Positions 1 through 64,000 of a stretch of DNA of 64,000 nucleotides are shown in pieces. Source of the stretch: Sphingomonadaceae bacterium (GTDB lineage Bacteria; Pseudomonadota; Alphaproteobacteria; Sphingomonadales; Sphingomonadaceae); NCBI GenBank assembly GCA_947476425.1, contig CANJQJ010000003.1, positions 1 through 64,000 of the forward strand, in the 5' to 3' direction. Below the pieces are notes generated by a model. It was not told the DNA's origin, did not search any database, and saw only the letters and a list, made by a program, of their open reading frames with translations. Each line of letters opens with the position of its first letter. Position 1 is the stretch's first letter. Both the position numbers and the translations under genes were made by a program.

Positions 1-143
1 ACTTGATCGAAAACCTGTTCGCCAAAATCAAGGACTGGCGGCGCATTCACACCCGATATGATCGCTGCGCCCACACCTTCATGTCCGCCATCGCAATCGC
101 CGCTACCGTCATCTTCTGGTTGTGATCAATGAGTCCTGACCCT
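1..143 (+). mobile_element. Right end of an IS5-type insertion sequence
   Basis: The window opens inside an insertion sequence. The transposase C-terminus ends at 125. The stretch after it (about 129-143, reading GAGTCCTGACCCTAG) looks like the terminal inverted repeat of IS5-family elements, whose ends I remember as GGGTCAGGACTC-like. The left half lies outside the window, so neither the mate repeat nor a target duplication can be checked. The element ends only about 20 bases before the TTG start at 164, so it may have changed that gene's promoter. The exact right boundary is inferred. Confidence 0.6.
3..125 (+). CDS. IS5-family transposase, C-terminal 40 residues (cut by window edge)
   Basis: The frame is open from the window edge and ends at TGA 123-125. 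The 40 residues read LIENLFAKIKDWRRI, then TRYDRCAHTF and a hydrophobic tail ending VIFWL. This is the characteristic end of DDE transposases of the IS5 family (IS427-like group): the NLFAKxKDWR and TRYDxxAxxF blocks surround the last catalytic region. The catalytic Asp residues lie outside the window, so activity cannot be judged. Confidence 0.85.
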   Translation: MIENLFAKIKDWRRIHTRYDRCAHTFMSAIAIAATVIFWL

Positions 144-163
144 AGGCAAGGGGGGTATGGGCG

Positions 164-1390
164 TTGATTGCTGTGTTCGGCGTTGCCGCAGCCTTGATGC
201 AGGCACTCGGTTATCTTCTATATGTCAGGTTGTTCGCCGACCGAGTGATACGTCCCAATGCGGCGAGCTCATTCATGTTCGCCTACGGAACAGCGCTATT
301 GGTGTTGCTCGAATGGAGCAATAACGCCAGTTGGCCGATGCTTGCTCTGCCCGCAACCTGCTCGATGCTTAGTGTCCTGGTTGCGCTCATGTGTCTGCGC
401 AAAGGTGCGACCGAGCCTGTAGACCGCTTCGAAGCATTCACTTTTTCGGCAGATGTCTGGCTTACGATCCTCTGGGCCGCGTTTGCATTTGGATATAGGG
501 ACGTCGCACCCTTTGCCACGGGTTTCCTGATTGCGGGAAACATCACCACGCTCACCTGCTTCTTCCCGGTGCTGCGATCGACCTGGCGCACTCCGGAACG
601 CGAACAGCCCGGTCCCTGGCTCGTATGGACAGCCGCCTATGCGCTGCTTTGCACAGCAACGATCCTCGCTGATCATGGAAACAATCCAGCGCTGCTGATT
701 TATCCAACATTGAGCGTGATTCTGCATGGTTCGATCGCGGCGATGTCGCTTCGCCGCAAACCGCGCCCTTCGTCCTGGGTCGACGCCGAACACTCGATAT
801 ATCTCGCATCAAGCCATATCCACGGCAAAGGAATGTTTGCTGGCCGACGTTTCGAGACGTCAGAGCCACTCTGCAGCCTGTCGGGGCGCGCGATCTTTGG
901 TGCGATAACCGAAGATGGACCCAATTATATCGGGATCGGCCCCGACACGTGGATCGATCCAGTGGCCCCACTCGATTCAATCAATCACAGTTGCATGCCC
1001 AACGCTGCGTTCGGTCCGCGACGGCGACTGCAAGCACTCCGCCTCATTCATCCGGGCGAAGAGATCACCATCGACTATTCGACGACGGAGGCGGATCCCG
1101 ATTGGTGGATGGGATGCGCATGTGGGACAAAGGACTGCCGGGGAACGCTTTATGCAATCCAGCGCAGTTTCGCCGATCGGGACGCTCCCCCTCCAGCCAG
1201 CCCGCTCATGCAATTGGTCTGGCGCCATCAACACATGGCCTGGCGCGTACAAACCAACGAGATCCAGACCCCCGACAGAAAGCAACGACCTGTTCCGTCG
1301 CGGCGATCGATGCCGCCTCGCCGACGCGTCACGGTTTCGATGGATGCTACCTCAAAGGCTCCGCCACCTCGCTTTCGCGGTGGACGCTAA
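164..1390 (+). CDS. Membrane protein fused to a SET-domain methyltransferase
   Basis: This is a 408-residue protein with two parts. Residues 1-195 carry about six or seven hydrophobic segments with no soluble domain I recognise. Residues about 210-335 form a SET domain, the fold of protein-lysine methyltransferases. It has the pseudoknot motif NHSC at 274-277, the DYS motif at 304-306, and a post-SET-like zinc motif CxCGxxxCRG with Cys 318, 320 and 325. An approximately 70-residue basic, proline-rich tail follows. The start is TTG, preceded by a strong GGGGGG Shine-Dalgarno at 150-155. An insertion sequence ends just upstream. A cytoplasmic membrane-anchored SET enzyme is inferred; the target is unknown. 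Confidence 0.75.
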   Translation: MIAVFGVAAALMQALGYLLYVRLFADRVIRPNAASSFMFAYGTALLVLLEWSNNASWPMLALPATCSMLSVLVALMCLRKGATEPVDRFEAFTFSADVWLTILWAAFAFGYRDVAPFATGFLIAGNITTLTCFFPVLRSTWRTPEREQPGPWLVWTAAYALLCTATILADHGNNPALLIYPTLSVILHGSIAAMSLRRKPRPSSWVDAEHSIYLASSHIHGKGMFAGRRFETSEPLCSLSGRAIFGAITEDGPNYIGIGPDTWIDPVAPLDSINHSCMPNAAFGPRRRLQALRLIHPGEEITIDYSTTEADPDWWMGCACGTKDCRGTLYAIQRSFADRDAPPPASPLMQLVWRHQHMAWRVQTNEIQTPDRKQRPVPSRRSMPPRRRVTVSMDATSKAPPPRFRGGR

Positions 1391-1580
1391 GCACCCACAA
1401 TGGCGTTAAACTAATATTATAAGATAAAATTCGCGCGAATCACTAAAAACTTTTCTGTCCGACCAGTCAACACCGCAACGCTAAGTCATTGACCAATATT
1501 GATTTGGTAATGGCTTGTTGACGTCTGTCAATCTGAAGCATTTCCTACCTCGCCATGCTTGGCTCTTGAGGGATGAGGGA

Positions 1581-1793
1581 ATGAACATGTTTAAATCGAT
1601 CATCGGGAAGTTAACGATCGCGGCTTTGACGATTGGTTTTTCGACTTCGCTCGCCGCCGCGCCCTGCAAGGATGCAAAGGGCAAATTCATCAAGTGCCCG
1701 CCACCGGTATCCGCGCCCGCAAAACCCAAGCGCTGCCGCGACGCCAAGGGACATTTTGCAAAGTGCGGAACCCCAGGCGCCAAGCCGGCCTGA
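1581..1793 (+). CDS. Small secreted protein with repeated CKDAKGKFIKC motif
   Basis: A 70-residue protein. The first 25 or so residues form a signal peptide with the cleavage-like sequence SLAAAP. The mature part carries two copies of a Cys-containing motif, PCKDAKGKFIKCP and RCRDAKGHFAKCG, separated by a Pro/Ala linker; each copy could close an internal disulfide. ATG 1581 is chosen over an upstream in-frame ATG at 1515 because it has a GAGGGA Shine-Dalgarno and places the signal peptide at the N-terminus. The function is unknown. Similar small two-motif exported proteins are common hypothetical genes in sphingomonads. Confidence 0.7.
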   Translation: MNMFKSIIGKLTIAALTIGFSTSLAAAPCKDAKGKFIKCPPPVSAPAKPKRCRDAKGHFAKCGTPGAKPA

Positions 1794-1811
1794 TCGCACT
1801 CGCGCAGACTA

Positions 1812-1842
1812 TGCCGGGGGAGCTACACCGCGCCTCCCGGCA
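1812..1842 (+). terminator. Hairpin after the small secreted protein gene
   Basis: TGCCGGG (1812-1818) pairs with CCCGGCA (1836-1842) around an approximately 17-base loop. It lies 19 bases after the stop of the upstream gene. No T-run follows, so it is a weak or rho-assisted terminator candidate at best. Confidence 0.35.
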
Positions 1843-1924
1843 CTCCCCACAATGGCAGTCCGCTTCCAGCGACGATGAAACCGGATGCTGACAAGCCCGG
1901 AAAAGCTCGCTAGATCGCTCGCCG

Positions 1925-2317
1925 ATGGAACGGATTCGAACATCCCAAGCAGCGCGCGGCCTTTTCGCCATCGCCATATTGCTTGCGTTGTTCGTCAGGA
2001 TATTGGCCCCAACAGGGTTCATGCCTGATACGGCATATGACCGCCTGGTCGTCCAGTTATGCCATGGCTCCGAAGTAACCGACGCAACCATCCTGATCGA
2101 CAGGAAAGCACCAACCGACAAAAAATCCTGTCCCGACGGATTTTGCCCGTTTTCTCTATTCTCGATCCACGCACTGCCCATCGCTCCGAGTGCCATTGTC
2201 TCGCGTATCTGGGTGGTTCCGACGCTCGATGTTGCGACATGGCCAATCGCCTTTGCGATCATAAATCAGCTGGCATCGCCGCCACCGCCCGCAATAGGGC
2301 CTCCCGCCGCCAGCTAG
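1925..2317 (+). CDS. DUF2946-like small exported protein
   Basis: A 130-residue protein with an N-terminal hydrophobic segment (about 12-30) followed by APTGFMPD, the APxGxMP signature of DUF2946 proteins. It also has an LCHG motif and a CPDGFCPF segment, and ends in a proline-rich tail. DUF2946 genes are often found beside copper-handling or TonB-dependent outer-membrane genes. Here the next gene is an outer-membrane protein with a CSSCGC metal-ligand-like motif. A role in metal handling is inferred from that context only. Confidence 0.6.
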   Translation: MERIRTSQAARGLFAIAILLALFVRILAPTGFMPDTAYDRLVVQLCHGSEVTDATILIDRKAPTDKKSCPDGFCPFSLFSIHALPIAPSAIVSRIWVVPTLDVATWPIAFAIINQLASPPPPAIGPPAAS

Positions 2318-2440
2318 GCCCTTACTGCATCGGTCATAAGGCGCCTGTGCGCTCAGACTGGTGGGTATGATTACCAACGCATCGGACGGCCATGACCGAG
2401 CCGATACACCCTATTTGTCCTTTCGAATGGAATTCGAAAC

Positions 2441-3403
2441 ATGAAGAATTGCTTATGGGCATGTGCCGCCGCCATTGTGGCGAGCGTAGCCACTCCCGCA
2501 CTGGCCTGCTCGAGCTGCGGCTGCAATCTCACATCCGATTGGCTTTCCCAGGGCCTTGTCGCGCTGCCCGGAACGATTGTCGGCCTGCGCTACGATTTCG
2601 TCCCGCAAACCCAGCTTCGCAGCGGTGGAGATGTGGTGGATCGCTCGGCGATTGCGCTTCCAACCGATCGCGAGATCGAACGCCATACCTATAATCACTA
2701 CCTGAACCTGACCGTCGACCACGCCCTGAATTCATCATGGGCGCTCGGTTTTCAGTTACCGTTCGCGTATCGCCCTCACCAGACGATAGCCGAGGACACG
2801 ACCGAAATCAGTTCATCGCGCACCGGGGGGATTGGCGATGTGCGCGCGACTGTCCGCTACCAGGGTTTTGGTGGCTTTGGCGGCTCCAGCATCACTGGCA
2901 TTCAGTTGGGCCTTAAATTGCCTACGGGAGGTACCCACCAGAAATTTCGATCCGGCCCCGAAGCAGGAGAGCAGGTAGATCGAGGTCTGCAAAACGGCAC
3001 CGGAACGCTCGATGCAATCGTTGGTGCTTACCACTTTGGCAAGCTGACGGGTGCGTTCGACTATATCCTGCAAGTCCAGGCCGATATCCCGCTCACAAGC
3101 AGGAACGAGTTTCGCCCGGGGATTGCCGGCACGGCATCGATCGGCCTCAACTATACAGGACTGAAAGCGATCACGCCTCAACTCCAGCTCAATTTCCGCA
3201 TGGCGGGCAAGGATCATGGGGCGGAGGCCGATACGCCGAACAGCGGAGGGGAGCAGCTTTATCTAGCCCCAGGAATGAGCGCACCGGTCAGCAAACGGCT
3301 TTCCGCGTTCGCTTTCGCTCAGCTGCCCCTTTACTACAACGTCAACGGCTATCAGCTTGTCCCGAAATACACCTTGTCCTTCGGTCTCCAGTACAAGCTC
3401 TAG
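2441..3403 (+). CDS. Outer-membrane beta-barrel protein with N-terminal CSSCGC motif
   Basis: A 320-residue protein with a signal peptide (1-22, ending PALA) and a mature N-terminus CSSCGCNL. The remainder alternates short amphipathic strands with Gly/Asn turns and ends in an aromatic-rich strand with a hydrophobic last residue (SFGLQYKL), typical of outer-membrane barrels. The family is usually annotated simply as transporter. The Cys cluster directly after the signal peptide could bind a metal or be lipidated. It probably works with the preceding DUF2946-like gene. The substrate is not identifiable. Confidence 0.6.
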   Translation: MKNCLWACAAAIVASVATPALACSSCGCNLTSDWLSQGLVALPGTIVGLRYDFVPQTQLRSGGDVVDRSAIALPTDREIERHTYNHYLNLTVDHALNSSWALGFQLPFAYRPHQTIAEDTTEISSSRTGGIGDVRATVRYQGFGGFGGSSITGIQLGLKLPTGGTHQKFRSGPEAGEQVDRGLQNGTGTLDAIVGAYHFGKLTGAFDYILQVQADIPLTSRNEFRPGIAGTASIGLNYTGLKAITPQLQLNFRMAGKDHGAEADTPNSGGEQLYLAPGMSAPVSKRLSAFAFAQLPLYYNVNGYQLVPKYTLSFGLQYKL

Positions 3404-3415
3404 TAGATCCCTCCG

Positions 3416-3446
3416 GGGCCTGCTTCAGCGCACCTGGGGCAGGCCC
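3416..3446. terminator. Bidirectional hairpin terminator between convergent genes
   Basis: GGGCCTGC (3416-3423) and GCAGGCCC (3439-3446) form a perfect 8-bp stem. It sits between the stop of the outer-membrane gene and the stop of the convergent SnoaL-like gene, whose last bases it overlaps. Its placement fits a shared terminator; no long T-run is present. Confidence 0.5.
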
Positions 3447-3955
3447 TATGCCTCGCGCATTGCTTCGCCGATCGCTCCGCCGACAAAACTGAAGGTCGCT
3501 TCATGGAAAAGCGGAGCGCGCGATTGCGGCTCGCCGCGCACGGCAGGATCATCGATCAAGCGCCAGGCATGAAGCGTATCGCCGAATTCCTTATATTCCA
3601 CGATCAGGCCGTCACGAAGTCGCATCTGAAAGATATAGACATTGCGATAATCCTGCCCGCCGACCAGCTTGGCGCTGCTTTGAGCCTCGAACCAGACTCG
3701 GTCACCTTCGCTTACCATCGCACCAACTTCGAACCGGATAGGACCGTCGAGGGGCAGGATCATTGTCTGCCGAAAGAAGCCATCGACATCCATCCAGCCG
3801 CAAAACGGCATATCGCCAACTATGAGGATCGCGCAGTCCGGCGCGAACAAGGATCGCGACGCGACGGCGTCCCCAGCGACGCTGGCCGCCACCCAACGCA
3901 ACGCAATATCCTTATTGCCTTGAATGTCGCTTTCGGAATCTACATTGTCTTGCAT
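3446..3955 (-). CDS. SnoaL-like (NTF2-fold) polyketide-cyclase/isomerase family protein
   Basis: A 169-residue protein with the SnoaL_2/NTF2 pattern: an N-terminal helix with DIALRWVAA, a conserved FAPDCAILIVGDMPFCGWMD segment, then strands with VWFEAQSS and FQMRLRDGLIVEYKEFGD, ending DTLHAWRL. The family includes steroid delta-isomerase-like and scytalone-dehydratase-like enzymes. They are usually small cytosolic proteins acting on ring substrates through acid-base residues in a cone-shaped pocket. It lies downstream, on the same strand, of an EthD-domain gene. It is one of six stand-alone proteins of this fold in the window. The substrate is unknown. Confidence 0.7.
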   Translation of the reverse strand: MQDNVDSESDIQGNKDIALRWVAASVAGDAVASRSLFAPDCAILIVGDMPFCGWMDVDGFFRQTMILPLDGPIRFEVGAMVSEGDRVWFEAQSSAKLVGGQDYRNVYIFQMRLRDGLIVEYKEFGDTLHAWRLIDDPAVRGEPQSRAPLFHEATFSFVGGAIGEAMREA

Positions 3956-4009
3956 TGGCAGGATCCTTTTCGCCCGAAAACCGGCTTCACGCCACGCCCA
4001 ATATGGGTT

Positions 4010-4726
4010 TCACGGCATTGTGCCGAACAACAATGTCTCCCGAGCGGCGATTGAGACCACCGCCCCGGGTTCCGTGCCCATATTCCGCTCATCCACTTCC
4101 ATCGGACCCATGATCTCCGGATTTCGGTAAATGCTGGCCGCGGTCGGGTAGGAATCGAAAAAAACGATCGAGGCACCGTCATAATCAAAACGGCTGTTCC
4201 GTTCGTGATATTCTTCCAGGGTGTGATTCTGGGAATATTTCAGGAAAGCCTGGAATGCGTTCATCTCGCGACCAAGATCCGCATGCGGGCCATACCAGTG
4301 GTCAAAAACCTGACGTCGAGTCATATCGAACACAATGCGGAAAAATCCGAAAACCTTGACCGCGTCGATATCATTGGGCCGGTCGTACATGATCAATTCT
4401 CGCACGATCACATTTGCACTTTCGGCAATCTTGTCAGCGGCATTGTCGATGAGCGGGATCAGGCAATCCTGTACGGCAGCGGTCGCGCTTGTCTCATCCG
4501 GAAAGTAGGTCTCAAGGATGACGGACCAGTCATGCCCGTCAACGTTGCACATAGCCCCTTCGCGGTAATTCATCTCCTCGATCCTGTTGAAGACGGCCGC
4601 AATCGCCTGCGCTCCGGTCCCCGTCTCGCGGAGTTTGGGGACAAATTCGTTACGAACGAACTGGTCGAATTGTCCGGATTCCTGGTCGGGCGCCTTGCGC
4701 AACAACGTAAAGATTTTAATTGCCAT
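4010..4726 (-). CDS. EthD-domain protein
   Basis: A 238-residue protein built from two ferredoxin-like (dimeric alpha/beta barrel) halves. The first begins with KIFTLLRKAPDQESGQFDQF. The second holds the EthD signature: VFGFFRIVFDMTRRQVFDHWYGPHADLGREM, then KYSQNHTLEEYH. EthD-family proteins are small accessory or enzymatic proteins of xenobiotic pathways. It lies 54 bases upstream of the SnoaL-like gene and probably forms a two-gene operon with it. A paralogue lies at 17044-17769. Confidence 0.75.
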   Translation of the reverse strand: MAIKIFTLLRKAPDQESGQFDQFVRNEFVPKLRETGTGAQAIAAVFNRIEEMNYREGAMCNVDGHDWSVILETYFPDETSATAAVQDCLIPLIDNAADKIAESANVIVRELIMYDRPNDIDAVKVFGFFRIVFDMTRRQVFDHWYGPHADLGREMNAFQAFLKYSQNHTLEEYHERNSRFDYDGASIVFFDSYPTAASIYRNPEIMGPMEVDERNMGTEPGAVVSIAARETLLFGTMP

Positions 4727-4972
4727 CAGATCCCATCCTTGCGTCCTCGGTGATCAGGCTTGCCAGTTCCGATGTGGGACCGAAAATAGCCGGCGGCAAT
4801 GTCCTTTTGACGAACCGAAGTTTTACGGCTTCTCCAAAACTCTTTGTGAATGCCACCCCAAATAAGCGTTGCGACGATCCAAATCCGCTCTCAGATGATA
4901 TCAAGCGGAAGCGCATGGCCATACGGTCTTCTGAGTGGCGCGGTCCGGCAAAAAATATTTGGGAGAGACTGG

Positions 4973-5518
4973 ATGAAAGAAGCCAATAGACAGATTCTCG
5001 CAGTCCTCGACGCGAAAGACCAGATCCGCGATCTCGTCATGGCGTACTCCCGGGCGATCGATCGCAAGGATTTCGACATGCTCGAAACGCTGTATCATCC
5101 CGGGGCCGGTGACGAGCACGGCTGCAACCCGACCGGTACGGCGGGAGAGTTTTTCGCAGTGCTGCGCGCCTCATGCGGCCCTGCGACCACGCTCCATCAT
5201 AATATCACCAACCATTACATAAAGGTCGACGGGGACAAAGCCGAGGGCGAGGCCTATCTGATGGGCTACCATGTGATCGAAGGTGAGGACGGCAAGCCAT
5301 ATGCGTTCCTCCTGGGCGCGCGCTATCTTGACCGCTACGAACGCCGCGATGGCGTTTGGAAATTCGCTCATCGTCGTGTGGCCGCCGACTGGGTCAAGCA
5401 TTTCGACGCTGAACATGTTGGGGACGCGCCTGAAGTTGCGGGAATGGCTCACGGCCAAAGCAGCGGCGGCGACACTGGTTATGAATTCCTTTCGCTGTTC
5501 CGACGCGGAGAACGATAA
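4973..5518 (+). CDS. SnoaL-like (NTF2-fold) protein
   Basis: A 181-residue protein with an SnoaL_4 pattern: KDQIRDLVMAYSRAIDRKDFDML, TLYHPGAGDEHG, an HHNITNHYI strand, and YLDRYERRDGVWKFAHRRVAADW. The Asp/His content of the pocket resembles ring-hydroxylating dioxygenase beta subunits and bile-acid 7-alpha-dehydratase-type proteins. The chosen ATG 4973 has GGGAGAG five bases upstream; the in-frame ATG at 4850 has none and adds a low-complexity leader. It is divergent from the EthD gene. Whether it acts as dehydratase or isomerase cannot be decided. Confidence 0.75.
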   Translation: MKEANRQILAVLDAKDQIRDLVMAYSRAIDRKDFDMLETLYHPGAGDEHGCNPTGTAGEFFAVLRASCGPATTLHHNITNHYIKVDGDKAEGEAYLMGYHVIEGEDGKPYAFLLGARYLDRYERRDGVWKFAHRRVAADWVKHFDAEHVGDAPEVAGMAHGQSSGGDTGYEFLSLFRRGER

Positions 5519-5570
5519 GTCATCGGGGTCCTGTTCGAGCAATGCGATCTGATTGCTCGGCACGGGATTT

Positions 5571-5846
5571 CTAGGATCGACCAAAGGCCTTGCGGAGCGC
5601 GTCCTTGGCGGCTTCCAGTGTACGGCGACGGTCTTGGGGAAGATCGTCTCCCGCACGATTTATATAGAATGTCAGCATCGACATGGCTGACTGGAAAGCC
5701 GATCCCCTGCGTCGCCTACTCTGCTCCGCCGAGCGCTTGAGCGATTCTGCAATTTGCGCGGGATCATCGAGGGCGAATACCCCCTGCTTGAGATCCACAG
5801 CATCGGATTTTTCAGTCACACGCTGTGACCATCGACGAATAGTCAT
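5571..5846 (-). CDS. DUF3175 family protein
   Basis: A 91-residue soluble protein matching the DUF3175 layout almost end to end: RRWSQRVTEKSDAVDL, GVFALDDPAQIAESLKRSAE, a basic RRRR patch, and SAMSMLTFYINRAG followed by LEAAKDALRKAF. The family is conserved in alphaproteobacteria and soil bacteria with no known function; it is often seen among stress genes. It is divergent from the lipoprotein at 5967. A TGAAC-N16-CGTT box lies immediately upstream, but too close to the start to be a convincing promoter. Confidence 0.8.
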   Translation of the reverse strand: MTIRRWSQRVTEKSDAVDLKQGVFALDDPAQIAESLKRSAEQSRRRRGSAFQSAMSMLTFYINRAGDDLPQDRRRTLEAAKDALRKAFGRS

Positions 5847-5913
5847 TCCCCTTCAACGAGCATAATCGTCTAATGTTCATCAGCCTTTGCTCCGGCCCTC
5901 CACTGCGTTTGCT

Positions 5914-5938
5914 GGACCCCATGGGCGCTTGAATCGTT
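5914..5938 (+). promoter_or_regulatory. EcfG-like general-stress promoter candidate
   Basis: GGACC (5914-5918), 16 bases, then CGTT (5935-5938). This is one mismatch from the alphaproteobacterial general-stress sigma (EcfG) consensus GGAAC-N16/17-CGTT. The -10 box lies 28 bases before the lipoprotein start at 5967, a suitable distance. Confidence 0.4.
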
Positions 5939-5966
5939 GATTCCTTCAGCTTCTTCTGGAGGAATT

Positions 5967-6332
5967 ATGAAACGCTCATTGATCGTGCTGTGCGCCACGC
6001 TAAGCGCGCTCCCACTGGCCGCCTGCTCGGAAGGCTATGGCTATGGCGGTGGAATATATGCCGGCGGACCTTACGCTTATGATGGATTCTACGACGACTA
6101 TTACGGTCCAATCTACGATGGCTATTGGGGCACCGACGGCATTTTCTATTACCGCAGCGGCGCTCATGACCGTCATTTCCATCGAGGCGACAACCGCCAC
6201 TTCATGCGCCAAGGTGCGGCGGGATCGAACTTCCACCAATTCCATGGCGCCATGACGCCGGAACAAGGCACGCGCATGCCTCATTTCAACGGGAATGGAG
6301 AAAATACAGATCGCGCACATCGACGGCATTGA
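5967..6332 (+). CDS. Small Gly/Tyr- and His-rich lipoprotein
   Basis: A 121-residue protein with a lipoprotein signal peptide: MKR, a hydrophobic core, then the lipobox LAAC with the lipidated Cys at about 18. The mature part is rich in Tyr, Gly and Asp at first (GYGYGGGIYAGG) and in His, Arg, Phe and Asn towards the end, with several HFHRG/HFMRQ-type stretches. ATG 5967 has a textbook GGAGGA Shine-Dalgarno. Similar low-complexity lipoproteins are common in sphingomonads; function unknown. An EcfG-like promoter candidate lies upstream, suggesting envelope-stress expression. Confidence 0.7.
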   Translation: MKRSLIVLCATLSALPLAACSEGYGYGGGIYAGGPYAYDGFYDDYYGPIYDGYWGTDGIFYYRSGAHDRHFHRGDNRHFMRQGAAGSNFHQFHGAMTPEQGTRMPHFNGNGENTDRAHRRH

Positions 6333-6338
6333 TGGCAA

Positions 6339-6363
6339 GAAACCAAGAACCGTCCGACCCGTT
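6339..6363 (+). promoter_or_regulatory. EcfG-like general-stress promoter candidate
   Basis: GAAAC (6339-6343), 16 bases, CGTT (6360-6363). This is one mismatch from GGAAC-N16-CGTT, with the -10 box 35 bases before the GTG at 6399. It is one of three such candidates in front of small genes (see also 5914 and 48723). Confidence 0.35.
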
Positions 6364-6398
6364 TAGCCTGCTCGTTCGATCTCATGATGGAGAGACAC

Positions 6399-6587
6399 GT
6401 GGCTAAGGTTCAAGGCGAAGGCGATTATGATGCGGCGTGCGAATATGACGCGAAGGTGACCGAGCATGCGCGCGACAAATCCAAGGTAAAGGCTGAGGCC
6501 GAGGCCGCAAAGAAGGCGGTCGAGGGCGCTGAACGCGGCGAACTCGAAAAGGCCGAAGAGAAAGGTCGATCTCGAGCCCGAAAATAG
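6399..6587 (+). CDS. Small charged coiled-coil-like protein
   Basis: A 62-residue soluble protein starting VAKVQGEGDYDAACEYD, followed by an Ala/Glu/Lys-rich helix (KVKAEAEAAKKAVEGAERGE) and a basic end. GTG 6399 is preferred because GGAGAG lies at 6389-6394; ATG 6384 and 6387 are upstream alternatives in the same frame with no ribosome site. The GEGDYxAAxxYD opening is seen in small conserved sphingomonad proteins of unknown function. It has the composition of a helical stress-protectant type protein, which is inference. Confidence 0.55.
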   Translation: MAKVQGEGDYDAACEYDAKVTEHARDKSKVKAEAEAAKKAVEGAERGELEKAEEKGRSRARK

Positions 6588-6607
6588 GTTGGCTAGCATT
6601 GGCACGC

Positions 6608-6627
6608 TGCCACGGTTTTACGTGGCA
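6608..6627 (+). terminator. Hairpin after the small charged protein gene
   Basis: A perfect 7-bp stem TGCCACG / CGTGGCA with a 6-base loop (GTTTTA), 20 bases downstream of the stop at 6587. No T-run follows. The rest of 6628-6817 shows no gene; a weaker inverted repeat, ACCGG...CCGGT, lies at about 6740-6757, and promoter elements for the Mo-enzyme operon probably lie in this stretch. Confidence 0.4.
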
Positions 6628-6817
6628 TCCAAAGAATTTCGATTGACGCCCGATGATTGGGCCTATCAACTTGACTGCCCTGATCTCCAATAATGGCGAT
6701 GGGGCGGTCGTGGGTGAATCTCGCGACATGATCGTTGAGACCGGGCTTCGAGCCGGTTTGAGAAACTGAGGCGGCATTTTGCGGCTCAGTAATGCAACGA
6801 ATTTTCGGGAGAGCGTG

Positions 6818-8965
6818 ATGGCGATCGAGGAAAAGCGGACCTTTTGCCGAATCTGCAGCGGCAATTGCGGTGTGCGAATTACCGTCGAAGACGGACGCAT
6901 GCTGGACATTCGCGGCGATCAAGACGATCCGATGACGCTCGGCTATGCCTGCGTCAAAGGCCTTCAGGGCATCGCAGCGCATTATGCACCCGATCGCATT
7001 TTGGAACCGCTCAAGCGACAGCCCGACGGAAGCTTTGCCCCTATTCCCATCGAACAGGCGCTTGACGAAATCGCCGACAAAGTCCGCGCGTTGATTGCGC
7101 GCGACGGCCCCGAATCGATCGGTGGCTATCGCGGCGGCGGCGCCTTCCTCAACAACACCGCGACAAACATCTGCCGAGACTGGCTGGATGCGATTGGTTC
7201 GCACAAATTCTTTTCGACAATCACCATCGATCAATCGGCAAAGCTAGTATCCCTCGGGCGGATCGGCATCTGGCAAGGTGGCCGCCAACCACTCGCGCAG
7301 AGCGATGTCGTGCTGATGGTCGGTTCGAATCCGCTCGTCTCAGTGCAGGGCAACGTCTTCGATGTCCGCAATCCGACTAAGCGCATGAAGGAGCAGCGCG
7401 CACGCGGCCTCAAATTGATCGTCATCGATCCGCGTCGCACCGAGACTGCCAACTACGCCGACGTGTTCCTGCAGCCCTATCCGGGCGAGGATCCGACCCT
7501 GCTTGCGGGTCTGCTTCGCATCATCCTGACCGAGGGTTGGGAGGATACCGATTTCTGCGAGCGCTGGGTTGCCGATCTTGATGAACTTCGCGCAACGGTT
7601 GCACCATTCACACCGGAATATGTTGCGCAACGTGCCGGCGTCGATGCAGTCGACCTCCGCCGCGCGGCATCCCTGTTTGCCCACGAATCCCAGCGAGGAT
7701 TTGCGGTCAGCGGCACCGGTCCGAACATGTCGCCTCGTTCCAATCTCGCCGAACATCTGCTGGAATGTCTCAACGTCGTTTGCGGACGCTATCAGCGCGA
7801 GGGCGAGAAGATCGAAAATCCCGGCGTCTTGCAGCGTCGCGAAGTTCGGAAGGCACAGGTGGTCCCGGCACCGCGGTGGTGGGAGACCGCCTATCAGAGC
7901 CGAATCGGAGGCTATCGGAACCTCCTCGGTGACATGCCGACGGGAATAATGGCCGAGGAGATCCTCGAAAAGGGCCCGGGTCAGATTAAGGCATTCATCT
8001 GCCACGGCTCCAACCTGGTCAACAGCGTGCCAGACCAATATAAGGTTACCGAGGCCCTACGATCGCTCGAACTGCTCGTCAGCATCGAGCCCTACATGAA
8101 CGAAACCGCCAAGCTCTCGCATTACATCATCCCGACCCCGCTATTGTACGAGCGTCCGGATCTTACCGGTTTCTACGCGGAAACCATGCTGTGCCCCGTA
8201 CCCTTCGCGCGTTACACCGATGCGATTGTCCCGCCGCCGCCCGGCTCCGCTGTCGTAGAGGACTGGCGGATATTCTGGGGGTTGGCGAAACGGCTTGGCG
8301 TATCCCTGACCTACGAGGGTGTCCCGATGGACATGGACTCTGAGCCAACCACCGATGACATGCTTGCCATCATTGCACGGCATTGCCCTGAGCCCTGGGA
8401 AACGCTGAAATCCTACGAGATCGGCAAGGTTTTCGACGAATATCCGCAGTTCGTGGAGCCGGCGGACGCTGATGCCAGCGGGCAATTCACGACGATGCCC
8501 TCCGACGTCGCCGCCGAGGTCAAACAGGTTGCTTCGGAGCCTGCCGCTCACGGTCCAACCGTCAGCAATGGCCAGATATTCGCCTATCGCCTTTCGGTTC
8601 GGCGGATTCGCGAAATCTTCAATTCCACCGGTCGAAACCTTCCCGCGCTCCGCAAGCGAATGCCCTACAATCTGGCCTATATGCACCCCGAGGACCTCGC
8701 CGAGCTCGGTGTGATCGACGGGGAAAAAATATCGATTACGTCCGACCGCGCGACGATTCCCGCTGTTGTTTCAACCGATCCCACGATCCGGCGCGGCGTC
8801 GTCTCGATGACTCACGGCTTTGGCAGCCTTCCCGACGATACAGTCTACGAGCGTGACGGTTCGAACACCGGTATGCTCATCAGCACCGACCGCGATCTGG
8901 AACCGATAAACGCCATGCCGCGCATGAGCGCGATCCCAATCAATATCAGCCGGACCAACCTGTAG
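6818..8965 (+). CDS. Single-subunit molybdopterin (bis-MGD) oxidoreductase
   Basis: A 715-residue member of the DMSO-reductase superfamily. The N-terminal [4Fe-4S] site is Cys 10, 13, 17 and 45 (CxxCxxxC-x27-C), followed by the KGLQG loop. Pterin-binding blocks include VGSNPLVSVQGN and VIDPRRTETANYADV. A C-terminal molybdopterin-dinucleotide domain follows (MPYNLAYMHPEDLAELGV, MTHGFGS). No Tat signal, so it is cytoplasmic. At the position where relatives carry the Mo-binding Ser, Cys or Sec there is TIDQ, making Asp 138 the candidate ligand. ATG 6818 is preferred, with GGGAGAG before it. It leads a plus-strand run with FMN reductase, hydrolase and PLP enzyme. The reaction is unknown; hydroxylation, dehydroxylation and hydration are all possible. 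Confidence 0.85.
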   Translation: MAIEEKRTFCRICSGNCGVRITVEDGRMLDIRGDQDDPMTLGYACVKGLQGIAAHYAPDRILEPLKRQPDGSFAPIPIEQALDEIADKVRALIARDGPESIGGYRGGGAFLNNTATNICRDWLDAIGSHKFFSTITIDQSAKLVSLGRIGIWQGGRQPLAQSDVVLMVGSNPLVSVQGNVFDVRNPTKRMKEQRARGLKLIVIDPRRTETANYADVFLQPYPGEDPTLLAGLLRIILTEGWEDTDFCERWVADLDELRATVAPFTPEYVAQRAGVDAVDLRRAASLFAHESQRGFAVSGTGPNMSPRSNLAEHLLECLNVVCGRYQREGEKIENPGVLQRREVRKAQVVPAPRWWETAYQSRIGGYRNLLGDMPTGIMAEEILEKGPGQIKAFICHGSNLVNSVPDQYKVTEALRSLELLVSIEPYMNETAKLSHYIIPTPLLYERPDLTGFYAETMLCPVPFARYTDAIVPPPPGSAVVEDWRIFWGLAKRLGVSLTYEGVPMDMDSEPTTDDMLAIIARHCPEPWETLKSYEIGKVFDEYPQFVEPADADASGQFTTMPSDVAAEVKQVASEPAAHGPTVSNGQIFAYRLSVRRIREIFNSTGRNLPALRKRMPYNLAYMHPEDLAELGVIDGEKISITSDRATIPAVVSTDPTIRRGVVSMTHGFGSLPDDTVYERDGSNTGMLISTDRDLEPINAMPRMSAIPINISRTNL

Positions 8966-9048
8966 AAGGTACCCTGAGCGAACCAGAGCCCTGGCTTGTA
9001 CGCTTTCGACATATCAAATATCGAGAGACACTGGGGATCAGAGAGCAA

Positions 9049-9642
9049 ATGGCCAATACTCCCGACGCTGCCGGCACTATTCGAATCCTGGGGTTTGCCG
9101 GCAGCCTGCGGAAGGAGAGCTATAATCGCTCGCTCCTTGCAGCAGCACGCGCGCTCGCTCCGGCGGGTATGAATATCGAGATCTTCGATCTAGCTGAGGT
9201 GCCGCTCTACAATGGCGATGTGGAGGCGGCCGAAGATCCCGCTGGCGTAAAGCGCTTCAAGGAGGCGATCCGCGCTGCCGATGGCGTGCTGATGGTGACC
9301 CCAGAATATAATCATGGCGTGCCAGGAGTCATGAAAAATGCGATCGACTGGGCGTCGCGGCCACCCCAGACGGCAGCCCTGAGCGGCAAGCCCGTCGCGA
9401 TCATGGGCGCTTCGCCCGGCCTGACCGGCACTGCGCGCGGCCAAAGCCAGCTTCGCCAGGCATTCGAATTCACCAACAGCTATGCGATGCCGCAACCTGA
9501 ATTCCTGCTATCGAAGGCGAGCGAGAAATTCGATAGTGACGGCCAGCTCACCGATGAGGCCACGCGGCAGTTCCTCGAGAAGTTCCTGATCGCGTTCGCA
9601 GCTTGGGTACAGCGCTTCGATCGCCCGGAAGAGAAGGGCTAA
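9049..9642 (+). CDS. NADPH-dependent FMN reductase family protein (ChrR/azoreductase-like)
   Basis: A 197-residue flavodoxin-like protein. The FMN phosphate loop is GSLRKESYNRSLL (about 17-29), and the family signature TPEYNHGVPGVMKNAIDW lies at about 85-102, followed by GASPGLTGTARGQ. This family (ChrR, YieF, ArsH relatives) passes electrons from NAD(P)H to FMN, quinones or other acceptors. It sits directly downstream of the first molybdopterin oxidoreductase and could supply electrons or detoxify a quinone product. It is cytosolic, probably a tetramer as in relatives. Confidence 0.85.
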   Translation: MANTPDAAGTIRILGFAGSLRKESYNRSLLAAARALAPAGMNIEIFDLAEVPLYNGDVEAAEDPAGVKRFKEAIRAADGVLMVTPEYNHGVPGVMKNAIDWASRPPQTAALSGKPVAIMGASPGLTGTARGQSQLRQAFEFTNSYAMPQPEFLLSKASEKFDSDGQLTDEATRQFLEKFLIAFAAWVQRFDRPEEKG

Positions 9643-9650
9643 CCCACCGG

Positions 9651-10616
9651 ATGGTGCAGGCGAGCGAAGGGCCCAGGCGACGCGGGGCGAGGATCGCCAT
9701 TGGTGCGGCCATCATCGCGGGCTGTACTGCTGCAATCGCCTTCAATCTTGCACGTACTCGCCGTGCGGAGATCAATGCCCCGCCTCTCGGCCGGTTCGTA
9801 AACGTCGATGGAGCAAGGCTCCATTACGTCGATCGTGGGGTAGGCCGACCGATCGTCCTGCTGCATGGCAACGGAGCCTCCATCGAGGATTTCGAAACCA
9901 GCGGCGTGATGGCGCTTGGCGCCGATCGCTATCGCATGATTGCCTTCGATCGCCCGGGCTTCGGCTATTCCGATCGACCCCGATCAAGAGTCTGGACGCC
10001 GGGCGCCCAGGCGGACCTGATCCACGGCGCCTTCGAGGAACTGGGTATCGAACGTCCAATTATCGTCGGACACAGCTTCGGTGCATTGGTGGCTCTTGCG
10101 CTGGCGATCCGGCATCCCGAAAAGATCGGAGGCCTTGTACTGGTCTCGGGCTATTATTTCCCCACCCCTCGGCCGGATGTGCTGGTAGCTATTCCAACGG
10201 CGATTCCACTGATCGGCGACATGATGGCGAACAGCCTGTCACCGCTCCTCGCGCGCGCACTTACGCCAGCGATCCGGACTGCAATCTTCTCTCCCCTCCC
10301 CGCACCTGGCAGGACGTCCAGATGGCCCGTCGAAATGGCGCTGCGCCCATCCCAGATCCGCGCTAGCGCTGTTGACGGTGCATTGATGATCCCGGCGGCA
10401 CACATTCTCCGGCGCCATTATGCGAAACTCGAACTGCCAGTGGAGATCGTCGCCGGTGATGGCGACCTGGTCGTAAATACACGTAGTCATGCGAAAAGAC
10501 TTCATGGGGTCATTCCCGGCAGCTCCTGTGAAATCATCGCGGGCCAGGGCCATATGCCGCATCACGATCGCCCGCAGCACATCGTCGCAGCCATTGATCG
10601 CATCGCCAGTCGCTGA
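9651..10616 (+). CDS. Membrane-anchored alpha/beta hydrolase
   Basis: A 321-residue protein with an N-terminal uncleaved anchor (about 14-33) and an alpha/beta-hydrolase domain. The domain shows the oxyanion strand VLLHGNGAS, the nucleophile elbow GHSFG with Ser 142, and the final GQGHMPHHD carrying the catalytic His. AGDGDLVV probably carries the acidic residue. The substrate class (ester, epoxide or C-C bond) cannot be told. The start ATG is 9 bases after the FMN-reductase stop, indicating translational coupling. An in-frame ATG at 9603 overlaps the previous gene and was not chosen. Confidence 0.75.
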   Translation: MVQASEGPRRRGARIAIGAAIIAGCTAAIAFNLARTRRAEINAPPLGRFVNVDGARLHYVDRGVGRPIVLLHGNGASIEDFETSGVMALGADRYRMIAFDRPGFGYSDRPRSRVWTPGAQADLIHGAFEELGIERPIIVGHSFGALVALALAIRHPEKIGGLVLVSGYYFPTPRPDVLVAIPTAIPLIGDMMANSLSPLLARALTPAIRTAIFSPLPAPGRTSRWPVEMALRPSQIRASAVDGALMIPAAHILRRHYAKLELPVEIVAGDGDLVVNTRSHAKRLHGVIPGSSCEIIAGQGHMPHHDRPQHIVAAIDRIASR

Positions 10617-10687
10617 AAGATGGCGATGCCACGCTCTGGCTGTTGCCAAAGTCAGCGACGTGCGTTGTCTTCGCAAGGAGCATGGCA

Positions 10688-12007
10688 ATGACAACCGATG
10701 CCGATAGACCCGACGATCCGATCGACAGGAATACGTCGCGTCGACGCCCCAAGGCGGAAATGCTCCAAATTGGCGAACGAAAACTCAGGCCGGCCACGCT
10801 CATGATGGGCCATGGCTATGATGCGGCCCTTTCGGAGGGGGCGCTCAAGCCGCCGATCTTCCTGACATCCACATTTATGTTCGAGAGCGCCGCAGCCGGA
10901 AAACGGCACTTCGAGGGTATCACCGGCAAGCGCCCAGGTGGTGCGGAGGGGCTGGTCTATTCCCGCTTCAACGGGCCAGACCAGGAAATCCTCGAAGATC
11001 GACTGGGCATATGGGAAGAAGCCGAGGACGCGCTCGTTTTTTCATCCGGCATGTCTGCAATCACCACCGTGATGCTCGCCCATGTACGCCCCGGGGATAC
11101 CATCGTTCATTCCTCGCCGCTCTATGCCGCGACCGAAGGATTGATCAGCCGATTGCTGGCGAATTTCGGCATTAAATGGCTCGATTTCCCCGCCGGGGCG
11201 ACACGAGACGAAATCGATGCAGTCCTTCACCGCGCCAGCCATGGCCGGGTGCCGTTGATTTTTCTCGAGAGCCCCGCAAACCCGACCAATGCCCTCGTCG
11301 ATATCGAAGCAGTGCGCGCCAGTCGCGATGCCATCTTCGCCGAGGAGGACCGTCCGCTGATCGCGATCGACAACACCTTCCTCGGGCCTCTCTGGCAATG
11401 CCCGCTTCATCACGGCGCCGATCTCGTCGTCTACAGCCTGACGAAATATGTCGGTGGCCACTCCGATCTCGTCGCCGGCGGAGCGATGGGATCGAAATCG
11501 GCGATCGCCCCGATCCGCGCAATTCGCAATACGATTGGCACCATCGTGGATCCGCACACCGCGTGGATGCTCCTTCGCAGCCTGGAGACCCTGGAGTTGA
11601 GAATGAGCAGGGCCGGAGAAAATGCAGCGAAGGTCTGCACGTGGCTTCGAGATCAACCGAAGGTCGACCGCGTCGGCTATCTCGGTTTCCTGGAAGAAGG
11701 CAGTCGGCAAGCTGACATTTATCGTCGACACTGCACTGGGGCAGGATCCACCTTCTCGCTCTACCTGAAGGGCGGCGAGAAGGAAGCCTTCGCCTTCCTG
11801 GACGCGTTGAAGCTTGCCAAGCTCGCAGTCAGCCTTGGCGGCACCGAAACCCTGGCCAGCCACCCAGCCGCGATGACTCACCTTTCCGTTCCGCCGGAAC
11901 GCAAGGCCGCACTTGATATCGGCGACAATCTCGTCCGCATCTCCATTGGCGTAGAAGATGCGGACGACCTGATTGCGGATTTCGAGCAGGCATTGCGAGC
12001 AGTTTAA
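10688..12007 (+). CDS. PLP-dependent Cys/Met metabolism enzyme (cystathionine gamma-synthase/lyase family)
   Basis: A 439-residue fold-type I enzyme. Markers: YSRFNGPDQEILEDRLG, SSGMSAITTVML (phosphate-binding loop), the conserved ESPANPT segment, DNTFLGPLWQ, and SLTKYVGGHSDLVAGG with the PLP lysine at about 253, then a C-terminal ISIGVEDADDLIADFEQAL. The family includes cystathionine gamma-synthase, methionine gamma-lyase and O-acetylhomoserine sulfhydrylase; the extended N-terminus and spacing fit the generic cystathionine gamma-synthase family protein. ATG 10688 has AAGGAG at a 7-base spacing; ATG 10682 is too close. It is last in the plus-strand operon. A link to sulfur chemistry of the catabolic block is speculative. 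Confidence 0.8.
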   Translation: MTTDADRPDDPIDRNTSRRRPKAEMLQIGERKLRPATLMMGHGYDAALSEGALKPPIFLTSTFMFESAAAGKRHFEGITGKRPGGAEGLVYSRFNGPDQEILEDRLGIWEEAEDALVFSSGMSAITTVMLAHVRPGDTIVHSSPLYAATEGLISRLLANFGIKWLDFPAGATRDEIDAVLHRASHGRVPLIFLESPANPTNALVDIEAVRASRDAIFAEEDRPLIAIDNTFLGPLWQCPLHHGADLVVYSLTKYVGGHSDLVAGGAMGSKSAIAPIRAIRNTIGTIVDPHTAWMLLRSLETLELRMSRAGENAAKVCTWLRDQPKVDRVGYLGFLEEGSRQADIYRRHCTGAGSTFSLYLKGGEKEAFAFLDALKLAKLAVSLGGTETLASHPAAMTHLSVPPERKAALDIGDNLVRISIGVEDADDLIADFEQALRAV

Positions 12008-12026
12008 AACTGCGGCGAAGCGCCAG

Positions 12027-12827
12027 TTACTTCTTCTGGCGTGCCATCCAGTCGAGGTGATCAGCCGTCTGCGGCAGATGGGCCAATAGCCCTCCGTCGC
12101 AACTGATCACCTGCCCATTGATGAAGCGCGCCTCATCGGATGCCAGGTAAACGCACAGCGCTGCGATGTCGGTGGGATCGCCGAGTTCCGGCGAGGGCGT
12201 GTGCCGATGGACGAGATCAACGAGTTCGCCTGCAACCTCGCGCACATAGGGCGTTACGATCAGGCCCGGTGCGATCGAGTTTGTGCGCACGCCCTGACGT
12301 CCATGCTGCGTCGCCATCGCGTAGGTGAGCATGTTTATCGCGGCCTTGGAGACACCGTAAGAGATATGCGCGGTATCGCTGCGCAGACCGCTATCGGAGC
12401 TCATGTTGATGACCGAGCCGCTTCCGGCGGCGATCATGTGGGGCACGACATATTTGGCGGCGGCGAAATAACCGCGCAGATTGACCGCCATCGTCTTGTC
12501 CCAGGTTTCGAAAGGCGTGTCGATCACGGTGAGATCGTCCGGCATGTTATCGGACAACCAGGCATGATTATTATGCAGGATGTCGATACGCCCGAAATGC
12601 GAAGCTGCTTCATCGACCACCGCCTTGATCGACTTTTCGTCGCCGGCATCGAGGAATAGCGCCAGCGCCGCATCCCCGAGATCGTTCGCGACGTCTTGCG
12701 CGCGCTTCAGGGATATATCGGAAACGACCACCTTTGCGCCCTCGGCGACGAACCGGCGCGCCGTCGCTCCGCCAAGTCCACCGCCGCCGCCGGTAATGAT
12801 CGCTACCTTGCCTGCCAGTCTCTGCAT
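12027..12827 (-). CDS. SDR family NAD(P)-dependent oxidoreductase
   Basis: A 266-residue classical short-chain dehydrogenase. The cofactor loop is TGGGGGLG at 12-19, and the acidic VVSDIS after strand 2 suggests NAD preference. HNNHA replaces the usual NNAG. Catalytic Ser 144, Tyr 157 and Lys 161 (YGVSK) are present. The C-terminal FINGQVISCDGG is typical. It lies 25 bases after the second molybdopterin oxidoreductase on the same strand, so the two are probably co-transcribed. It probably oxidises a ring alcohol to a ketone or the reverse. It closely resembles the SDR at 62926-63723. Confidence 0.85.
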   Translation of the reverse strand: MQRLAGKVAIITGGGGGLGGATARRFVAEGAKVVVSDISLKRAQDVANDLGDAALALFLDAGDEKSIKAVVDEAASHFGRIDILHNNHAWLSDNMPDDLTVIDTPFETWDKTMAVNLRGYFAAAKYVVPHMIAAGSGSVINMSSDSGLRSDTAHISYGVSKAAINMLTYAMATQHGRQGVRTNSIAPGLIVTPYVREVAGELVDLVHRHTPSPELGDPTDIAALCVYLASDEARFINGQVISCDGGLLAHLPQTADHLDWMARQKK

Positions 12828-12852
12828 CTTCTCTCCAATCAATCGATAGTGT

Positions 12853-15102
12853 TCAGACTTGGGATTCCAGCGCCGCCTCGCGCGCCGGCGCGCCGGGAAG
12901 ATCATGCTTTCGCAGTGTCACGGGCACACCGTTGACGACAGCATTCCCTGAAGGGACATCCAGCAGTTCCGCCGGATTGAGGCGATTGGCATTCACGCCC
13001 GGCTTCTTCTCCGCGATGGACAAACGCGATCCCGGACGATCATGGCCCCAGCCATGCGGTATGCTGACGATCCCGCGCTTGATGTGCGGGGTGATCTCGG
13101 CAGGCACGACGATCATGTTCTCGCCATTCTGCACTTCCACCGAGTCATTCTCGCCGATTCCCAGCCCGGCCGCATCCTCGGGATGAATGAGAAGCGTGCA
13201 CCGTTCGGGGCCCTTGGAGAGCGTGTGGACGTTGTTCATCCACGAGTTCATGGAGCGCAGCGTGCGACGGCTGACAAGATATGTATCGGCGCGCTTCTCA
13301 GTCATCGCCGAACGCAATCGCGGCAAATCGTCGAGCACATATTGGGGCGCAAGTTCGATCTTGCCCGACTTCGTCCGCAGCGGAACGCCCGGCTCGGCCT
13401 TGCCGACCAGCATGCCATGTGGATGTGCCTTGAAATCGTCGAGCGTCAGTCCTTCGCGCTCGCCATAGCGATCGCCGTAGCGGCCACCCCGAATTGCGAG
13501 TTCCAGGATGCGTTCCGCGCCGTGCTTCGGCGCAAGCGGCAATATTTTCGCAGGATCGAGACCAAGGACGGTACACATTGATGCGAAATAATTGTCATCC
13601 ATCGCGTTGGTATCGATCGCCTGGAACGGCTGCCCGCTCAGCAACGCCGCAACAGTCAGAACTGCACGCCATTCCTCCATTCCCTCATGCGGGAAGAGCG
13701 GCGGCGAATAATGACCGCCGGAACTCAAGCACCATGGCCACGCCCAGACATCCCAATGCGCTTGCTCAAGTGGCGATGGGCTGGGCAGGATGACATCCGC
13801 ATGAACCGTGCTCTCGTTCACATAGCTATCGAACGCGATGAAGAAATCGAGCTGCGGAAGTGCCTTCTCAAGCCGATCTGCTCCCGGGGCGCTCAACACC
13901 GGATTGGCACCGATGGTGATAAGCCCGCGAATTTTCCCTTCGCCCGGTGTATCGATTTCTTCAGCGAGCGTACCCGACGGCAGCAGCCCGAGCACTGCCG
14001 GCTTGCCGCTGACGCGACTGTGGTGGGAGATAAGCGGGGCATCGGAAGGGTAAGGCGGAGCAAGGTCGAGATGTGATGCGACCTGCGTGCTGAACATCAT
14101 CCCGCCCGGACTACCCATGTTTCCAGTCAGGATCGCGACGACGTCGGTGAGCCAGGATGCAAGCGTGCCGAAACGCTGCGTGCATGTGCCGATACGGCCA
14201 TAAATCGCGGCCGAGGGCGCATCCGAAATCTCCCGTGCGAGCGTGCGGATGGTTTCGGCGGGAATATCGCAGAACGCCGCGGCCGCCTCCGGCGTAAAAT
14301 CCTTGGAAGCTTCGCGTACCGCATCGACGCCATTCACTTTTCCGTCGAGATCACCGAGCTTTACCCGGCCTTCCTCGAACAGCACATGCACGATCGCCAG
14401 CAGCAGGGCTGCATCAGCACCCGGCACGATCGGCAACCACTCACCCGCGCGCTGCGCCGTTCCGGTCTCGACCGGATCGATCACCACCGCCCGTCCGCCG
14501 CGCTCACGAAGGCTTCGGATGGCACCCATCACGTCCTGGTGCGAAAAAATGCTCCCCTTCGATGCGCTGGGGTTGCCGCCCATCATGACGATGAGATCGG
14601 TGCGATCGATATCGGGAATGGCGATATGCCACATATCCCCATACATCAGCATGCAGGTCAGGTTCTTGGGATGTTGATCGACCGTCGAGGAACCGTAGAT
14701 CTGGCGAATCCCGGCAAGCCCGAAGAAATTTCCCACATAGCGGACGAGATCGAAGCTCTTGGCGATCATGTTGCCGGCATAGGCGGCGATGACACCGTTG
14801 CCATATTGCTCGCGAATTGGCTGGATCAATTCGGCGCAACGGCGAAGCGCCGTTTCCCAATCGACCTCACGCCAGGCGCCGTTCTCCTTGATCAACGGCC
14901 CGCGCAGGCGGTCCGGACTGTGGTGCAATTCGCCAAGGGTCGTGCCCTTCGGACAGATGTGCCCACGGCTGATCACGTTATTGCGATCAGGGCGGATGCT
15001 GATGACCTCGCCATCGCGATGACGCACTTCGATCCCGCACATGCCTTCGCACAAGGGGCAGGTCCGGAGCTGCAGGTGCTCGGTAGCGCCAGTGTCGGAC
15101 AT
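12853..15102 (-). CDS. Single-subunit molybdopterin (bis-MGD) oxidoreductase
   Basis: A 749-residue DMSO-reductase-family protein. The [4Fe-4S] motif is CPLCEGMCGIEV with a fourth Cys in RGHICPKG. Pterin-binding blocks MMGGNPSASKGS and VVIDPVETGTAQRAGEWLPI follow, and the C-terminal domain has IHPEDAAGLGIGENDSV and SIPHGWGHDRPG. No Tat signal. The candidate metal ligand is Asp 142 in TVDQH, matching the first Mo enzyme (6818-8965); the two are distant paralogues. The in-frame pair of ATGs at 15105 and 15102 follows a GGAGG; the second has the better spacing. It is followed by an SDR and is divergent from an SnoaL-like gene. Confidence 0.85.
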   Translation of the reverse strand: MSDTGATEHLQLRTCPLCEGMCGIEVRHRDGEVISIRPDRNNVISRGHICPKGTTLGELHHSPDRLRGPLIKENGAWREVDWETALRRCAELIQPIREQYGNGVIAAYAGNMIAKSFDLVRYVGNFFGLAGIRQIYGSSTVDQHPKNLTCMLMYGDMWHIAIPDIDRTDLIVMMGGNPSASKGSIFSHQDVMGAIRSLRERGGRAVVIDPVETGTAQRAGEWLPIVPGADAALLLAIVHVLFEEGRVKLGDLDGKVNGVDAVREASKDFTPEAAAAFCDIPAETIRTLAREISDAPSAAIYGRIGTCTQRFGTLASWLTDVVAILTGNMGSPGGMMFSTQVASHLDLAPPYPSDAPLISHHSRVSGKPAVLGLLPSGTLAEEIDTPGEGKIRGLITIGANPVLSAPGADRLEKALPQLDFFIAFDSYVNESTVHADVILPSPSPLEQAHWDVWAWPWCLSSGGHYSPPLFPHEGMEEWRAVLTVAALLSGQPFQAIDTNAMDDNYFASMCTVLGLDPAKILPLAPKHGAERILELAIRGGRYGDRYGEREGLTLDDFKAHPHGMLVGKAEPGVPLRTKSGKIELAPQYVLDDLPRLRSAMTEKRADTYLVSRRTLRSMNSWMNNVHTLSKGPERCTLLIHPEDAAGLGIGENDSVEVQNGENMIVVPAEITPHIKRGIVSIPHGWGHDRPGSRLSIAEKKPGVNANRLNPAELLDVPSGNAVVNGVPVTLRKHDLPGAPAREAALESQV

Positions 15103-15195
15103 CATTTCCTCCAAACCTTCCCGATGACAGGATCTGTGACGTTAGCCCCACGCGCTACGATAGGTAGAACAATGGTTCGAAACGGAGAGCAGCCG

Positions 15196-15576
15196 ATGAT
15201 CGATCTCAACGCAAACAAGGCGGTGGCCAGCGCGTTTCTCGATGCCATTACGGCAGGCGACATATCGACCTGCGCCGCGCTACTCGCTCCGGACGCCACG
15301 TGGTGGGTGCAGGGCTGGGGCGAGATGCCCGGATCCGCATTCCTGCCGTCGCTCGAACAAACCATCACACGCTCAGCTTCGCGATCGATAACGATCGACA
15401 CAATCACCGCGGAGGACAATCGCGTCGCGGTGCAAGCCCATGGCGCGTTCGTCTTCCCTGAAGGTGTGTATGCCAACAGCTACCATTATCTTTTCATAAT
15501 CTCCGGCGGGCGGATCACGGCTGGCTTCGAGTATCTCGATACCATGGTGGCCGCCCGCTTTTTCGCTCCGGCTTGA
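15196..15576 (+). CDS. SnoaL-like (NTF2-fold) protein
   Basis: A 126-residue single-domain protein: NKAVASAFLDAITAGDISTCAALLAPDATWW, then a central strand pair and FPEGVYANSYHYLFIISGGRITAGFEYLDTM. The pattern matches SnoaL-like cyclase/isomerase/dehydratase proteins, closest to the ketosteroid-isomerase-like subgroup. ATG 15196 is chosen (GGAG eight bases upstream); ATG 15172 is an alternative. It is divergently transcribed from the Mo oxidoreductase, and only 93 bases separate the starts, so they may share regulation. Confidence 0.75.
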   Translation: MIDLNANKAVASAFLDAITAGDISTCAALLAPDATWWVQGWGEMPGSAFLPSLEQTITRSASRSITIDTITAEDNRVAVQAHGAFVFPEGVYANSYHYLFIISGGRITAGFEYLDTMVAARFFAPA

Positions 15577-15585
15577 AGTGCCGGC

Positions 15586-16017
15586 TCAATCGTGGATCGT
15601 CAGCGAATCCTCGAGCTGCTCAACCGGAATGCCCATCTGGCGAGCAATATTGCCGCCATCGAGATATTCGCGCCACGCGTAGATCTTGCCGCGCTCATTG
15701 ACTTCGAACACGGCAACCAGCGGAATTGGATACCAGGTGTCACCAGGCTTGGTCCAGTCGACACGCTCGGTGAAAACGAAGCGATCGCTTGATCCGACGC
15801 CCTTCATGTCATGCTTCTGGTCGCCGTAATTGTCGCGAATGGATTCCCACTTGGCCTTGATGGCGGCTTTTCCGCGGATCGGCTCGGTGGTCGGGACGAT
15901 GCTCTGATAATAGCAATCGTCTTCGACGAGCTTGAGTGGATCGTCGAGATTTTCCGGCCAGCTATCCCGGAAATATCCGATAAACTTGAGTGCAACCTCT
16001 TCCTGCATCTTACCCAT
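15586..16017 (-). CDS. SnoaL/limonene-epoxide-hydrolase-like protein
   Basis: A 143-residue NTF2-fold protein: EEVALKFIGYFRDSWPENLDD, VEDDCYYQSIVPTTEPIRGKAAIKAKW, WYPIPLVAVFEVNERGKIYAWREYLDGG. The segments GKAAI and the final WREYLD resemble limonene-1,2-epoxide hydrolases, in which the Asp-Arg-Asp triad opens an epoxide by activating water. Not every triad residue can be assigned by eye. The ATG has a GAGGAGAG site upstream. It is downstream of an AraC regulator in the minus-strand run that starts at the P450 (19051). Confidence 0.7.
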   Translation of the reverse strand: MGKMQEEVALKFIGYFRDSWPENLDDPLKLVEDDCYYQSIVPTTEPIRGKAAIKAKWESIRDNYGDQKHDMKGVGSSDRFVFTERVDWTKPGDTWYPIPLVAVFEVNERGKIYAWREYLDGGNIARQMGIPVEQLEDSLTIHD

Positions 16018-16125
16018 TATGGTCTCTCCTCTCTGCCGATGAATGTCCGTGCCGGGCAGCAGGACACAAGATGATCGTGCATCTCCAAGACGCAAAGGTT
16101 ATCGCGCAAACGCAGAGCCGAAAAC

Positions 16126-17016
16126 TTAAGCCGCAACACGGGTACGATAATCGCCCGGCGTCATGCCGGTCGCCTTTCTGAAGGCCGCAGTAAACGATGC
16201 GGTGTTCTTGAAACCACAGTCGTAGGCAACCTGCTTTATCAGCAGCTTGCGGTCCGGAAGCAGGATCTTTGCGCGCTCCAGGCGGGACTTTGCGAGAAAG
16301 CTGCGGAAGGTTTCCCCGGTCGTATTGCGGAACGCCGTGGCGAGGCTGCGACCGCACATTCCAGTCTCGGCCGCGAGTTCGCCAAGGCTCGGCGGTTCGC
16401 CAATGCTATCCACCAGCATCGAGCATAGTCGCGAGAGCTGGCGCTTCGTCAGCCGTCCCGCCACGATCGGCTTGGTCTCATGGCTACGATCAAGAATGCG
16501 CAGCATCTCCATGGCAATGAACATCAGCGAGCATTCGATCTGAGCAACACTGGCAAAGCTTGGGGCGACTAGTTCATCGGCGATCCTGCGCAAGCCGGCA
16601 CGGACATACTCGTTTCCGATATTGAGGGCATCGTCGAGGTGAAAATCCGGCAGCTTCCACTCCGTGCCAGTTCGCGATGCAAGCAGGTCGGCATCGAACA
16701 TGCACGATATGCTGCGTTGCGAGCCCGGCTCGATCGCACAGTTGAGGACGGCATCCTGCGGCATGAACACGACGTCACCGAGCGGGATGAAATCCGCTCG
16801 ATCACCGCGGCTGGAATAGCTTCCGCGTACGAGTGATTTCGAACTGATCACCATTTCGATGAAATGCATCGACGGCCGGAACCGGGCCTCGCCACCCTTG
16901 AGCCAGCGAGTCCGGTACAACTGGACGTCGAACGCAGTACTGGAAACCCCGTCCTCGACGTCATTGCTGAACAGCATGGCATTCGATTGCCAGGCCTGGC
17001 GGTGAAGACTCGTCAT
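16126..17016 (-). CDS. AraC-family transcriptional regulator
   Basis: A 296-residue protein. The N-terminal half is a sensor region with no clear family signature. The C-terminal approximately 100 residues hold the double helix-turn-helix: PSLGELAAETGMCGRSLATAFRN and IKQVAYDCGFKNTASFTAAFRKATGMTPGDYR, the canonical AraC/XylS end. It is probably an activator of the neighbouring P450/EthD/SnoaL operon in response to a pathway compound. It lies 27 bases downstream of the EthD gene with its own GGAGG site. It resembles the AraC regulator at 27018-27893 in length and layout. Confidence 0.85.
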   Translation of the reverse strand: MTSLHRQAWQSNAMLFSNDVEDGVSSTAFDVQLYRTRWLKGGEARFRPSMHFIEMVISSKSLVRGSYSSRGDRADFIPLGDVVFMPQDAVLNCAIEPGSQRSISCMFDADLLASRTGTEWKLPDFHLDDALNIGNEYVRAGLRRIADELVAPSFASVAQIECSLMFIAMEMLRILDRSHETKPIVAGRLTKRQLSRLCSMLVDSIGEPPSLGELAAETGMCGRSLATAFRNTTGETFRSFLAKSRLERAKILLPDRKLLIKQVAYDCGFKNTASFTAAFRKATGMTPGDYRTRVAA

Positions 17017-17043
17017 TTTTGCTTCCTCCACCTCTCCAGGCAT

Positions 17044-17769
17044 TCAAGCCTTCTCCATCGCCGCGTTTCGCACGAAAACCTCCTGCTCGTCGGTAACGAA
17101 CGCAAGCGTCCTGCCTCGATCAGAGAATTTTGCCTCGTCCTCAGCCAGAAGGTCCATGTTCTTGGCCTCAACGAACATGCGCCGGGCGGTATCCTCGGAC
17201 TTGAACCACAGTTCGGGCGCGCCGACGAAATCATATTCCGGCTTCGCAGTATGGAAATCGGCGAGCACATGATTTTGACGATATCGCGGGGCATAGGGCT
17301 TGGGATCGTTAAGTCGCGAGCCGACCCCGACATGGACATCGGTCCAGTAACGCTGGCTCTGGGTGCGGTTCATCTCTGCCGAAGGGTGGAAGAAGGCGAT
17401 CATCTTGACTGAAGGCTTCTCAAGTCCGTCGTCCCAGATCGGAAGCTCGGTGCAGAGCAGGTCGACCGTCTCGACCAGCTTGTCGCCATGCGATGCGACG
17501 GCAGCCTTTACGGACGGGCTTGCGAGGAATGCATCTGCATCGGCGCGGCTCTCGAACCACGTCTCCCCGACTCCGGCCCATTCGCCGACCGAAAAGCCTG
17601 CATTCTCGCGAATCTGGAGTGGCACGACATGGTTGTGAACAACCCGTACGATCTTGGCACCCTCCGGGGTCGCCAGGATTGACGGGAGAAATTCATCCAC
17701 CCAGAAGGTACTGAACGATTGACTGTCGAGCGAAGGCGAAGCCTTCATCAGAGTCATCAGCTTGATCAT
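17044..17769 (-). CDS. EthD-domain protein
   Basis: A 241-residue protein with two dimeric alpha/beta-barrel halves: IKLMTLMKASPSLDSQSFSTFWVDEFLPSI, then VKMIAFFHPSAEMNRTQSQRYWTDVHVGVG and YRQNHVL. It is a paralogue of the EthD protein at 4010-4726. The conserved HVG/NH positions are those linked to EthD-type active sites or ligand binding. It lies between the P450 (46 bases upstream) and the AraC regulator, probably in one operon. EthD proteins commonly accompany P450 systems for ethers and hydrocarbons, as in the eth gene cluster of Rhodococcus. Confidence 0.75.
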   Translation of the reverse strand: MIKLMTLMKASPSLDSQSFSTFWVDEFLPSILATPEGAKIVRVVHNHVVPLQIRENAGFSVGEWAGVGETWFESRADADAFLASPSVKAAVASHGDKLVETVDLLCTELPIWDDGLEKPSVKMIAFFHPSAEMNRTQSQRYWTDVHVGVGSRLNDPKPYAPRYRQNHVLADFHTAKPEYDFVGAPELWFKSEDTARRMFVEAKNMDLLAEDEAKFSDRGRTLAFVTDEQEVFVRNAAMEKA

Positions 17770-17815
17770 TACTGCTTCCCTCTCTTATTCGTCGCCATCT
17801 GGTTATTCATCGCGC

Positions 17816-19051
17816 TCAAGTGACCGCGAGCACTACATCTTCGACCCCGCGTACCGATTGCCGATCGCGAAAGATCGGGTCTCCGACCAACCTTATGCTC
17901 TTGGACCGAGAGATCAGCGCCCGGAATATCTCGAAAATCTCGATCCGAGCCGTCCATTGTCCAAGACAGGCATGTGCCCCGTAGGAAAAGCTCATCACCC
18001 GATAAGGCGCCCGCGTAAGATCGAAACGCTCGGGATCGGCAAAGATCGCGGGATCCCGATTGGCGCCGGCCAAAACTACCCCGATCACGCTGTCCGTGGG
18101 CAACAGATAGCCTTCGATTTCAATCGGCCGCGTGCTGACCCGGATCGTCATTGGAATACCGGAGCCCATGCGCAACACTTCCTCCGGAATGCGTGCCATC
18201 GCTTCGGGATCATTGCGGGCCCGGTCTATTTCCTCGGGATGGCTTGCAAGCAGCCACGCGCCAGTGGTCATTGTCAGAGCGGTGCTGTCGAATCCTCCGC
18301 TGAAGATGGATTCGGCAATCAGGCCAATCTCTTCGCGCGTGAAGCTATCGTCTCGCAGGAGGTCCGAGAACATGTCGTTGCCCGACCAATCCCCGACCCG
18401 TTGGGCGAATTCGCCCTGCCAGAAAGTGCGATATTCACGCGAAGCTTCATCGGCATCGGCCAATTGCTCGGGCGTAGCATCCAGTTCGAAGCCGATCTGC
18501 ATGCGGTGCACAAGGTCCCGCGCGTTCGGAAGCTTGGTTTTGTCGAACGCGAACAGGTGGCAAAGCACCCGCTCGGCAAACGGAAATGCGACCAGATCCG
18601 CGAAGCGCCCGCCACCCGCCTCGATATAGCGATCGACATGCTCTTCCGCGATCGCACGAATTGCCGGACGAAACCGCTCCATTTCCTTCGGAGTGAATTT
18701 CGGGCTGAACGGCTTGCGAATTTTCTGGTGCGCTTCGCCGTCAACGAAAGCGATGAACGGCGCAACATTGGCGTTGGACGGGTGATCGCGCCAATCCGGA
18801 CGCACCGTATCCATTCGTTTCTCGAATTCGAGCAGCGCGGCAGATGACTTCAATATGCTTTCGACCGCGCGATAGCCGGTCAGGAACCACATTCCGCGAC
18901 TACGTGAATAATAGACGGGCGCACGCTCGCGTAGCTGCCGATAATAATCCCACGGCCCCTCGCGCCGGGCGGCAGAAGCCAGGGACTCATCGACCGCTTC
19001 CTCGGCAACGGGATCGAAAGCCGGAACATTATCCGCGGCCAACGTCGCCAT
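17816..19051 (-). CDS. Cytochrome P450
   Basis: A 411-residue soluble class I P450. Markers: I-helix GGFDST at 252-257 (Gly replaces the usual first Ala of AGxDT and Ser one Thr), the K-helix ExxR as EEVLR, and the heme loop FSYGAHACLG with Cys 362 as iron ligand. No membrane anchor. Class I enzymes need a [2Fe-2S] ferredoxin, and one is encoded divergently 219 bases away at 19271. This probably hydroxylates an unactivated carbon of the pathway substrate. It leads the operon with EthD, AraC and SnoaL-like genes. A GGGAGAG ribosome site precedes the ATG. Confidence 0.9.
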   Translation of the reverse strand: MATLAADNVPAFDPVAEEAVDESLASAARREGPWDYYRQLRERAPVYYSRSRGMWFLTGYRAVESILKSSAALLEFEKRMDTVRPDWRDHPSNANVAPFIAFVDGEAHQKIRKPFSPKFTPKEMERFRPAIRAIAEEHVDRYIEAGGGRFADLVAFPFAERVLCHLFAFDKTKLPNARDLVHRMQIGFELDATPEQLADADEASREYRTFWQGEFAQRVGDWSGNDMFSDLLRDDSFTREEIGLIAESIFSGGFDSTALTMTTGAWLLASHPEEIDRARNDPEAMARIPEEVLRMGSGIPMTIRVSTRPIEIEGYLLPTDSVIGVVLAGANRDPAIFADPERFDLTRAPYRVMSFSYGAHACLGQWTARIEIFEIFRALISRSKSIRLVGDPIFRDRQSVRGVEDVVLAVT

Positions 19052-19187
19052 AATCTCTCTCCCAGGCACGCTATCGTGTTCTGATTATAGCCTATCGCAC
19101 GGTAACATGCCGCAAGGCCGGTTGATACCTTTTCATTATGGATCAACGGTCGAGGGAGTCAGCACGAGATGTTGTAAGGAGCTTCTA

Positions 19188-19251
19188 ATGCCAGTCGTTG
19201 AAGGCAGGCGAGCTTAACCCGTAGAAGGCTCGCCAAAGCCCGAAACCGGGC
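19188..19251 (+). promoter_or_regulatory. Nine-codon leader ORF followed by two hairpins, upstream of ferredoxin
   Basis: A tiny ORF (ATG 19188 to TAA 19217, MPVVEGRRA) has its own AAGGAG site. Its end overlaps the left arm of a perfect 7-bp stem, GGCGAGC (19207-19213) / GCTCGCC (19228-19234). A second stem GCCCG (19238-19242) / CGGGC (19247-19251) with an AAAC loop stops six bases before the ferredoxin Shine-Dalgarno. The arrangement resembles a translation-coupled leader or attenuator. No function is proven. Confidence 0.35.
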
Positions 19252-19270
19252 GTTCTGGAGGGATTTCTGC

Positions 19271-19591
19271 GTGACGCGGATAACTTATGTTTCGCCCGAC
19301 GAGAGCGTACAGACATTCGACGTCCAGGCGGGAATGTCGGTCATGGATGGCGCTATGAACAACGGCGTCGACGGCATCCTCGCGGAATGCGGCGGCAATT
19401 GCGCCTGCGCCACCTGTCAGGTTTATGTCGATGCGGCATGGGGCGATCGCCTTGAACCGCTGTCCGACCTGGAGGAAGCCATGCTTTCGCAACCGTCGGT
19501 GCCAGGCAGGCAATTGCGGCTGTCCTGCCAGATCGTCGTAACCGACGCCCTGGAGGGCCTGAAGCTATATATTCCGGACAGCCAGCACTGA
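19271..19591 (+). CDS. [2Fe-2S] ferredoxin (adrenodoxin/putidaredoxin type)
   Basis: A 106-residue protein with the CxxxxxCxxC motif in AECGGNCACATC (first Cys about 40) and the fourth Cys in LRLSCQI, as in ferredoxins that feed class I P450s. The acidic region after the cluster (LEPLSDLEEAML) matches the P450-docking helix of that class. GTG start, with a GGAGGG site 8 bases upstream. It is divergent from the P450 at 17816-19051 and is the only ferredoxin in the window. It may therefore serve several of the three P450s. No ferredoxin reductase gene is seen nearby. Confidence 0.9.
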   Translation: MTRITYVSPDESVQTFDVQAGMSVMDGAMNNGVDGILAECGGNCACATCQVYVDAAWGDRLEPLSDLEEAMLSQPSVPGRQLRLSCQIVVTDALEGLKLYIPDSQH

Positions 19592-19655
19592 CTTGCATTT
19601 CCGAGCAAATGGCGCTTCTCTCACCCTCCCCCTTTTCTTATATATTAAGTGCCAA

Positions 19656-20288
19656 ATGCCGATAGCCGTTGCCCTGACCGTGCCGCCAACCATCAAGCGG
19701 ATTATTGACGCGGCCATCGCCGAGTTCGGTCAAAAAGGCGAAGACGCGACAAAAATCGACGATATCGCTGCGCGGGCGGGCATCAGCAAGCAGTTAATCT
19801 ACCATTATTACGGAACCAAGCACGCGCTTTACATTTCCGTGCTGGAAGCAATTTGCGACGTAGAGCACCTACGGATACTCACGATAAACTTCGACGAGAT
19901 GGCGCCACTGGATGCGATCGTCGAATTCTTCTCCACCATCATGGATACAAATCTCACGAACAACCACTTCTTCGCGATCGACCAGATCCTGCATCTCGCG
20001 AACGACTCATCGAGCCGAAAAGCAATTGGTCAGTTCGGCAAGTCGGCTCTTCGCAAACTCACCGACATCATCGAGCGCGGCCAGCGCGAAGGCCATATTC
20101 GCGATGACGTGGCGGCATCGCAGTTGTTCCTGCATATGCTCTTGCTGTCGACCGGCTTCGCGAATTTCCGCGTGATCATGCCGCAATATATCGGCGCGGA
20201 TTTCACCGGCCAAACGGCCGAGGACAATTGGCGCAAACACGCCGTGGAATCGGTGCTGGCCGCGGTGAAGCGCCAGGGAGACCACTAG
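19656..20288 (+). CDS. TetR-family transcriptional regulator
   Basis: A 210-residue protein. The N-terminal TetR helix-turn-helix runs from IKRIIDAAIAEFGQKG to KIDDIAARAGISKQLIYHYYGTKHALYISVL. The C-terminal ligand domain resembles TetR proteins of the AcrR type. It lies 64 bases after the ferredoxin on the same strand. The DNA-recognition helix (SKQLIYHYYGTK) is almost the same as in the TetR protein at 62192-62875. It is probably a repressor released by a pathway intermediate. Confidence 0.85.
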   Translation: MPIAVALTVPPTIKRIIDAAIAEFGQKGEDATKIDDIAARAGISKQLIYHYYGTKHALYISVLEAICDVEHLRILTINFDEMAPLDAIVEFFSTIMDTNLTNNHFFAIDQILHLANDSSSRKAIGQFGKSALRKLTDIIERGQREGHIRDDVAASQLFLHMLLLSTGFANFRVIMPQYIGADFTGQTAEDNWRKHAVESVLAAVKRQGDH

Positions 20289-20307
20289 GTTTCCCGAATT
20301 CTCGCGT

Positions 20308-22662
20308 TCAATGCGGGAGCGCGTAGGCCAGCAGATAGTCGCCCGGTTTGGTTTCCAGCAATGGATGACCACCCGCCGCCAGCACTACATATTGGCGGCC
20401 CGTGCGGAATGACTGATAGCTCATCGGCGTCGCCTGTCCTCCTGCCGGAAGCCGGGCGCGCCACATCTCTCGACCATCCGCCAAATCGAAAGCCCGGATA
20501 TAATTGTCGAGCGTTCCCGCAATGAACGCCAGTCCTCCGCCCGTCACGACTGCCCCACCCTGCTGAAAAACACCCACGGGAAAGGGCAAGCCGAAGGGCG
20601 CGTTGTCGCGGGATGTTCCGAGCGGCCGGTGCCATAATATCTTGCGCGTCTTGAGATCGACCGCGGCCAGTTCACCCCATGGCGGCTGATTGCAGGGGAA
20701 ATGCAGTGGCGAAAGGAATTGAATCAACCGGACCCCATATGGAGTTCCTTTTTGCGCGAAAACGGTAAGACTATGCTCCGATGCCGCCGCGCTCGTTTTT
20801 TTCGTTTCCTCCCCATAAGGCACCACACCGAGCGCATCGACCTCGACACGCGGCACAAGAATCGCCCGCGTGACCAGGCGGTTGGTATTGACCAACATAA
20901 TCCTGTTTTTAGGGTCGACTGCGACGCCGCCCCAACTGATCGCGCCAGAAGCTGCCGGATAAATCAGCGTTCCTTCGGTCGATGGCGGCGTGAATTGGCC
21001 TTCATATCGCGATCGACGGTAGAGGATCCGGCACCACATCTGGTCGATCGGAGAAATCCCCCACATCGACGCTTCGTTCAGTCGATCCCCCGCAAAGCTC
21101 GGAAATCCGATCATGAACGGCTGGGTTGGCGATAGCCGTTCCCCGGGTACGCCGTGCTGCGGAACGGGGCGCTCTCTCACATCCACGAGTGGCTTGCCCG
21201 TACGCCGATCGAGAATGAAGGTCTCACCGCGTTTGGTGGGCGCAATCAGTGCCGGGACGCTGCCCTGGGGCGTTGGAAAATCCGTCAATACTACCTGCGC
21301 GGGAATATCATAATCCCACACATCATGATGCGTCGTCTGGAAACTCCAACGGACATTGCCGGTCGCGGCATCCAGCGCCACGATGGAACTGGGATAGCGA
21401 TCCTGCGCCGGGCTTCGCTTTCCCCCGAACATGTCGGGCGGGGTGTTGCCAGTCGGTACATAGATCAGTCCGAGCGCGGGATCGCTGCTGAACGGCGCCC
21501 ATGCGTTAGCGGTATTGCGTGGATAGACCTCTCCGGGCGCCAGCGGCTTCACCGCCTTTGGCTGGAGCACATCCCAGGCCCAGACCAGGCGCCCGCTCTC
21601 CACGTCATAGCCTCGTACCACGCCCGAGGGTTCGTCGTTTGACTGGTTGTCGAAGATCAACGATCCCACCACCACCACCGAACCGATAACCGACGGTGGC
21701 GAGGTATGGGAATAATAGCCGGGCAGAGCAGGCAAAATCCCGTTGGTGAGATCGACCACGCCCTTCAGCCCAAAGCCTGGACACGGCACCCCGGTTCGCC
21801 GGTCCAGCGCCACCAGTTGATTGTCGGCGGTAGAGAGAAACAGCCGATCAGCGCACAAACCACTACCATTTCCAGCATGATAGCCAAGCCCGCGACATGT
21901 GAAGGCCACCAGCCCCTGCCGATTGATCCGGGGATCGTATCGCCACAACTGGCGCCCGGTGTCTGCATCCACTCCAAACACAAGATTGTGGCCGGTACAG
22001 AAATAGAGACCGTCGCCGATCTTCAGCGGTGTCGCCTGAAACGTCATTCCCCGCCCCGGTTCGGGCAGGTCGCCAGTCCGGAAGGTCCATGCAAGCTTGA
22101 GCTTGCCGACGTTGCCGCGATTAATCTGTGAGACGGGCGTGAAATGCGTCCCGCTGTCGCCGCCGCCATAGGCGCGCCATTCGGTTCCGCCCTTCACATC
22201 CTGGGATGCCGCAAGCATTGCCGCCGGCCCGGGTCGGAAATCATGAACGATGTAGCCAAAGGCCAGGATCACCACGCTTGCCATCACCAGTAATGGTCCC
22301 GCCGCGGCCGCGCGCCACGATAGTGCCAGGGACCGACGCACGGCGGGGAGGCTGAAGGCCAATCCCAACAACGCGGGGCCCGCAATTCGCGGAAGCAATG
22401 CCCAGAAGAACAGACCGGCTTCATAAAGCGCCCAAAGGATCGTGCAGGCGATGAAGAGTGCGTAGGCCCACGCCGCGATCGAGCGCCGTTGCCACGTGAG
22501 CATGGCCGTCAGACAAAGCCATAGTCCTGACGCCACGTAGTAAGGCGAACCTCCGATCGTGGCGAGATATCCACCGCCAACGACAAGGATCAGGCCGAGA
22601 AACCCCAGCGCTATGCTCAAAGCCCACGGGCGCGACGATTGTTGCTTGTCGTTCAAGGCCAT
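20308..22662 (-). CDS. Membrane-bound PQQ-dependent dehydrogenase (glucose/quinate family)
   Basis: A 784-residue protein. Residues about 15-145 contain five transmembrane helices, then a large periplasmic eight-bladed propeller starts at EWRAYGGGDSGTHFTPVSQIN. W-motif repeats such as GRQLWRYDP, GRLVWAWDV, GNVRWSFQTTHHDVWDYD and REMWRARL follow. This length and layout match quinoprotein glucose/quinate/shikimate dehydrogenases, which oxidise a polyol or cyclic alcohol in the periplasm and pass electrons to ubiquinone. It is convergent with the TetR gene and divergent from the Rieske gene at 22859. PQQ synthesis genes are not in the window. Confidence 0.85.
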   Translation of the reverse strand: MALNDKQQSSRPWALSIALGFLGLILVVGGGYLATIGGSPYYVASGLWLCLTAMLTWQRRSIAAWAYALFIACTILWALYEAGLFFWALLPRIAGPALLGLAFSLPAVRRSLALSWRAAAAGPLLVMASVVILAFGYIVHDFRPGPAAMLAASQDVKGGTEWRAYGGGDSGTHFTPVSQINRGNVGKLKLAWTFRTGDLPEPGRGMTFQATPLKIGDGLYFCTGHNLVFGVDADTGRQLWRYDPRINRQGLVAFTCRGLGYHAGNGSGLCADRLFLSTADNQLVALDRRTGVPCPGFGLKGVVDLTNGILPALPGYYSHTSPPSVIGSVVVVGSLIFDNQSNDEPSGVVRGYDVESGRLVWAWDVLQPKAVKPLAPGEVYPRNTANAWAPFSSDPALGLIYVPTGNTPPDMFGGKRSPAQDRYPSSIVALDAATGNVRWSFQTTHHDVWDYDIPAQVVLTDFPTPQGSVPALIAPTKRGETFILDRRTGKPLVDVRERPVPQHGVPGERLSPTQPFMIGFPSFAGDRLNEASMWGISPIDQMWCRILYRRSRYEGQFTPPSTEGTLIYPAASGAISWGGVAVDPKNRIMLVNTNRLVTRAILVPRVEVDALGVVPYGEETKKTSAAASEHSLTVFAQKGTPYGVRLIQFLSPLHFPCNQPPWGELAAVDLKTRKILWHRPLGTSRDNAPFGLPFPVGVFQQGGAVVTGGGLAFIAGTLDNYIRAFDLADGREMWRARLPAGGQATPMSYQSFRTGRQYVVLAAGGHPLLETKPGDYLLAYALPH

Positions 22663-22858
22663 CCCCCATTTGCCGAGCGACCATTGTCTAACCTTGAGAT
22701 CATCGCCCCGGTCGCTTCGGCAGCACGAGGCTGACAGCGGTTCGACATGAACTCAACCGTCGCGATTGGAAGCGCGTTACAAGGGGCGAGCTTGAACAGC
22801 CCTGTCGCCTTGTCTAGCGTCCGCCCACCGGAAAATTGCAATCCGGCGGAGAGGTTTT

Positions 22859-24133
22859 GTGGCACTCGATGACCCGCTTGGATGTGGCCCGTTCGACATA
22901 GGCGATGGCCCCCTGATGCCAGATCGACACATCATGGAAACAGGGCATGTGTCGCCTGAGGTCTATCTTTCCAATGAACGCTTCGCCGAGGAGCGCGCAC
23001 TGTTTCGCAGTGTCTGGCTACTCGTTGGCCGAACCAACGATGTACCCGAACGCAATGACTGGGTCGTTCGCGAAATAGCAGTCTGTTCGACCTCGGTCCT
23101 GATCGTTCATGGCGGCGATGGAGAAATCCGGGCCTTCCACAATTTCTGCCCGCATCGAGGCACGAAACTGGTGTGGGGCGAGGCCAAGGGCTGCTCGCCG
23201 CAATTCATCTGCCCTTATCATGCGTGGTCATTCGGCACCGACGGCGCGCTGCGCCATGTGCCCGATCGCAGCGCCTTTCCGCTGCTCGACGAAAAGACCT
23301 CGGGCTTGGCACCGATCGCACTTGAAGTCTGGAATGGGTTCATTTTCGTCAATCTTGACGCCGAGCCCAAGCAGACTCTCGCCGAATTCCTTGGCGAAAC
23401 CGGCGAACTGATCGGCAAGATCCCGTTCGACGAGTTCGACTATTGCCTGCGCATGACGAACCTCATCGATGGCAACTGGAAAGCCGGTCTCGAAGCGGCG
23501 AGCGAGGGCTATCATATCCAGGCGCTGCACAAGAACAGCGTGAAGGAAATGGTCTGTTCCAAGGCTAACCCGTACGTCCGTCCGCTTTCGACGGTGTTCC
23601 GCGGAGCGCATCGCCAGATGGCGGCGCCCAATAATCCCGAATTCCGCCCTTCCGAGCGGCGCCCCGTTCAAAAACTCGTATTTGAATGTGTCCCCTATAT
23701 GGTCGTTTCAGAATCCGGCCAGAGCGACCTCATGGTTCCCGGCATGAACCACGATAACTCCAAGGACTGGGCGGTCGATCTTTTCGCGTTATTTCCGAAC
23801 ACCATCCTTCACGTTGCGCTGAACGGTTTCTACACATTCCAATATTGGCCGATCGAACCCGGCAAATATCTCTGGGAAGCGCGAATGTATTATCGCAATG
23901 CGCCGCGCAGCCGCCGCGAGGAATTCGGCATCCATGGCACTGCCGCGTTCAATCGCGATATCTCGACAGAGGACGCGACCTGTATCGAAAGCCAGCAGGT
24001 CGCGTTTGCGTCCGGCGCCAAGCCCTATATCCAGTTTGGCGAATCCGAGTTGCTGTGTCGCCACCAAGCCGCGCTGATCGAGGCCTATGTCAACGATCGC
24101 GCTGCACGAGCGAATTCGGGAAGCCCCAAATGA
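22859..24133 (+). CDS. Rieske non-heme iron aromatic ring-hydroxylating oxygenase, alpha subunit
   Basis: A 424-residue protein. The Rieske cluster ligands are Cys 97, His 99, Cys 118 and His 121 (CPHRG...CPYHAW). The mononuclear iron site has His 219 and His 224 in EGYHIQALH, with the acidic third ligand towards the C-terminus. No beta-subunit gene follows, so it may work alone, like the alpha-only Rieske oxygenases, or with a distant partner. GTG start with GGAGAGG upstream. The stop overlaps the next ATG (ATGA), coupling it to a short truncated gene. Confidence 0.9.
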   Translation: MALDDPLGCGPFDIGDGPLMPDRHIMETGHVSPEVYLSNERFAEERALFRSVWLLVGRTNDVPERNDWVVREIAVCSTSVLIVHGGDGEIRAFHNFCPHRGTKLVWGEAKGCSPQFICPYHAWSFGTDGALRHVPDRSAFPLLDEKTSGLAPIALEVWNGFIFVNLDAEPKQTLAEFLGETGELIGKIPFDEFDYCLRMTNLIDGNWKAGLEAASEGYHIQALHKNSVKEMVCSKANPYVRPLSTVFRGAHRQMAAPNNPEFRPSERRPVQKLVFECVPYMVVSESGQSDLMVPGMNHDNSKDWAVDLFALFPNTILHVALNGFYTFQYWPIEPGKYLWEARMYYRNAPRSRREEFGIHGTAAFNRDISTEDATCIESQQVAFASGAKPYIQFGESELLCRHQAALIEAYVNDRAARANSGSPK

Positions 24134-24315
24134 GTGATGGCATGATGACAAGCACACTCCCAGCCGGTTTCGGCGAGCTTGAGCCCCTCTGCCCGCGCTG
24201 GGCTGGGCTGAAGTCAGCACCGGAGCGTTATCTCGCGCGCCAGGCTTGCGATATGGCGGAGCTGAAAGGCTTTTATGCGCTCGTGCCGATGATGCCGTTC
24301 GCCTTACCCATATAA
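24130..24315 (+). pseudogene. Truncated Rieske-associated small protein
   Basis: The 61 residues start at the ATGA overlap with the Rieske gene: MSDGMMTSTLPAGFG, EPLCPRWAGLKSAPERYLARQA, then MAELKGFYALVPMMPFALPI. The pattern (xxWAL..ERxxxR...MAEIxxFYxALxPR) resembles proteins of roughly 90-100 residues that follow Rieske genes in sphingomonads, as I remember them. Here it stops after about half the length, exactly where the convergent methyltransferase coding sequence begins. I therefore read it as cut by a rearrangement at about 24.30 kb. A naturally short protein cannot be excluded. Confidence 0.5.
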
Positions 24316-25496
24316 TCGCGCGTAAGCGGCAGGGTTTCACGCCGTCGAGTCAGCTGAATCTGGAAATTGAGATGCGCGTCGTGCCGGAAGGCGGAGATCG
24401 CTCCCGCGAGGTAGAATTGCCACATCCGGAAAAAACGTTCGTCATATAGTTCGACGATCGCCGCCCGCGACGCTTCGACTCGCTCATACCAGTGCGACAA
24501 TGTGTAGGCATAATGCAGCCGCAGCACCTCGATATCGGTGATCCACAGCCGCGCCTCCTCGATCGCCGGCGCGATCTGGCTGAGCGCCGGCACATAGCCG
24601 CCCGGGAAGATGTAGCGGGCAAGCCAGCGATCCGTCGGCGCCGGCCCGTCGGCCCTGCCGATCGTATGAAGCAGCATCACCCCGTCCGCCGCCAACATCG
24701 CCCTGCAGCGCTCGAAGAAGGTCCGATAGTTTGGCGGACCGACATGCTCGAACATCCCAACGGAAACGATCCGGTCGAACTGCCCCGCCACCGATCGATA
24801 ATCGACCAGCTCGAACTTGACCCGATCGCTCACCCCCGCCGCCGCCGCGCGCTCGCGTGCGACCGCCAGCTGCTCCTCGGACAAGGTGATCCCAAGCACG
24901 TCCACGTCCGCGATCCGGTGCAGGTAGAGTGCAAGCCCGCCCCATCCGCAGCCGATATCGAGCACCCGCTGTCCGGGCTTGAGGTCAAGCTTGGCGGCGA
25001 TATGGGCTTTCTTAGCCAGCTGGGCCGCTTCGAGCGACGCGCCGGGCTCAGGAAAATAGCCGCAGCTATATTGCAGGTCGTCGTCCAGGAAGAGCGCATA
25101 AAGCCTTCCCGACAGGTCATAATGATGCGCGACATTGCGGCGTGCCTGTCGCTCCCAGTTCCACGTCTCCCACCATCCGCCGCGCCGCCACGGGCGCCAC
25201 ATCCGCACGCGTACGGCATCGTCGTCGTCCCAATGGATATTCTGCCCGATCAGGTCGAGAAACGCCCTGATGTCCCCCTGCTCGATCAGCATCCGGCCGT
25301 CCATATAGGCTTCGCCGAGCTCAAGCGCCGGATTGAACGCCGCACGTCGCGGGGTGGCGCGGTCCGTGAACCGGATCGTCACCGGCGCTGCGTCGCCAAC
25401 GGGATCGCCATGGACATGCCGGCCACCATCGGCATCGATAACCGTCAGCATGCCCTTGCGGATCAGCTTGCGCAGCAGCGCGTCGAATAGCCTCAT
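24273..25496 (-). CDS. Cyclopropane-fatty-acyl-phospholipid synthase family methyltransferase
   Basis: A 407-residue SAM-dependent methyltransferase. An N-terminal domain (MRLFDALLRKLIRKGML, EAYMDGRMLIEQGD) is followed by HYDLSGRLYALFLDDDLQYSCGYF, SAM motif I VLDIGCGWGGLALYL, and GITLSEEQLAVARERA, MFEHVGPPNYRTFF and YIFPGGYVPAL. All are typical of CFA synthases, which methylenate the double bond of membrane-lipid acyl chains. The C-terminus after LTRDYM reads GKANGIIGTSA, unlike relatives. These last residues overlap the convergent truncated gene, so the natural end seems replaced. Confidence 0.85.
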   Translation of the reverse strand: MRLFDALLRKLIRKGMLTVIDADGGRHVHGDPVGDAAPVTIRFTDRATPRRAAFNPALELGEAYMDGRMLIEQGDIRAFLDLIGQNIHWDDDDAVRVRMWRPWRRGGWWETWNWERQARRNVAHHYDLSGRLYALFLDDDLQYSCGYFPEPGASLEAAQLAKKAHIAAKLDLKPGQRVLDIGCGWGGLALYLHRIADVDVLGITLSEEQLAVARERAAAAGVSDRVKFELVDYRSVAGQFDRIVSVGMFEHVGPPNYRTFFERCRAMLAADGVMLLHTIGRADGPAPTDRWLARYIFPGGYVPALSQIAPAIEEARLWITDIEVLRLHYAYTLSHWYERVEASRAAIVELYDERFFRMWQFYLAGAISAFRHDAHLNFQIQLTRRRETLPLTRDYMGKANGIIGTSA

Positions 25497-25545
25497 TAAG
25501 TCAGGGTCCTCCCCGGCACGAGGAGGATTTATAGACCCCGACGCA

Positions 25546-26349
25546 TCAATTCACGAAGCCCGAAGATCCTCCGTCAACGCGCAACGCGGCTCCCGTGATA
25601 TAGCCCGCCGGTTCCGAAACGAGGAAGCAGGCCGTCGCGGCAAGCTCTTCCAGCCGCCCTGCCCGGCCAAGCGGGACCGGCCACATTTCCTTGGTCACTC
25701 GCTTTTCCAATGCCGCGCCGGTCTCGGTAAATCCCCGCTCGGCGGCTCGCTTGGTCATCGTGTTCATCGTGTTCTCGGTCAGCACCAGACCCGAGGTCAG
25801 CGTGTTCACGGTAACCCCGCTGTCGCCCAGCTCCGCCGAAAGCGAAACCGCGAGCGTATGCAGTCCGAGCTTCGCTGCGGCATATTCGGGACCGTAAGCG
25901 CTGGGTCGAAAACCGGCACCACTGCTAACGTTGAGAATTCGTCCCCACCCGCGATCGCGCATCGGCGGCGCCAGCTCGCGAATGATCTGCACCACATACA
26001 TCAGCGAAAACTGGATCTGGTGATGCCAGCGCTCAAGCGGAACGTCGAACCACCGCAACGTCGACGAGCCAGCGCCAGCGCAATTGACCAATATGTCGAT
26101 GTCACCGATCGCCCGCGCCTCGTTCGCCATTCGCTCGATATCGGCGGTGTCGTCGAGCCGCGCCAGAACCACCGAAGCCTTGCCGCCGGCGCCCTCGATG
26201 TCCTTGCGAACCGACTGTGCGCTTTCGGCGCTGCGCCCGTGGATGATGACTTCCGCGCCTTCGCTAGCCAGCATCTTGACGATGCTCGCGCCAATGCCGC
26301 TGCTCGATCCGACGACCAGTGCGCGCCGTCCCCGCAATCCAAGATCCAT
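25546..26349 (-). CDS. SDR family oxidoreductase
   Basis: A 267-residue classical SDR. Cofactor loop VGSSSGIGASI at 13-23, with HGRS after strand 2 suggesting NADP(H) preference. NCAGAG replaces NNAG. Catalytic Ser 142 or 143, Tyr 156 and Lys 160 (YAAAK) are present. The C-terminus VDGGSSGFVN is typical. The ATG has a GAGAGAGG site upstream. It is divergent from the SnoaL-like gene at 26460 and probably oxidises or reduces a ring hydroxyl or ketone in the second catabolic block. Confidence 0.85.
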   Translation of the reverse strand: MDLGLRGRRALVVGSSSGIGASIVKMLASEGAEVIIHGRSAESAQSVRKDIEGAGGKASVVLARLDDTADIERMANEARAIGDIDILVNCAGAGSSTLRWFDVPLERWHHQIQFSLMYVVQIIRELAPPMRDRGWGRILNVSSGAGFRPSAYGPEYAAAKLGLHTLAVSLSAELGDSGVTVNTLTSGLVLTENTMNTMTKRAAERGFTETGAALEKRVTKEMWPVPLGRAGRLEELAATACFLVSEPAGYITGAALRVDGGSSGFVN

Positions 26350-26459
26350 GTCTGACTTTCCTCTCTCTCGTGATTGTGTAGATTGCTTGCTTTGGCGCCG
26401 GCCGGTCAGGGCATCTCCCGCAAGACCGGTCGAGAGACCATGAATGACGGAGGATGGCC

Positions 26460-26855
26460 ATGGCTGGACCAATTGATGAAGTGCTCGCCTTCCTCGGAGA
26501 ATGGAAGACCGTACCTGAAATGCGGGCCTCCTTCCTGAGGCGATTCACCCCGGAGACGGTGTGGGAGAATGTAGGCGCCGCCCGCACGGTCGGCGGCGAG
26601 GAAGCGGTCGCCCTGCTCGATGCGCTCAACGCCGGCGCCGGCATCGTCAGCGGCGAGGTCGTCGTCCACAACATCGCTGCTGCAGGCAATGTCGTCCACA
26701 CCGAACGCACCGACATCTTCTACCGCGCCGATGGCAGCCTCGTCGCATCAATCCGCGTGATGGGCATCCTCGAAATGGATGGCCCAACGATCCTCGGCTG
26801 GCGCGAATATTTCGACCCCCGCGGCCTCATGGACGGAGACCAGGCGGCAGGATGA
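26460..26855 (+). CDS. SnoaL/limonene-epoxide-hydrolase-like protein
   Basis: A 131-residue NTF2-fold protein: IDEVLAFLGEWKTVPEMRASFLRRFTPETVWENVG, VGGEEAVALLDALN, VVVHNIAAAGNVVHTERTDIFYRADGSLVASIRVMGILEMD, ILGWREYFDPRG. The order of charged residues, with Asp in ERTDIF, Arg in SIRVMG and Asp in YFDPRG, fits the Asp-Arg-Asp catalytic layout of limonene-1,2-epoxide hydrolase, so epoxide hydrolysis is plausible. ATG 26460 has GGAGG at a six-base spacing; ATG 26454 directly abuts it. It is the single plus-strand gene between two minus-strand operons. Confidence 0.75.
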   Translation: MAGPIDEVLAFLGEWKTVPEMRASFLRRFTPETVWENVGAARTVGGEEAVALLDALNAGAGIVSGEVVVHNIAAAGNVVHTERTDIFYRADGSLVASIRVMGILEMDGPTILGWREYFDPRGLMDGDQAAG

Positions 26856-26896
26856 AGATCGGCTGATCGTTATTGCAGCCCGCTTCGCTCCCTTAT

Positions 26897-26990
26897 CGTC
26901 ATCCCAGCGGACGCCGGGATCCACTATGCGGAGTTTTCTCGATCGCAAGACCTGTGGGTCCCATGAATCCCGACTTTCGTCAGGATGACG
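26897..26990. repeat. Intergenic palindromic repeat (CGTCATCC type)
   Basis: An approximately 94-base unit bounded by CGTCATCC (26897-26904) and GGATGACG (26983-26990). Internal segments CAGCGGACGCCGGGATCCA and TGAATCCCGACTTTCGTCA suggest a folded structure. This type of intergenic repeat (CGTCATCCC...GGATGACG) is widespread in sphingomonads and other alphaproteobacteria. It lies between the 3' ends of two convergent genes and may act as a terminator or as a mobile REP-like unit. Confidence 0.55.
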
Positions 26991-27017
26991 ATGTTTCAAT
27001 CTCCAGATAACAGGCCC

Positions 27018-27893
27018 CTAATCCAGCCGAGCACTGCGAAACTGCTGCGGCGTCAGGCTGGTCGCCCGCCGGAATGCCGACGAAAAACTCGATGAGCTCT
27101 GAAATCCGCAGCAATATGCGATCTCCTTGATCAGCACCCGCTCGTCGCCAAGCAACTTCTTGGCTCGCTCGATGCGTATCCCGGCGGCATAATCACTTAC
27201 CGCGCTCCCCGTCGAATGCCGAAACAGGCGGGAAAAGTGGCGCACGCTCAGCCCTTCGCCCTTTGCCAATCCCGCAACCGTCACCGGATTTGACGCATCT
27301 TCTTCCTCGAGCTGTTCGCGGATCCGGCGCAGCTGCGAGAAGCTCAGCCCACCTTCGCGCGGCTCCTCCTCGGGATCCAGCATGTCGAAGTGGCGGCGAA
27401 GCTCGATGGCGAGCGCCATGCTCAGCGACTCGATATAGATTGCGCTGGCAAACCGAGGCTCCATCACCTCTGCCGCCAGCCGGATCATCGTGCCGCGCAC
27501 GAAGCCGTTGCAGACATCCAGGCTTGCGCCAAGCTTGCGATCGCCCCAGTCGAATTCGAAGAAATCGCTGAACGCCTCGCGATCGAGTACGCAGCACATC
27601 GATCGGCGATCACCGCGATCCCAGCGACTGTGCAGCGTATAATTGGGCGGCATGAACAGTATCTCGCCGACAGGCTTCGATCCCCGCCGGCCTGCTTCGA
27701 TGAACTCACCATCCAGACCCGCCTGGCGGCGCGAAAGCAATATGTCGATGATCGGTGAATCGGATTTGAACAGCGCCTCGCGCGGCTCGCGCCAGCTATA
27801 GCGGTTGACCTGAACCGTGCCCGCCGACGTGATGACCTGATGCTCGACGACGCCTTCAAGCGCGCCCGGTTTGGGAAGAATATCCTCTATCAT
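27018..27893 (-). CDS. AraC-family transcriptional regulator
   Basis: A 291-residue protein with a beta-rich sensor half (VQVNRYSWREPREALFKSD, ILFMPPNYTLHSRWDRGDRRSMCCVLD) and a C-terminal AraC domain: NPVTVAGLAKGEGLSVRHFSRLFRH and LIKEIAYCCGFQSSSSFSSAFRRATSLTPQQFR. It ends the seven-gene run starting at the P450 (33802) and probably activates that run. ATG 27893 has a modest GAGGG site; a GTG at 27908 in the same frame is an alternative. It has the same type and layout as the regulator at 16126-17016. Confidence 0.85.
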   Translation of the reverse strand: MIEDILPKPGALEGVVEHQVITSAGTVQVNRYSWREPREALFKSDSPIIDILLSRRQAGLDGEFIEAGRRGSKPVGEILFMPPNYTLHSRWDRGDRRSMCCVLDREAFSDFFEFDWGDRKLGASLDVCNGFVRGTMIRLAAEVMEPRFASAIYIESLSMALAIELRRHFDMLDPEEEPREGGLSFSQLRRIREQLEEEDASNPVTVAGLAKGEGLSVRHFSRLFRHSTGSAVSDYAAGIRIERAKKLLGDERVLIKEIAYCCGFQSSSSFSSAFRRATSLTPQQFRSARLD

Positions 27894-27999
27894 CCCGCCA
27901 ACCCTCACCCGTCGATATTTTGGCGGATAGTTTCACGTGGTCCGGCGAAAAAACCTATCGTCGGGCGGGTTATCAAGGACGTTGTCGGGCAGCCTCAGC

Positions 28000-28566
28000 T
28001 TACAGAAATATGGCCAGGTTATGCGTTCCGATCGTAGTCTGGTCGCAAATGATCGTCCGTTCGACCAGCCGGGCAGCGCCCTCTCCCGAAAAGCGAACGC
28101 GATCCCGTCGCTCCGCCGTCACAAGGTCGGTGCGGAAATCATCGTCCATCGTCCGGACGACCAGCACTGAGCTGGCCACGTCATAGCTATCCTTGCCGCG
28201 CCCTTCCCAGATGCGGATCCCGGTCACGAACCGTCTCGCGCGTGAGGGCGGATCCGCTGCCCAGGCCTGCGTCTCGACAAAACGGCGAATTCGAAACTGC
28301 AGCGAGGCGAGGTCCTCGTCGAAATGCATCGCCTCGGTTTCGAAGCTCTCGCCGCTTCCCCGCCGGCGAGTCAGGCATACCGGCATGCGATAGCGGATCT
28401 CCTCGTCCAGCAGATCCCGCCAGCCGGGCAGGTCGTCGCTGTCGAGCAACGCCGCTTCCTCCCAGAGAAATTCCAGTATTTCGAGGAAGCGCGGTTCCGC
28501 CGCGCGCAAGCGCCGGCCCGCCGCGAACGCCGTGGCCGTCTGGCCAGCCGTCATTGTCTCGTTCAA
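28000..28566 (-). CDS. Aromatic ring-hydroxylating dioxygenase, beta subunit
   Basis: A 188-residue NTF2-fold small subunit: ILEFLWEEAALLDSDDLPGWRDLLDEEIRYRMPV, HFDEDLASLQFRIRRFVETQAWAADPPSRARRFVTGIRI, and a C-terminal ERTIICDQTTIGTHNLAIFL. These are the standard landmarks of naphthalene/biphenyl-type dioxygenase beta subunits, which have a structural role in the alpha3beta3 hexamer. The apparent start is TTG with GGAGG eight bases upstream; an ATG at 28554 is an alternative. It lies 19 bases after the alpha subunit at 28586. Confidence 0.85.
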   Translation of the reverse strand: MNETMTAGQTATAFAAGRRLRAAEPRFLEILEFLWEEAALLDSDDLPGWRDLLDEEIRYRMPVCLTRRRGSGESFETEAMHFDEDLASLQFRIRRFVETQAWAADPPSRARRFVTGIRIWEGRGKDSYDVASSVLVVRTMDDDFRTDLVTAERRDRVRFSGEGAARLVERTIICDQTTIGTHNLAIFL

Positions 28567-28585
28567 CGATTCATCCTCCCCGGCA

Positions 28586-29968
28586 TCACGCGCCCATCAC
28601 CTCGGCATAGCGTTTCCACCACGCCCATTGGGCATCGTCCCGGCTGAATCCCGCATAGACATCGCCGCCGCCTTCGAAATCATCCGGCCTGACGATGCCG
28701 AGCCTGGCCTGGTATTTCGCCGTCATCCTCCGGGCGACCGGCCCCTGCACCGATCGCTGGATGCCCTGCCACGCCTCGGCGTCATCCTGCTCGATGAACC
28801 CGCTGATGCCGAAATTGCGCAGCGTCGTCAGCCGAGTCTGCTCGCGCAGCTCGGGCGGCGCATCGCGCTCGACCAATGTCCAGGTCAGCATCTCGAACAG
28901 GTCGGGCGCGCGCGGCGTCCATGCCCGAGCCACCATCACCGGACCATGCCCGCCATCGGCGGAGCCGCCGACGCTCATCAACATGAAGAAATCTGTGCCC
29001 GGAAACAGCCCCATCACCAGCGGCGGCGTATCCGCCAGCAACCGCATCTGCCCTTCCGACAGATTCTCCGGAAACTGCGCGACCATTTCGGCATTGGCAC
29101 CCGGCGGAGGCACTGCCGCCAGCCGCTCCGCCACGCTCGCATCATTGCCGATGCCGGCGAAGCTGTAGGCCAGCCGCGTGTCAATGCAGCGCAACGTATG
29201 CCCGCCGGGCGTGCTCACATTGATGCCGACCATGCCCCACGACGCCGGATCATGCACGTCATGGCCGAGCGTCCCCATGTCACCGGCGGATTCATGCAGG
29301 GCCCGCGCGTGATAGCCATCGGCCAGCTGCTCGGCGAGCAGCTTCCAGTTCGCCCGCATGATCTGCCGCTGCGGCGGACCGATCACCTCGAAGCCGCGAT
29401 TGGTACGCTCCAGCGCTGCCCGCAGATACCATGCGAAATCGCCGAGATAGGCCTCGAAATCCTCCGCATCATGATCCCAGTTCGCGAAGATCATGCCGCC
29501 CAATATGCCAGTCTTGGCGGTCACGAGATGGAGATCGTCGGCGGTCTCCCGCAGCACCTCCCCGTACATCTGCTTTTCGAACGGAGCCCCCAGGAACCGC
29601 CCGTCCTTGCCGAACGCCCAGCCATGATAGGGGCATTTGAAGGTCTGGCTATGCCCCTTTTCCTCGCGACAGAGCGTCATGCCGCGATGCGTGCAGGCGT
29701 TGAGCATCACCCCGATCGAGCCATCCTCGCGCCGCACGACGAGGCAACTGTCCTGCCCCGCATAGCGTCGCACGAAATCGCCCGGATTGGGTATCTCGCT
29801 TTCATGCGCCAGCGGCAGCCAGGATCTGGCGAAGATCCGCTCCATCTCGAGGTCGAAAATCTCCCGATCATGATGGACTCGCAGCGAAACCTCGCGCGCC
29901 TCCGTATCGATCAGGTCGCGGATGAAGACGCCGTCGGACAGCTGTGCACCGCTTCCTTCCGCCATCAT
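28586..29968 (-). CDS. Aromatic ring-hydroxylating dioxygenase, alpha subunit (Rieske)
   Basis: A 460-residue protein. Rieske ligands Cys 92, His 94, Cys 112 and His 115 (CTHRG...CPYHGW). Mononuclear iron ligands His 220 and His 225 in DGYHARALH, preceded by the bridging Asp. The C-terminal catalytic domain continues to VYAGFSRDDAQWAWWKRYAEVM. The ATG at 29968 overlaps the TGA of the upstream VOC gene (ATGA). Together with the beta subunit it should form a hexameric oxygenase adding O2 to a ring. Its electron-transfer reductase is not in this operon. Confidence 0.9.
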   Translation of the reverse strand: MMAEGSGAQLSDGVFIRDLIDTEAREVSLRVHHDREIFDLEMERIFARSWLPLAHESEIPNPGDFVRRYAGQDSCLVVRREDGSIGVMLNACTHRGMTLCREEKGHSQTFKCPYHGWAFGKDGRFLGAPFEKQMYGEVLRETADDLHLVTAKTGILGGMIFANWDHDAEDFEAYLGDFAWYLRAALERTNRGFEVIGPPQRQIMRANWKLLAEQLADGYHARALHESAGDMGTLGHDVHDPASWGMVGINVSTPGGHTLRCIDTRLAYSFAGIGNDASVAERLAAVPPPGANAEMVAQFPENLSEGQMRLLADTPPLVMGLFPGTDFFMLMSVGGSADGGHGPVMVARAWTPRAPDLFEMLTWTLVERDAPPELREQTRLTTLRNFGISGFIEQDDAEAWQGIQRSVQGPVARRMTAKYQARLGIVRPDDFEGGGDVYAGFSRDDAQWAWWKRYAEVMGA

Positions 29969-30516
29969 CGTGCCAGCTCCACTTGTTCGCCGCGCTTCAT
30001 CCGTTCGAAGATCGCGAGCACAGCCGGTGCCGACCAGTAGAGCTCGGTGTAGCATCCGAGTTGATCGACCGTGTCGAAATAGGCCCACACCCCGGCACCC
30101 TCGATCTCGCCGCCCATCGCTAGCGGTGCACCCTGCGCGATGAAGGCCGCGCATGCCGCCTCATATTCCGCACGCTCGTCCAGCCGGAAAGCGAGATGGT
30201 GAAGGCTCGGGCCGCGCGTATCGAGCCAGTCCTTGTACACGCTTCGGCCGCCGTCATGCTGGCACAGCTCGACCTGCAGGTCGCCGACATAGGCATAGGC
30301 GCAGCTGAACTGGTAATCGCCCGGAGTCCCGCGATAGACCTTGTTCGATTGGCCATCCGCCAGATTATGCCATGTATTCCATGAGGTGATGCCGTACATC
30401 TTGCCAAATCGTTCCTTGGCGCTCTCCAGCTCCTCGACGACAAAGGCTACCTGGTCGAACTGACGCCCGATGAATTGATTTGGCTTCACCGCGACCGCTT
30501 CAGGCTGATCTGCCAC
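29965..30516 (-). CDS. VOC-superfamily (glyoxalase/extradiol-type fold) protein
   Basis: A 183-residue protein with two beta-alpha-beta-beta-beta units: FDQVAFVVEELESAKERFGKMYGI, VELCQHDGG, and then SLHHLAFRLDERAEYEAACAAFIAQG and YTELYWSA. The candidate metal ligands are His in SLHHLAF and Glu in YTELYW, as in glyoxalase I and methylmalonyl-CoA epimerase relatives. It is upstream of and overlapping the Rieske alpha gene, so it may act on the ring-hydroxylated product. It is too short and too weakly marked to call an extradiol dioxygenase. Confidence 0.75.
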   Translation of the reverse strand: MADQPEAVAVKPNQFIGRQFDQVAFVVEELESAKERFGKMYGITSWNTWHNLADGQSNKVYRGTPGDYQFSCAYAYVGDLQVELCQHDGGRSVYKDWLDTRGPSLHHLAFRLDERAEYEAACAAFIAQGAPLAMGGEIEGAGVWAYFDTVDQLGCYTELYWSAPAVLAIFERMKRGEQVELAR

Positions 30517-30579
30517 TGGGCCTCTCCTATATATTTTCGTAGCAAGGGGCCGCCCCGCACAGGCGGCCCCTCGGTATTT

Positions 30580-31095
30580 TTACTTGTACGGATCCACCGG
30601 CTGCTTGTCGGTGGAAATGACGCCGATGTCGATCAGCATCGTCAGCACGTCCGAAATCGAGTAGATATGGATGATCTTGTCATCCTTGAAGGTCAGCACC
30701 GAGAACCAGTGTACGCTGATCTTCTGGCCGCGTGGCGGCACGCCCATGTACGGCCCGCCGGTCTGCTCGCCCTGATGGTTGCAGAACACGCAGATCTTGT
30801 CCTCGCCGCGACCATAGACTTCGAGAACGCGGTACACCGACGGTGGAAACGTCTTGTACAATGCGACAGGCGAAGTCTTCCACTGCTTGTACGGCCCGAG
30901 ATCGAGACGGTTTGGATTGCTGTACGTCATGTCCGGATGAAAAAACTCGTCCATCTTGACGAAATCGCCGACGTTGAACGCCTGATCGAACAGGTCCATC
31001 CAGTGATTGGCCATCTTGGCCTGCTTTTCGGTCAGGCCCTGCGCGATTTCCTGCCGTCGCTCGGGGCTATGCTTGAACTGTTCTACATCGATCAT
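30580..31095 (-). CDS. NTF2-like/SnoaL-like protein
   Basis: A 171-residue protein: an N-terminal helical lead (ERRQEIAQGLTEKQAKMANHWMDLF), then an NTF2 core DQAFNVGDFVKMDEFFHPDMTYSNPNRLDLGPYKQW, GGPYMGVPPRGQKISVHWFSVLTFKDDKIIHIYSISDVLTML. The C-terminal half is close to SnoaL polyketide cyclases (Pfam SnoaL, with VPPxGxxxxxxxxxxxxFxDGKIxExW). ATG 31095 is preceded by GAGGA. It sits in the P450/monooxygenase/Rieske run, just before the VOC gene. It probably isomerises, dehydrates or cyclises an intermediate; no reaction can be assigned. Confidence 0.75.
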   Translation of the reverse strand: MIDVEQFKHSPERRQEIAQGLTEKQAKMANHWMDLFDQAFNVGDFVKMDEFFHPDMTYSNPNRLDLGPYKQWKTSPVALYKTFPPSVYRVLEVYGRGEDKICVFCNHQGEQTGGPYMGVPPRGQKISVHWFSVLTFKDDKIIHIYSISDVLTMLIDIGVISTDKQPVDPYK

Positions 31096-31154
31096 GGCAA
31101 TCCGTTCCTCATCTTCTATTGTCATTGCAATCGCGTCGGCAAACGGCCTTATTC

Positions 31155-32387
31155 TCAATACATGAATGGCAGCGCCGCCCGCTGGCTCGATCCCAGCAGG
31201 GATTGTCCGTAAACCTGGTAGCCGACCGTAGCGATATTGCCGAAATGTCGCGATACCATCTCGAAATCGCGCCAGTAGCGCGATGCCGGGTTGCCGTTGT
31301 TGAACGCCGACGATCCCGCCACATTCATCAGCGCTCGCGATGCCTCCTGGAGAATCGCCATCGCATAATTGGCCTTCGCCTTGTTGCGCGCCCGTTGGTC
31401 CTCGGAAAGGACGCGGCGATCGAGCGCGGCCTCGTCGAGCTCCATCGTCGCGCTCTCGATCAGCACCCGTGCCGCGTGGATCTTGGTGGCAGCCTCGCCG
31501 ATTTCCCGCGCGACGACATCGGAATCCGATTGCCGCGCATAGATGGTGCCGACCAGCGGCCGCGACGTCGCCGAACGCGAGACATGATCGAGCAATGCCT
31601 CCATCGCGCCAAGCGGCACCCCGCACATCGTCCGATGCACCAGCGCCATCTGCGCGAAGAAATCCGAATTCGCTCCATGATTGCGCTTGTCGGGCTCGAC
31701 GAAATTATAGGATTTCGCTGCATGCACAACGCGATGCTCGGGCACGAAGACATCCTCGATCACCACCGTATCCGAACCAGTCCCCTGCATCCCGGTAACG
31801 AACCAGGTGTCGGTAACGCGGAAGTCGCTCGCCGGCACGTAGCAGAAATTGCCTGCCACCTCGGTGCCGTCCGGATTGACGATCTTGATGCCCCACTGCC
31901 CCCAAGCCGCATGGCGGATCGCCGAAGCGTAGGGCCACGCGCCGCTGACCCGATAACCCCCTTCAACCGGCACCGCGATCCCGGGCGGATTGAACACCCC
32001 CGCGATCTTCGGCACGCCGTCCTTGAACAGCTCCTCCTGGAGCGCATCGGATGCAAGCGACGTCACCCACGTCGTCCCGTTGATGATCTGGAATACCCAC
32101 GCGACCGACGGATCACCCTTCGCCAGTTCCGCTCCGACTCGTGCCAGCGCGGTCGCCGAAAGCCCCCGCCCGCCCAGTCGCTTGGGCACCGCCAGCGCCC
32201 ACAGCCTTGCGTCATCCAGCGCCTTGATCACCTCCGGCCCGGGATAGCGCTGGAGATCGCCCTCGACGGCATGCTTCGCCAGCAGCTCGCGCAAACCGGC
32301 GGCGGCGGCAATCGCTTCACGCGCGCCCTCCTCGTCGAAACCCCATTCCCGGCACTCTGAATATTTCTGTAGCGTTTGCAACTGCAT
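31155..32387 (-). CDS. Acyl-CoA-dehydrogenase-fold flavin-dependent monooxygenase (HsaA/DszC type)
   Basis: A 410-residue protein of the acyl-CoA dehydrogenase fold: LWALAVPKRLGGRGLS, GAELAKGDPSVAWVFQIIN, VSGAWPYASAIRHAAWGQWG, GMQGTGSDTVVIEDVFVPEHRVV, and a C-terminal helical domain ending MYVAG-like ALMNVAGSSAFNNGNPASRYWRDFEMVSRH. The GTGSD and SxxFNxxNPxxRxWRD segments match two-component FMNH2-dependent monooxygenases such as HsaA (steroid ring A hydroxylation) and DszC, rather than true acyl-CoA dehydrogenases. It would need a separate flavin reductase; the ChrR-like gene at 9049 is the only candidate in the window. Confidence 0.8.
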   Translation of the reverse strand: MQLQTLQKYSECREWGFDEEGAREAIAAAAGLRELLAKHAVEGDLQRYPGPEVIKALDDARLWALAVPKRLGGRGLSATALARVGAELAKGDPSVAWVFQIINGTTWVTSLASDALQEELFKDGVPKIAGVFNPPGIAVPVEGGYRVSGAWPYASAIRHAAWGQWGIKIVNPDGTEVAGNFCYVPASDFRVTDTWFVTGMQGTGSDTVVIEDVFVPEHRVVHAAKSYNFVEPDKRNHGANSDFFAQMALVHRTMCGVPLGAMEALLDHVSRSATSRPLVGTIYARQSDSDVVAREIGEAATKIHAARVLIESATMELDEAALDRRVLSEDQRARNKAKANYAMAILQEASRALMNVAGSSAFNNGNPASRYWRDFEMVSRHFGNIATVGYQVYGQSLLGSSQRAALPFMY

Positions 32388-32566
32388 GTCGTATCCTTGA
32401 CTCCGCCGGTCCCGCGCCATTCACGCCCGCACCGCTCGCGCCCACATCTTTCGAACGTCACGCCGATCGGCTCAGCCCGTACTCGAACCGATTATGCGCC
32501 CGCCGATCCGATCGACAATCGCGGACAGCGACCCAAATCGGCCATCGATAGCGACAAGCGGACGCA

Positions 32567-33802
32567 TCACGCCTTGCCCCAGATCAGCGGCAAGGTCTCA
32601 GGCTGGATGATGGGGCCGAGCGTCGAGACGATAACCGCCCCCGGCTCGATCCGGAATTGCGGTACATGCCTCAGGAACTCCTCGAGCGCGACATGCAGCT
32701 CGCGCCGCGCAAGATGCATCCCAACGCAGCGATGCGGGCCATGCGCGAAGCTGTCATGCGAAGGCGCCCGATCCAGCCGCACTTCGTTGGGCGAGTCATA
32801 TTTGGCCTCGTCGCGGTTCGCGAGCGTCGTGCTCATCGCAACGCGGTCGCCGGGCATCACCGTCACCCCCGCGATCTCGACCTGCTTCACGCAGATCCGG
32901 AACGTCGTAACCGCAGCATAAGCCCGCAGCATTTCCTCGGTCGCCAGCACGATCTTCGAAGGATCCGCACGCAGCAGCGCCTGATGCTCGCCATTTTCCG
33001 CGAGATGGCGAAACTGAAGGCCAAGGTTGGTCGAGATCGTATCGAGCCCGCCCGTGTAGAAGTTGAAAGCCATGCCGATCTTCTCGTCCTGGCTCAGCGC
33101 GCGATCGTCGAGCTTCGCGGTCGCGATGAACCCGATAAAATCGTCCTTCGGATTCTTCGCCGCCGCCGCAAGCTTCTCCACCAGATAGTCGCGCACCGAG
33201 CGTGTCGCATTCGCAATCTCGGATACCTGCGGCTGGTGCAGCAGGTTCATCTCCCACGCCAGCAGCTGCTCGACATCCTCCTGCGGCAATCCCATCAGCT
33301 CGAGGAACACAGCGATCGGAAACTTGAACGCGAATTCGCTCATGAATTCGCAGCTGCCGCGATCCTTGAACTTGTCGATATAGCTCAGCGCATAGGCTCG
33401 CACCTTGCCGTCCAGCGCCGCCATGCGCTGCGGCGCCAGCAGTGGATTGAGCAGCGCCCGCAAAGCAGTGTGCTCCGGCGGGTCATATTCCACCGGCACC
33501 TGGTACCAGCTATCCCCGATCAGCCCGCTGAAGCTCGACCAGCCGCGCGCCGTGAAGCTCTCGCTATCCTTGAAGATCGCACGCAGATCGTCCGATCGGC
33601 GAAAAACCCAGCCCGGATCGCCAGTCGGCAGCACGCCCTCCGCATAGAAGGCGATCGGCCCCGCCGCGATCTCGGGGATGATCCGGTCGAAAGGATTTTC
33701 GGTCGTCTTGTCGCTGACCTTGAGTGGATAGTGGCGCACCAGTTCAGGCGGCACATGCGACGGGATCGCGCTTCGCGTCCCTGCTTCAACCGTTGCCGAC
33801 AT
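32567..33802 (-). CDS. Cytochrome P450
   Basis: A 411-residue class I P450. I-helix GGLDTIS at 251-257, ExxR in EEMLR at 289-293, heme loop FAHGPHRCVG with Cys 359. The VEYDPPEHTALRALLNPLLAP segment is typical of bacterial soluble P450s of the CYP101/CYP111/CYP203 sort. It is the first gene of the seven-gene minus-strand run that continues with the HsaA-type monooxygenase. There is a 250-base divergent gap to the luciferase-like gene at 34053. No ferredoxin gene lies adjacent; the nearest is at 19271. Confidence 0.9.
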   Translation of the reverse strand: MSATVEAGTRSAIPSHVPPELVRHYPLKVSDKTTENPFDRIIPEIAAGPIAFYAEGVLPTGDPGWVFRRSDDLRAIFKDSESFTARGWSSFSGLIGDSWYQVPVEYDPPEHTALRALLNPLLAPQRMAALDGKVRAYALSYIDKFKDRGSCEFMSEFAFKFPIAVFLELMGLPQEDVEQLLAWEMNLLHQPQVSEIANATRSVRDYLVEKLAAAAKNPKDDFIGFIATAKLDDRALSQDEKIGMAFNFYTGGLDTISTNLGLQFRHLAENGEHQALLRADPSKIVLATEEMLRAYAAVTTFRICVKQVEIAGVTVMPGDRVAMSTTLANRDEAKYDSPNEVRLDRAPSHDSFAHGPHRCVGMHLARRELHVALEEFLRHVPQFRIEPGAVIVSTLGPIIQPETLPLIWGKA

Positions 33803-34052
33803 GCCTTCTCTCCTCCTCGGGCAATGCGTTTCGCTCGCCATGCGAAGCATCAATCATTGGCGGCACTATGCCGGGCACATCGCCAAGGCGGCAATGCGAT
33901 CGCGTGTCGCCATTCGGTCATGTCGTTATACCGCAGGTCATGCTTGTGATCGCCGATCCGGCCACATAATAGAACATGTCCGGTTTTGGTGCATAGCCGG
34001 TCGAGACACATAAGACGGCTGCCGGAATGGCTGACCTGATCGGGAGACTGAA

Positions 34053-34931
34053 ATGAAAATCGGATTGAGCCGCCCCTATGCCGATCCCGGCCATCCCCAT
34101 CCCGACGTGGACATGGGCGCGATCTGCCAGATCGCCGAAGAGGTCGGCCTCGATTGGGTCGGCTATGGCCACCACACAATTCGCCCCCTCGATGAACCGG
34201 TCAAGCCACCCCATTTCGGCGTCCCTCTCTATCTCGATCCGCTGATCGGCGCCGCCCGCGCGCTTGCCATGACCAAGCGAATTGAAGTCGCCACCACCGT
34301 ATTGATCATGCCGATGCAGCACCCCGTCACGGTCGCCAAGCAGGTCGCGACGATCGATCGCTACAGCGGCGGCCGCTTCAATCTCGGCCTCGGCGTCGGC
34401 GGCGCGAGCCGGCTCGAAATCGAGTTGAGCGGCGGCAGCTTCGAGAATCGCTGGGAATATACGATGGAAAGCATCGCGGTCATGAAGGGCCTGTGGACCG
34501 ACGACAGCTTCACCTTCGATGGCGATTTCTTCAAATTCCCCCCGTCCCTGCTCGGGCCCCGCCCAGTCACCACCCCGCATCCGCCGATCTGGCTCGGCGG
34601 CTTCAGCGATGCCGTGCTCCGCCGCGTCGGCACCGCCTGCCAGGGCTGGATCCCGGTCTATCATGACGACCAGGCCATTTACGGCGAGGGCACCGGCCCG
34701 GAAAATCTCAAGCAGGGCCGCGCCAAGATGCACCGCTTCGCCGAAGAGGCCGGGCGCCACATGAATCATTTCGAGATTTCGGTGATCCTCACCCCCGAAT
34801 CCAAGCTCGAATCTGTCCGCCTCTACGAAGACGCCGGCGCCGACCGAGTCGCGGTCACCCTCCCCGAAGTCGAATCCATCGACGAAGCCCGCCGCGCCAT
34901 CGAAGCCATCGCCACCGGGCTGAAGCTTTAG
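34053..34931 (+). CDS. LLM-class flavin-dependent oxidoreductase
   Basis: A 292-residue luciferase-like TIM-barrel protein: MKIGLSRPYADPGHPHPDVD, GLDWVGYGHHT, RIEVATTVLIMPMQHPVTVAKQVATIDRYSGGRFNLGLGVG, PPIWLGGFSDAVLRRVG. The pattern fits LLM flavin oxidoreductases, which use FMNH2 or F420. Use of FMN is likelier in a sphingomonad. Possible roles are Baeyer-Villiger or ring-carbon oxygenation. It is divergent from the P450 operon. It ends 11 bases before a GC-rich repeat that lies between it and a convergent gene. Confidence 0.85.
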   Translation: MKIGLSRPYADPGHPHPDVDMGAICQIAEEVGLDWVGYGHHTIRPLDEPVKPPHFGVPLYLDPLIGAARALAMTKRIEVATTVLIMPMQHPVTVAKQVATIDRYSGGRFNLGLGVGGASRLEIELSGGSFENRWEYTMESIAVMKGLWTDDSFTFDGDFFKFPPSLLGPRPVTTPHPPIWLGGFSDAVLRRVGTACQGWIPVYHDDQAIYGEGTGPENLKQGRAKMHRFAEEAGRHMNHFEISVILTPESKLESVRLYEDAGADRVAVTLPEVESIDEARRAIEAIATGLKL

Positions 34932-34944
34932 GTCAGCCCCTTCT

Positions 34945-35101
34945 GACTCCCCTCCCTGCCAGGGAGGGGTTGGGGGTGGGTGCGCGCGTCTGCGCGCCGC
35001 TCGACTCCCTTGCGACCCCACCGCAAAACCGGCCCCGCCGGGGGCATCGAGCCCCCGCCACGGCCTACCCACCCCTCACCCCTCCCTTGCAGGGAGGGGA
35101 A
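34945..35101. repeat. Inverted GC-rich intergenic repeat pair (CCCTCCCTGCCAGGGAGGGG type)
   Basis: CCCCTCCCTGCCAGGGAGGGG with a following GGGGTGGGTG lies at about 34951-34980, and the inverse CACCCCTCACCCCTCCCTTGCAGGGAGGGG lies at about 35070-35100. Each copy has a self-complementary core, and the two copies face each other, so the whole unit can fold into a long hairpin. It fills the gap between convergent genes (stops at 34931 and 35123). The unit is common in intergenic regions of sphingomonads and probably doubles as a terminator. Confidence 0.6.
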
Positions 35102-35122
35102 TGAAAGCCCTCGGCCATCCCA

Positions 35123-36220
35123 TCACTTCGGCGGCAACAACCCCTCGGCCCGCCAACGCCTGATCCACCGAACCACGCTCTCCGCCGAATCCTCGAACAC
35201 ATGGAAACCCGCCTGCCGGATCTTCACCGTGCTCGTGATCACGTTCCGGTCCGCGGCCAGCGCAAAATCCGATAGCGCCGCGGATTCGCCCAGATACTCC
35301 ATCGGATCTTCCGGCACCGTCATCCCGTTCTTCCGCACCAGCTCCGCCCAATCCGCTGCGCGCGCGCTGATCTCCTCGACCACCGAAAACGGCACATGCT
35401 CGCCCACCGGAAGCCCGATCTCCCCAGCGATCGCCGGCCAAAGGTCGCGCCACGTAAACACATCGCCGTTGGTGATGTTGAAGATCTCGTTGCACGCCGT
35501 CGGCGCCGTTGCCGCCCAGGCAATCCCGCGCGCCAGCAGCTCGACGTCGGTCATCTCGATCACCGCATCGGTGGCGCCCGCGCCCGGCAACGGCAGGTCG
35601 AGCCCAACTGCCCGGCGCAGCGAAGCCAGTACGCAAAGCGCCAGCATGCCGTTGAGGTTGCTGCCTCGCCCACCGCCGACGATGATCTGCGCGCGAAACA
35701 CCGTCCACGACAGCTTGCCGGCCTTGGCCGCCGCCCACAGATGATCTTCCTGCCTGAAATAGAAATCGTCGAAATCGGGACGCGGCATCGATTCCTTCAA
35801 CGGCACGGCCAACCGTCCCGGATGATGCGGCGCATAGGCCTTCGTGCCATGCACCAGAGAGACATGGCTCAGCCCCGGCGCCGACTCGACAAATGCATCG
35901 AGCAGGTTGGCAAACATCCGCCCGTTGCGTTCGGCATGAGTCGGATCGCTCCAGCTCGCGACAAGGCTGCCCGGCGTTTCGTTGACCGCCGCATAAACCA
36001 TGTGCGTCACCCGTGAGAGCGATCGCGCCGCCGTCCGGCACGCGACCGGATCAAGCAGGTCGAGCGAAACATATTCGACCCCCGGCACTGGCTCGACCGG
36101 CGCGCGGCGCGACACCCCGACGACATCCCATCCATCGCGAGCAAGCTGCGCGATCGCAGCGCCACCCACGAAGCCGGAAGCCCCTGCGACGATTATGCAT
36201 CTGCCTGAATCATTCGCCAT
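35123..36220 (-). CDS. PRISE-type NAD(P)H-dependent enone reductase (progesterone 5-beta-reductase/iridoid synthase-like)
   Basis: A 365-residue extended-SDR protein: VAGASGFVGGAAIAQLARDGW (cofactor loop), GVSRRAP (NADPH-type Arg), THMVYAAVNE, HGTKAY with Lys 127, and FYFRQEDHL with Tyr 154. The HGTKxY and FYxxQED motifs are hallmarks of PRISE enzymes (plant progesterone 5-beta-reductase, iridoid synthase and bacterial relatives), which reduce the C=C bond of activated enones using that Lys and Tyr. It lies 130 bases downstream of a 3-ketosteroid-dehydrogenase-like gene on the same strand, supporting a steroid- or terpenoid-enone role. The exact substrate is unknown. Confidence 0.75.
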   Translation of the reverse strand: MANDSGRCIIVAGASGFVGGAAIAQLARDGWDVVGVSRRAPVEPVPGVEYVSLDLLDPVACRTAARSLSRVTHMVYAAVNETPGSLVASWSDPTHAERNGRMFANLLDAFVESAPGLSHVSLVHGTKAYAPHHPGRLAVPLKESMPRPDFDDFYFRQEDHLWAAAKAGKLSWTVFRAQIIVGGGRGSNLNGMLALCVLASLRRAVGLDLPLPGAGATDAVIEMTDVELLARGIAWAATAPTACNEIFNITNGDVFTWRDLWPAIAGEIGLPVGEHVPFSVVEEISARAADWAELVRKNGMTVPEDPMEYLGESAALSDFALAADRNVITSTVKIRQAGFHVFEDSAESVVRWIRRWRAEGLLPPK

Positions 36221-36248
36221 AACTCTCTCCCATCCCAGAACCGCATAT

Positions 36249-36261
36249 AACCATTACGGTT
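36249..36261. promoter_or_regulatory. Palindromic operator candidate AACCATTACGGTT
   Basis: AACC-N5-GGTT with 12 of 13 positions symmetric, 28 bases upstream of the PRISE-type gene start, in an AT-rich gap of 130 bases. It could be a TetR- or LysR-type operator. No second copy was noticed in the window. Confidence 0.3.
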
Positions 36262-36350
36262 CACAAAGTCAAACAAAAAATCGCCAACATTCCCATATGG
36301 CACTAGAAAATTTCGCGGAAATAACCAGATCCACGCTTTACCGTCATTCG

Positions 36351-38039
36351 CTAATTCGCCCCCATCGCATGGCGTGCCGCGAGATAGCCGAACGTCATCG
36401 CCGGACCGATCGTCGCGCCGCCGCCCGGGTAGGAGCGCCCCATCACCGAAGCCGTGATATTCCCCGCCGCATAGAGATTGCCGATCGGCCGGCCCTCGCC
36501 GTCGAGCACATTGGCGTTGCCATCGGTAACCAGCCCGCCATTGGTGCCGATGTCCCCCGGATAGATTGCCAGCGCATAATAGGGCGCTTTGTCGAGCGGG
36601 AGGAGGTTCGGATTGCCCTCGATCTTGGGATCGCCGTAAATCCGGTTGTACAGGCTGTCGCCACGCTGGAAATCGGGATCGCTGCCCTTTGCCGCATTCG
36701 CGTTGAAGCGCGCCATCGTCGCCCGCAGCTTGCTGCGATCCACCCCGATCTTGTCGGCCATCTCGTCCCAGTCCCTCGCGACGAACACCAGTTCGCGAAC
36801 CGCGGGCGAATGCATCCAAAGCGGCATCATCGGCAGCACCGGCCCCATCGGATAGCGCCATTTGAACCCGGCATCGAACAGGATGAACGATGGCGAGGTC
36901 CCGGCGCCAGGCTGGTCGTTCTCGACCATCGCCTTGCCGGCCATGTGATAATCGACCGCCTCGTTGAAATAGCGCTCGCCGGCCTGGTTGACGATGATCG
37001 ATCCCGGCAGTGCGCGCTCGAGGAACAGCGGTCGCGAACGGGGTTCGGTCTTCACATGCACTGCGGGCGCCCACCAGGCCGAGTCCAGCCGTTCGGTCGC
37101 AGCACCCAGCGATTTGGCGAGTTCGAGGACCTCGCCCTGGTTATTGCCCTGCGATCCGCTCCAGTCCGGATTCGGCGATTGCGGCAGGTAACGCGGTCGC
37201 AGCGTCGCGCTTCGCTCGAAGCCCCCGGCGGCAAGGATCAGCCCCTTCTTCACCCGGATGGCGGACTTGCGGCCACCCTTCTCGATGATCGCCCCCACCA
37301 CGTCCCCGCCGTCGCGCACGATGTCGACCAGCGACGTCTCCCGCCGGATCCTGACGCCGCGCCGGTCGATCGAGAGCTTCAACCGCCCGATCAGCGCATT
37401 GCCCCCGGTCAAATAGCGCGAACGACTTGATTTGAGCCGCTGCCCGACATCCGAATAATAGCGCCACAATGTCCGCGCCATCGCGCTGATCCAGCCCGGC
37501 TTGCGCGTGACAAGCATCGAGGCGTCGATCGTATTCCACACGAAACGTCCGAACAGCATGTTCGATGGGTGCGGCGGTTCGAGATATTCGAGATCCGCGC
37601 CGAGCTTCCGCCCGTCGAGAGGCACGATGTCGTGGCTTCGCCAGCCGGGCCGGGCACCCGGCACCTCCGACTGATAATCCGGATACTGGATCGAGACATA
37701 TTCGACCTCGCTGTTGCGGCTCACATATTCGAGCATCTCCGCGCCCTTCTCGACGAAGGTGCGGATCAGCGCTTCGTCGGCATCGCTGCCGGCAATCGCC
37801 TTGATGTAGCGAGTCGCATCGTCAGGATCATCGTCATGGCCACCGGCCCTGGCAAGGTGGCTTCCCGGAATCCACAGCACCGCGCCGGATGTCGCCGAGG
37901 TTCCCCCGAAGTTCCGCCCCTTCTCGATCAGCACGACGCTGGCATGGAGATCGGCGGCGACCAGCGCGGCTGTCATCCCCCCGGCCCCCGATCCGACGAC
38001 CAGCACGTCGCATTCCTCATCCCATTCCCGCCGAGGCAT
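36351..38039 (-). CDS. FAD-dependent oxidoreductase, 3-ketosteroid delta1-dehydrogenase-like
   Basis: A 562-residue flavoprotein of the FAD_binding_2 (fumarate reductase/KstD) family. Rossmann motif VVGSGAGGMTAALVAAD at about 14-30; GGTSATSGAVLWIPG; the segment IYPGDIGTNGG at 492-502 and MGRSYPGGGATIGPAMTFGYLAA near the end. The YPGxGxT-GPAMTFG end and the YPGDIGTxGG segment are the usual marks of 3-ketosteroid delta1-dehydrogenases, which introduce the C1-C2 double bond. Homologues acting on other cyclic ketones exist, so the substrate is not assured. It lies upstream of the PRISE-type gene and is divergent from the OYE-fusion gene. Confidence 0.8.
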   Translation of the reverse strand: MPRREWDEECDVLVVGSGAGGMTAALVAADLHASVVLIEKGRNFGGTSATSGAVLWIPGSHLARAGGHDDDPDDATRYIKAIAGSDADEALIRTFVEKGAEMLEYVSRNSEVEYVSIQYPDYQSEVPGARPGWRSHDIVPLDGRKLGADLEYLEPPHPSNMLFGRFVWNTIDASMLVTRKPGWISAMARTLWRYYSDVGQRLKSSRSRYLTGGNALIGRLKLSIDRRGVRIRRETSLVDIVRDGGDVVGAIIEKGGRKSAIRVKKGLILAAGGFERSATLRPRYLPQSPNPDWSGSQGNNQGEVLELAKSLGAATERLDSAWWAPAVHVKTEPRSRPLFLERALPGSIIVNQAGERYFNEAVDYHMAGKAMVENDQPGAGTSPSFILFDAGFKWRYPMGPVLPMMPLWMHSPAVRELVFVARDWDEMADKIGVDRSKLRATMARFNANAAKGSDPDFQRGDSLYNRIYGDPKIEGNPNLLPLDKAPYYALAIYPGDIGTNGGLVTDGNANVLDGEGRPIGNLYAAGNITASVMGRSYPGGGATIGPAMTFGYLAARHAMGAN

Positions 38040-38254
38040 TTTTTCTTCCCCTGTTTTATCGGCAATACGTCTGCTCCGGCCTCGAACATCCTGTCAATCG
38101 ACCGGGTCGCACCATTCACCCCCAAGAGCCGATTGGCCAAACCCTTGTCCGAAACGACGCATCCGATCGACTTGTCGCGACCTTGCCAAGCGCACACCAT
38201 GATCCCGGATAAAAGGCGGGCCAAAGCCACCAAAGCTGTTTCGGGGAGATGATT

Positions 38255-40234
38255 ATGGGCCTGAAGCTCGTCTATGAACCGATCAAGATCAAGGGCGTCG
38301 AAGTCCGCAACCGCATCTCGCGGTCGTCACATGGCACCAACCTGTCGAACTACGGCCAGATCACCGATCGCCTGATCGAATATCACCTCGCTCGCGCAAA
38401 AGGCGGAGTCGGCCTGACATTCCTTGAAGCCGCAACCGTCCATCCAAGCTCGGTGCTCAGCCTCGCCAACATGGATGATACGGTGATCGACGGCTATCGC
38501 CGCCTGATGGCTGCGATCCGGCCGCACGGCATGCGCGTCTTCCAGCAGATCTGGCATGGCGGTCACATCTATCCGGTCCCCGACCAGTCCTCGCCATGGG
38601 GCGTTTCGGCAGTGCCAAACCCCGCCACCGGCATCGTTCCGAACCCGATGGGCCTCGCCGAGATCGAGGAAGTCATCGACTATTTCGCCAATGCCGCCCG
38701 CCGCTGCGTCGAAGGCGGGATCGAGGGCATCGAGGTCCACGCCTCGCATGGCTACCTCATCATGCAGTTCCTCAACCCGCTCGTGAACAACCGGACCGAT
38801 CGCTACGGCGGGTCGCTCGAAAACCGCATGCGCTTCCTTCGCGAAGTCCTCATCGCGGTCCGCGCACAGGTCCCGTCCGATTACCCCATCGGCATCCGAA
38901 TGGGCGCCAGCACGGGCGAACACGGGCTCGACGAACAGGAACTCGCCGTCGTCGTGCAGAAGCTCCAGTCGGAAAATCTGATCGATTTCCTCGATCTCAG
39001 CTGGAGCGACTATTTCAACTTCAAGTTCGTCGCCGCGATGGATCAGCCCGTCGGCTACCAGCTGCCCTCAAGCGAAAAGATCGCCGCTGCCTCAAAGGGC
39101 ATCCCGCGGATCATGATCGGGCGCTTCCGTACGCTCGACGAGGCCGAGCAGCTGCTCCGCGACGGCGTTACCGACATGGTCCACATGACCCGAGCCCACA
39201 TCGCCGATCCCGATATCGTCCGCAAGACAATGGCCGGCCATCCCGAGCAGGTCCGCGCCTGCATCGGTTGCAATCAGGCCTGCTGGCAGGGCATTAATCT
39301 AGGCTATCCGCTGGCCTGCACGATCAACCCGGCGGCCGGTCGCGAAGGCGATCTCGCCGAGGCGCTGATCGAGCCCGCCGAAAAGCCCGGCAAGGTTGTC
39401 GTCGTCGGCGGCGGACCAGCTGGCATGGAAGCCGCGCGCGTTGCAGCACTCCGCGGTCACAAGGTCGTGCTGTTCGAGGCACGCCAGCAGCTCGGTGGCC
39501 AGGTCGCCGTGGCGAAGCGCGCACCCCGCCTGCACACAATCGGTGACATCGCCTTCTGGCTCGAACAGGAAATCTACCGCCTCGGCGTCGACGTGCGCAC
39601 CAACGTCTATGCCGATGTCGATGATGTCGTCGCCGAGAAGCCCGATTTCATCGTCATCGCCTGCGGATCCATTCCCCGTGATAATGGCGTTCAATACGGC
39701 TATCCGGCCGAGCCAGTCCCCGGCTTCGACCAGCCTCATGTGCTTTCGGCGATCGACCTTCTCACCGGTGCCTCGGGCGACCTCGGCAAGAGCGCGGTCG
39801 TATTCGACGATGTCGGCCATTACGAGGCCATCGCCGCCGCCGAATTTCTGATCTCGAAAGGCCTCAAGGTCGCATTCGTCACCCGCTTTGCCAGCGTCGC
39901 GCCGCAGCTCGATCATGTCACCCGCGTCGATCCCGCATTTCGCCGCTTCGCCGAACAGGGCGATTTCCGGCTGATCGTGCGCGGCAGGATCGACGCGATT
40001 TCGCGCGACAGCTGCACCGTCCGCACGCTCTATCGCGCCGAGGCCGAGGAAATTCCGGCCGATACGCTGGTGTTCATCAATGCCAAGGAGCCGATGCGCG
40101 ATCTCTACGACACATTGCGCGAACGCGGCTTCGAAAAGGATCGCACGCTTGTCATCGTCGGCGATGCCCGCGCGCCCCGCGATCTTCACATGGCGATAAC
40201 CGAAGGGCACCGGCTCGTTCGCGCAATCGTGTGA
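38255..40234 (+). CDS. NADH:flavin oxidoreductase / 2,4-dienoyl-CoA reductase-type fusion (OYE + FAD domain)
   Basis: A 659-residue fusion. Residues 1-330 form an Old Yellow Enzyme TIM barrel with the catalytic-type HASHGYLIMQFLNPLVNNRTDRYGG. A [4Fe-4S] site has Cys 336, 339, 343 and 355. Residues about 380-659 form a pyridine-nucleotide/FAD domain starting VVVVGGGPAGMEAARVA. The architecture matches 2,4-dienoyl-CoA reductase, trimethylamine dehydrogenase and BaiH/BaiCD-type steroid enone reductases. Between the KstD-like and P450 genes, reduction of a cyclic dienone or enone is the best guess. GGGGAG precedes; ATG 38255 has the better spacing than ATG 38249. Confidence 0.85.
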   Translation: MGLKLVYEPIKIKGVEVRNRISRSSHGTNLSNYGQITDRLIEYHLARAKGGVGLTFLEAATVHPSSVLSLANMDDTVIDGYRRLMAAIRPHGMRVFQQIWHGGHIYPVPDQSSPWGVSAVPNPATGIVPNPMGLAEIEEVIDYFANAARRCVEGGIEGIEVHASHGYLIMQFLNPLVNNRTDRYGGSLENRMRFLREVLIAVRAQVPSDYPIGIRMGASTGEHGLDEQELAVVVQKLQSENLIDFLDLSWSDYFNFKFVAAMDQPVGYQLPSSEKIAAASKGIPRIMIGRFRTLDEAEQLLRDGVTDMVHMTRAHIADPDIVRKTMAGHPEQVRACIGCNQACWQGINLGYPLACTINPAAGREGDLAEALIEPAEKPGKVVVVGGGPAGMEAARVAALRGHKVVLFEARQQLGGQVAVAKRAPRLHTIGDIAFWLEQEIYRLGVDVRTNVYADVDDVVAEKPDFIVIACGSIPRDNGVQYGYPAEPVPGFDQPHVLSAIDLLTGASGDLGKSAVVFDDVGHYEAIAAAEFLISKGLKVAFVTRFASVAPQLDHVTRVDPAFRRFAEQGDFRLIVRGRIDAISRDSCTVRTLYRAEAEEIPADTLVFINAKEPMRDLYDTLRERGFEKDRTLVIVGDARAPRDLHMAITEGHRLVRAIV

Positions 40235-40238
40235 CGCA

Positions 40239-41534
40239 TCAATCCCAGATCAGGTGAATAGCCGCCGGTCCGCGAAACTGCATGCCAGATCGCCGCGGCG
40301 CGGGCTGCTCGGGATCTAGCCGCAGATTCGGCAGGTCGAGCAGCATGTTTGCCGCCGCCTCGATCTCGACTCGCGCTACCGGCATCCCAATGCACATATG
40401 GACGCCGCTCCCGAAACCCAGATTGACCTGCTGGTGCCGATCGAGATCGAATATATCGGGGCGCTCGAACATCCTCTCGTCGCGGTTGGCCGAGGCGATG
40501 ACCAGCGTCACCGCCGCCCCGGATGGTATCGCCACGCCGCCGACCTCGATATCGCGCGTCGCCTGTCGCGCAAGGAATCCGGCGACCGGTTCGAGGCGCA
40601 TCGACTCGTTCAAGGCGCGCGGCAGCAAGCTGCGATCGTCGCGCACCCTCGCAAGCAGCGCGGGATCCTCCAACAGGTGAAGCATCAGGTTGCCGATCGT
40701 TCGCGTGGTCGTCTCCGCCGCCGCCGGCAGCATCATCCGCACGATTCCGGCAATCTGGCCGTCGTCGAGCGACTGGCCCTCATATTCCGCCCGGATCAGC
40801 CGGTCGATCATCTCCTCACCGGTCGCGCCGCTACGTCGGCGTTCCGCGACCACCCCGCGAACGCTTTCGTCAAGCATCCCCGCCGCCGCGAAGGCGCGTT
40901 CCATCGAGGCTTCCAACTTGTCGGGATCGACCTGCGGGCCGTTCAGGATCTGCAAGGCCCAGTCGGCAAACTGCGCGACCGAGGCGCTGTCATCAGGAAA
41001 GCCGAGGATCGCGTAGATTGCCCGAACCGGAAACGGCATCGCCAGATCGGCGATCAGTTCCGCCCGCCCCTTCTCCCGCAATGGTATGCCATATTCGCGT
41101 TCGACCAGTGGCGCGACGATGATGTTCTTCCATCGCCGCGTCACCTCCGGTGAGAAGCAGGGTTGCAACAAGCGCCGCAGCACCCGGTGGGACTCGCCGT
41201 TGCGAGCGCTCAGGAACATCTCGCCCAGGAAGGTGCCAAGCCCATCCTTCAACAGTTCGGTGGACCAGTTGCTGTCGTCGCAAAGCACTGCGCTGACATC
41301 GGCGTGGCGGAACAGGCTGAACACTTGCCGCCCGGTGTTGGCATAGTCTGATTGCGAGGGAATCCCGTATTTCGCCAATATGTCCCCGGCCATCACTGGC
41401 GCTGAATCGCGCAAGCGAGCGTAGAGCGCATAGGGATCGTCCAGGTCCTCGGCGGCGTAAGTTGCGCTCACCGATCGAAATGCCCCGGTCGTATCCGGAA
41501 GCCCGTCCGACTGATTATCGACCGTCTGCACCAT
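40239..41534 (-). CDS. Cytochrome P450
   Basis: A 431-residue class I P450. I-helix AAAETTTR with the acid-alcohol pair Glu-Thr at about 274-275; ESMR as ExxR at 310-313; heme loop FGSGVHMCIG with Cys 381. FRHADVSAVLCDD and ESHRVLRRLLQPCFSPE are standard bacterial P450 helices. It converges on the OYE-fusion gene with 4 bases between stops and lies downstream of the hydrolase at 41586. The start is uncertain: ATG 41534 is used, and ATG 41555 would add seven residues. Confidence 0.9.
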   Translation of the reverse strand: MVQTVDNQSDGLPDTTGAFRSVSATYAAEDLDDPYALYARLRDSAPVMAGDILAKYGIPSQSDYANTGRQVFSLFRHADVSAVLCDDSNWSTELLKDGLGTFLGEMFLSARNGESHRVLRRLLQPCFSPEVTRRWKNIIVAPLVEREYGIPLREKGRAELIADLAMPFPVRAIYAILGFPDDSASVAQFADWALQILNGPQVDPDKLEASMERAFAAAGMLDESVRGVVAERRRSGATGEEMIDRLIRAEYEGQSLDDGQIAGIVRMMLPAAAETTTRTIGNLMLHLLEDPALLARVRDDRSLLPRALNESMRLEPVAGFLARQATRDIEVGGVAIPSGAAVTLVIASANRDERMFERPDIFDLDRHQQVNLGFGSGVHMCIGMPVARVEIEAAANMLLDLPNLRLDPEQPAPRRSGMQFRGPAAIHLIWD

Positions 41535-41585
41535 AGCCCGCGCCCATCCTCCCATTATTGTGGTTATGGATTCCGAAAACGCGAT

Positions 41586-42443
41586 CTAGCCCTCGTCGAC
41601 GATTGGGTTTCGCAATATGCCGACCTTCTCGACCTCAACTTCGCAGACGTCACCGGCCTTCATGTACAAGGGCGGCTTTCGCGCCATGCCGACCCCGGCC
41701 GGCGTGCCGGTGACCAGCAAGTCACCGGGTAGCAGCGTCAATGCTTCGCTGAGCACCGAAACCAGCTGTGCGACTCCGAACACCATGTCGGACGTGTTCG
41801 ACGATTGCACCACCACCCCGTTGAGCCGCGTCTCGATCGCCAGCCCTGCGGCAGCCGCCGGAATTTCGTCGGCGGTAACGACCCACGGCCCGAATGCACC
41901 GGTCGCGTCGAAATTCTTGCCGATCGTCCATTGCGGAGTCTTGAATTGATAGTCGCGGATCGACGCATCGTTGAACAGCGCATAACCCATCACATGATCC
42001 AGCGCGTCGGCCAGCGGGATGTGGCGCCCCCCTTTGCCGATGATCGCGACAAGCTCGCCCTCGTAATCGAGCGCGGTGGAAACCCTGGGACGAACGATTG
42101 CTTCCTCATGGCCGATCAGGCTCGACGCAAAACGTCCGAATATCGTTGGATAGTCCGGCTGCTCGTAAGGCGATTCCTTGGTGTGATCGCGATAGTTCAG
42201 CCCGACGCAAAGAATCTTCCGAGGTTCGCGCAGCGGAGGCAGGAACGAGAAGCTGCCCGCCTCGAACACATCACCATCGCATAGCAGCGCATGATAGGAT
42301 CCAAGATCACCCTGCGACTGGATCGCGACATCGAGCGACTGCACCGAGCCGTCGTCGACGAAGCAGCGTCCACGAACACTGCCGTCCGGTGCCAGCGTTG
42401 CCGCAGCCGGCCCACGAGCAGTCGAAATCGTTGCGAAACGCAT
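41586..42443 (-). CDS. Fumarylacetoacetate hydrolase-family protein
   Basis: A 285-residue protein. The C-terminal approximately 210 residues match the FAH domain: KILCVGLNYRDHTKES, PTIFGRFASSLIGHEEAIVRPRVSTALDYEGELVAIIGKGG (with metal ligands in YEGELV), DASIRDYQFKTPQWTIGKNFDATGAFGPWVVTADEIP, and LLPGDLLVTGTPAGVG. FAH-family members hydrolyse or decarboxylate beta-diketone and ring-cleavage products (for example HpcE/HpaG, acylpyruvases). The N-terminal lead (RGPAAATLAPDGSVRGRCFVDDGSV) is common in this group. It is a candidate C-C hydrolase for the lower part of the pathway. The P450 follows it on the same strand. Confidence 0.85.
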   Translation of the reverse strand: MRFATISTARGPAAATLAPDGSVRGRCFVDDGSVQSLDVAIQSQGDLGSYHALLCDGDVFEAGSFSFLPPLREPRKILCVGLNYRDHTKESPYEQPDYPTIFGRFASSLIGHEEAIVRPRVSTALDYEGELVAIIGKGGRHIPLADALDHVMGYALFNDASIRDYQFKTPQWTIGKNFDATGAFGPWVVTADEIPAAAAGLAIETRLNGVVVQSSNTSDMVFGVAQLVSVLSEALTLLPGDLLVTGTPAGVGMARKPPLYMKAGDVCEVEVEKVGILRNPIVDEG

Positions 42444-42653
42444 TTTATTCTCTCCGGTGATGACTTGGCTTGATCGAGACTGACCCGCCCCAGCGATCAT
42501 TGGCAAGCGCGCCGAACATCGCAATTCAGACTCGATCGTCTTGCACCGGACATCACGCCAGTCCCCCCGCCCGAAGACAGGCGGCAGCTTGGGTGACTCG
42601 GTCGCAAATCATGACCGCTCTGGCCAACGTATCGCCCAACCATGAGGTCGACC

Positions 42654-43913
42654 ATGCCCGCATCTTCAACCCGAAGCCCGCTTGCCACGCCGGACCAGCA
42701 ATATGCCGAAAGCCTGGCGCTGCGCCTGGTCGAATTACCCCGTATTCGCGCCGCGCGCGAACAGGCACGCGCCGTCCTGCTCGCAGATCCAATCGCCCGC
42801 ACGCCTGAAGGCTGGCTTGGCCTCGATCGCGCGCTCGACCAATGGGTGCTGGCGCTCGCGATGCGTGTGGTGAATGCCGATCCCTTCCGACCGAGGATCG
42901 TGTGGGGAGTCTATAATCCGCCCCGAATTTGGTTCGGCCACGTCTATCCGGGCGCGGCGGTAGCAATCGACAATCCCGACAATTGCAACCGCGAAATACC
43001 GATCGACGGTGACTCCACCTATGAGATCCGTGGACGTTTCGGCAATCCCGCCATGCAGTTCATGATCGAGATCGTCACCGATTTCGAACAATATTCCGGT
43101 CTCGGCCGAACGATGAGCGCGCTGACCTCACAAAGCATCGTCACCGAGGCCGACGGCTCCTTCATCCTTACGGTCGACAGCCAACCAGCGAATGGCCGCT
43201 CCAATCACCTGCAATCCGAACCCGGAACCAACTGGATGTTCATGCGCGACAGCGCCTCGGACTGGACGAAGGAATGGACCACGCTTTCGGTCGTCCGGCT
43301 ATCGGGCCCGCCAGCGCCACACGTGCGGAGCGAAGATGCCATCGCTGACGACATCGTGCGCTCGATGCCGGTCTGGATCCGGTTCTGGAATGGCTTCAAG
43401 GATGATTTCCTCGGCTATCCCGAGCCCAATCGCCTCGTCGGACCAATTGGCCGCCCGGGCGGATGGGGGTATTTGTTTGGCGGTCGCTTCGAGATTGCCC
43501 CCGACGAAGCCGTCGTCGTCACCACCACCGATGGCGCCGCCAATTATACCGGTTTCCAGATCTCGGATCCGTGGACGCTTTCGCCCGATCCGGTCTACCG
43601 GCTCGCCAGCCTCAACAAAAGCCAGATCCGCCCCAATCCTGACGGCACGATCACTTATGTGATCGCCGCCAACGATCCCGGCGTTCATAACTGGATCGAT
43701 ACGGTTGGCTTGCTTCAAGGCTGGATGCTTTTGCGCTGGCAGGGCGTTCCCTCGGCCACCGATCCAGCCACGCTGGTTTTATCGGTCAAGACTTCGAAAC
43801 TGTCCGATCTCGCCGAGACCTTGCCGCAAGGCGTACCGATGGCGACCCTGGCCAGTCGTAGCGCCCAGATCGCCGATCGCATTTCCGGCTACGCACGTCG
43901 CTACATCGAATAG
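42654..43913 (+). CDS. DUF1214 domain-containing protein
   Basis: A 419-residue soluble protein. The N-terminal half is helical with QYAESLALRLVELPRIRAAREQARAVLL, then a beta-rich part: IWFGHVYPGAAVAIDNPDNCNREIPIDGDSTYEIRGR, RSNHLQSEPGTNWMFMRDSASDWTKEW. The C-terminus has DEAVVVTTTDGAANYTGFQISDPWTLSPDPVYRLASLNKSQIRPNPDGTITYVIAANDPGVHNWIDTVGLLQGWMLLRWQ, the conserved DUF1214 block with its YTGxQ, N-x-SQ, D-x-DG and DPGxxNWIDT motifs. Function is unknown; genes of this kind recur in sphingomonad aromatic and steroid clusters. A paralogue is at 57070-58392. It is divergent from the FAH-like gene. Confidence 0.75.
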   Translation: MPASSTRSPLATPDQQYAESLALRLVELPRIRAAREQARAVLLADPIARTPEGWLGLDRALDQWVLALAMRVVNADPFRPRIVWGVYNPPRIWFGHVYPGAAVAIDNPDNCNREIPIDGDSTYEIRGRFGNPAMQFMIEIVTDFEQYSGLGRTMSALTSQSIVTEADGSFILTVDSQPANGRSNHLQSEPGTNWMFMRDSASDWTKEWTTLSVVRLSGPPAPHVRSEDAIADDIVRSMPVWIRFWNGFKDDFLGYPEPNRLVGPIGRPGGWGYLFGGRFEIAPDEAVVVTTTDGAANYTGFQISDPWTLSPDPVYRLASLNKSQIRPNPDGTITYVIAANDPGVHNWIDTVGLLQGWMLLRWQGVPSATDPATLVLSVKTSKLSDLAETLPQGVPMATLASRSAQIADRISGYARRYIE

Positions 43914-43941
43914 AAACCGCCGGTTATCCAGGCGCATGTCT

Positions 43942-43971
43942 GGGCCCGGCACCGTCGAAGATGCCGGGCCC
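43942..43971. terminator. Strong hairpin terminator between convergent genes
   Basis: GGGCCCGGCA (43942-43951) and TGCCGGGCCC (43962-43971) form a perfect 10-bp stem around a 10-base loop, between the stops at 43913 and 43986. It probably serves both the DUF1214 gene and the Gly-rich gene. Confidence 0.7.
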
Positions 43972-43985
43972 ATATTGCTTATGCC

Positions 43986-44633
43986 TCAGTTCGCAGCGTT
44001 GGCGCTTTGGCGCCCTGCCTGTGCATGCGCGCTGCCGCTCCCGGATCCGGTCGCAGATCCGCTGATGGCATGCGAAGCGCCACCTGCACTATTGCTCACA
44101 TCCGAAGCATGCTGTTGCGCCGCCCGTCCCGCACCCTGAGCGGCACCAGTGGCCGTACCGGCGGCACTGCCCGCCAGCGATCCGACTGCGTCAGTCCCGA
44201 CGCCCTGCGCGCTCAGGCCAACGCTCTTGTCGATCGACTGCGTCGCGGTCGCCCCACCGCTGCCATTGAGCATCGAACCTGCCGGACCCGTTGCCGAAGT
44301 CGCGCTGTTGAGCGTGCCGGTCACGGTGCCCGCAAGCCCTGCGTTGGCGCTGGCAGAACCGGAATGCGGATCCAGCGACTTGGAGGCAGTCGCGGTGCCA
44401 GTGCCGTTGACCGATCCAGTGATGCTCTGGCTCGCCGACGTCACCGAATTCAGCGTTCCACCCAAGCCACCAGCGCCGTTCAATGTGCCACCGACAGTAC
44501 CGCCCAGCGTTCCGCTCAACGTCCCGCCGAGACCGCCGCCCAGACCACCGCCGCCGAGCAGCTGCGCTTGGACGGGGGCAGTCGCGAGTCCGGCGAGAAG
44601 CATCGCATTACCGAGAATGATGAACTTATTCAT
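43986..44633 (-). CDS. Secreted Gly/Ala/Ser/Thr-rich low-complexity protein
   Basis: A 215-residue protein with a clear signal peptide (1-24, ending PVQAQ). The mature part is built from short repeats such as GGGLGG, GTLSGTLGGTV, GTGTAT, SAGSAAGTATGAAQ and ends HAQAGRQSANAAN. No catalytic motif. The composition suggests a surface, fibre-like or matrix protein, possibly a substrate of the adjacent S8 protease. AGGAGA precedes the ATG. An ECF-type promoter (44681-44706) shared with the protease gene lies upstream. Confidence 0.7.
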   Translation of the reverse strand: MNKFIILGNAMLLAGLATAPVQAQLLGGGGLGGGLGGTLSGTLGGTVGGTLNGAGGLGGTLNSVTSASQSITGSVNGTGTATASKSLDPHSGSASANAGLAGTVTGTLNSATSATGPAGSMLNGSGGATATQSIDKSVGLSAQGVGTDAVGSLAGSAAGTATGAAQGAGRAAQQHASDVSNSAGGASHAISGSATGSGSGSAHAQAGRQSANAAN

Positions 44634-44680
44634 GATCTGTCTCCTGAATTTGCGAGTTCTTCCGAACCCGTCATGAGGAG

Positions 44681-44706
44681 AACGACGGCTGAATCCCGTT
44701 TCATCC
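44681..44706 (-). promoter_or_regulatory. ECF-sigma promoter motif for the Gly-rich secreted protein
   Basis: Reading the minus strand: GGATGAAACG, 8 bases, CCGTCGTT, ending 48 bases before the ATG at 44633. The same elements with the same spacing occur at 46065-46090 before the protease. The match over 18 fixed positions is exact, so a shared sigma factor is strongly suggested. Confidence 0.6.
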
Positions 44707-44713
44707 CGCATCG

Positions 44714-46036
44714 TCATTTTTTTGCGATCACCAACTTTGGTTCGATCCGGCAAGGTCGACAGACGATGCCCTGTCCAACCTTGCCCTTGCCCGGAACGGC
44801 TTCCGCTGAAACCACGCCCAACGCGCCGCGTCCCCCGCTGGAAGCCAGCGCCAGTCGCGCCGCTACCAGCGGAGCCGCAAACGACGTACCCCGCACGCTT
44901 GCATAGCCCTGTCCGGGCAGCGCCGCCGCCATCTCGGCACCGGGTGCCGCAAAATCGAGATGCGCGGCGCGACCGGCTTCGAGCAGCGCACGATCATGCG
45001 AATCCACGCCCGTTACGGCGATCACCCCCGGATAGGATGCCGGATACTGCGGAGGCGCCGCCGGGCCGTCATTGCCGACCGCCGCGACGATGAGCACGCC
45101 CTTGGCCTGCGCAGCCTGCACCGCACGCTCGAGCAGGCGGTTTGGCGGGCCGACCAGGCTGATCGTCACGACCTTTACCCGGCGCTCGACCAGCCAGCCT
45201 AGCCCGCGCACGATCAGTTCCGCCGATCCCGCGGCGGGTTCACCACCATAGACATCGGCGACAAGCAGGCTTGCCCCGGGTGCCGCACCACGGAACGCCC
45301 CGTCAACGCCCACCAGCAGCGAGGCGATTGCCGTACCATGGCCGCTCGCTCTTGGTCCGGACGGCGCAAACCCGCGCTGCTCGATCAACGCATGCGCAAG
45401 AGCCGGGTGCGATGCGACGCCTCCGTCGATCATTCCCATCGACGCGACGTTTGTAGATAGCCGTCCGTCCGATGTCGCGCCTGCGGAAGGCCCCAACGCG
45501 CCGCCCGCAGGTTCGAAGACATGATTGACCTCATATTGGCCGTCGGGATCCAGCTTGCGCAGCGTTTTGAGGCCGTCTTCCGCATCCTTCCCCCTGGGCG
45601 GCGCCAGCACGACCAGCGATATTCCCAACCCCGGCACATCCTCGCCCCGCAAACGCGAGAAACCCTTGCCCAGGGCCGTTGCAACCAAAGCTGGTGCCGG
45701 ATCGAGCAGGATGATTTCACCGCGACGAATTGGATTGCCCTTGTCGTCCGCATCCAGCACCCTGCGATTATCATGGACCAGCGTACGCAAACGCTGGCGC
45801 CGAAGGTCGAACAGCGATGCGCTGTCGAGCCCTTCCAGCAAGCGCGGGGATTCGAGGCTGCTCGCCACCGAACCAAGCACGGGCACGCTGCCGGTAACGG
45901 GTTGCAGCGCGCCGCCGACGAGTTGCCCGGGAAGCGCGCCAAGCCCCCCCGGCAGCAGTTGCGCTCCTGCTGCAACAGCGCCAAGCGCGACACTGGCAAG
46001 CGCTACGCATGTCAGGGTTGATCGGATCACGGACAT
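44714..46036 (-). CDS. Secreted S8 (subtilisin-like) serine protease
   Basis: A 440-residue protein with a signal peptide (1-25, AGAQ). A Gly/Pro/Val-rich segment follows to about 60, then a propeptide-like region. The catalytic domain has Asp 204 (MGMIDGGV), His 233 (SGHGTAIASL), oxyanion Asn 322 (AAVGNDG) and Ser 385 (GTSFAAP), the complete subtilase triad. It ends with CRPCRIEPKLVIAKK, which contains two Cys. It is divergent from the ECF sigma gene with a shared palindromic promoter. It probably acts in the periplasm or outside the cell in response to an envelope signal. Confidence 0.85.
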   Translation of the reverse strand: MSVIRSTLTCVALASVALGAVAAGAQLLPGGLGALPGQLVGGALQPVTGSVPVLGSVASSLESPRLLEGLDSASLFDLRRQRLRTLVHDNRRVLDADDKGNPIRRGEIILLDPAPALVATALGKGFSRLRGEDVPGLGISLVVLAPPRGKDAEDGLKTLRKLDPDGQYEVNHVFEPAGGALGPSAGATSDGRLSTNVASMGMIDGGVASHPALAHALIEQRGFAPSGPRASGHGTAIASLLVGVDGAFRGAAPGASLLVADVYGGEPAAGSAELIVRGLGWLVERRVKVVTISLVGPPNRLLERAVQAAQAKGVLIVAAVGNDGPAAPPQYPASYPGVIAVTGVDSHDRALLEAGRAAHLDFAAPGAEMAAALPGQGYASVRGTSFAAPLVAARLALASSGGRGALGVVSAEAVPGKGKVGQGIVCRPCRIEPKLVIAKK

Positions 46037-46058
46037 CTCCTTTTATTTTCCTGTCACG

Positions 46059-46090
46059 GGATTAAACGACGGAGAAGGATCGTTTCATCC
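46059..46090. promoter_or_regulatory. Bidirectional ECF-sigma promoter (protease and sigma genes)
   Basis: On the minus strand GGATGAAACG (46090-46081), 8 bases, CCGTCGTT (46072-46065) points at the protease ATG at 46036. On the plus strand GGATTAAACG (46059-46068), 8 bases, GGATCGTT (46077-46084) points at the sigma-factor start at 46117. The two boxes interlock as an imperfect palindrome, so one site can fire both ways. This fits autoregulation of the sigma factor together with its target. Confidence 0.6.
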
Positions 46091-46116
46091 AGTATCGGGA
46101 TGGATGGATAACGAAC

Positions 46117-46617
46117 TTGGAAGCAATCGCCATTTCATTCGACCAGGGAATTACCGCAATGCTGCCGCGTCTGCGGCGCTTTGCCCACGGCTTGTGCGGC
46201 AATGCGACTGACGCGGACGATCTGGCACAGTTGACCGTCGAGCGCGCCCTCCGTGCCCGTCTTCAATGGCAGGAAGGGACTCGACTCGACAGCTGGCTCT
46301 ACCGGATCATGCGAAACATCTGGATCGATATCGTGCGGGCACGCGGTCGCATGGAAAAGGTGATGCTGCCCGAAGAAGCCGGCGCGCAAACAGGCTATGA
46401 TCCGGTGCCGGAGGTCGAGGCTAGACTCGAGCTTGGCAACGTGATGCGCGCGATGGCCCAGCTGCCCGAGGAACAGCGCGAGGCAGTCGCGCTCGTGCTG
46501 GTCGAGGGTGTCGGCTATCGTGAGGCGGCCGAGATCCTCGCCATCCCGGTGGGCACCTTGTCGAGCCGGCTTGTCCGCGGTCGGAATGCCCTGTTGACGC
46601 TTTTGGGCGGAGTTTGA
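46117..46617 (+). CDS. ECF-type RNA polymerase sigma factor
   Basis: A 166-residue sigma factor with region 2 (ITAMLPRLRRFAHGLCGNATDADDLAQLTVERAL, then WLYRIMRNIWIDIVRARGR) and region 4 (LPEEQREAVALVLVEGVGYREAAEILAIPVGTLSSRLVRGR). No region 3, hence extracytoplasmic-function type. The start is TTG at 46117, or ATG at 46159 (15th codon) if a shorter form is made. The stop is 3 bases from the start of the anti-sigma gene. It is probably autoregulated from the palindromic promoter at 46059-46090. Confidence 0.9.
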   Translation: MEAIAISFDQGITAMLPRLRRFAHGLCGNATDADDLAQLTVERALRARLQWQEGTRLDSWLYRIMRNIWIDIVRARGRMEKVMLPEEAGAQTGYDPVPEVEARLELGNVMRAMAQLPEEQREAVALVLVEGVGYREAAEILAIPVGTLSSRLVRGRNALLTLLGGV

Positions 46618-46620
46618 AAG

Positions 46621-47367
46621 ATGATCGAAGACAAGACATTGCTTGCCTATCTTGACGGTGAACTCGACAAGCGGAGCGCCGCGATGGTCGAGGCGGCCGT
46701 CGCCGCCGATCCCGAGTTGGCGCGCAAGCTGGAGCGACATCGCCGGCTTCGCGACGTTCTTCACGCGAGCTTCGATCCACTTCTCGAGCAACCGCTTCCT
46801 CCCGGCCTCGCCGCCGCGGTCTCGCGCAACAAAGTCGTCAACATCGACACATTCCGCCGTCCGCCCAAGACCGGACGCCCGGCCACCAACTGGACGCAAT
46901 GGAGCGCGATCGCCGCAACCCTCGTTGCTGGCGTAGTCGGCGGCTACATGATCAAGCCAGATGCCAAGCCCAGCGGATCCGGGCCGATTGTCGAACGTGA
47001 TGGCCATATCATCGCGGCAAGTGACGTAGCGCAAGCGCTCGACACGCAGCTCGCCAGCGCCGGCACAACCGGACCCGTCCGCGTCGTCCTGACATTTCGG
47101 AACCAGCAGGGCGAGTTCTGCCGCAGCTTCGAGGGCAAGGCCGCATCCGGCGTAGCCTGTCGACTTGGCCGAGATTGGCGGATCGCAGGCTTCTATCCCG
47201 GTGACCAGACCCAGCACGGCGACTATCGCACGGCCGCTGCGGGAGATCCCCGGATCATGGCGCTGGTCGAAGACATGATCGAGGGCGCGCCGCTCGATTC
47301 AAGTGAGGAACGAAACGCGCGCGACAGCGGCTGGAAAGCCGGGTTGAGTCTGCCTGCCCCGGGCTAA
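46621..47367 (+). CDS. Anti-sigma factor with single membrane anchor
   Basis: A 248-residue protein. The N-terminal approximately 60 residues have the anti-sigma (zinc-finger-like or RskA-like) helical layout: DKTLLAYLDGELDKRSAAMVEAAVAADPELARKLERHRRLRDVL. The classic HxxxCxxC zinc motif is absent. One transmembrane helix lies at about 100-120 (WSAIAATLVAGVVGGYM). The periplasmic C-terminal domain holds CRSFEGKAASGVACRLGRDWRI, whose two Cys could form a redox-sensitive disulfide. It is coupled to the sigma factor and should sequester it at the membrane until an envelope signal arrives. Confidence 0.8.
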   Translation: MIEDKTLLAYLDGELDKRSAAMVEAAVAADPELARKLERHRRLRDVLHASFDPLLEQPLPPGLAAAVSRNKVVNIDTFRRPPKTGRPATNWTQWSAIAATLVAGVVGGYMIKPDAKPSGSGPIVERDGHIIAASDVAQALDTQLASAGTTGPVRVVLTFRNQQGEFCRSFEGKAASGVACRLGRDWRIAGFYPGDQTQHGDYRTAAAGDPRIMALVEDMIEGAPLDSSEERNARDSGWKAGLSLPAPG

Positions 47368-48065
47368 GTCGCCGGCCGCAATTCCTCATTCGCGTCACGC
47401 CCAAGCACCTTGGCGAGGAACCTCACTCCAAGGTCGAGGCCAAGGCCGTCGACACCGTGGCCGAGGCCCGGCGAGATATGTGCGGCAACATCGAATCCAA
47501 GCCGGTGCAGGGCATTGCGGGTGTCCTGCATCGCACGAACTGGCACGATCGGATCCGCGCTGCCATGGATCAGCAGCACGGGCGGCTTGCTGCGCACTTC
47601 GGCGGCGAACCCGCCATCGTCCGCTAACATGCCGGAATATCCTAATATTCCCGAGATGGGATGTGCGCGCCGGGCGCCGACATGGAGCGCCATCATCGTG
47701 CCCTGGCTGAAGCCCACCAGCGCCACCTGGTCCTCGGCCAGCCCCAATTCGGCGAGATGGCGGTCGATATAGGCATCGAGCGCCGGTGCCGCCCGCCGGG
47801 CGCCCGCTGCCAGTGCCTGCGGCGAGAGATCGTTCAGCCCCCACCACTGATACCCGCCCGGACTATGCGGGCAATGTTCGGACGCGTTGGGCGCAAGGAA
47901 CAGGGTGTCGGGTAGCGCATGGCGCAGATGCGGCGCGAACCCGATAAGGTCCGCGCCGTTCGAACCATAGCCGTGAAGCATGACGACGAGACGCCGGGGC
48001 GCATTGCCCGTTGCCGGATCGAGCCTGCGGCCATCCCTCACGGGCGGACCGGTCACGAGCCGCAC
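47364..48065 (-). CDS. Carboxylesterase/phospholipase-type alpha/beta hydrolase
   Basis: A 233-residue protein (GTG start) of the abhydrolase_2 family: VVMLHGYGSNGADLIGFAPHLR, PGGYQWWGL, the nucleophile elbow GFSQG, and IHGSADPIVP (Asp) with the final SPGLGHGVDGLGL (His), a complete Ser-Asp-His triad. Relatives are EstA/YpfH-type esterases and lysophospholipases. GTG 48065 lies 4 bases after the peroxiredoxin stop. An in-frame ATG at 48152 would make a 262-residue form overlapping that gene. The stop overlaps by 4 bases the stop region of the convergent anti-sigma gene. Confidence 0.8.
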   Translation of the reverse strand: MRLVTGPPVRDGRRLDPATGNAPRRLVVMLHGYGSNGADLIGFAPHLRHALPDTLFLAPNASEHCPHSPGGYQWWGLNDLSPQALAAGARRAAPALDAYIDRHLAELGLAEDQVALVGFSQGTMMALHVGARRAHPISGILGYSGMLADDGGFAAEVRSKPPVLLIHGSADPIVPVRAMQDTRNALHRLGFDVAAHISPGLGHGVDGLGLDLGVRFLAKVLGRDANEELRPAT

Positions 48066-48069
48066 CTTG

Positions 48070-48606
48070 TCATCGGCGATGCCCTTCCAGCCATTCGAGG
48101 ACCTTTTTGGGAGCGCTTTCGCCGTAGGGATCATCGTCGGCGCCATCGTCATTTATCCCGGGCTCCTCGAACCATGCGACGACCAGCCCGTCCTCTATGA
48201 CCGCTGCATAGCGCCACGATCGCAGGCCGAAGCCCAGATGGTCCTTCTTCACCAGCATGCCCATCCGGCGCGTGAAATTCGCGGATCCATCCGGCAGGAG
48301 CTTGATCTTCTCGAGGCGCAGATGCTTGGCCCATTGGTACATCACGAACGCGTCGTTGACCGAGAGGCAATAGACCTCGTCCGCACCCGCTTCCCGCAAT
48401 GCCGGGTATGAGGCTTCGAAAGCTGGGCACTGCTCCGTGGTGCATGTCGGGGTGAATGCACCGGGCAGCGCGAACAGGACGATCCGCTTGCCTGCGAAGA
48501 CCGAGCCGCTGGCGAGGTCCTGCCAGCGAAACGGATTATCCCCGCCAATGCTTTCGTCGCGTACGCGAGTCTTGAAGATAATGTCGGGAACCCGGCGTCC
48601 TAGCAT
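48070..48606 (-). CDS. Peroxiredoxin (Prx5 / AhpC-TSA type)
   Basis: A 178-residue thiol peroxidase. The peroxidatic Cys 55 is in PGAFTPTCTTEQCP, with a second Cys at 60. LFALPGAFTPTC, CPAFEASYPALREAGADEVYCLSVND and AAVIEDGLVVAWFEEPG match the Prx5 (PMP20-type) family, which reduces peroxides with glutathione or thioredoxin. A GGGAG site precedes the ATG. It probably forms an operon with the downstream esterase (4-base gap). An antioxidant role is likely. Confidence 0.85.
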   Translation of the reverse strand: MLGRRVPDIIFKTRVRDESIGGDNPFRWQDLASGSVFAGKRIVLFALPGAFTPTCTTEQCPAFEASYPALREAGADEVYCLSVNDAFVMYQWAKHLRLEKIKLLPDGSANFTRRMGMLVKKDHLGFGLRSWRYAAVIEDGLVVAWFEEPGINDDGADDDPYGESAPKKVLEWLEGHRR

Positions 48607-48722
48607 ATTGCGTCTCCCTTCGATTAGCCTTCCACAACGCGCTCCGACGCCGCCGGCTCCATGCGCCGCGACCCTCCCATGCAACGATTTGTCCCGCTTC
48701 GCCATCCTTGGCGCGGTTTGAC

Positions 48723-48747
48723 GGAACGGGTTTCGAGGTCGGGCATT
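48723..48747 (+). promoter_or_regulatory. EcfG-like general-stress promoter candidate
   Basis: GGAAC (48723-48727), 16 bases, CATT (48744-48747), against the consensus GGAAC-N16/17-CGTT, one mismatch. It lies 30 bases before the ATG at 48778. The -35 box is a perfect match. Confidence 0.45.
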
Positions 48748-48777
48748 GCCCACTTATCGGAAATGAAGGAGGCCCAC

Positions 48778-49047
48778 ATGGTACGGAACACAGATCGCGG
48801 CATAAGCCGAAAGGCGAGCGGCCTTTACGCCGCCGCGCGCAATCAGAGCACTACGTCGAAGCTCACCACTCTCGGCGCCCTCGCGGCGGGCGCTGCCGCG
48901 GTAGCCTATTTCAAGGACGCCGGCCGACGCGCAAAGGTACAGGACATGGCGCGCGACTATGGCAATCGCGTCACCAGCTGGTGGGATACGATGTTCCCCT
49001 CGATCGCCACCCCGGCGCACACCGGATCGCAAGCCACCCCCAACTGA
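48778..49047 (+). CDS. Small membrane-associated protein of unknown function
   Basis: An 89-residue protein: VRNTDRGISRKASGLYAAARNQ, then a hydrophobic stretch (TTLGALAAGAAAVAYF, about 29-44) and an amphipathic KDAGRRAKVQDMARDYGNRVTSWWDTMF. ATG 48778 has AAGGAGG five bases upstream. No known family is recognised. The layout resembles small stress-linked envelope proteins (for example YtxH-like, with a single hydrophobic helix followed by a coiled-coil-like part). An EcfG-like promoter lies upstream. Confidence 0.55.
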   Translation: MVRNTDRGISRKASGLYAAARNQSTTSKLTTLGALAAGAAAVAYFKDAGRRAKVQDMARDYGNRVTSWWDTMFPSIATPAHTGSQATPN

Positions 49048-49067
49048 ACGTCGCCTGGCCTGCCGGA

Positions 49068-49952
49068 TCACTGACCTCCGCGCAGAAGGTTGGTTTCCGG
49101 CCCGGTCGCCGGCTTGTCCCAGACAAATACGCCATAGCGCATTGCGCCAGTTCGTAGCGCGATCATCAGGCGTGGCACGCTGAGGACGAACGAACGATTC
49201 CTGGTGCTGCGGCTGAACGCGAGGCGCCGGTAGTGCCCATCGGTGAACAGCTTCAGCATGAACCGGCGCGCGCATATCGACCAAGTCCGACGAACATCGA
49301 GGCCGATATCGTCAAAACTGACGGGCACCAACCCCGCGTTGCTGGCTAATCCAGCGTAGTCCTCGCGATCGCCCATGCTCGGCAGCCGCCCCTCTCGGCA
49401 GATCGGCTCCAGGAGATGCCGGACTTCCATGTCGGTCGGATTGCTCCGCGATAACCAGGCGCAGACGACCAACCGCCCGCCCGGCTTGAGCACGCGCGCT
49501 GCCTCGGTGAAAAACCTCGCCTTGTCGATCATATGCTCGGAGCTTTCGATCGCATAGGCACGCTCGAAGCTCCCGTCGGGCAGGCCATTTTCAAGCCAGT
49601 CGCGATGAACGAACGTCACCGAACCGTCGCCATTCGCAAGCGATTGCGCAAACCGCGCCTGCACGCCAGAGATCGTAAACCCGGTTACCGCGACGCGATG
49701 ACGCGATGCAAGATATCGCGCGGTCCCACCATAGCCACAGCCGATATCGCAAACCGCCTGCCCGTCCCGCAAATCGAGCTGGTCCGCAACAAGATCGATC
49801 AGCGCTTCGGTAGCCTCGGTCGGCGTCTCGCGTCCCGCGCGCCAATAGCCATGATGGACATGCTCGCCCCAGATTTCACGATAGGCCGTGTCGAGCTCGT
49901 CATAATGACCGCTGACATCCTCGACCGTCTGGATCGTCAACGGAAATATCAT
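49068..49952 (-). CDS. SAM-dependent methyltransferase (tocopherol/sterol-methyltransferase-like)
   Basis: A 294-residue protein: VEDVSGHYDELDTAYREIWGEHVHHGYW, SAM motif I AVCDIGCGYGGTARYLASRH, GFTISGVQARFAQSLA, then IESSEHMIDKARFFTEAARVLKPGGRLVVCAWLSR. The YDELDxxYRxxWGxxxHxGYW opening is typical of gamma-tocopherol and sterol C-methyltransferase relatives and of small-molecule methyltransferases. ATG 49952 has GGGGAGC upstream; an ATG at 50042 would overlap the efflux gene. It ends the MarR/efflux operon and could modify the exported compound. Confidence 0.75.
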   Translation of the reverse strand: MIFPLTIQTVEDVSGHYDELDTAYREIWGEHVHHGYWRAGRETPTEATEALIDLVADQLDLRDGQAVCDIGCGYGGTARYLASRHRVAVTGFTISGVQARFAQSLANGDGSVTFVHRDWLENGLPDGSFERAYAIESSEHMIDKARFFTEAARVLKPGGRLVVCAWLSRSNPTDMEVRHLLEPICREGRLPSMGDREDYAGLASNAGLVPVSFDDIGLDVRRTWSICARRFMLKLFTDGHYRRLAFSRSTRNRSFVLSVPRLMIALRTGAMRYGVFVWDKPATGPETNLLRGGQ

Positions 49953-50013
49953 GCGCGGCGCGCTCCCCGTGCGGATCGAACTCCCGCCAATTGGCGGCAT
50001 AATCCAGCCATCG

Positions 50014-51558
50014 TCAATCCGCTGCGATCGGTCCTCCGACATTCACGGGACGGCGCGCCATCCAGACGAACCCTATCATCGCGAGCGAAAGCCAGCCACA
50101 TAGCCAGAATATCTCGGTCGATGAGAGCAGATAGGCCTGGCCCACCACCTGCCGCATGATCAACCCCGCGCCTTGCTGGTCGGTCAGCCCCTGCACATTG
50201 AGCGTTGCGATGGCGTGCTGATACGCTGGAACATAGCCGTTGAGACCCTCGACCAGATGGCTCTGGTGGACGGCTTCACGACGGTCCCACATCGTCGTTA
50301 CGAGCGAAGCCGCGAAGCTTGCCCCCGTGATCCGGACGAAGTTGGATATCCCCGTCGCCGAAGGAACCCGTTGCGGCGTGATGCCATCGAGCGAAATCGT
50401 CAGCATCGCGAGGAAGAAGGTGCTCATCGCGACGCCCTGGACCATCAGCGGAAGCGTGAAATCCCAGAAGCTGGAGGATGCCGTCAGCTGCGAGCGCATG
50501 AAGAACGACGCCGAGAACGCGAGAAATGCGATCGTCGCGAGCCAGCGCGCGTCGATTTTCCCGCTCAGCCGCGCGATCAGCGGAGTCAGCAGCGCCGCAA
50601 CCACCCCGCTCGGCGCCGCCACCAGCCCAGCCCATGTCGCGCTATAGCCAAGCTGGGTCTGCAGCCACAGCGGCAATAGCAGCGTGTTGGCGAAGAACAG
50701 CGCATAGCCCAGGCAGAAAGCAATCGTGCCAAGCGAAAAGTTGCGACCGCGAAACAGGCTCAGATCGACGGCCGGATGCTCATCGGTCAATTCCCAGATG
50801 ATCCAGGCTACGAATATGATCGCGGCGATCGCGGCGGCGATGACGATCACCGGCGAATGAAACCAGTCCGCATTCTTGCCGAGGTCGAGCATCACCTGCA
50901 GCGATCCCACCCAGATCACGAGCAGCATCAGCCCGACCTTGTCGATCGGCAGCTGGCGAGTATCGGTCTCGCGCGACGCCAGGAAGCGCCAGCTTATGAA
51001 AGCAGCGAAAAGCCCGACCGGAAGGTTGATCAGGAAGATCCAGCTCCAATGGTAATTGTCGGAGATATAGCCGCCGAGCACCGGCCCCATGATCGGCGCG
51101 ATCAACGTCGTCATCGACCAGATGCCCAGCGCGGTAGATCGCTTGTTGGTGGGGAAGATCGAGATCAGCAGCGCTTGGGAGCCGGGGATCATCGGTCCCG
51201 AGACGGCCCCCTGCATGATCCGGAAGACGATCAAGGAAGGCAGGCTCCACGCGATCCCGCACAGGAAGGACGCGAGCGTGAACAGCACCACCGAGACAAC
51301 GAAGGTGCGCACCACGCCATAGCGGCCCATCAGCCAGCCGGTGAGCGGCACCGCGACTCCGTTTGCCACGGCAAACGACGTGATGATCCAGGTACTCTGG
51401 TCGGCGCTGACCCCGAGATTGCCGGCAATCGTGGGCAGCGAGACATTGGCTATCGTCGAATCCAGCACCTGCATGAAGGTGCCGAGCGCCAGCGCGATCG
51501 CGGTGACGCCCAGCGCCGCGCCGGCGAGCGGCGCCTGACCACCCGCCGGCCCGCTCAT
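50014..51558 (-). CDS. emrB: DHA2-family MFS multidrug transporter (EmrB-like)
   Basis: A 514-residue protein with 14 transmembrane helices. Family motifs: LDSTIANVSLPTIAGNLG (TM1, motif C-type D/N), WLMGRYGVVRTF (motif A, loop 2-3), and PMIPGSQALLISIFP. It is an EmrB/QacA-type proton-driven drug exporter of the inner membrane. It overlaps the membrane-fusion protein gene by 4 bases and forms a complete tripartite pump with the two upstream genes. Substrates are probably hydrophobic or phenolic compounds, as for EmrAB. Confidence 0.9.
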   Translation of the reverse strand: MSGPAGGQAPLAGAALGVTAIALALGTFMQVLDSTIANVSLPTIAGNLGVSADQSTWIITSFAVANGVAVPLTGWLMGRYGVVRTFVVSVVLFTLASFLCGIAWSLPSLIVFRIMQGAVSGPMIPGSQALLISIFPTNKRSTALGIWSMTTLIAPIMGPVLGGYISDNYHWSWIFLINLPVGLFAAFISWRFLASRETDTRQLPIDKVGLMLLVIWVGSLQVMLDLGKNADWFHSPVIVIAAAIAAIIFVAWIIWELTDEHPAVDLSLFRGRNFSLGTIAFCLGYALFFANTLLLPLWLQTQLGYSATWAGLVAAPSGVVAALLTPLIARLSGKIDARWLATIAFLAFSASFFMRSQLTASSSFWDFTLPLMVQGVAMSTFFLAMLTISLDGITPQRVPSATGISNFVRITGASFAASLVTTMWDRREAVHQSHLVEGLNGYVPAYQHAIATLNVQGLTDQQGAGLIMRQVVGQAYLLSSTEIFWLCGWLSLAMIGFVWMARRPVNVGGPIAAD

Positions 51559-52748
51559 CGCGCGTTCGGCGCGCTGTTGGCCGCGATGATCCGTGCAATT
51601 TCGCGATCGACGTCCGGACCACCGTCCTGGCTAATTGCACGGGTCGGCGCACGCTTGGAAGGCCGTGCGATCCGCACGCCCGAAGTGTCGCTGGTATCGA
51701 CGGTCACGTCGGCCGAGAGGCCGAGGCTAAGCGGATGCGCGGCGATATCTCGCGGATCGATCGCGATCCGTACCGGTAGCCGCTGAACGATCTTGATCCA
51801 GTTGCCCGATGCATTTTGCGGCGGCAGCAGCGCGAAGGCGCTTCCGCTACCCGCGCCAAGCCCCTCGACCCGACCATGAAACACGACATCGCCACCATAG
51901 ACGTCCGTGGTGATCGTCGCGGGCTGGCCGATACGGATATCGCGCAGCTGTGTTTCGCGGAAATTGGCGTCGATCCACAGGCCGCGCATCGGCACCACGG
52001 CCATCAAGGGCATTCCCGCCGACACTCTCTGGCCGAGCTGGACGGTTCGCTGGCCGATCACGCCATCGACCGGCGCTACGATATGCATATGGCTCGCGAG
52101 GATCGCGGCGTTTCGATATTGGGCGATCGCCGCAAGCACCGCCGGGTTGTTCGACACCGATACGCCCTGCACCGTTGTGCGCGCCTGCGTCTGCCGACTG
52201 ATCGCGAGCGCGAGCGTAGCCTTCGCGCTGGTGACCGTGTCCGCGGCGTGCGCGACCTCCTCGCCCGAGACCGCACCCTCCTTGGCCGCACCTTGGCGGC
52301 GGGCGAGATCGTTGCGCGCTCGCGCAAGCTCGGCCTGTGCCTGGGCGACTTCCGCGCCGGTCTCGTCCACCTTGGAAATATCCGAACGCACCCCGCGCAC
52401 GGCACTGGCAAGCCCCGCCTCGGCGGCGGCGAGCGTTACGTCGGAGGTGGCCGGATCCAGATCGATCAGCGCCTGTCCGCTCCGGACCGCCTGGGTATTA
52501 TCGGCATGGATCGCGATCACAGTGCCCGCCTCGCGGCTCGTGATCGAGACGATGTCACCGCCGACATAGGAGTCATCCGTCTCCTCGCTGGGCGAGACGA
52601 AGAAGAAATGATGGATCGCCAGCACGGCCAATATGATCCCGACGACGATTGCGAGGATCGTGAGCCACCGGCGGCGTGTGCTCGCCTTGCCGTCGGGAGC
52701 GTCCTGCAAGATGGTTCCGGAGGTGGGAGCGGCTGCGATGTCGTTCAT
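51555..52748 (-). CDS. emrA: HlyD/EmrA-type membrane-fusion protein
   Basis: A 397-residue periplasmic adaptor with one N-terminal anchor (about 30-50: WLTILAIVVGIILAVLAIHHFF). A barrel-sandwich part follows (DNTQAVRSGQALIDLDPATSDVTLAAA), then a coiled-coil hairpin rich in Ala/Glu/Arg (AQAQAELARARNDLARRQGAAKEG), and VDGVIGQRTVQLGQRVSAGMPLMAVVP with WIDANFRETQL. It links the EmrB-like pump with the outer-membrane factor. Four-base overlaps join it to both neighbours. Confidence 0.9.
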   Translation of the reverse strand: MNDIAAAPTSGTILQDAPDGKASTRRRWLTILAIVVGIILAVLAIHHFFFVSPSEETDDSYVGGDIVSITSREAGTVIAIHADNTQAVRSGQALIDLDPATSDVTLAAAEAGLASAVRGVRSDISKVDETGAEVAQAQAELARARNDLARRQGAAKEGAVSGEEVAHAADTVTSAKATLALAISRQTQARTTVQGVSVSNNPAVLAAIAQYRNAAILASHMHIVAPVDGVIGQRTVQLGQRVSAGMPLMAVVPMRGLWIDANFRETQLRDIRIGQPATITTDVYGGDVVFHGRVEGLGAGSGSAFALLPPQNASGNWIKIVQRLPVRIAIDPRDIAAHPLSLGLSADVTVDTSDTSGVRIARPSKRAPTRAISQDGGPDVDREIARIIAANSAPNAR

Positions 52749-54190
52749 GAGGAAGCTTTCGACCGGGTTTCGGTGGTGGGTGTGGACGCGGGATCGAACC
52801 CGCCGCCGACCGCAATCAGCAACTGGATCCGGCGGATGGCTGCCTCCGTCGCGATTCCGACGCGCGCTTGTCGGGCAGCGAGCAAGCGGTCGTTCGAGTC
52901 CAGAATGTCGAGTTGCGATCCAAGCCCAGTTCGCATCCGCACCTCATTGAGGTGAACCGTGCGCGAAAGACCCAGCAACGCCTGCTCCTGTTCGGCCGCG
53001 TCGGCGCGGGCGGCATCGACCTTAGTCAGCGCGTCCGCCACGTCACGCACGGCGCCGAGCACCGCATCGTTATATTTGGCCACCGCACCATCGAGCGTGG
53101 CGGTCGCGCCGGCATATTCCGCCCGCAGACGCCCTCCCTCGAAGATCGGCAAATGGATCGCCGGCCCGGCGCCATAGGTTCGCGCATTCGCTGTGAAGAA
53201 GGCTCCAAGTCCGACCGCCTGCAACCCGATCAACCCGCGCAGGTCGATATTGGGATAGAAGGCGGTACGCGCCACCTTGCGACCGGCGCTGGCGCTCTCG
53301 ATGCGCGCCTGTGCCGCAAGCAGGTCGGGTCGCCTCCCGAGAAGATCCGCGGGCAGCGTTTCGGGCAAGGGCAATGCATGATCGAGAGCGAATGTCGGCC
53401 GCTTTATCTCGGGATAGAAATCCGCGCCGCGTCCGATCAGCGCAGCCAGCGCATGCACGGCCACCGCACGGTCGCGTTCGGCGCGGACCTCGGCCTGCCG
53501 GGCCTGCGCGAGCAGTGTCACTGCGGCGTTCTCATCGAAGCCACTGGCAAGCTTGTTGCGCATACGCACCCGCACCAGGGCAAGCCCGTGCTGCCTCGAT
53601 GCCACGAACTCCTGCGCGATATCGACGAGCTGCCAGCCACGCAGCAGGTCGACATAAGTCTGCGCAACCGAGCCGGCGAGCGCCAGCCGCGCCGCCGCCA
53701 GGTCATAGCCCACGGCATCCCTGGAAGCGCCAGCCTGACGGATCAGTGCCGACTGGCGGCCCCAGAAATCGAGATTCCAGCTTATGTTCGCCTGCGCGGT
53801 GGCGATCCAGCGCGTAGTTCCTGCGAAGGGCGGGGGTATTTCATATTCCCCGCTCAATCGATCCCTCAGCAACGATGCATCCGCATCGATTTGCGGCAGG
53901 CGCGCGGCATCCTGCTCGGCGAGCACCGCCTGAGCCCCGCGCAGCCGGGCCATCGCCGCATCAAGAGTCGGATTGTCGGCAAGCGCCGCGTCCATCAGCC
54001 GATCGAGCTGAGGATCCGCCATCGCTTCCCACCACCGCGCATCGATGGCCGGAGCAGTCTCTGCCCCAAGGCCGAGCCCTTGGGATTGCACGGCTATCGA
54101 TTGCGGCTTGATCCCGGATATCGGAACACAGCCGACGAGCAGCACACCCATGAGGGCCGGTATCGCGGCTAATCGCGAAGCGCGCTTCAT
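52745..54190 (-). CDS. Outer-membrane efflux lipoprotein (NodT/OprM family)
   Basis: A 481-residue protein with a lipoprotein signal ending LLVGC, then PISGIKPQ. Two outer-membrane efflux protein repeats: WWEAMADPQLDRLMDAALADNPTLDAAMARLRGAQAVLAEQDAARLPQ and LGRRPDLLAAQARIESASAGRKVARTAFYPNIDLRG, each forming the alpha-barrel/beta-barrel half of a TolC-type trimer. It ends QLLIAVGGGFDP. The ATG overlaps the MarR stop (ATGA). It completes the tripartite pump. Confidence 0.9.
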   Translation of the reverse strand: MKRASRLAAIPALMGVLLVGCVPISGIKPQSIAVQSQGLGLGAETAPAIDARWWEAMADPQLDRLMDAALADNPTLDAAMARLRGAQAVLAEQDAARLPQIDADASLLRDRLSGEYEIPPPFAGTTRWIATAQANISWNLDFWGRQSALIRQAGASRDAVGYDLAAARLALAGSVAQTYVDLLRGWQLVDIAQEFVASRQHGLALVRVRMRNKLASGFDENAAVTLLAQARQAEVRAERDRAVAVHALAALIGRGADFYPEIKRPTFALDHALPLPETLPADLLGRRPDLLAAQARIESASAGRKVARTAFYPNIDLRGLIGLQAVGLGAFFTANARTYGAGPAIHLPIFEGGRLRAEYAGATATLDGAVAKYNDAVLGAVRDVADALTKVDAARADAAEQEQALLGLSRTVHLNEVRMRTGLGSQLDILDSNDRLLAARQARVGIATEAAIRRIQLLIAVGGGFDPASTPTTETRSKASS

Positions 54191-54642
54191 CCCTCGTCTC
54201 CCGCTTGGCTTTCGCCCGCCTCGAGCCGCATCAGCATCTTCGACAGGATCGTCGTGAACAGCGTGATTTCCTGCGGCGTGAAGCCGGCAAACAAATCGCT
54301 CCACAGGGCGTCGATGCCAGGCCGCATTTCTGCGACGGCGGCCTCGCCTTTCGGCGTTACAGCCAGCGTCACGACACGCCGATCCTGGCGGGATCTGGTC
54401 CGCCGCAACATATCCTGTTCCTCGAGCTGGTCGAGAACCCGGGTGACCGCCCCGGTATCGTGGCACATGTTCCGTGCCATCGCGCCGGCGGTATCGACGA
54501 TGCGATCCTGCACTAGCCGAAGCGCAATCCATTGCGTGAAGCTCAGCCGGGAATCCTGGAAACACGCCTCGGCCCGCGTGGCGACAAGCTTTTGCACGCG
54601 GCGCAAGAGATAGCCGGGGGCCTGCGCAACCACGTCGTTCAT
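54187..54642 (-). CDS. MarR-family transcriptional regulator
   Basis: A 151-residue winged-helix regulator: LSFTQWIALRLVQDRIVDTAGAMARNMCHDTGAVTRVLDQLEEQDMLRRTRSRQDRRVVTLAVTPKGEAAV. The DRR wing and the N-terminal dimer helix (APGYLLRRVQKLVATRAEACF) are typical. It is the first gene of the efflux operon and probably its repressor, released by phenolic ligands. ATG 54642 is used; an ATG at 54669 would add nine residues. A palindrome at 54674-54687 is the likely operator. Confidence 0.85.
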   Translation of the reverse strand: MNDVVAQAPGYLLRRVQKLVATRAEACFQDSRLSFTQWIALRLVQDRIVDTAGAMARNMCHDTGAVTRVLDQLEEQDMLRRTRSRQDRRVVTLAVTPKGEAAVAEMRPGIDALWSDLFAGFTPQEITLFTTILSKMLMRLEAGESQAGDEG

Positions 54643-54673
54643 GCCCACTATTGATGACACATCCATCATTATG

Positions 54674-54687
54674 ATTGCCTAGACAAT
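54674..54687. promoter_or_regulatory. Probable MarR operator ATTGCCTAGACAAT
   Basis: A 14-bp palindrome with one mismatched pair (ATTGYCTAGRCAAT), 32 bases before the MarR ATG at 54642. It lies in the approximately 130-base gap to the divergent luciferase-like gene. MarR proteins bind such short palindromes, so it may control both directions. Confidence 0.5.
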
Positions 54688-54772
54688 TATTGTTTGAGCA
54701 GCTAATAGGGGTCCGCACGAGACTTGTCAAACGCTCGGCCAAGCCTACAGAACCATGGCGAGGGAGATGATG

Positions 54773-55777
54773 ATGGTTGCGATTTCGATCCTCGAATTGG
54801 TCCGGGTGCGTGAGGGACACACCTCGCGCGAGGCGCTGGATGCCGCGCGGGATTTCGCCGTCGAGGCCGAGGCATTGGGCTATGGCCGCATCTGGGTGGC
54901 CGAACATCACAACATGCCGGGCATTGCCTCGGCGGCTACATCGCTGGTGATCCAGCATATCGCTGCGGCAACCCGTACCATCCGCGTCGGCGCCGGCGGC
55001 ATCATGCTGCCCAACCATGCGCCGCTCGTCATAGCGGAGCAGTTCGGAACACTGGCGACGCTATTTCCAGGCCGTATCGATCTCGGTCTAGGCCGCGCGC
55101 CGGGCACAGACCAACTGACGCTGCGAGCGCTTCGGCGCGACATGCGGAGCGCGGAAAGCTTCCCGCAGGACGTCATCGAGTTGCAGGCGCTGCTTGGCCC
55201 CGTCGAGCATGGGCAACGCGTCCAGGCGGTCCCTGGGGGCGGCACTGAAGTCCCCTTGTGGATCCTCGGGTCGAGCCTTTTCGGCGCCCAGCTGGCGGCC
55301 CAGCTTGGCCTCCCCTATGCCTTCGCATCGCATTTTGCGCCGGCAGCGTTGCTGCCCGCGCTCCAGGTTTACAAGGAACGCTTCCGGCCGTCCGAACAAC
55401 TCTCCCGGCCGCATGTCATGATCGGCGTCAACATTGTCGCTGCCGACACCGATGCGGCCGCTCGGCGTCTCGCAACCACGCAACAAATGTCGATTGTCGA
55501 TATGTTCCGCGGCGAGCGAGGGCTGAGCAAGCCGCCCATCGACGACATCGACACTTACTGGTCACCATCCGAGCGCGCCCAGGTGCAGGGCTTCCTTGCA
55601 CGCTCGATCGTCGGATCGCCGGCTACGGTTGCGCAGGGCATCGCCGCGCTGGTCGAGGAAACCGGTGCGGAGGAACTGATGATCATATGCGATGTCTTCG
55701 ATCCGGTCGCCCGGCGGCGCTCCATCGCGCTTATCGCCGAGGCCGCCCGGGCAGGCGATCTGGCCAGAATTGCCTGA
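54773..55777 (+). CDS. LLM-class flavin-dependent oxidoreductase (MsnO8-like)
   Basis: A 334-residue luciferase-like protein: [123 protein letters not shown]. This closely matches the widespread bacterial LLM subfamily annotated as MsnO8-type alkanal-monooxygenase-like oxidoreductase. Three in-frame ATGs follow a GAGGGA site; 54773 has the best spacing. It is divergent from the MarR operon and converges, without any gap, on the MFS gene at 55778. Confidence 0.85.
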
Positions 55778-57073
55778 TCAGGCGGGTTGCGACACGGGTG
55801 TTGCACCGATGGCAGAGCGGGACCGGCGAAAGAATAATGCCGCGCTCAATATTCCAATAAGCGGCGCAACCGCCATCGCATGCTGAAGATGCGCACTATC
55901 GTTAAGCCGATGCAGGATGTCGCTTAATACCCCGATGCTTTGCGGGCCGAAACCTGCCCCAATGAGATTCAGCGTTACAACTGCGACGGCCATCACCGTT
56001 GAGCGCATATGGGGCGGAATCGCGGCGATCATGATGCCCCAGGCCGGCCCCATATAGGCCGAACCGACGAACGACCATGCACCGAAGCAAATCAGTGCGT
56101 GATAGGGCGAACCCAGCAGCGGCGCGACGATCGCGAGCGGTACGGAAAGAAGGATTGCGCCCCCACAAAGTCGCTTGAGCGTTGCCGGATCGCCATTTCC
56201 GAAGCGCGCTGCGATGGTCCCTCCCGCGACCGATCCGAATATGCCGGTCAGTCCGATGGCGATTGCGGTCATGATGCCGGTGCGCGCAGAGCCTATCCCG
56301 TGGATGCGTTGCAGGAATACGGGAATCCAGCTCGCCACTGCCAGTTGCACGAAGGCGGTGAGCACGATCGCGCTGATCAACCGCCGAACATCCTTGTCCC
56401 GGACGATGAACCTCAGCGTAGCCGCGATGGATATCGGCGCCTCGGTCGTTGCCGCGCCATTATCGCTACGTCCGCGCTGCGGCTCGCGCATCACGCAGGC
56501 GATGATGATCGAGAGCAGCAGTCCGGGCGCCCCTACCACCAGCAAGGCCGTTCGCCAGCCATGCGCCTGGCTCAGCTGGCCCGCAATCGCCGATCCGGCA
56601 ATCAACCCGATCGACGGCGCGGTGAAATAGATGCTCAAAGCGGCAGGGCGCGATCTGGCATCGAATGTATCGCCGATCAGGGAAAGCATGGTCGGCGGCG
56701 CACCCGCCTCGCTGGCGCCAACTCCTGCTCGTGCGAGCAGAAGCAATGGAAAAGTCGGCGCCAGTCCGCCGAGAACCGTGAACAGGCTCCACAGGCCCAG
56801 CAACACCGCCAGCAAGCGCGTCCGCCTCAGCCGATCGGCAAGCGCTCCCACCGGAATTCCGAACAGTGCGAACGGGACGGCATAGGCAAGGCCGGAGAGC
56901 AATCCGATCTGCGTATCGTTGAGCCCGAACTCTTGTCGCACCGGTTCGAGCAGGATCAGAACTACACTTCTGTCGATCCCGTGAATGACGAACACTGTCC
57001 AGATCAGCATCAGCGTGACCCAGCGGACCGTCTCCGTCCCGTTCGCGCCGACTATACCGGCATCGGGTTTCAT
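55778..57073 (-). CDS. MFS transporter (spinster-like)
   Basis: A 431-residue protein with 12 predicted transmembrane helices. TM1-2 has IDRSVVLILLEPVRQEFGLNDTQIGLLSGLAYAVPFALFGIPVGALADRLRRTRLLA, with motif A (GxLADRxxRxRLL) and the DxQIGLLSGxxYA pattern of spinster-type MFS permeases. These are common in sphingomonad catabolic clusters as uptake carriers. It overlaps the upstream DUF1214 gene by 4 bases, so it probably imports, or handles, the substrate of that pair. Confidence 0.85.
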   Translation of the reverse strand: MKPDAGIVGANGTETVRWVTLMLIWTVFVIHGIDRSVVLILLEPVRQEFGLNDTQIGLLSGLAYAVPFALFGIPVGALADRLRRTRLLAVLLGLWSLFTVLGGLAPTFPLLLLARAGVGASEAGAPPTMLSLIGDTFDARSRPAALSIYFTAPSIGLIAGSAIAGQLSQAHGWRTALLVVGAPGLLLSIIIACVMREPQRGRSDNGAATTEAPISIAATLRFIVRDKDVRRLISAIVLTAFVQLAVASWIPVFLQRIHGIGSARTGIMTAIAIGLTGIFGSVAGGTIAARFGNGDPATLKRLCGGAILLSVPLAIVAPLLGSPYHALICFGAWSFVGSAYMGPAWGIMIAAIPPHMRSTVMAVAVVTLNLIGAGFGPQSIGVLSDILHRLNDSAHLQHAMAVAPLIGILSAALFFRRSRSAIGATPVSQPA

Positions 57074-58392
57074 CCGCCGATCCGGCTCGCATAATCCGTG
57101 CGACGCCGCGCCAGCTGTGCCTCGCGTTCGCTCGCATTGAAGCGCGCCACGCCCAGAGCAAGCGTCCGTTCGAGGGCGTCGAGCTTCACCAGTTCCACGC
57201 CATGGAGCAAGCGGCTGGTATCGGCGCTGGACGCGAAATCCTGCCAGCGCAGCATGAACCAGCCCTCGCCATGGCCGGCAGTGTCGATCCAGTTGGCAAT
57301 TCCGGGATCGCGCCGGGCGATGACGTAGGTGACCTTACCGTCGGCATCGCGCACATGCTGACTGTTGTTGAGGCTGACCTGGTTCGTCTGGGCATTAGGC
57401 ACCATCATCCAGGCATCGCTGATCTGAAGCCCGGTGTAGGCCGCGCCTTCGACCTCGGTCACGATCACCAGCGCCTCATCGTCTTCCAGCCGGAAGCGTC
57501 CACCGGCCGCAAAGCCCCAGCCGCCATCGCGGGGAAACACCGCCGAGACCGAATTATGCGCCGGCGCGCCAAGGAACCCGCGCCGAAACGGCGTCCAGAA
57601 ACGAACATAGCCGGGGAGATGCTCCGCTGTCCGCTGAATCAGCGTCACTTCGTCCAGCGCCGGTGTGTCGGGCGATCCATCGAGCAGGCGAATTTCCAGC
57701 GCATTTGGGCTCTGCCGCCAGTTCGCCAGCGTGTCGCGGTGATTGAGCGCCAGCGGACCCGGCACGGTTTGTATATGATTGGGCCGCCCGTTTGCAGGAT
57801 CGAGGTCGAGCGTGATGCGGAATGCTCCGTCCGCATCCACGACGATGTCGCGATGAGTCAATATGCCGACCTGGTCGCCAAGGTCTGCCGCCAGCTTGCC
57901 GTCAGCCGGGGCCAGCATGAACTCGCCGGGAGCCTGCCGAGCAAGCTCAAGGCTGAACGTCGTCGGCCCATTTTCGAAGCGCCGCCCAAGCACCTCATAA
58001 CGCCGCGCGCCATCAAGGAAGGCATTGCGATAGACATTGTCTGGATTGCCGACGCCTCCCACCGAGGCACCCGGAAAATCATGCCCGAACCAGCGTCGTG
58101 GCGTCTCGTCGATCGGCCAGTCGAATGCAGGCCGATAGGGATCCCCGATCGCCTCGCGCAATGCGAGCGACATCGCCCAGAAATCGATCCCAGGATCGAG
58201 GCCTGCCGCGCCCTCGGGCGTCGCGGCGACGGGATCCCGCGACAATTCCTCGCGCACGAGCGCCTTGGCGGCGATCACCTCAGGGCTCGCGACGATGCGC
58301 ATCGCCATTCGCTCGGCATCGCGCTGGATCTCGGTGGCGAGCGGGCTGTCGATGCCCGTTCCGCTCCGGCTGATCAGATCATCGACCGTCAT
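57070..58392 (-). CDS. DUF1214 domain-containing protein
   Basis: A 440-residue soluble protein, a paralogue of 42654-43913. It has the matching RWFGHDFPGASVGGVGNPDNVYRNAFLDGARRYEVLGRR segment, DPANGRPNHIQTVPG, and the C-terminal DUF1214 block DEALVIVTEVEGAAYTGLQISDAWM, NQVSLNNSQHVRDADGKVTYVIARRDPGIANWIDTAGHGEGWFMLRWQ. Function unknown. It overlaps the MFS transporter by 4 bases and is followed upstream by an SDR, suggesting a three-gene operon. Confidence 0.75.
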   Translation of the reverse strand: MTVDDLISRSGTGIDSPLATEIQRDAERMAMRIVASPEVIAAKALVREELSRDPVAATPEGAAGLDPGIDFWAMSLALREAIGDPYRPAFDWPIDETPRRWFGHDFPGASVGGVGNPDNVYRNAFLDGARRYEVLGRRFENGPTTFSLELARQAPGEFMLAPADGKLAADLGDQVGILTHRDIVVDADGAFRITLDLDPANGRPNHIQTVPGPLALNHRDTLANWRQSPNALEIRLLDGSPDTPALDEVTLIQRTAEHLPGYVRFWTPFRRGFLGAPAHNSVSAVFPRDGGWGFAAGGRFRLEDDEALVIVTEVEGAAYTGLQISDAWMMVPNAQTNQVSLNNSQHVRDADGKVTYVIARRDPGIANWIDTAGHGEGWFMLRWQDFASSADTSRLLHGVELVKLDALERTLALGVARFNASEREAQLARRRTDYASRIGG

Positions 58393-58466
58393 TATCTGCT
58401 CCTGTCATCTGATGACCGCACCGTGCACCGACCGGGTAGCGGCTGGAATTCAAATCGCCGTCCCGC

Positions 58467-59237
58467 TCAACCGGCGGACCAGCCGCCATCAACCGGCAAG
58501 ATCGCTCCGTTGATGTAGCTCGATTGGTCGGACGCAAGGAACAGGATCGCATCAGCCTGGCGTTGGGCCGCCGCCGCGCGCGGCATCAGTCCCTGGACCG
58601 GGGTCAATCGCGCAATGAAGCGGCTGTCGAACTGCTCGAGACCACCATCACCGGCGATATTAGTGATTGTCGGCCCCGGGCAGATCGCGTTGCAGCGTAT
58701 GCCCTCCTCGGCATGCATCCAGGCAATGCTGCGAGTGAGGCCGACGATGCCGTGCTTCGACACGGTATAGGCGAGCCCAGCGCCACCGCCGCGAAATCCG
58801 GCTTCGGAAGCGGTGTTGACGATGGCGCCCTTGCCCTTCGCCAACATGTGCGGCAGCACCGCGCGCGCCATCAGGAACGGCCCCGTGGTATTGACGGCCA
58901 TAACGCGATCCCAAAGCTCAAGCGACGTTTCCGCCGCGGGCTCCATGCGATCGAGTATCCCGGCATTGTTGCACAATATATCGATCTGCCCCCATTCGAG
59001 CATCGTCGCTTGGACGAAGTGATCGACGGCGACCGGATCAGTGACATCTGCCGTCACAGCACGTGCCGTGCCGCCCGCAGCGTCGATCATCGCAACGGTC
59101 TCGTGCGCCCGTTCGCCTATGATGTCGTTGACCACCACCCACGCGCCAGCCTTGGCAAGCGTCAGAGCAGCCGCGCGGCCAATGCCCGAGCCCGCGCCAG
59201 TCACGATCGCTATCTTGCCGTCAAGCTCCATGCCCAT
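58467..59237 (-). CDS. SDR family NAD(P)-dependent oxidoreductase
   Basis: A 256-residue classical SDR: cofactor loop TGAGSGIG at 13-20, NDIIG after strand 2 (NAD-type Asp), CNNAGILDRM, catalytic Ser 144, Tyr 157 and Lys 161 (YTVSK), and C-terminus INGAILPVDGGWSAG. ATG 59237 has AGGAG six bases upstream; ATG 59231 is an alternative. It is upstream of the DUF1214/MFS pair on the same strand. A ring-alcohol or hydroxysteroid-dehydrogenase-type activity is plausible but not determinable. Confidence 0.85.
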   Translation of the reverse strand: MGMELDGKIAIVTGAGSGIGRAAALTLAKAGAWVVVNDIIGERAHETVAMIDAAGGTARAVTADVTDPVAVDHFVQATMLEWGQIDILCNNAGILDRMEPAAETSLELWDRVMAVNTTGPFLMARAVLPHMLAKGKGAIVNTASEAGFRGGGAGLAYTVSKHGIVGLTRSIAWMHAEEGIRCNAICPGPTITNIAGDGGLEQFDSRFIARLTPVQGLMPRAAAAQRQADAILFLASDQSSYINGAILPVDGGWSAG

Positions 59238-59417
59238 GCCTTGCTCCTGTCCTGGTTCCAGGCTCTCGATGCCGAGCCGGATTCGAAACGCAGCCTGCCG
59301 TTTTGCACGACCGGCGAACCCGACCAAAGACAGGCGAAGCAATGATTTCGGATCAAATCTTCCCGCGCCATAGGACCCTCGATTGACGTGGGCATCGGCG
59401 TCGATCAATCCGTTCAA

Positions 59418-59894
59418 ATGAACGCAACGACGGAAACGCGAGGATCGATCCCGGGCACTCTGGCCATTTTGCTGGGATGCGCGATGCTTGCCGTCGCGGT
59501 CATCGTCGCCTTTGCCTATTGGCCGGGCCTGATGACCTGGGATGCCGTGCGTCAATATGGCCAGGTCCTCGATCGGAATTTCGACGACTGGCACCCCCCG
59601 GCAATGGAGTGGTTGTGGCTGGCGCTCGTTCCAATTCATTCCGGCCCGCAGCCGATGCTTGTGCTGCAGTTGCTGTTGTATTGGAGCGGCTTCGCGCTGC
59701 TCGCGGGGTGGGCGCTTGCAGCGCATCGTCGCGGGGTTGCCGCCGCGATCGTCGAAGCAATTAATATTTTGAGCATTTTTATGTCCTCCACTGTCGTTCG
59801 TGGGGGACTAATCGTCGCTTACGCATGTCGTCAGCATGAACAACCGAACCATCCTCGCACCGCAATCGCTGAGATCGCTCGTTTCACCGCGTGA
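59418..59894 (+). pseudogene. Truncated multi-pass membrane protein (N-terminal part only)
   Basis: The first approximately 110 residues read as the start of a large membrane protein: a transmembrane helix, then FAYWPGLMTWDAVRQYGQVLDRNFDDWHPPAMEWLW, PQPMLVLQLLLYWSGFALLAGWALAAHRRG. The WDAVRQYxQ...DWHPPxMxW loop is typical of the first periplasmic loop of glycosyltransferase-like membrane proteins in this group. After about 59755 the sequence becomes AT-rich (AGCAATTAATATTTTGAG) and the frame continues in unrelated, non-hydrophobic sequence to 59894. I read it as a deletion or insertion remnant. The start may also be GTG 59388. Confidence 0.55.
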
Positions 59895-59914
59895 GGATAT
59901 AAGACGTTACCACC

Positions 59915-60469
59915 TCAGGGCGTGCTGTCCGGCTCCTTGCCGAACCACGCAACCGCATATTCGCCGTAGATCGCCACGCCCATCGCCAGCCAGTTGGCCG
60001 AGTGCCAACGCCCCTCCTCCAGGATCACGGCAGCGTGCGGGGAACTTCCGAGCCACCCATCGATCGCGACCTCCGGAGTGACTCCTCCGGGCATCCGGTA
60101 TGCGATCTCGAAGCCATTTTCCTGATAGAAGCCATGCGTGATTTCGCGCGGCTTGCTCCACATCGAATGGGCAAAGGCATGGTCGGCGGTATAGCAGACC
60201 GGAGTCCAACTGCCTGCGTCGGACCAACTATGCATCGTGCATTGCCTGCCATATCCATCGCTGCCGCGATCGGGACGGTTGACCATCAAGTCCTGAACAT
60301 GCGCCCGTGCCACCCGGGTCAACGCCCGTGACAGCGCAATCGGCGGAAGCCCATCAGCGCGCCGTTCGGAATTGATATATTCGGCGAGGCGCCTTTCAAG
60401 TGATAAGTTTTGGACGGCTGGCTGCCACAAATGACTGGTGGCCAACAACAGAAACGCCATAATCATCAT
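59915..60469 (-). CDS. CAP-domain (SCP/PR-1-like) secreted protein
   Basis: A 184-residue protein with a signal-peptide-like start (MMIMAFLLLATSHLWQPA), then a CAP domain: LAEYINSERRADGLPPIALSRALTRVARAHVQDL, CTMHSWSDAGSWTPVCYT, GFEIAYRMPGGVTPEVAIDGWLGSSPHAAVILE, WLAMGVAIYGEYAVAWFG. His and Glu positions for the CAP cavity are present. Strong GGGGGG ribosome site. CAP proteins are exported and of varied or unknown function. It is convergent with the truncated membrane gene. Confidence 0.8.
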   Translation of the reverse strand: MMIMAFLLLATSHLWQPAVQNLSLERRLAEYINSERRADGLPPIALSRALTRVARAHVQDLMVNRPDRGSDGYGRQCTMHSWSDAGSWTPVCYTADHAFAHSMWSKPREITHGFYQENGFEIAYRMPGGVTPEVAIDGWLGSSPHAAVILEEGRWHSANWLAMGVAIYGEYAVAWFGKEPDSTP

Positions 60470-60558
60470 TCACATCCCCCCGGACGATATTGGCTGCGTT
60501 TTTCCGATAGCAAGGCTGAACCTAGTCTGACTGGCGCATAGAGACGTTAAGAGATCCG

Positions 60559-60604
60559 CTCATCCTGAGGAAGGACTGAGCCTGTCGAAGCGTCTCGCAG
60601 GACC
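60559..60604. repeat. Sphingomonad-type intergenic repeat (CTCATCCTGAGG...CTGAGCCTGTCGAAG)
   Basis: Contains CTCATCCTGAGGAAGGACTG and GCCTGTCGAAGCGTCTCGC, a dispersed repeat unit widespread in alphaproteobacterial intergenic DNA. It lies in the 148-base gap between the CAP-domain start and the FAD-oxidoreductase stop. Not present in the other gaps read here. Confidence 0.5.
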
Positions 60605-60617
60605 GCCGAAGCGCCTC

Positions 60618-62195
60618 TTACTTCATCTTTTTCATCGCCCGCAGCGCCCGGTTCGCGGCGATCCGTCCGGCAATGCCGGAGACGCCGCCGCCCGGATGCG
60701 TGCCCGCACCGCCCATCAAGAAGCCCGGGAAGGGTGGCTTGGGTCCGCCGAAGCCCGTCGCCGGACGATGCGTACCCGCGCGCAGCGCACCGAAATCGAT
60801 GTGGGTTACACAGCCATTGGTGACGTTGAGGCGCTTCTCGCGTTCGCGAGCGGTTTCCACGAAGCGGCCAACCTCGGCATCCAGTCCGTCATAATATTCG
60901 GCCAGATGGTTGATGATCGTGCCCATCGTCTTGTCCTTGAGCGCAGGCGACCATCCCTCCCGCGCGTCCACCGCCATTGCCGGCAGGTAGATGTACGCGA
61001 CCGACTGCCCCGGAGGCGCCTGGCTCGGATCGATATTGGTCATCGGCGTCAGCGAGACGGCATGCCGCGTTGGTATGTCCCCGCGCCGCGCATAGGCGAA
61101 CGCCTCGCGAACCTCTTCAGGAGTACCGATCAGCGCGACTGCCTGGTTGAGATCGGCATCGTCATGACGCAGGTCCTGATGCCGCTTGAGCGTCAATGGC
61201 CCGGACATTGCGAGATTGGCGAGGAATGGTGCCGCATTCGAGCGGTTCGACGGTGCATGCTCGATCCGCTGGACGAGCTGACGCGACACGCCGCCCGGAG
61301 TTGTAAGCCGCATCGCGGTGCGCGGATCGCAGGTCGCGATTACCATCTTGGCGCGGATCACCCTGCCATCCTCGAGCCGCACACCCTTTGCGGCGCCGTC
61401 TTCGATCAGGATCTCGGCAACTGATGCATTGAGCTCGATCTTGGCGCCCGATGCCTCGACGCTGGCCGCAAGCGCGTTCGAAAAGCTCTGCAGGCTCCCG
61501 ATCGGCTTACCCGTGCCGAGGCGGTGGAGAACTGCCATGATCATGTAGGCGGCCGCATTGCCGTCATCGTCGACCGGGCCCGCACCCGCCGCAACGCCCA
61601 GCAGCATGGCGATCGTCGCCGGATGCTCGAACCACTCGCACGCCACCTGGTCCGAGGTTCCCTTGGAGATCGCGACGAGCTGGTCCTTGAGCTTCACGCT
61701 CCGCACCGCCGCGCCGATCATCTTGGTGAGATTGCCGGCATCGGGCTTGCCCGGCTCGGCCATCATCAGCGGGAAACCGATATCCATCATCGCATCGAGG
61801 CATTTAAGGAATTCGATATAGGCCTTGCCGTCGTTGCGGCTGATCCGCGAAATATCGTCTGCAGTACGCTTTGCGTCGCGGAACACCGCGATCGAACTGC
61901 CATCGGGATGAAGATAGGCATAGCTCGGATCGGGATCGATCGTGCGCAGACCATATTTCGGAAGGTCGAAATCCTCGATGATTCCCGAACCGCGCGCAAA
62001 CATGAGCTCGACGGCACATGGAGTCACCAGATGCTGCGGTGCCTCGGGGATCATGAAGCCCGAACTGGTCATTCCACCGACCTTGGCCATCCGTTCGAGC
62101 ACGACCACTTTCTTGCCGGCCCGCGCGAGATAGCCAGCAGAAGCCATGCCATTATGGCCCGCTCCGATGACGACGACATCCACCTGTTCGCTCAT
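60618..62195 (-). CDS. Phytoene-desaturase-like NAD(P)/FAD-dependent oxidoreductase (PYROXD2/CrtI type)
   Basis: A 525-residue flavoprotein. N-terminal Rossmann motif VVVIGAGHNGMASAGYLARAGKKVVVLERMAKVGGMTSSG; central KLKDQLVAISKGTSDQVACEWFEHPATIAMLLGVAAGAGPVDDDGNAAAY; the C-terminal FAD-contact PKPPFPGFLMGGAGTHPGGGVSGIAGRIAANRAL. It belongs to COG1233 (CrtI/PYROXD2), found with catabolic SDRs as well as carotenoid genes. There are no other carotenoid genes here, so carotenoid synthesis is unlikely. It overlaps the TetR gene by 4 bases. Confidence 0.85.
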   Translation of the reverse strand: MSEQVDVVVIGAGHNGMASAGYLARAGKKVVVLERMAKVGGMTSSGFMIPEAPQHLVTPCAVELMFARGSGIIEDFDLPKYGLRTIDPDPSYAYLHPDGSSIAVFRDAKRTADDISRISRNDGKAYIEFLKCLDAMMDIGFPLMMAEPGKPDAGNLTKMIGAAVRSVKLKDQLVAISKGTSDQVACEWFEHPATIAMLLGVAAGAGPVDDDGNAAAYMIMAVLHRLGTGKPIGSLQSFSNALAASVEASGAKIELNASVAEILIEDGAAKGVRLEDGRVIRAKMVIATCDPRTAMRLTTPGGVSRQLVQRIEHAPSNRSNAAPFLANLAMSGPLTLKRHQDLRHDDADLNQAVALIGTPEEVREAFAYARRGDIPTRHAVSLTPMTNIDPSQAPPGQSVAYIYLPAMAVDAREGWSPALKDKTMGTIINHLAEYYDGLDAEVGRFVETAREREKRLNVTNGCVTHIDFGALRAGTHRPATGFGGPKPPFPGFLMGGAGTHPGGGVSGIAGRIAANRALRAMKKMK

Positions 62196-62875
62196 ATCGT
62201 TACTCCCTGTAGCGCAAGCTTGACGCTCTCAGCCCCGGCGCGCGGCCGGATCGCGGCGAGCAGCAGCCCGATCGTATAATCCACCCATTCCGCGACACCG
62301 GCTTCGGTTCTCATATCAACCGCGAGATACTCGGATAGCACCTGCCCGGTCATGAAACAGGCGGTCACCATCGAAAATGCCGCGGCATAGAATTTGTCGG
62401 CGTCGATATCCGGGTTGAACACACCCGTTGCCGCGCCGCGATCGAGCACGCGTCGAAACTGCGCCACCAGCGGCTGTGTCAGCGAGCGCAGCTTGCGCCG
62501 TTCGTTATAATGGACGCCGCGATGAAGATTCTCATCGAGTGTCAGCATCGCCCATTCGGGGAAACGGCGATACTGGTCCGCAACGTTGTGGAGATAGGCG
62601 CGGAACGCCTCGACGGGTTCTAGATGGTCATAGTCATGACCGATCAGTTCGAGGATCGCTGCTTCGTGGTTGCGGCTTACAACCTCGGCGAACAGCTCCT
62701 CTTTCGACCCGTAATAATGATAGATCAGCTGCTTGGTCCGCCCGCAGCGCCGCGCAATGTCTTCCATTCGCGCGCCCGCCAGACCACGACTGCCGAACTC
62801 CTGCCCGGCGGCCGCGACAATTGCGGCGATGGTGGCTCGCGGTGAGCGCTTGGTACCGATGGTTTCGCTTCTCAT
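62192..62875 (-). CDS. TetR-family transcriptional regulator
   Basis: A 227-residue regulator: ATIAAIVAAAGQEFGSRGLAGARMEDIARRCGRTKQLIYHYYGSKEELFAEVVSRNHEAAI is the TetR DNA-binding domain. The C-terminal part (EAFRAYLHNVADQYRRFPEWAMLTLDENLHRGVHYNER) matches TetR proteins with the TetR_C_33-like ligand domain. It overlaps and probably regulates the FAD-oxidoreductase gene downstream. Its recognition helix is nearly that of the TetR at 19656-20288. Confidence 0.85.
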   Translation of the reverse strand: MRSETIGTKRSPRATIAAIVAAAGQEFGSRGLAGARMEDIARRCGRTKQLIYHYYGSKEELFAEVVSRNHEAAILELIGHDYDHLEPVEAFRAYLHNVADQYRRFPEWAMLTLDENLHRGVHYNERRKLRSLTQPLVAQFRRVLDRGAATGVFNPDIDADKFYAAAFSMVTACFMTGQVLSEYLAVDMRTEAGVAEWVDYTIGLLLAAIRPRAGAESVKLALQGVTI

Positions 62876-62925
62876 GCTCTCGCTCCGATGCGTCGACCCG
62901 TTGGTTGATATGCCCTCGCCTGAAA

Positions 62926-63723
62926 TCAGGCCTGCGCCATGAACTCCATCAGGTCGGCATAATGTGGCTGATGGATCAGCCCGCCGCCCGAAATGGAGAT
63001 ATTCTCGCCGGTGATGTACCGGGATTCGTCCGACGCCAGGAACGCGACCAACGCCGCGATGTCGTCAGGCACACCGAATTCCGGCGTCAGTATGTGCCGC
63101 TTGATGATTTCCTTGAGCCCCGGAACGGTCTTGTCGAGCGCCTCGGTCAGCACCACGCCCGGCGAAATGCTGTTGCAACGGATGTTCTGCCGGCCATGCT
63201 GGGTCGCGACATATTTGGTGAGCGCGATCACGCCCCCCTTCGACGTGCCATAGGCGATGCGCGCGAGATCGCCCGCGGTCCCCGAGTTCGACGCTGTATT
63301 GATGATCGAGCCGCCGCCGCCCGCGATCATGTGCGGGATCGCATAACGGCATCCCAGCATATAACCACCGAGATTGACCTCGATCGTGTCCTTCCAGACA
63401 TCGAGCGGGATATCGACAGCGGTGCTGTCCAGCGGCTGGCGCTTCGGATCGGTCATCGCGGCATTGTTGTGAAGAATGTCGAGACGGCCGAAATGCGACA
63501 CCGTCCGCTCGACCATCGCCTTGACGGAATCGGCGTCCTGCGCGTCGAACTGGATCGCGATCGCACTTTCGCCGAGTGGTTCGGCGGCACGCTTCGCGCT
63601 ATCCTCGAACAGGTCCGCGATCGCAACCTTGCAGCCCTCGCTCACGAACCGCCGCGCCACCGCGGAACCGATGCCGCCACCGCCGCCGGTAATGATGGCG
63701 ACCTTGCCTTCCAGTCTCTTCAT
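62926..63723 (-). CDS. SDR family NAD(P)-dependent oxidoreductase
   Basis: A 265-residue classical SDR: TGGGGGIG at 12-19, ADLFE after strand 2 (NAD-type), HNNAAM in place of NNAG, catalytic Ser 145, Tyr 158 and Lys 162 (YGTSK), and YITGENISISGGGLIHQPHYADLMEFM at the end. It is very similar in motif layout to the SDR at 12027-12827. ATG 63723 precedes KRLEGKVAIITGG and is preferred over an upstream in-frame ATG. It is upstream of the TetR gene on the same strand, and is preceded by the next SDR-like gene. Confidence 0.85.
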   Translation of the reverse strand: MKRLEGKVAIITGGGGGIGSAVARRFVSEGCKVAIADLFEDSAKRAAEPLGESAIAIQFDAQDADSVKAMVERTVSHFGRLDILHNNAAMTDPKRQPLDSTAVDIPLDVWKDTIEVNLGGYMLGCRYAIPHMIAGGGGSIINTASNSGTAGDLARIAYGTSKGGVIALTKYVATQHGRQNIRCNSISPGVVLTEALDKTVPGLKEIIKRHILTPEFGVPDDIAALVAFLASDESRYITGENISISGGGLIHQPHYADLMEFMAQA

Positions 63724-63757
63724 CTCGATCCTCTCCGGTTTCTTGCGCGCCAGCTTT

Positions 63758-64000
63758 TTACTGTGCGCTACCGTCATATTGTGCGGCATAGGCGATCATC
63801 GCCTCGAGCCGGATGCGGCGTTGCTCTTCGATCTCTGGGATCTGCGCCTCTTCAGGCCCATCTGGGAAGAAATACATCGGCTGCTTGCCAAGCTTGGCAA
63901 GCACTACCGCGGCAACGTCCGCCGGGTCATAGGCATGACTGATATCCCAGCCGATGCCCTCGATTGCCTTGCGCAGCGAAGGCGTATCCATCGTGGGCGC
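63758..64000 (-). CDS. SDR-like protein, C-terminal end (gene runs off the window)
   Basis: Eighty residues before stop TAA at 63758-63760, with the frame open to the window edge. Reads TPSLRKAIEGIGWDISHAYDPADVAAVVLAKLGKQPMYFFPDGPEEAQIPEIEEQRRIRLEAMIAYAAQYD. The segment DPADVAAxVLAxLGxxPxYF is the usual end of short-chain dehydrogenases of the type with a long C-terminal extension. The catalytic part lies beyond the window, so identity is tentative. Confidence 0.55.
   Translation of the reverse strand, partial: APTMDTPSLRKAIEGIGWDISHAYDPADVAAVVLAKLGKQPMYFFPDGPEEAQIPEIEEQRRIRLEAMIAYAAQYDGSAQ

Follow-up and report, generated by a model that had tools for sequence, protein, structure and literature searches.

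A putative palindromic, dual-use ECF-type promoter between a sigma/anti-sigma operon and a divergent S8 protease gene in sphingomonads

In the window, the stretch of 64,000 nucleotides from a Sphingomonadaceae bacterium analysed here, a gene for a sigma factor of 166 amino acids lies at 46117-46617 on the plus strand, with a likely TTG start. Its product matches the Pfam models of regions 2 and 4 (Sigma70_r2, 4e-14; Sigma70_r4_2, 2.9e-14) without a match to a region 3 model, and this domain content identifies it as a predicted ECF sigma factor (group IV sigma-70). Region 2 was found at eight places in the window's genome. Divergently from the sigma gene, an S8 (subtilase) protease with a signal-peptide-like start is encoded at 44714-46036 on the minus strand (Pfam Peptidase_S8, 3.9e-27); judging from the sequence, a GTG at 46030 would be an alternative start. 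This protease, on the other side of the dyad described below, is the only S8 match in the genome. On the same strand, 43986-44633 encodes a Gly-rich protein, predicted to be exported, for which no Pfam or NCBIfam match was obtained; its signal-peptide-like start is followed by AQLLGGGGLGG. By eye, the protease has a similar stretch, AQLLPGGLG, past its own signal-peptide-like start (both within 43986-46036). Adjacent genes at 38249-42524 appear to encode an old-yellow-enzyme-type oxidoreductase and a cytochrome P450 (by eye) together with an FAA hydrolase (Pfam), which suggests a catabolic cluster.

The anti-sigma gene (46621-47367, plus strand) starts 3 bp past the sigma stop codon. Its family matches, a weak NCBIfam one (NF052375, 1.8e-07), zf-HC2 and RseA_N, all fall below cut-off, and its identification also draws on an alignment and a structure model. 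The model shows a helical domain at the N terminus, then a helix (residues 92-110) suited to spanning the membrane, and a domain at the C terminus. With Foldseek, the N-terminal part pairs with the cytoplasmic domain of MucA (8z6g_E, AlgU-MucA; probability 0.93, E 0.46); none of the 406 matches reached E <=0.001 and MucA was the only sensible one among the best 50 of the 406. By its modelled anatomy, the protein looks like a cognate membrane anti-sigma factor encoded in the sigma operon. C167 and C180 of the C-terminal domain are invariant in all 41 aligned sequences; in this probably periplasmic part of the protein, they are a possible disulfide or redox sensing point.

Between the sigma and protease genes lies a 32-bp dyad (46059-46090), GGATTAAACGAC-N8-ATCGTTTCATCC, in which two putative ECF-type promoters stand face to face and have both boxes in common; its pattern can be written GGATKAAACG-N12-CGTTTMATCC. 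The sigma-ward promoter (46059-46084, plus strand) is GGATTAAACG-ACGGAGAA-GGATCGTT, with GGATTAAA(C) as -35 box and CGTT at 46081-46084 as -10 box. The protease-ward promoter (46065-46090, minus strand) is GGATGAAACG-ATCCTTCT-CCGTCGTT, with GGATGAAA(C) as -35 box and CGTT at 46068-46065 as -10 box. A third, one-way site, GGATGAAACG-GGATTCAG-CCGTCGTT, is found ahead of the Gly-rich gene, just past the protease stop codon (44681-44706, minus strand). These three motifs had been proposed in an initial annotation of this DNA, and they are exactly in the sequence where it had placed them; the identity of the protease and Gly-rich sites at all 18 named positions was confirmed as well.

With up to three mismatches, the pattern matches four times in the window against a mean of 0.66 in shuffled sequences, and none of 100 shuffles contained four or more matches. 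In the whole genome (2,814,686 bases, 88 contigs, 99.39% complete), the matches with no or one mismatch are these three sites only; a fourth place, at two mismatches, is at chance level, the reversed control pattern also giving one match at two. The looser GGATKAAA-N14-CGTT again returned only the three sites (control, 0). As no site was added, a larger regulon in this genome was rejected.

Related loci were collected with the anti-sigma protein, searched in 298 genomes of the family; matches were obtained in 102 of them, at 113 places of which the window is one. We fetched 93 of the 112 others, the 19 left being 18 places with E >3.4e-14 and a partial one in genome G107 at 1.7e-16. Locus L093, truncated where its contig stops, and L151, with no sigma match, were dropped to give a set of 91, and L142 (22 aa) was dropped before the tree; seven loci chosen for pattern matches (L157-L163) were counted apart. 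We observed that 81 of the 91 protein-found loci carry the dyad ahead of the sigma gene, with the opposite-strand site at an offset of exactly +6, so that the comparison proposed earlier, with genomes carrying the same sigma/anti-sigma pair, came out in favour of the motif. When the window and the seven pattern-chosen loci are included, the count is 89 of 99. The spacer is 12 in all 81 pairs of exact arms upstream of sigma. Ten loci have no dyad: L121, L130, L142, L143, L148 and L152-L156. The core conserved in relatives is about GGAWKAAACG-N12-CGTTTMWTCC for the dyad and about GRATKAA(A)-N14-CGTT for the one-way site. The motif as first formulated, GGATKAAACG-N8-SSRTCGTT, is present in the window as given, but its CC/GG and the R before CGTT are not conserved in relatives.

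A third site near the S8 stop codon, matching at least 10 of 12 positions, was detected in 88 of 97 loci; the controls gave 2/97 (reversed motif), 4/97 (other strand) and 5/93 (further downstream). Of these 88 sites, 80 are followed by a longest open reading frame whose initial 110 residues are glycine to at least 12%, and in 82 cases the longest reading frame has an A[QRC][LIV][LFV] start, comparable to the AQLL of the window. There is no reading frame behind the site in L143, and another kind of protein is encoded in L130, L147 and L155. With at most one mismatch, the one-way pattern was found in 73 of 397 family genomes and its reversed control in 12.

We then compared the bases of the two kinds of site. 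The dyad frequencies come from loci selected with a dyad score, and the scores behind both sets take in most of the positions compared; for one-way sites, position 10 and the palindromic end (the would-be second -35 box) are left out of the score. This end is present in none of the 85 third sites from loci with dyads. Among the 89 dyads, 87-89 retain the outer GGA at either end and all have G10, against 24/85 for G10 at one-way sites. The latter keep A6 (82/85) and A7 (84/85) and, more weakly, A8 (61/85) and C9 (58/85). Since A6 and A7 are kept in both kinds of site and G10 is invariant in dyads only, the -35 box is probably about GGATKAA(AC) and the -10 box CGTT; in the dyad, the CG at the end of AAACG would serve the -10 box of the other strand. 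This pattern is expected of dual-use boxes and not of an operator.

In some relatives (L085, L118, L120, L132, L134, L136 and L141), a small exported protein of about 108-117 amino acids with a signal-peptide-like start is encoded convergently with the anti-sigma gene and has a one-way site of its own. Its gene lies in the last ~500 bases of each locus, as oriented by the sigma gene, and the site is clear in 7 of 8 loci inspected, all picked for having a match. This protein looks like a candidate fourth member of the regulon in relatives. Two versions of it gave no Pfam match above cut-off, and a search of the window's genome with the L136 protein, made without a positive control, returned no homologue.

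The dyad can also be found from the DNA alone. With at most one mismatch, the 32-bp pattern is present in 82 of 396 genomes of the order, all of them from the window's family (82/313, against 0/83 in other families), and its reversed control had no match in any row of these 396 genomes. An anti-sigma match exists in all 29 dyad genomes that the anti-sigma search also covered, as a comparison of the two lists indicated. The dyad lies between a sigma homologue and a divergent S8 gene in 30/30 returned loci of the order, window included. In the class, an exact match was found in 5 of 385 genomes, namely the window's own, another from the same family and three from two other families; in these two other families, the dyad is again between a sigma homologue and a divergent S8 gene (3/3 loci). 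The GTDB representatives contain at least 120 dyads, and among the matches listed 117 adjoin a sigma homologue. Among the 120 listed, 106 also adjoin a divergent S8 gene in reach, 10 more have less than 800 bp on that side, and one (L268) has no S8 gene. Three have neither sigma nor S8 (in Exiguobacterium, a cyanobacterial MAG and Bifidobacterium), and we took them as chance matches. The 80 titles of dyad genomes among the matches listed are mostly those of sphingomonad genera, though several name Brevundimonas and one Caulobacter; Sphingobium sp. SYK-6 (L228) is among the representatives listed with a dyad. Sphingomonas parapaucimobilis YK209 has a perfect dyad and a third site together with annotated S8, sigma and anti-sigma genes, and Novosphingobium sp. 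ES2-1 has kept the sigma-ward site, its S8-ward half being altered. Four copies of the same dyad were seen on contigs C1, C2, C9 and C10 of genome G598, each at most 2.4 kb from the contig start, perhaps a repeat or an assembly duplication. The dyad is thus a DNA signature that locates the module without any protein search.

The locus resembles that of Sinorhizobium meliloti RpoE6/EcfR6/SMa0142, whose sigma factor is homologous and for which PMC6180224 describes a downstream anti-sigma factor with cytoplasmic, membrane and periplasmic parts, a divergent protease and further targets nearby. When we compared the pSymA locus, which is unannotated in its sequence record, with the window, the sigma factors were 45.5% and the divergent S8 proteases 35% identical; the pSymA protease promoter GGAATAGACCGACGACTCAGCCGTT is identical to the one given in the paper, and the pSymA RpoE6 locus has no dyad. 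According to the same text, overexpression of RpoE6 raises the divergent serine protease and ecfR6, and the protease start was mapped 9 nt past the CGTT of GGAATA-N15-CGTT (PMC6180224). By analogy with SMa0142, transcription would start near 46093 for the sigma gene and near 46056 for the S8 protease gene of the window; for the Gly-rich gene, the mapped S. meliloti start would predict a position near 44672. The two loci differ in that the RpoE6 protease promoter is GGAATA-N15-CGTT without a dyad, whereas the window has GGATKAAA as -35 box and one palindrome for both genes. Moreover, the mapped rpoE6 start has RpoD/RpoH-like motifs (PMC6180224), so that autoregulation from an ECF promoter is not general in the RpoE6 group.

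RpoE6 is an ECF26 factor, and the arrangement with a divergent serine protease gene is described as widely conserved in ECF26 (PMC6180224). The window shares this trait, its sigma gene being divergent from a serine protease gene. The ECF26 promoter consensus is -35 GGAATA and -10 GT, and the window has GGATT or GGATG at -35, though its -10 box CGTT contains GT; GGAT is found sigma-ward in 82 of 89 dyads. Since the promoter consensus is different, we call the sigma factor of the window, on sequence grounds, ECF26-like and not a member. Another comparison is offered by the EcfG general stress promoters of Sphingopyxis granuli (GGAAC-N16-CGTT), which serve 79 transcriptional units, nepR-ecfG being generally divergent from phyR, according to PMC7083833 and PMC8103513. 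Like the window's sites, they have CGTT as -10 box and a similar spacing, but their -35 box is another one, three sites stand here against the 79 units, and a palindrome common to both genes occurs, as far as these sources go, only here.

The initial annotation had attributed all three sites to one sigma factor. This proposal gains support from their exclusivity in the genome, their co-conservation with the sigma gene and their ECF-like spacing, and also from the S. meliloti relative, whose protease promoter has been mapped, with a start 9 nt past CGTT. We infer that the sigma factor encoded beside the dyad is the reader of the sites. At position 4, the third site mostly agrees with the sigma-ward half of the dyad: among the 7 loci with GGAA dyads, 6 have A there and one has C, and 77 of the 78 with GGAT dyads have T. 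The dyad and the third site change together. In the sigma factor, the region 4.2 residue after SRx, which is V153 in the region 4.2 helix of the window's protein, is V in 73/83 GGAT rows against 1/15 GGAA rows, 8 of these 15 GGAA labels having been set by us for loci without a dyad; when only GGAA rows with a dyad are kept, V is found in 0/7. The ten GGAT rows without V (10/83) include L066 and L072, which have A. We take this residue to be the equivalent of F175 in sigma-E of E. coli, which is positioned close to the DNA of the -35 element. On the tree, there are three independent pairs (starred branches), with a median sign-test p of 0.25, and the residue changes 10 times and the base 4 times; the covariation of residue and base is therefore only suggestive, with few independent events and no significance on the tree.

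Natural variants of the locus bear on how the dyad is used. Six remote loci (sigma 42-49% identical) have GGAATA-type sites, in both directions in L148, L154, L155 and L156, where they match at 9 or 10 of 10 positions (reversed motif, 0/6), and sigma-ward only in L152 and L153. Some further variants (L143, L130, L121 and L268) are single cases. In L143, the S8 gene is ~250 bp off, the S8-ward half has decayed and the sigma-ward site is kept. L130, whose S8 frame looks broken, has likewise a decayed S8-ward half and a kept sigma-ward half; its sigma frame also looks garbled, and poor sequence may be the cause. L121 has neither an upstream S8 gene nor any remaining dyad. A counter-example is L268, where a perfect dyad (2770-2801) adjoins the sigma gene without an S8 gene. 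By eye, the far side of that dyad holds a tiny reading frame and a hairpin-like stretch.

One could imagine that only one direction works and that the symmetry is incidental, the complement of the -10 box being by chance part of the -35 box. The retention of A6, A7 and, more weakly, A8 and C9 at one-way sites does indicate that part of the symmetry is intrinsic, and L268 has kept both halves without S8. We nevertheless consider this explanation unlikely, given the outer GGA in both halves of nearly all dyads (in loci chosen by dyad score), the invariant G10 that one-way sites mostly lack, and the decay of the S8-ward half alone in L143 and in L130 (maybe poor sequence). That the third site, which belongs to the same set, lacks symmetry suggests that the dyad keeps its own for two-way use. 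Operators usually look like this, long palindromes between divergent genes, but it is very improbable, and we rejected it, that the dyad is the operator of a dimeric repressor or activator over unrelated promoters. The co-conserved third site has the same boxes and spacing and is one-way (palindromic end, 0/85), where an operator would have all its sites palindromic; the boxes are spaced as in ECF promoters; an ECF promoter of this type has been mapped for the related S. meliloti S8 gene (PMC6180224); and in four of six loci of the remote clade, each direction has a GGAATA site of its own (reversed control, 0/6). The absence of the palindromic end from one-way sites thus leads us to read the dyad as a promoter with dual-use halves.

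In the bidirectional promoters studied by Warman and co-workers, the symmetry is reportedly that of the -10 element, the promoters being housekeeping ones, and the transcripts are said to be often spurious. Such promoters are one DNA stretch read both ways by sequence symmetry (Warman et al. 2021, as cited in PMC12340889). In the present case, by comparison, both the -35 and the -10 boxes are common and the protein genes on either side are kept across genera. We found no palindromic shared ECF promoter, nor this module in sphingomonads, in the open-licence literature. The arrangement of sigma, anti-sigma and divergent protease genes is known in kind; what we did not find described is the single dual-use palindrome, its fixed spacing and its spread.

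We estimate at roughly 85% the probability that the sigma/anti-sigma pair is autoregulated and, through the dual-use dyad and the one-way site, also drives the S8 protease and the Gly-rich protein. By what is known of the family, the membrane anti-sigma factor would hold the sigma factor until an envelope signal arrives. Freed sigma would join RNA polymerase and read GGATKAAA(C) at -35 and CGTT at -10, as conservation supports; its targets would be the operon that encodes it together with the anti-sigma factor, the S8 protease gene on the divergent side and the gene for the Gly-rich exported protein. Each end box of the dyad would act as -35 box on one strand and, through its AAACG, as -10 box on the other, and the holoenzyme would take the dyad in one of two orientations, both directions presumably being functional. 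As two holoenzyme footprints would coincide, the dyad would accommodate one polymerase at a time, a mutual exclusion that we infer from the geometry, and each initiation would yield either the sigma and anti-sigma RNA or the protease RNA. The Gly-rich gene would fire from its own one-way site. We would give even odds to a broader proposal, that this is a single-occupancy two-way promoter with 10-bp boxes, maintained in at least two orders (sphingomonads; Brevundimonas/Caulobacter), in which the choice at initiation fixes the ratio of the two transcripts and damps positive feedback, the symmetry being selected and not inherent, to judge from the one-way promoters of this sigma factor.

ECF sigma factors commonly autoregulate, normally with one promoter for the feedback and another for the output. 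Here, feedback and output appear to share one dual-use palindrome, whose sequence and spacing are conserved over many genera. The dyad may therefore offer a natural system for studying how polymerases share or compete for one site. For a sigma module that is widespread, it also predicts which nearby genes make up the regulon, namely those for a secreted protease and a Gly-rich exported protein.
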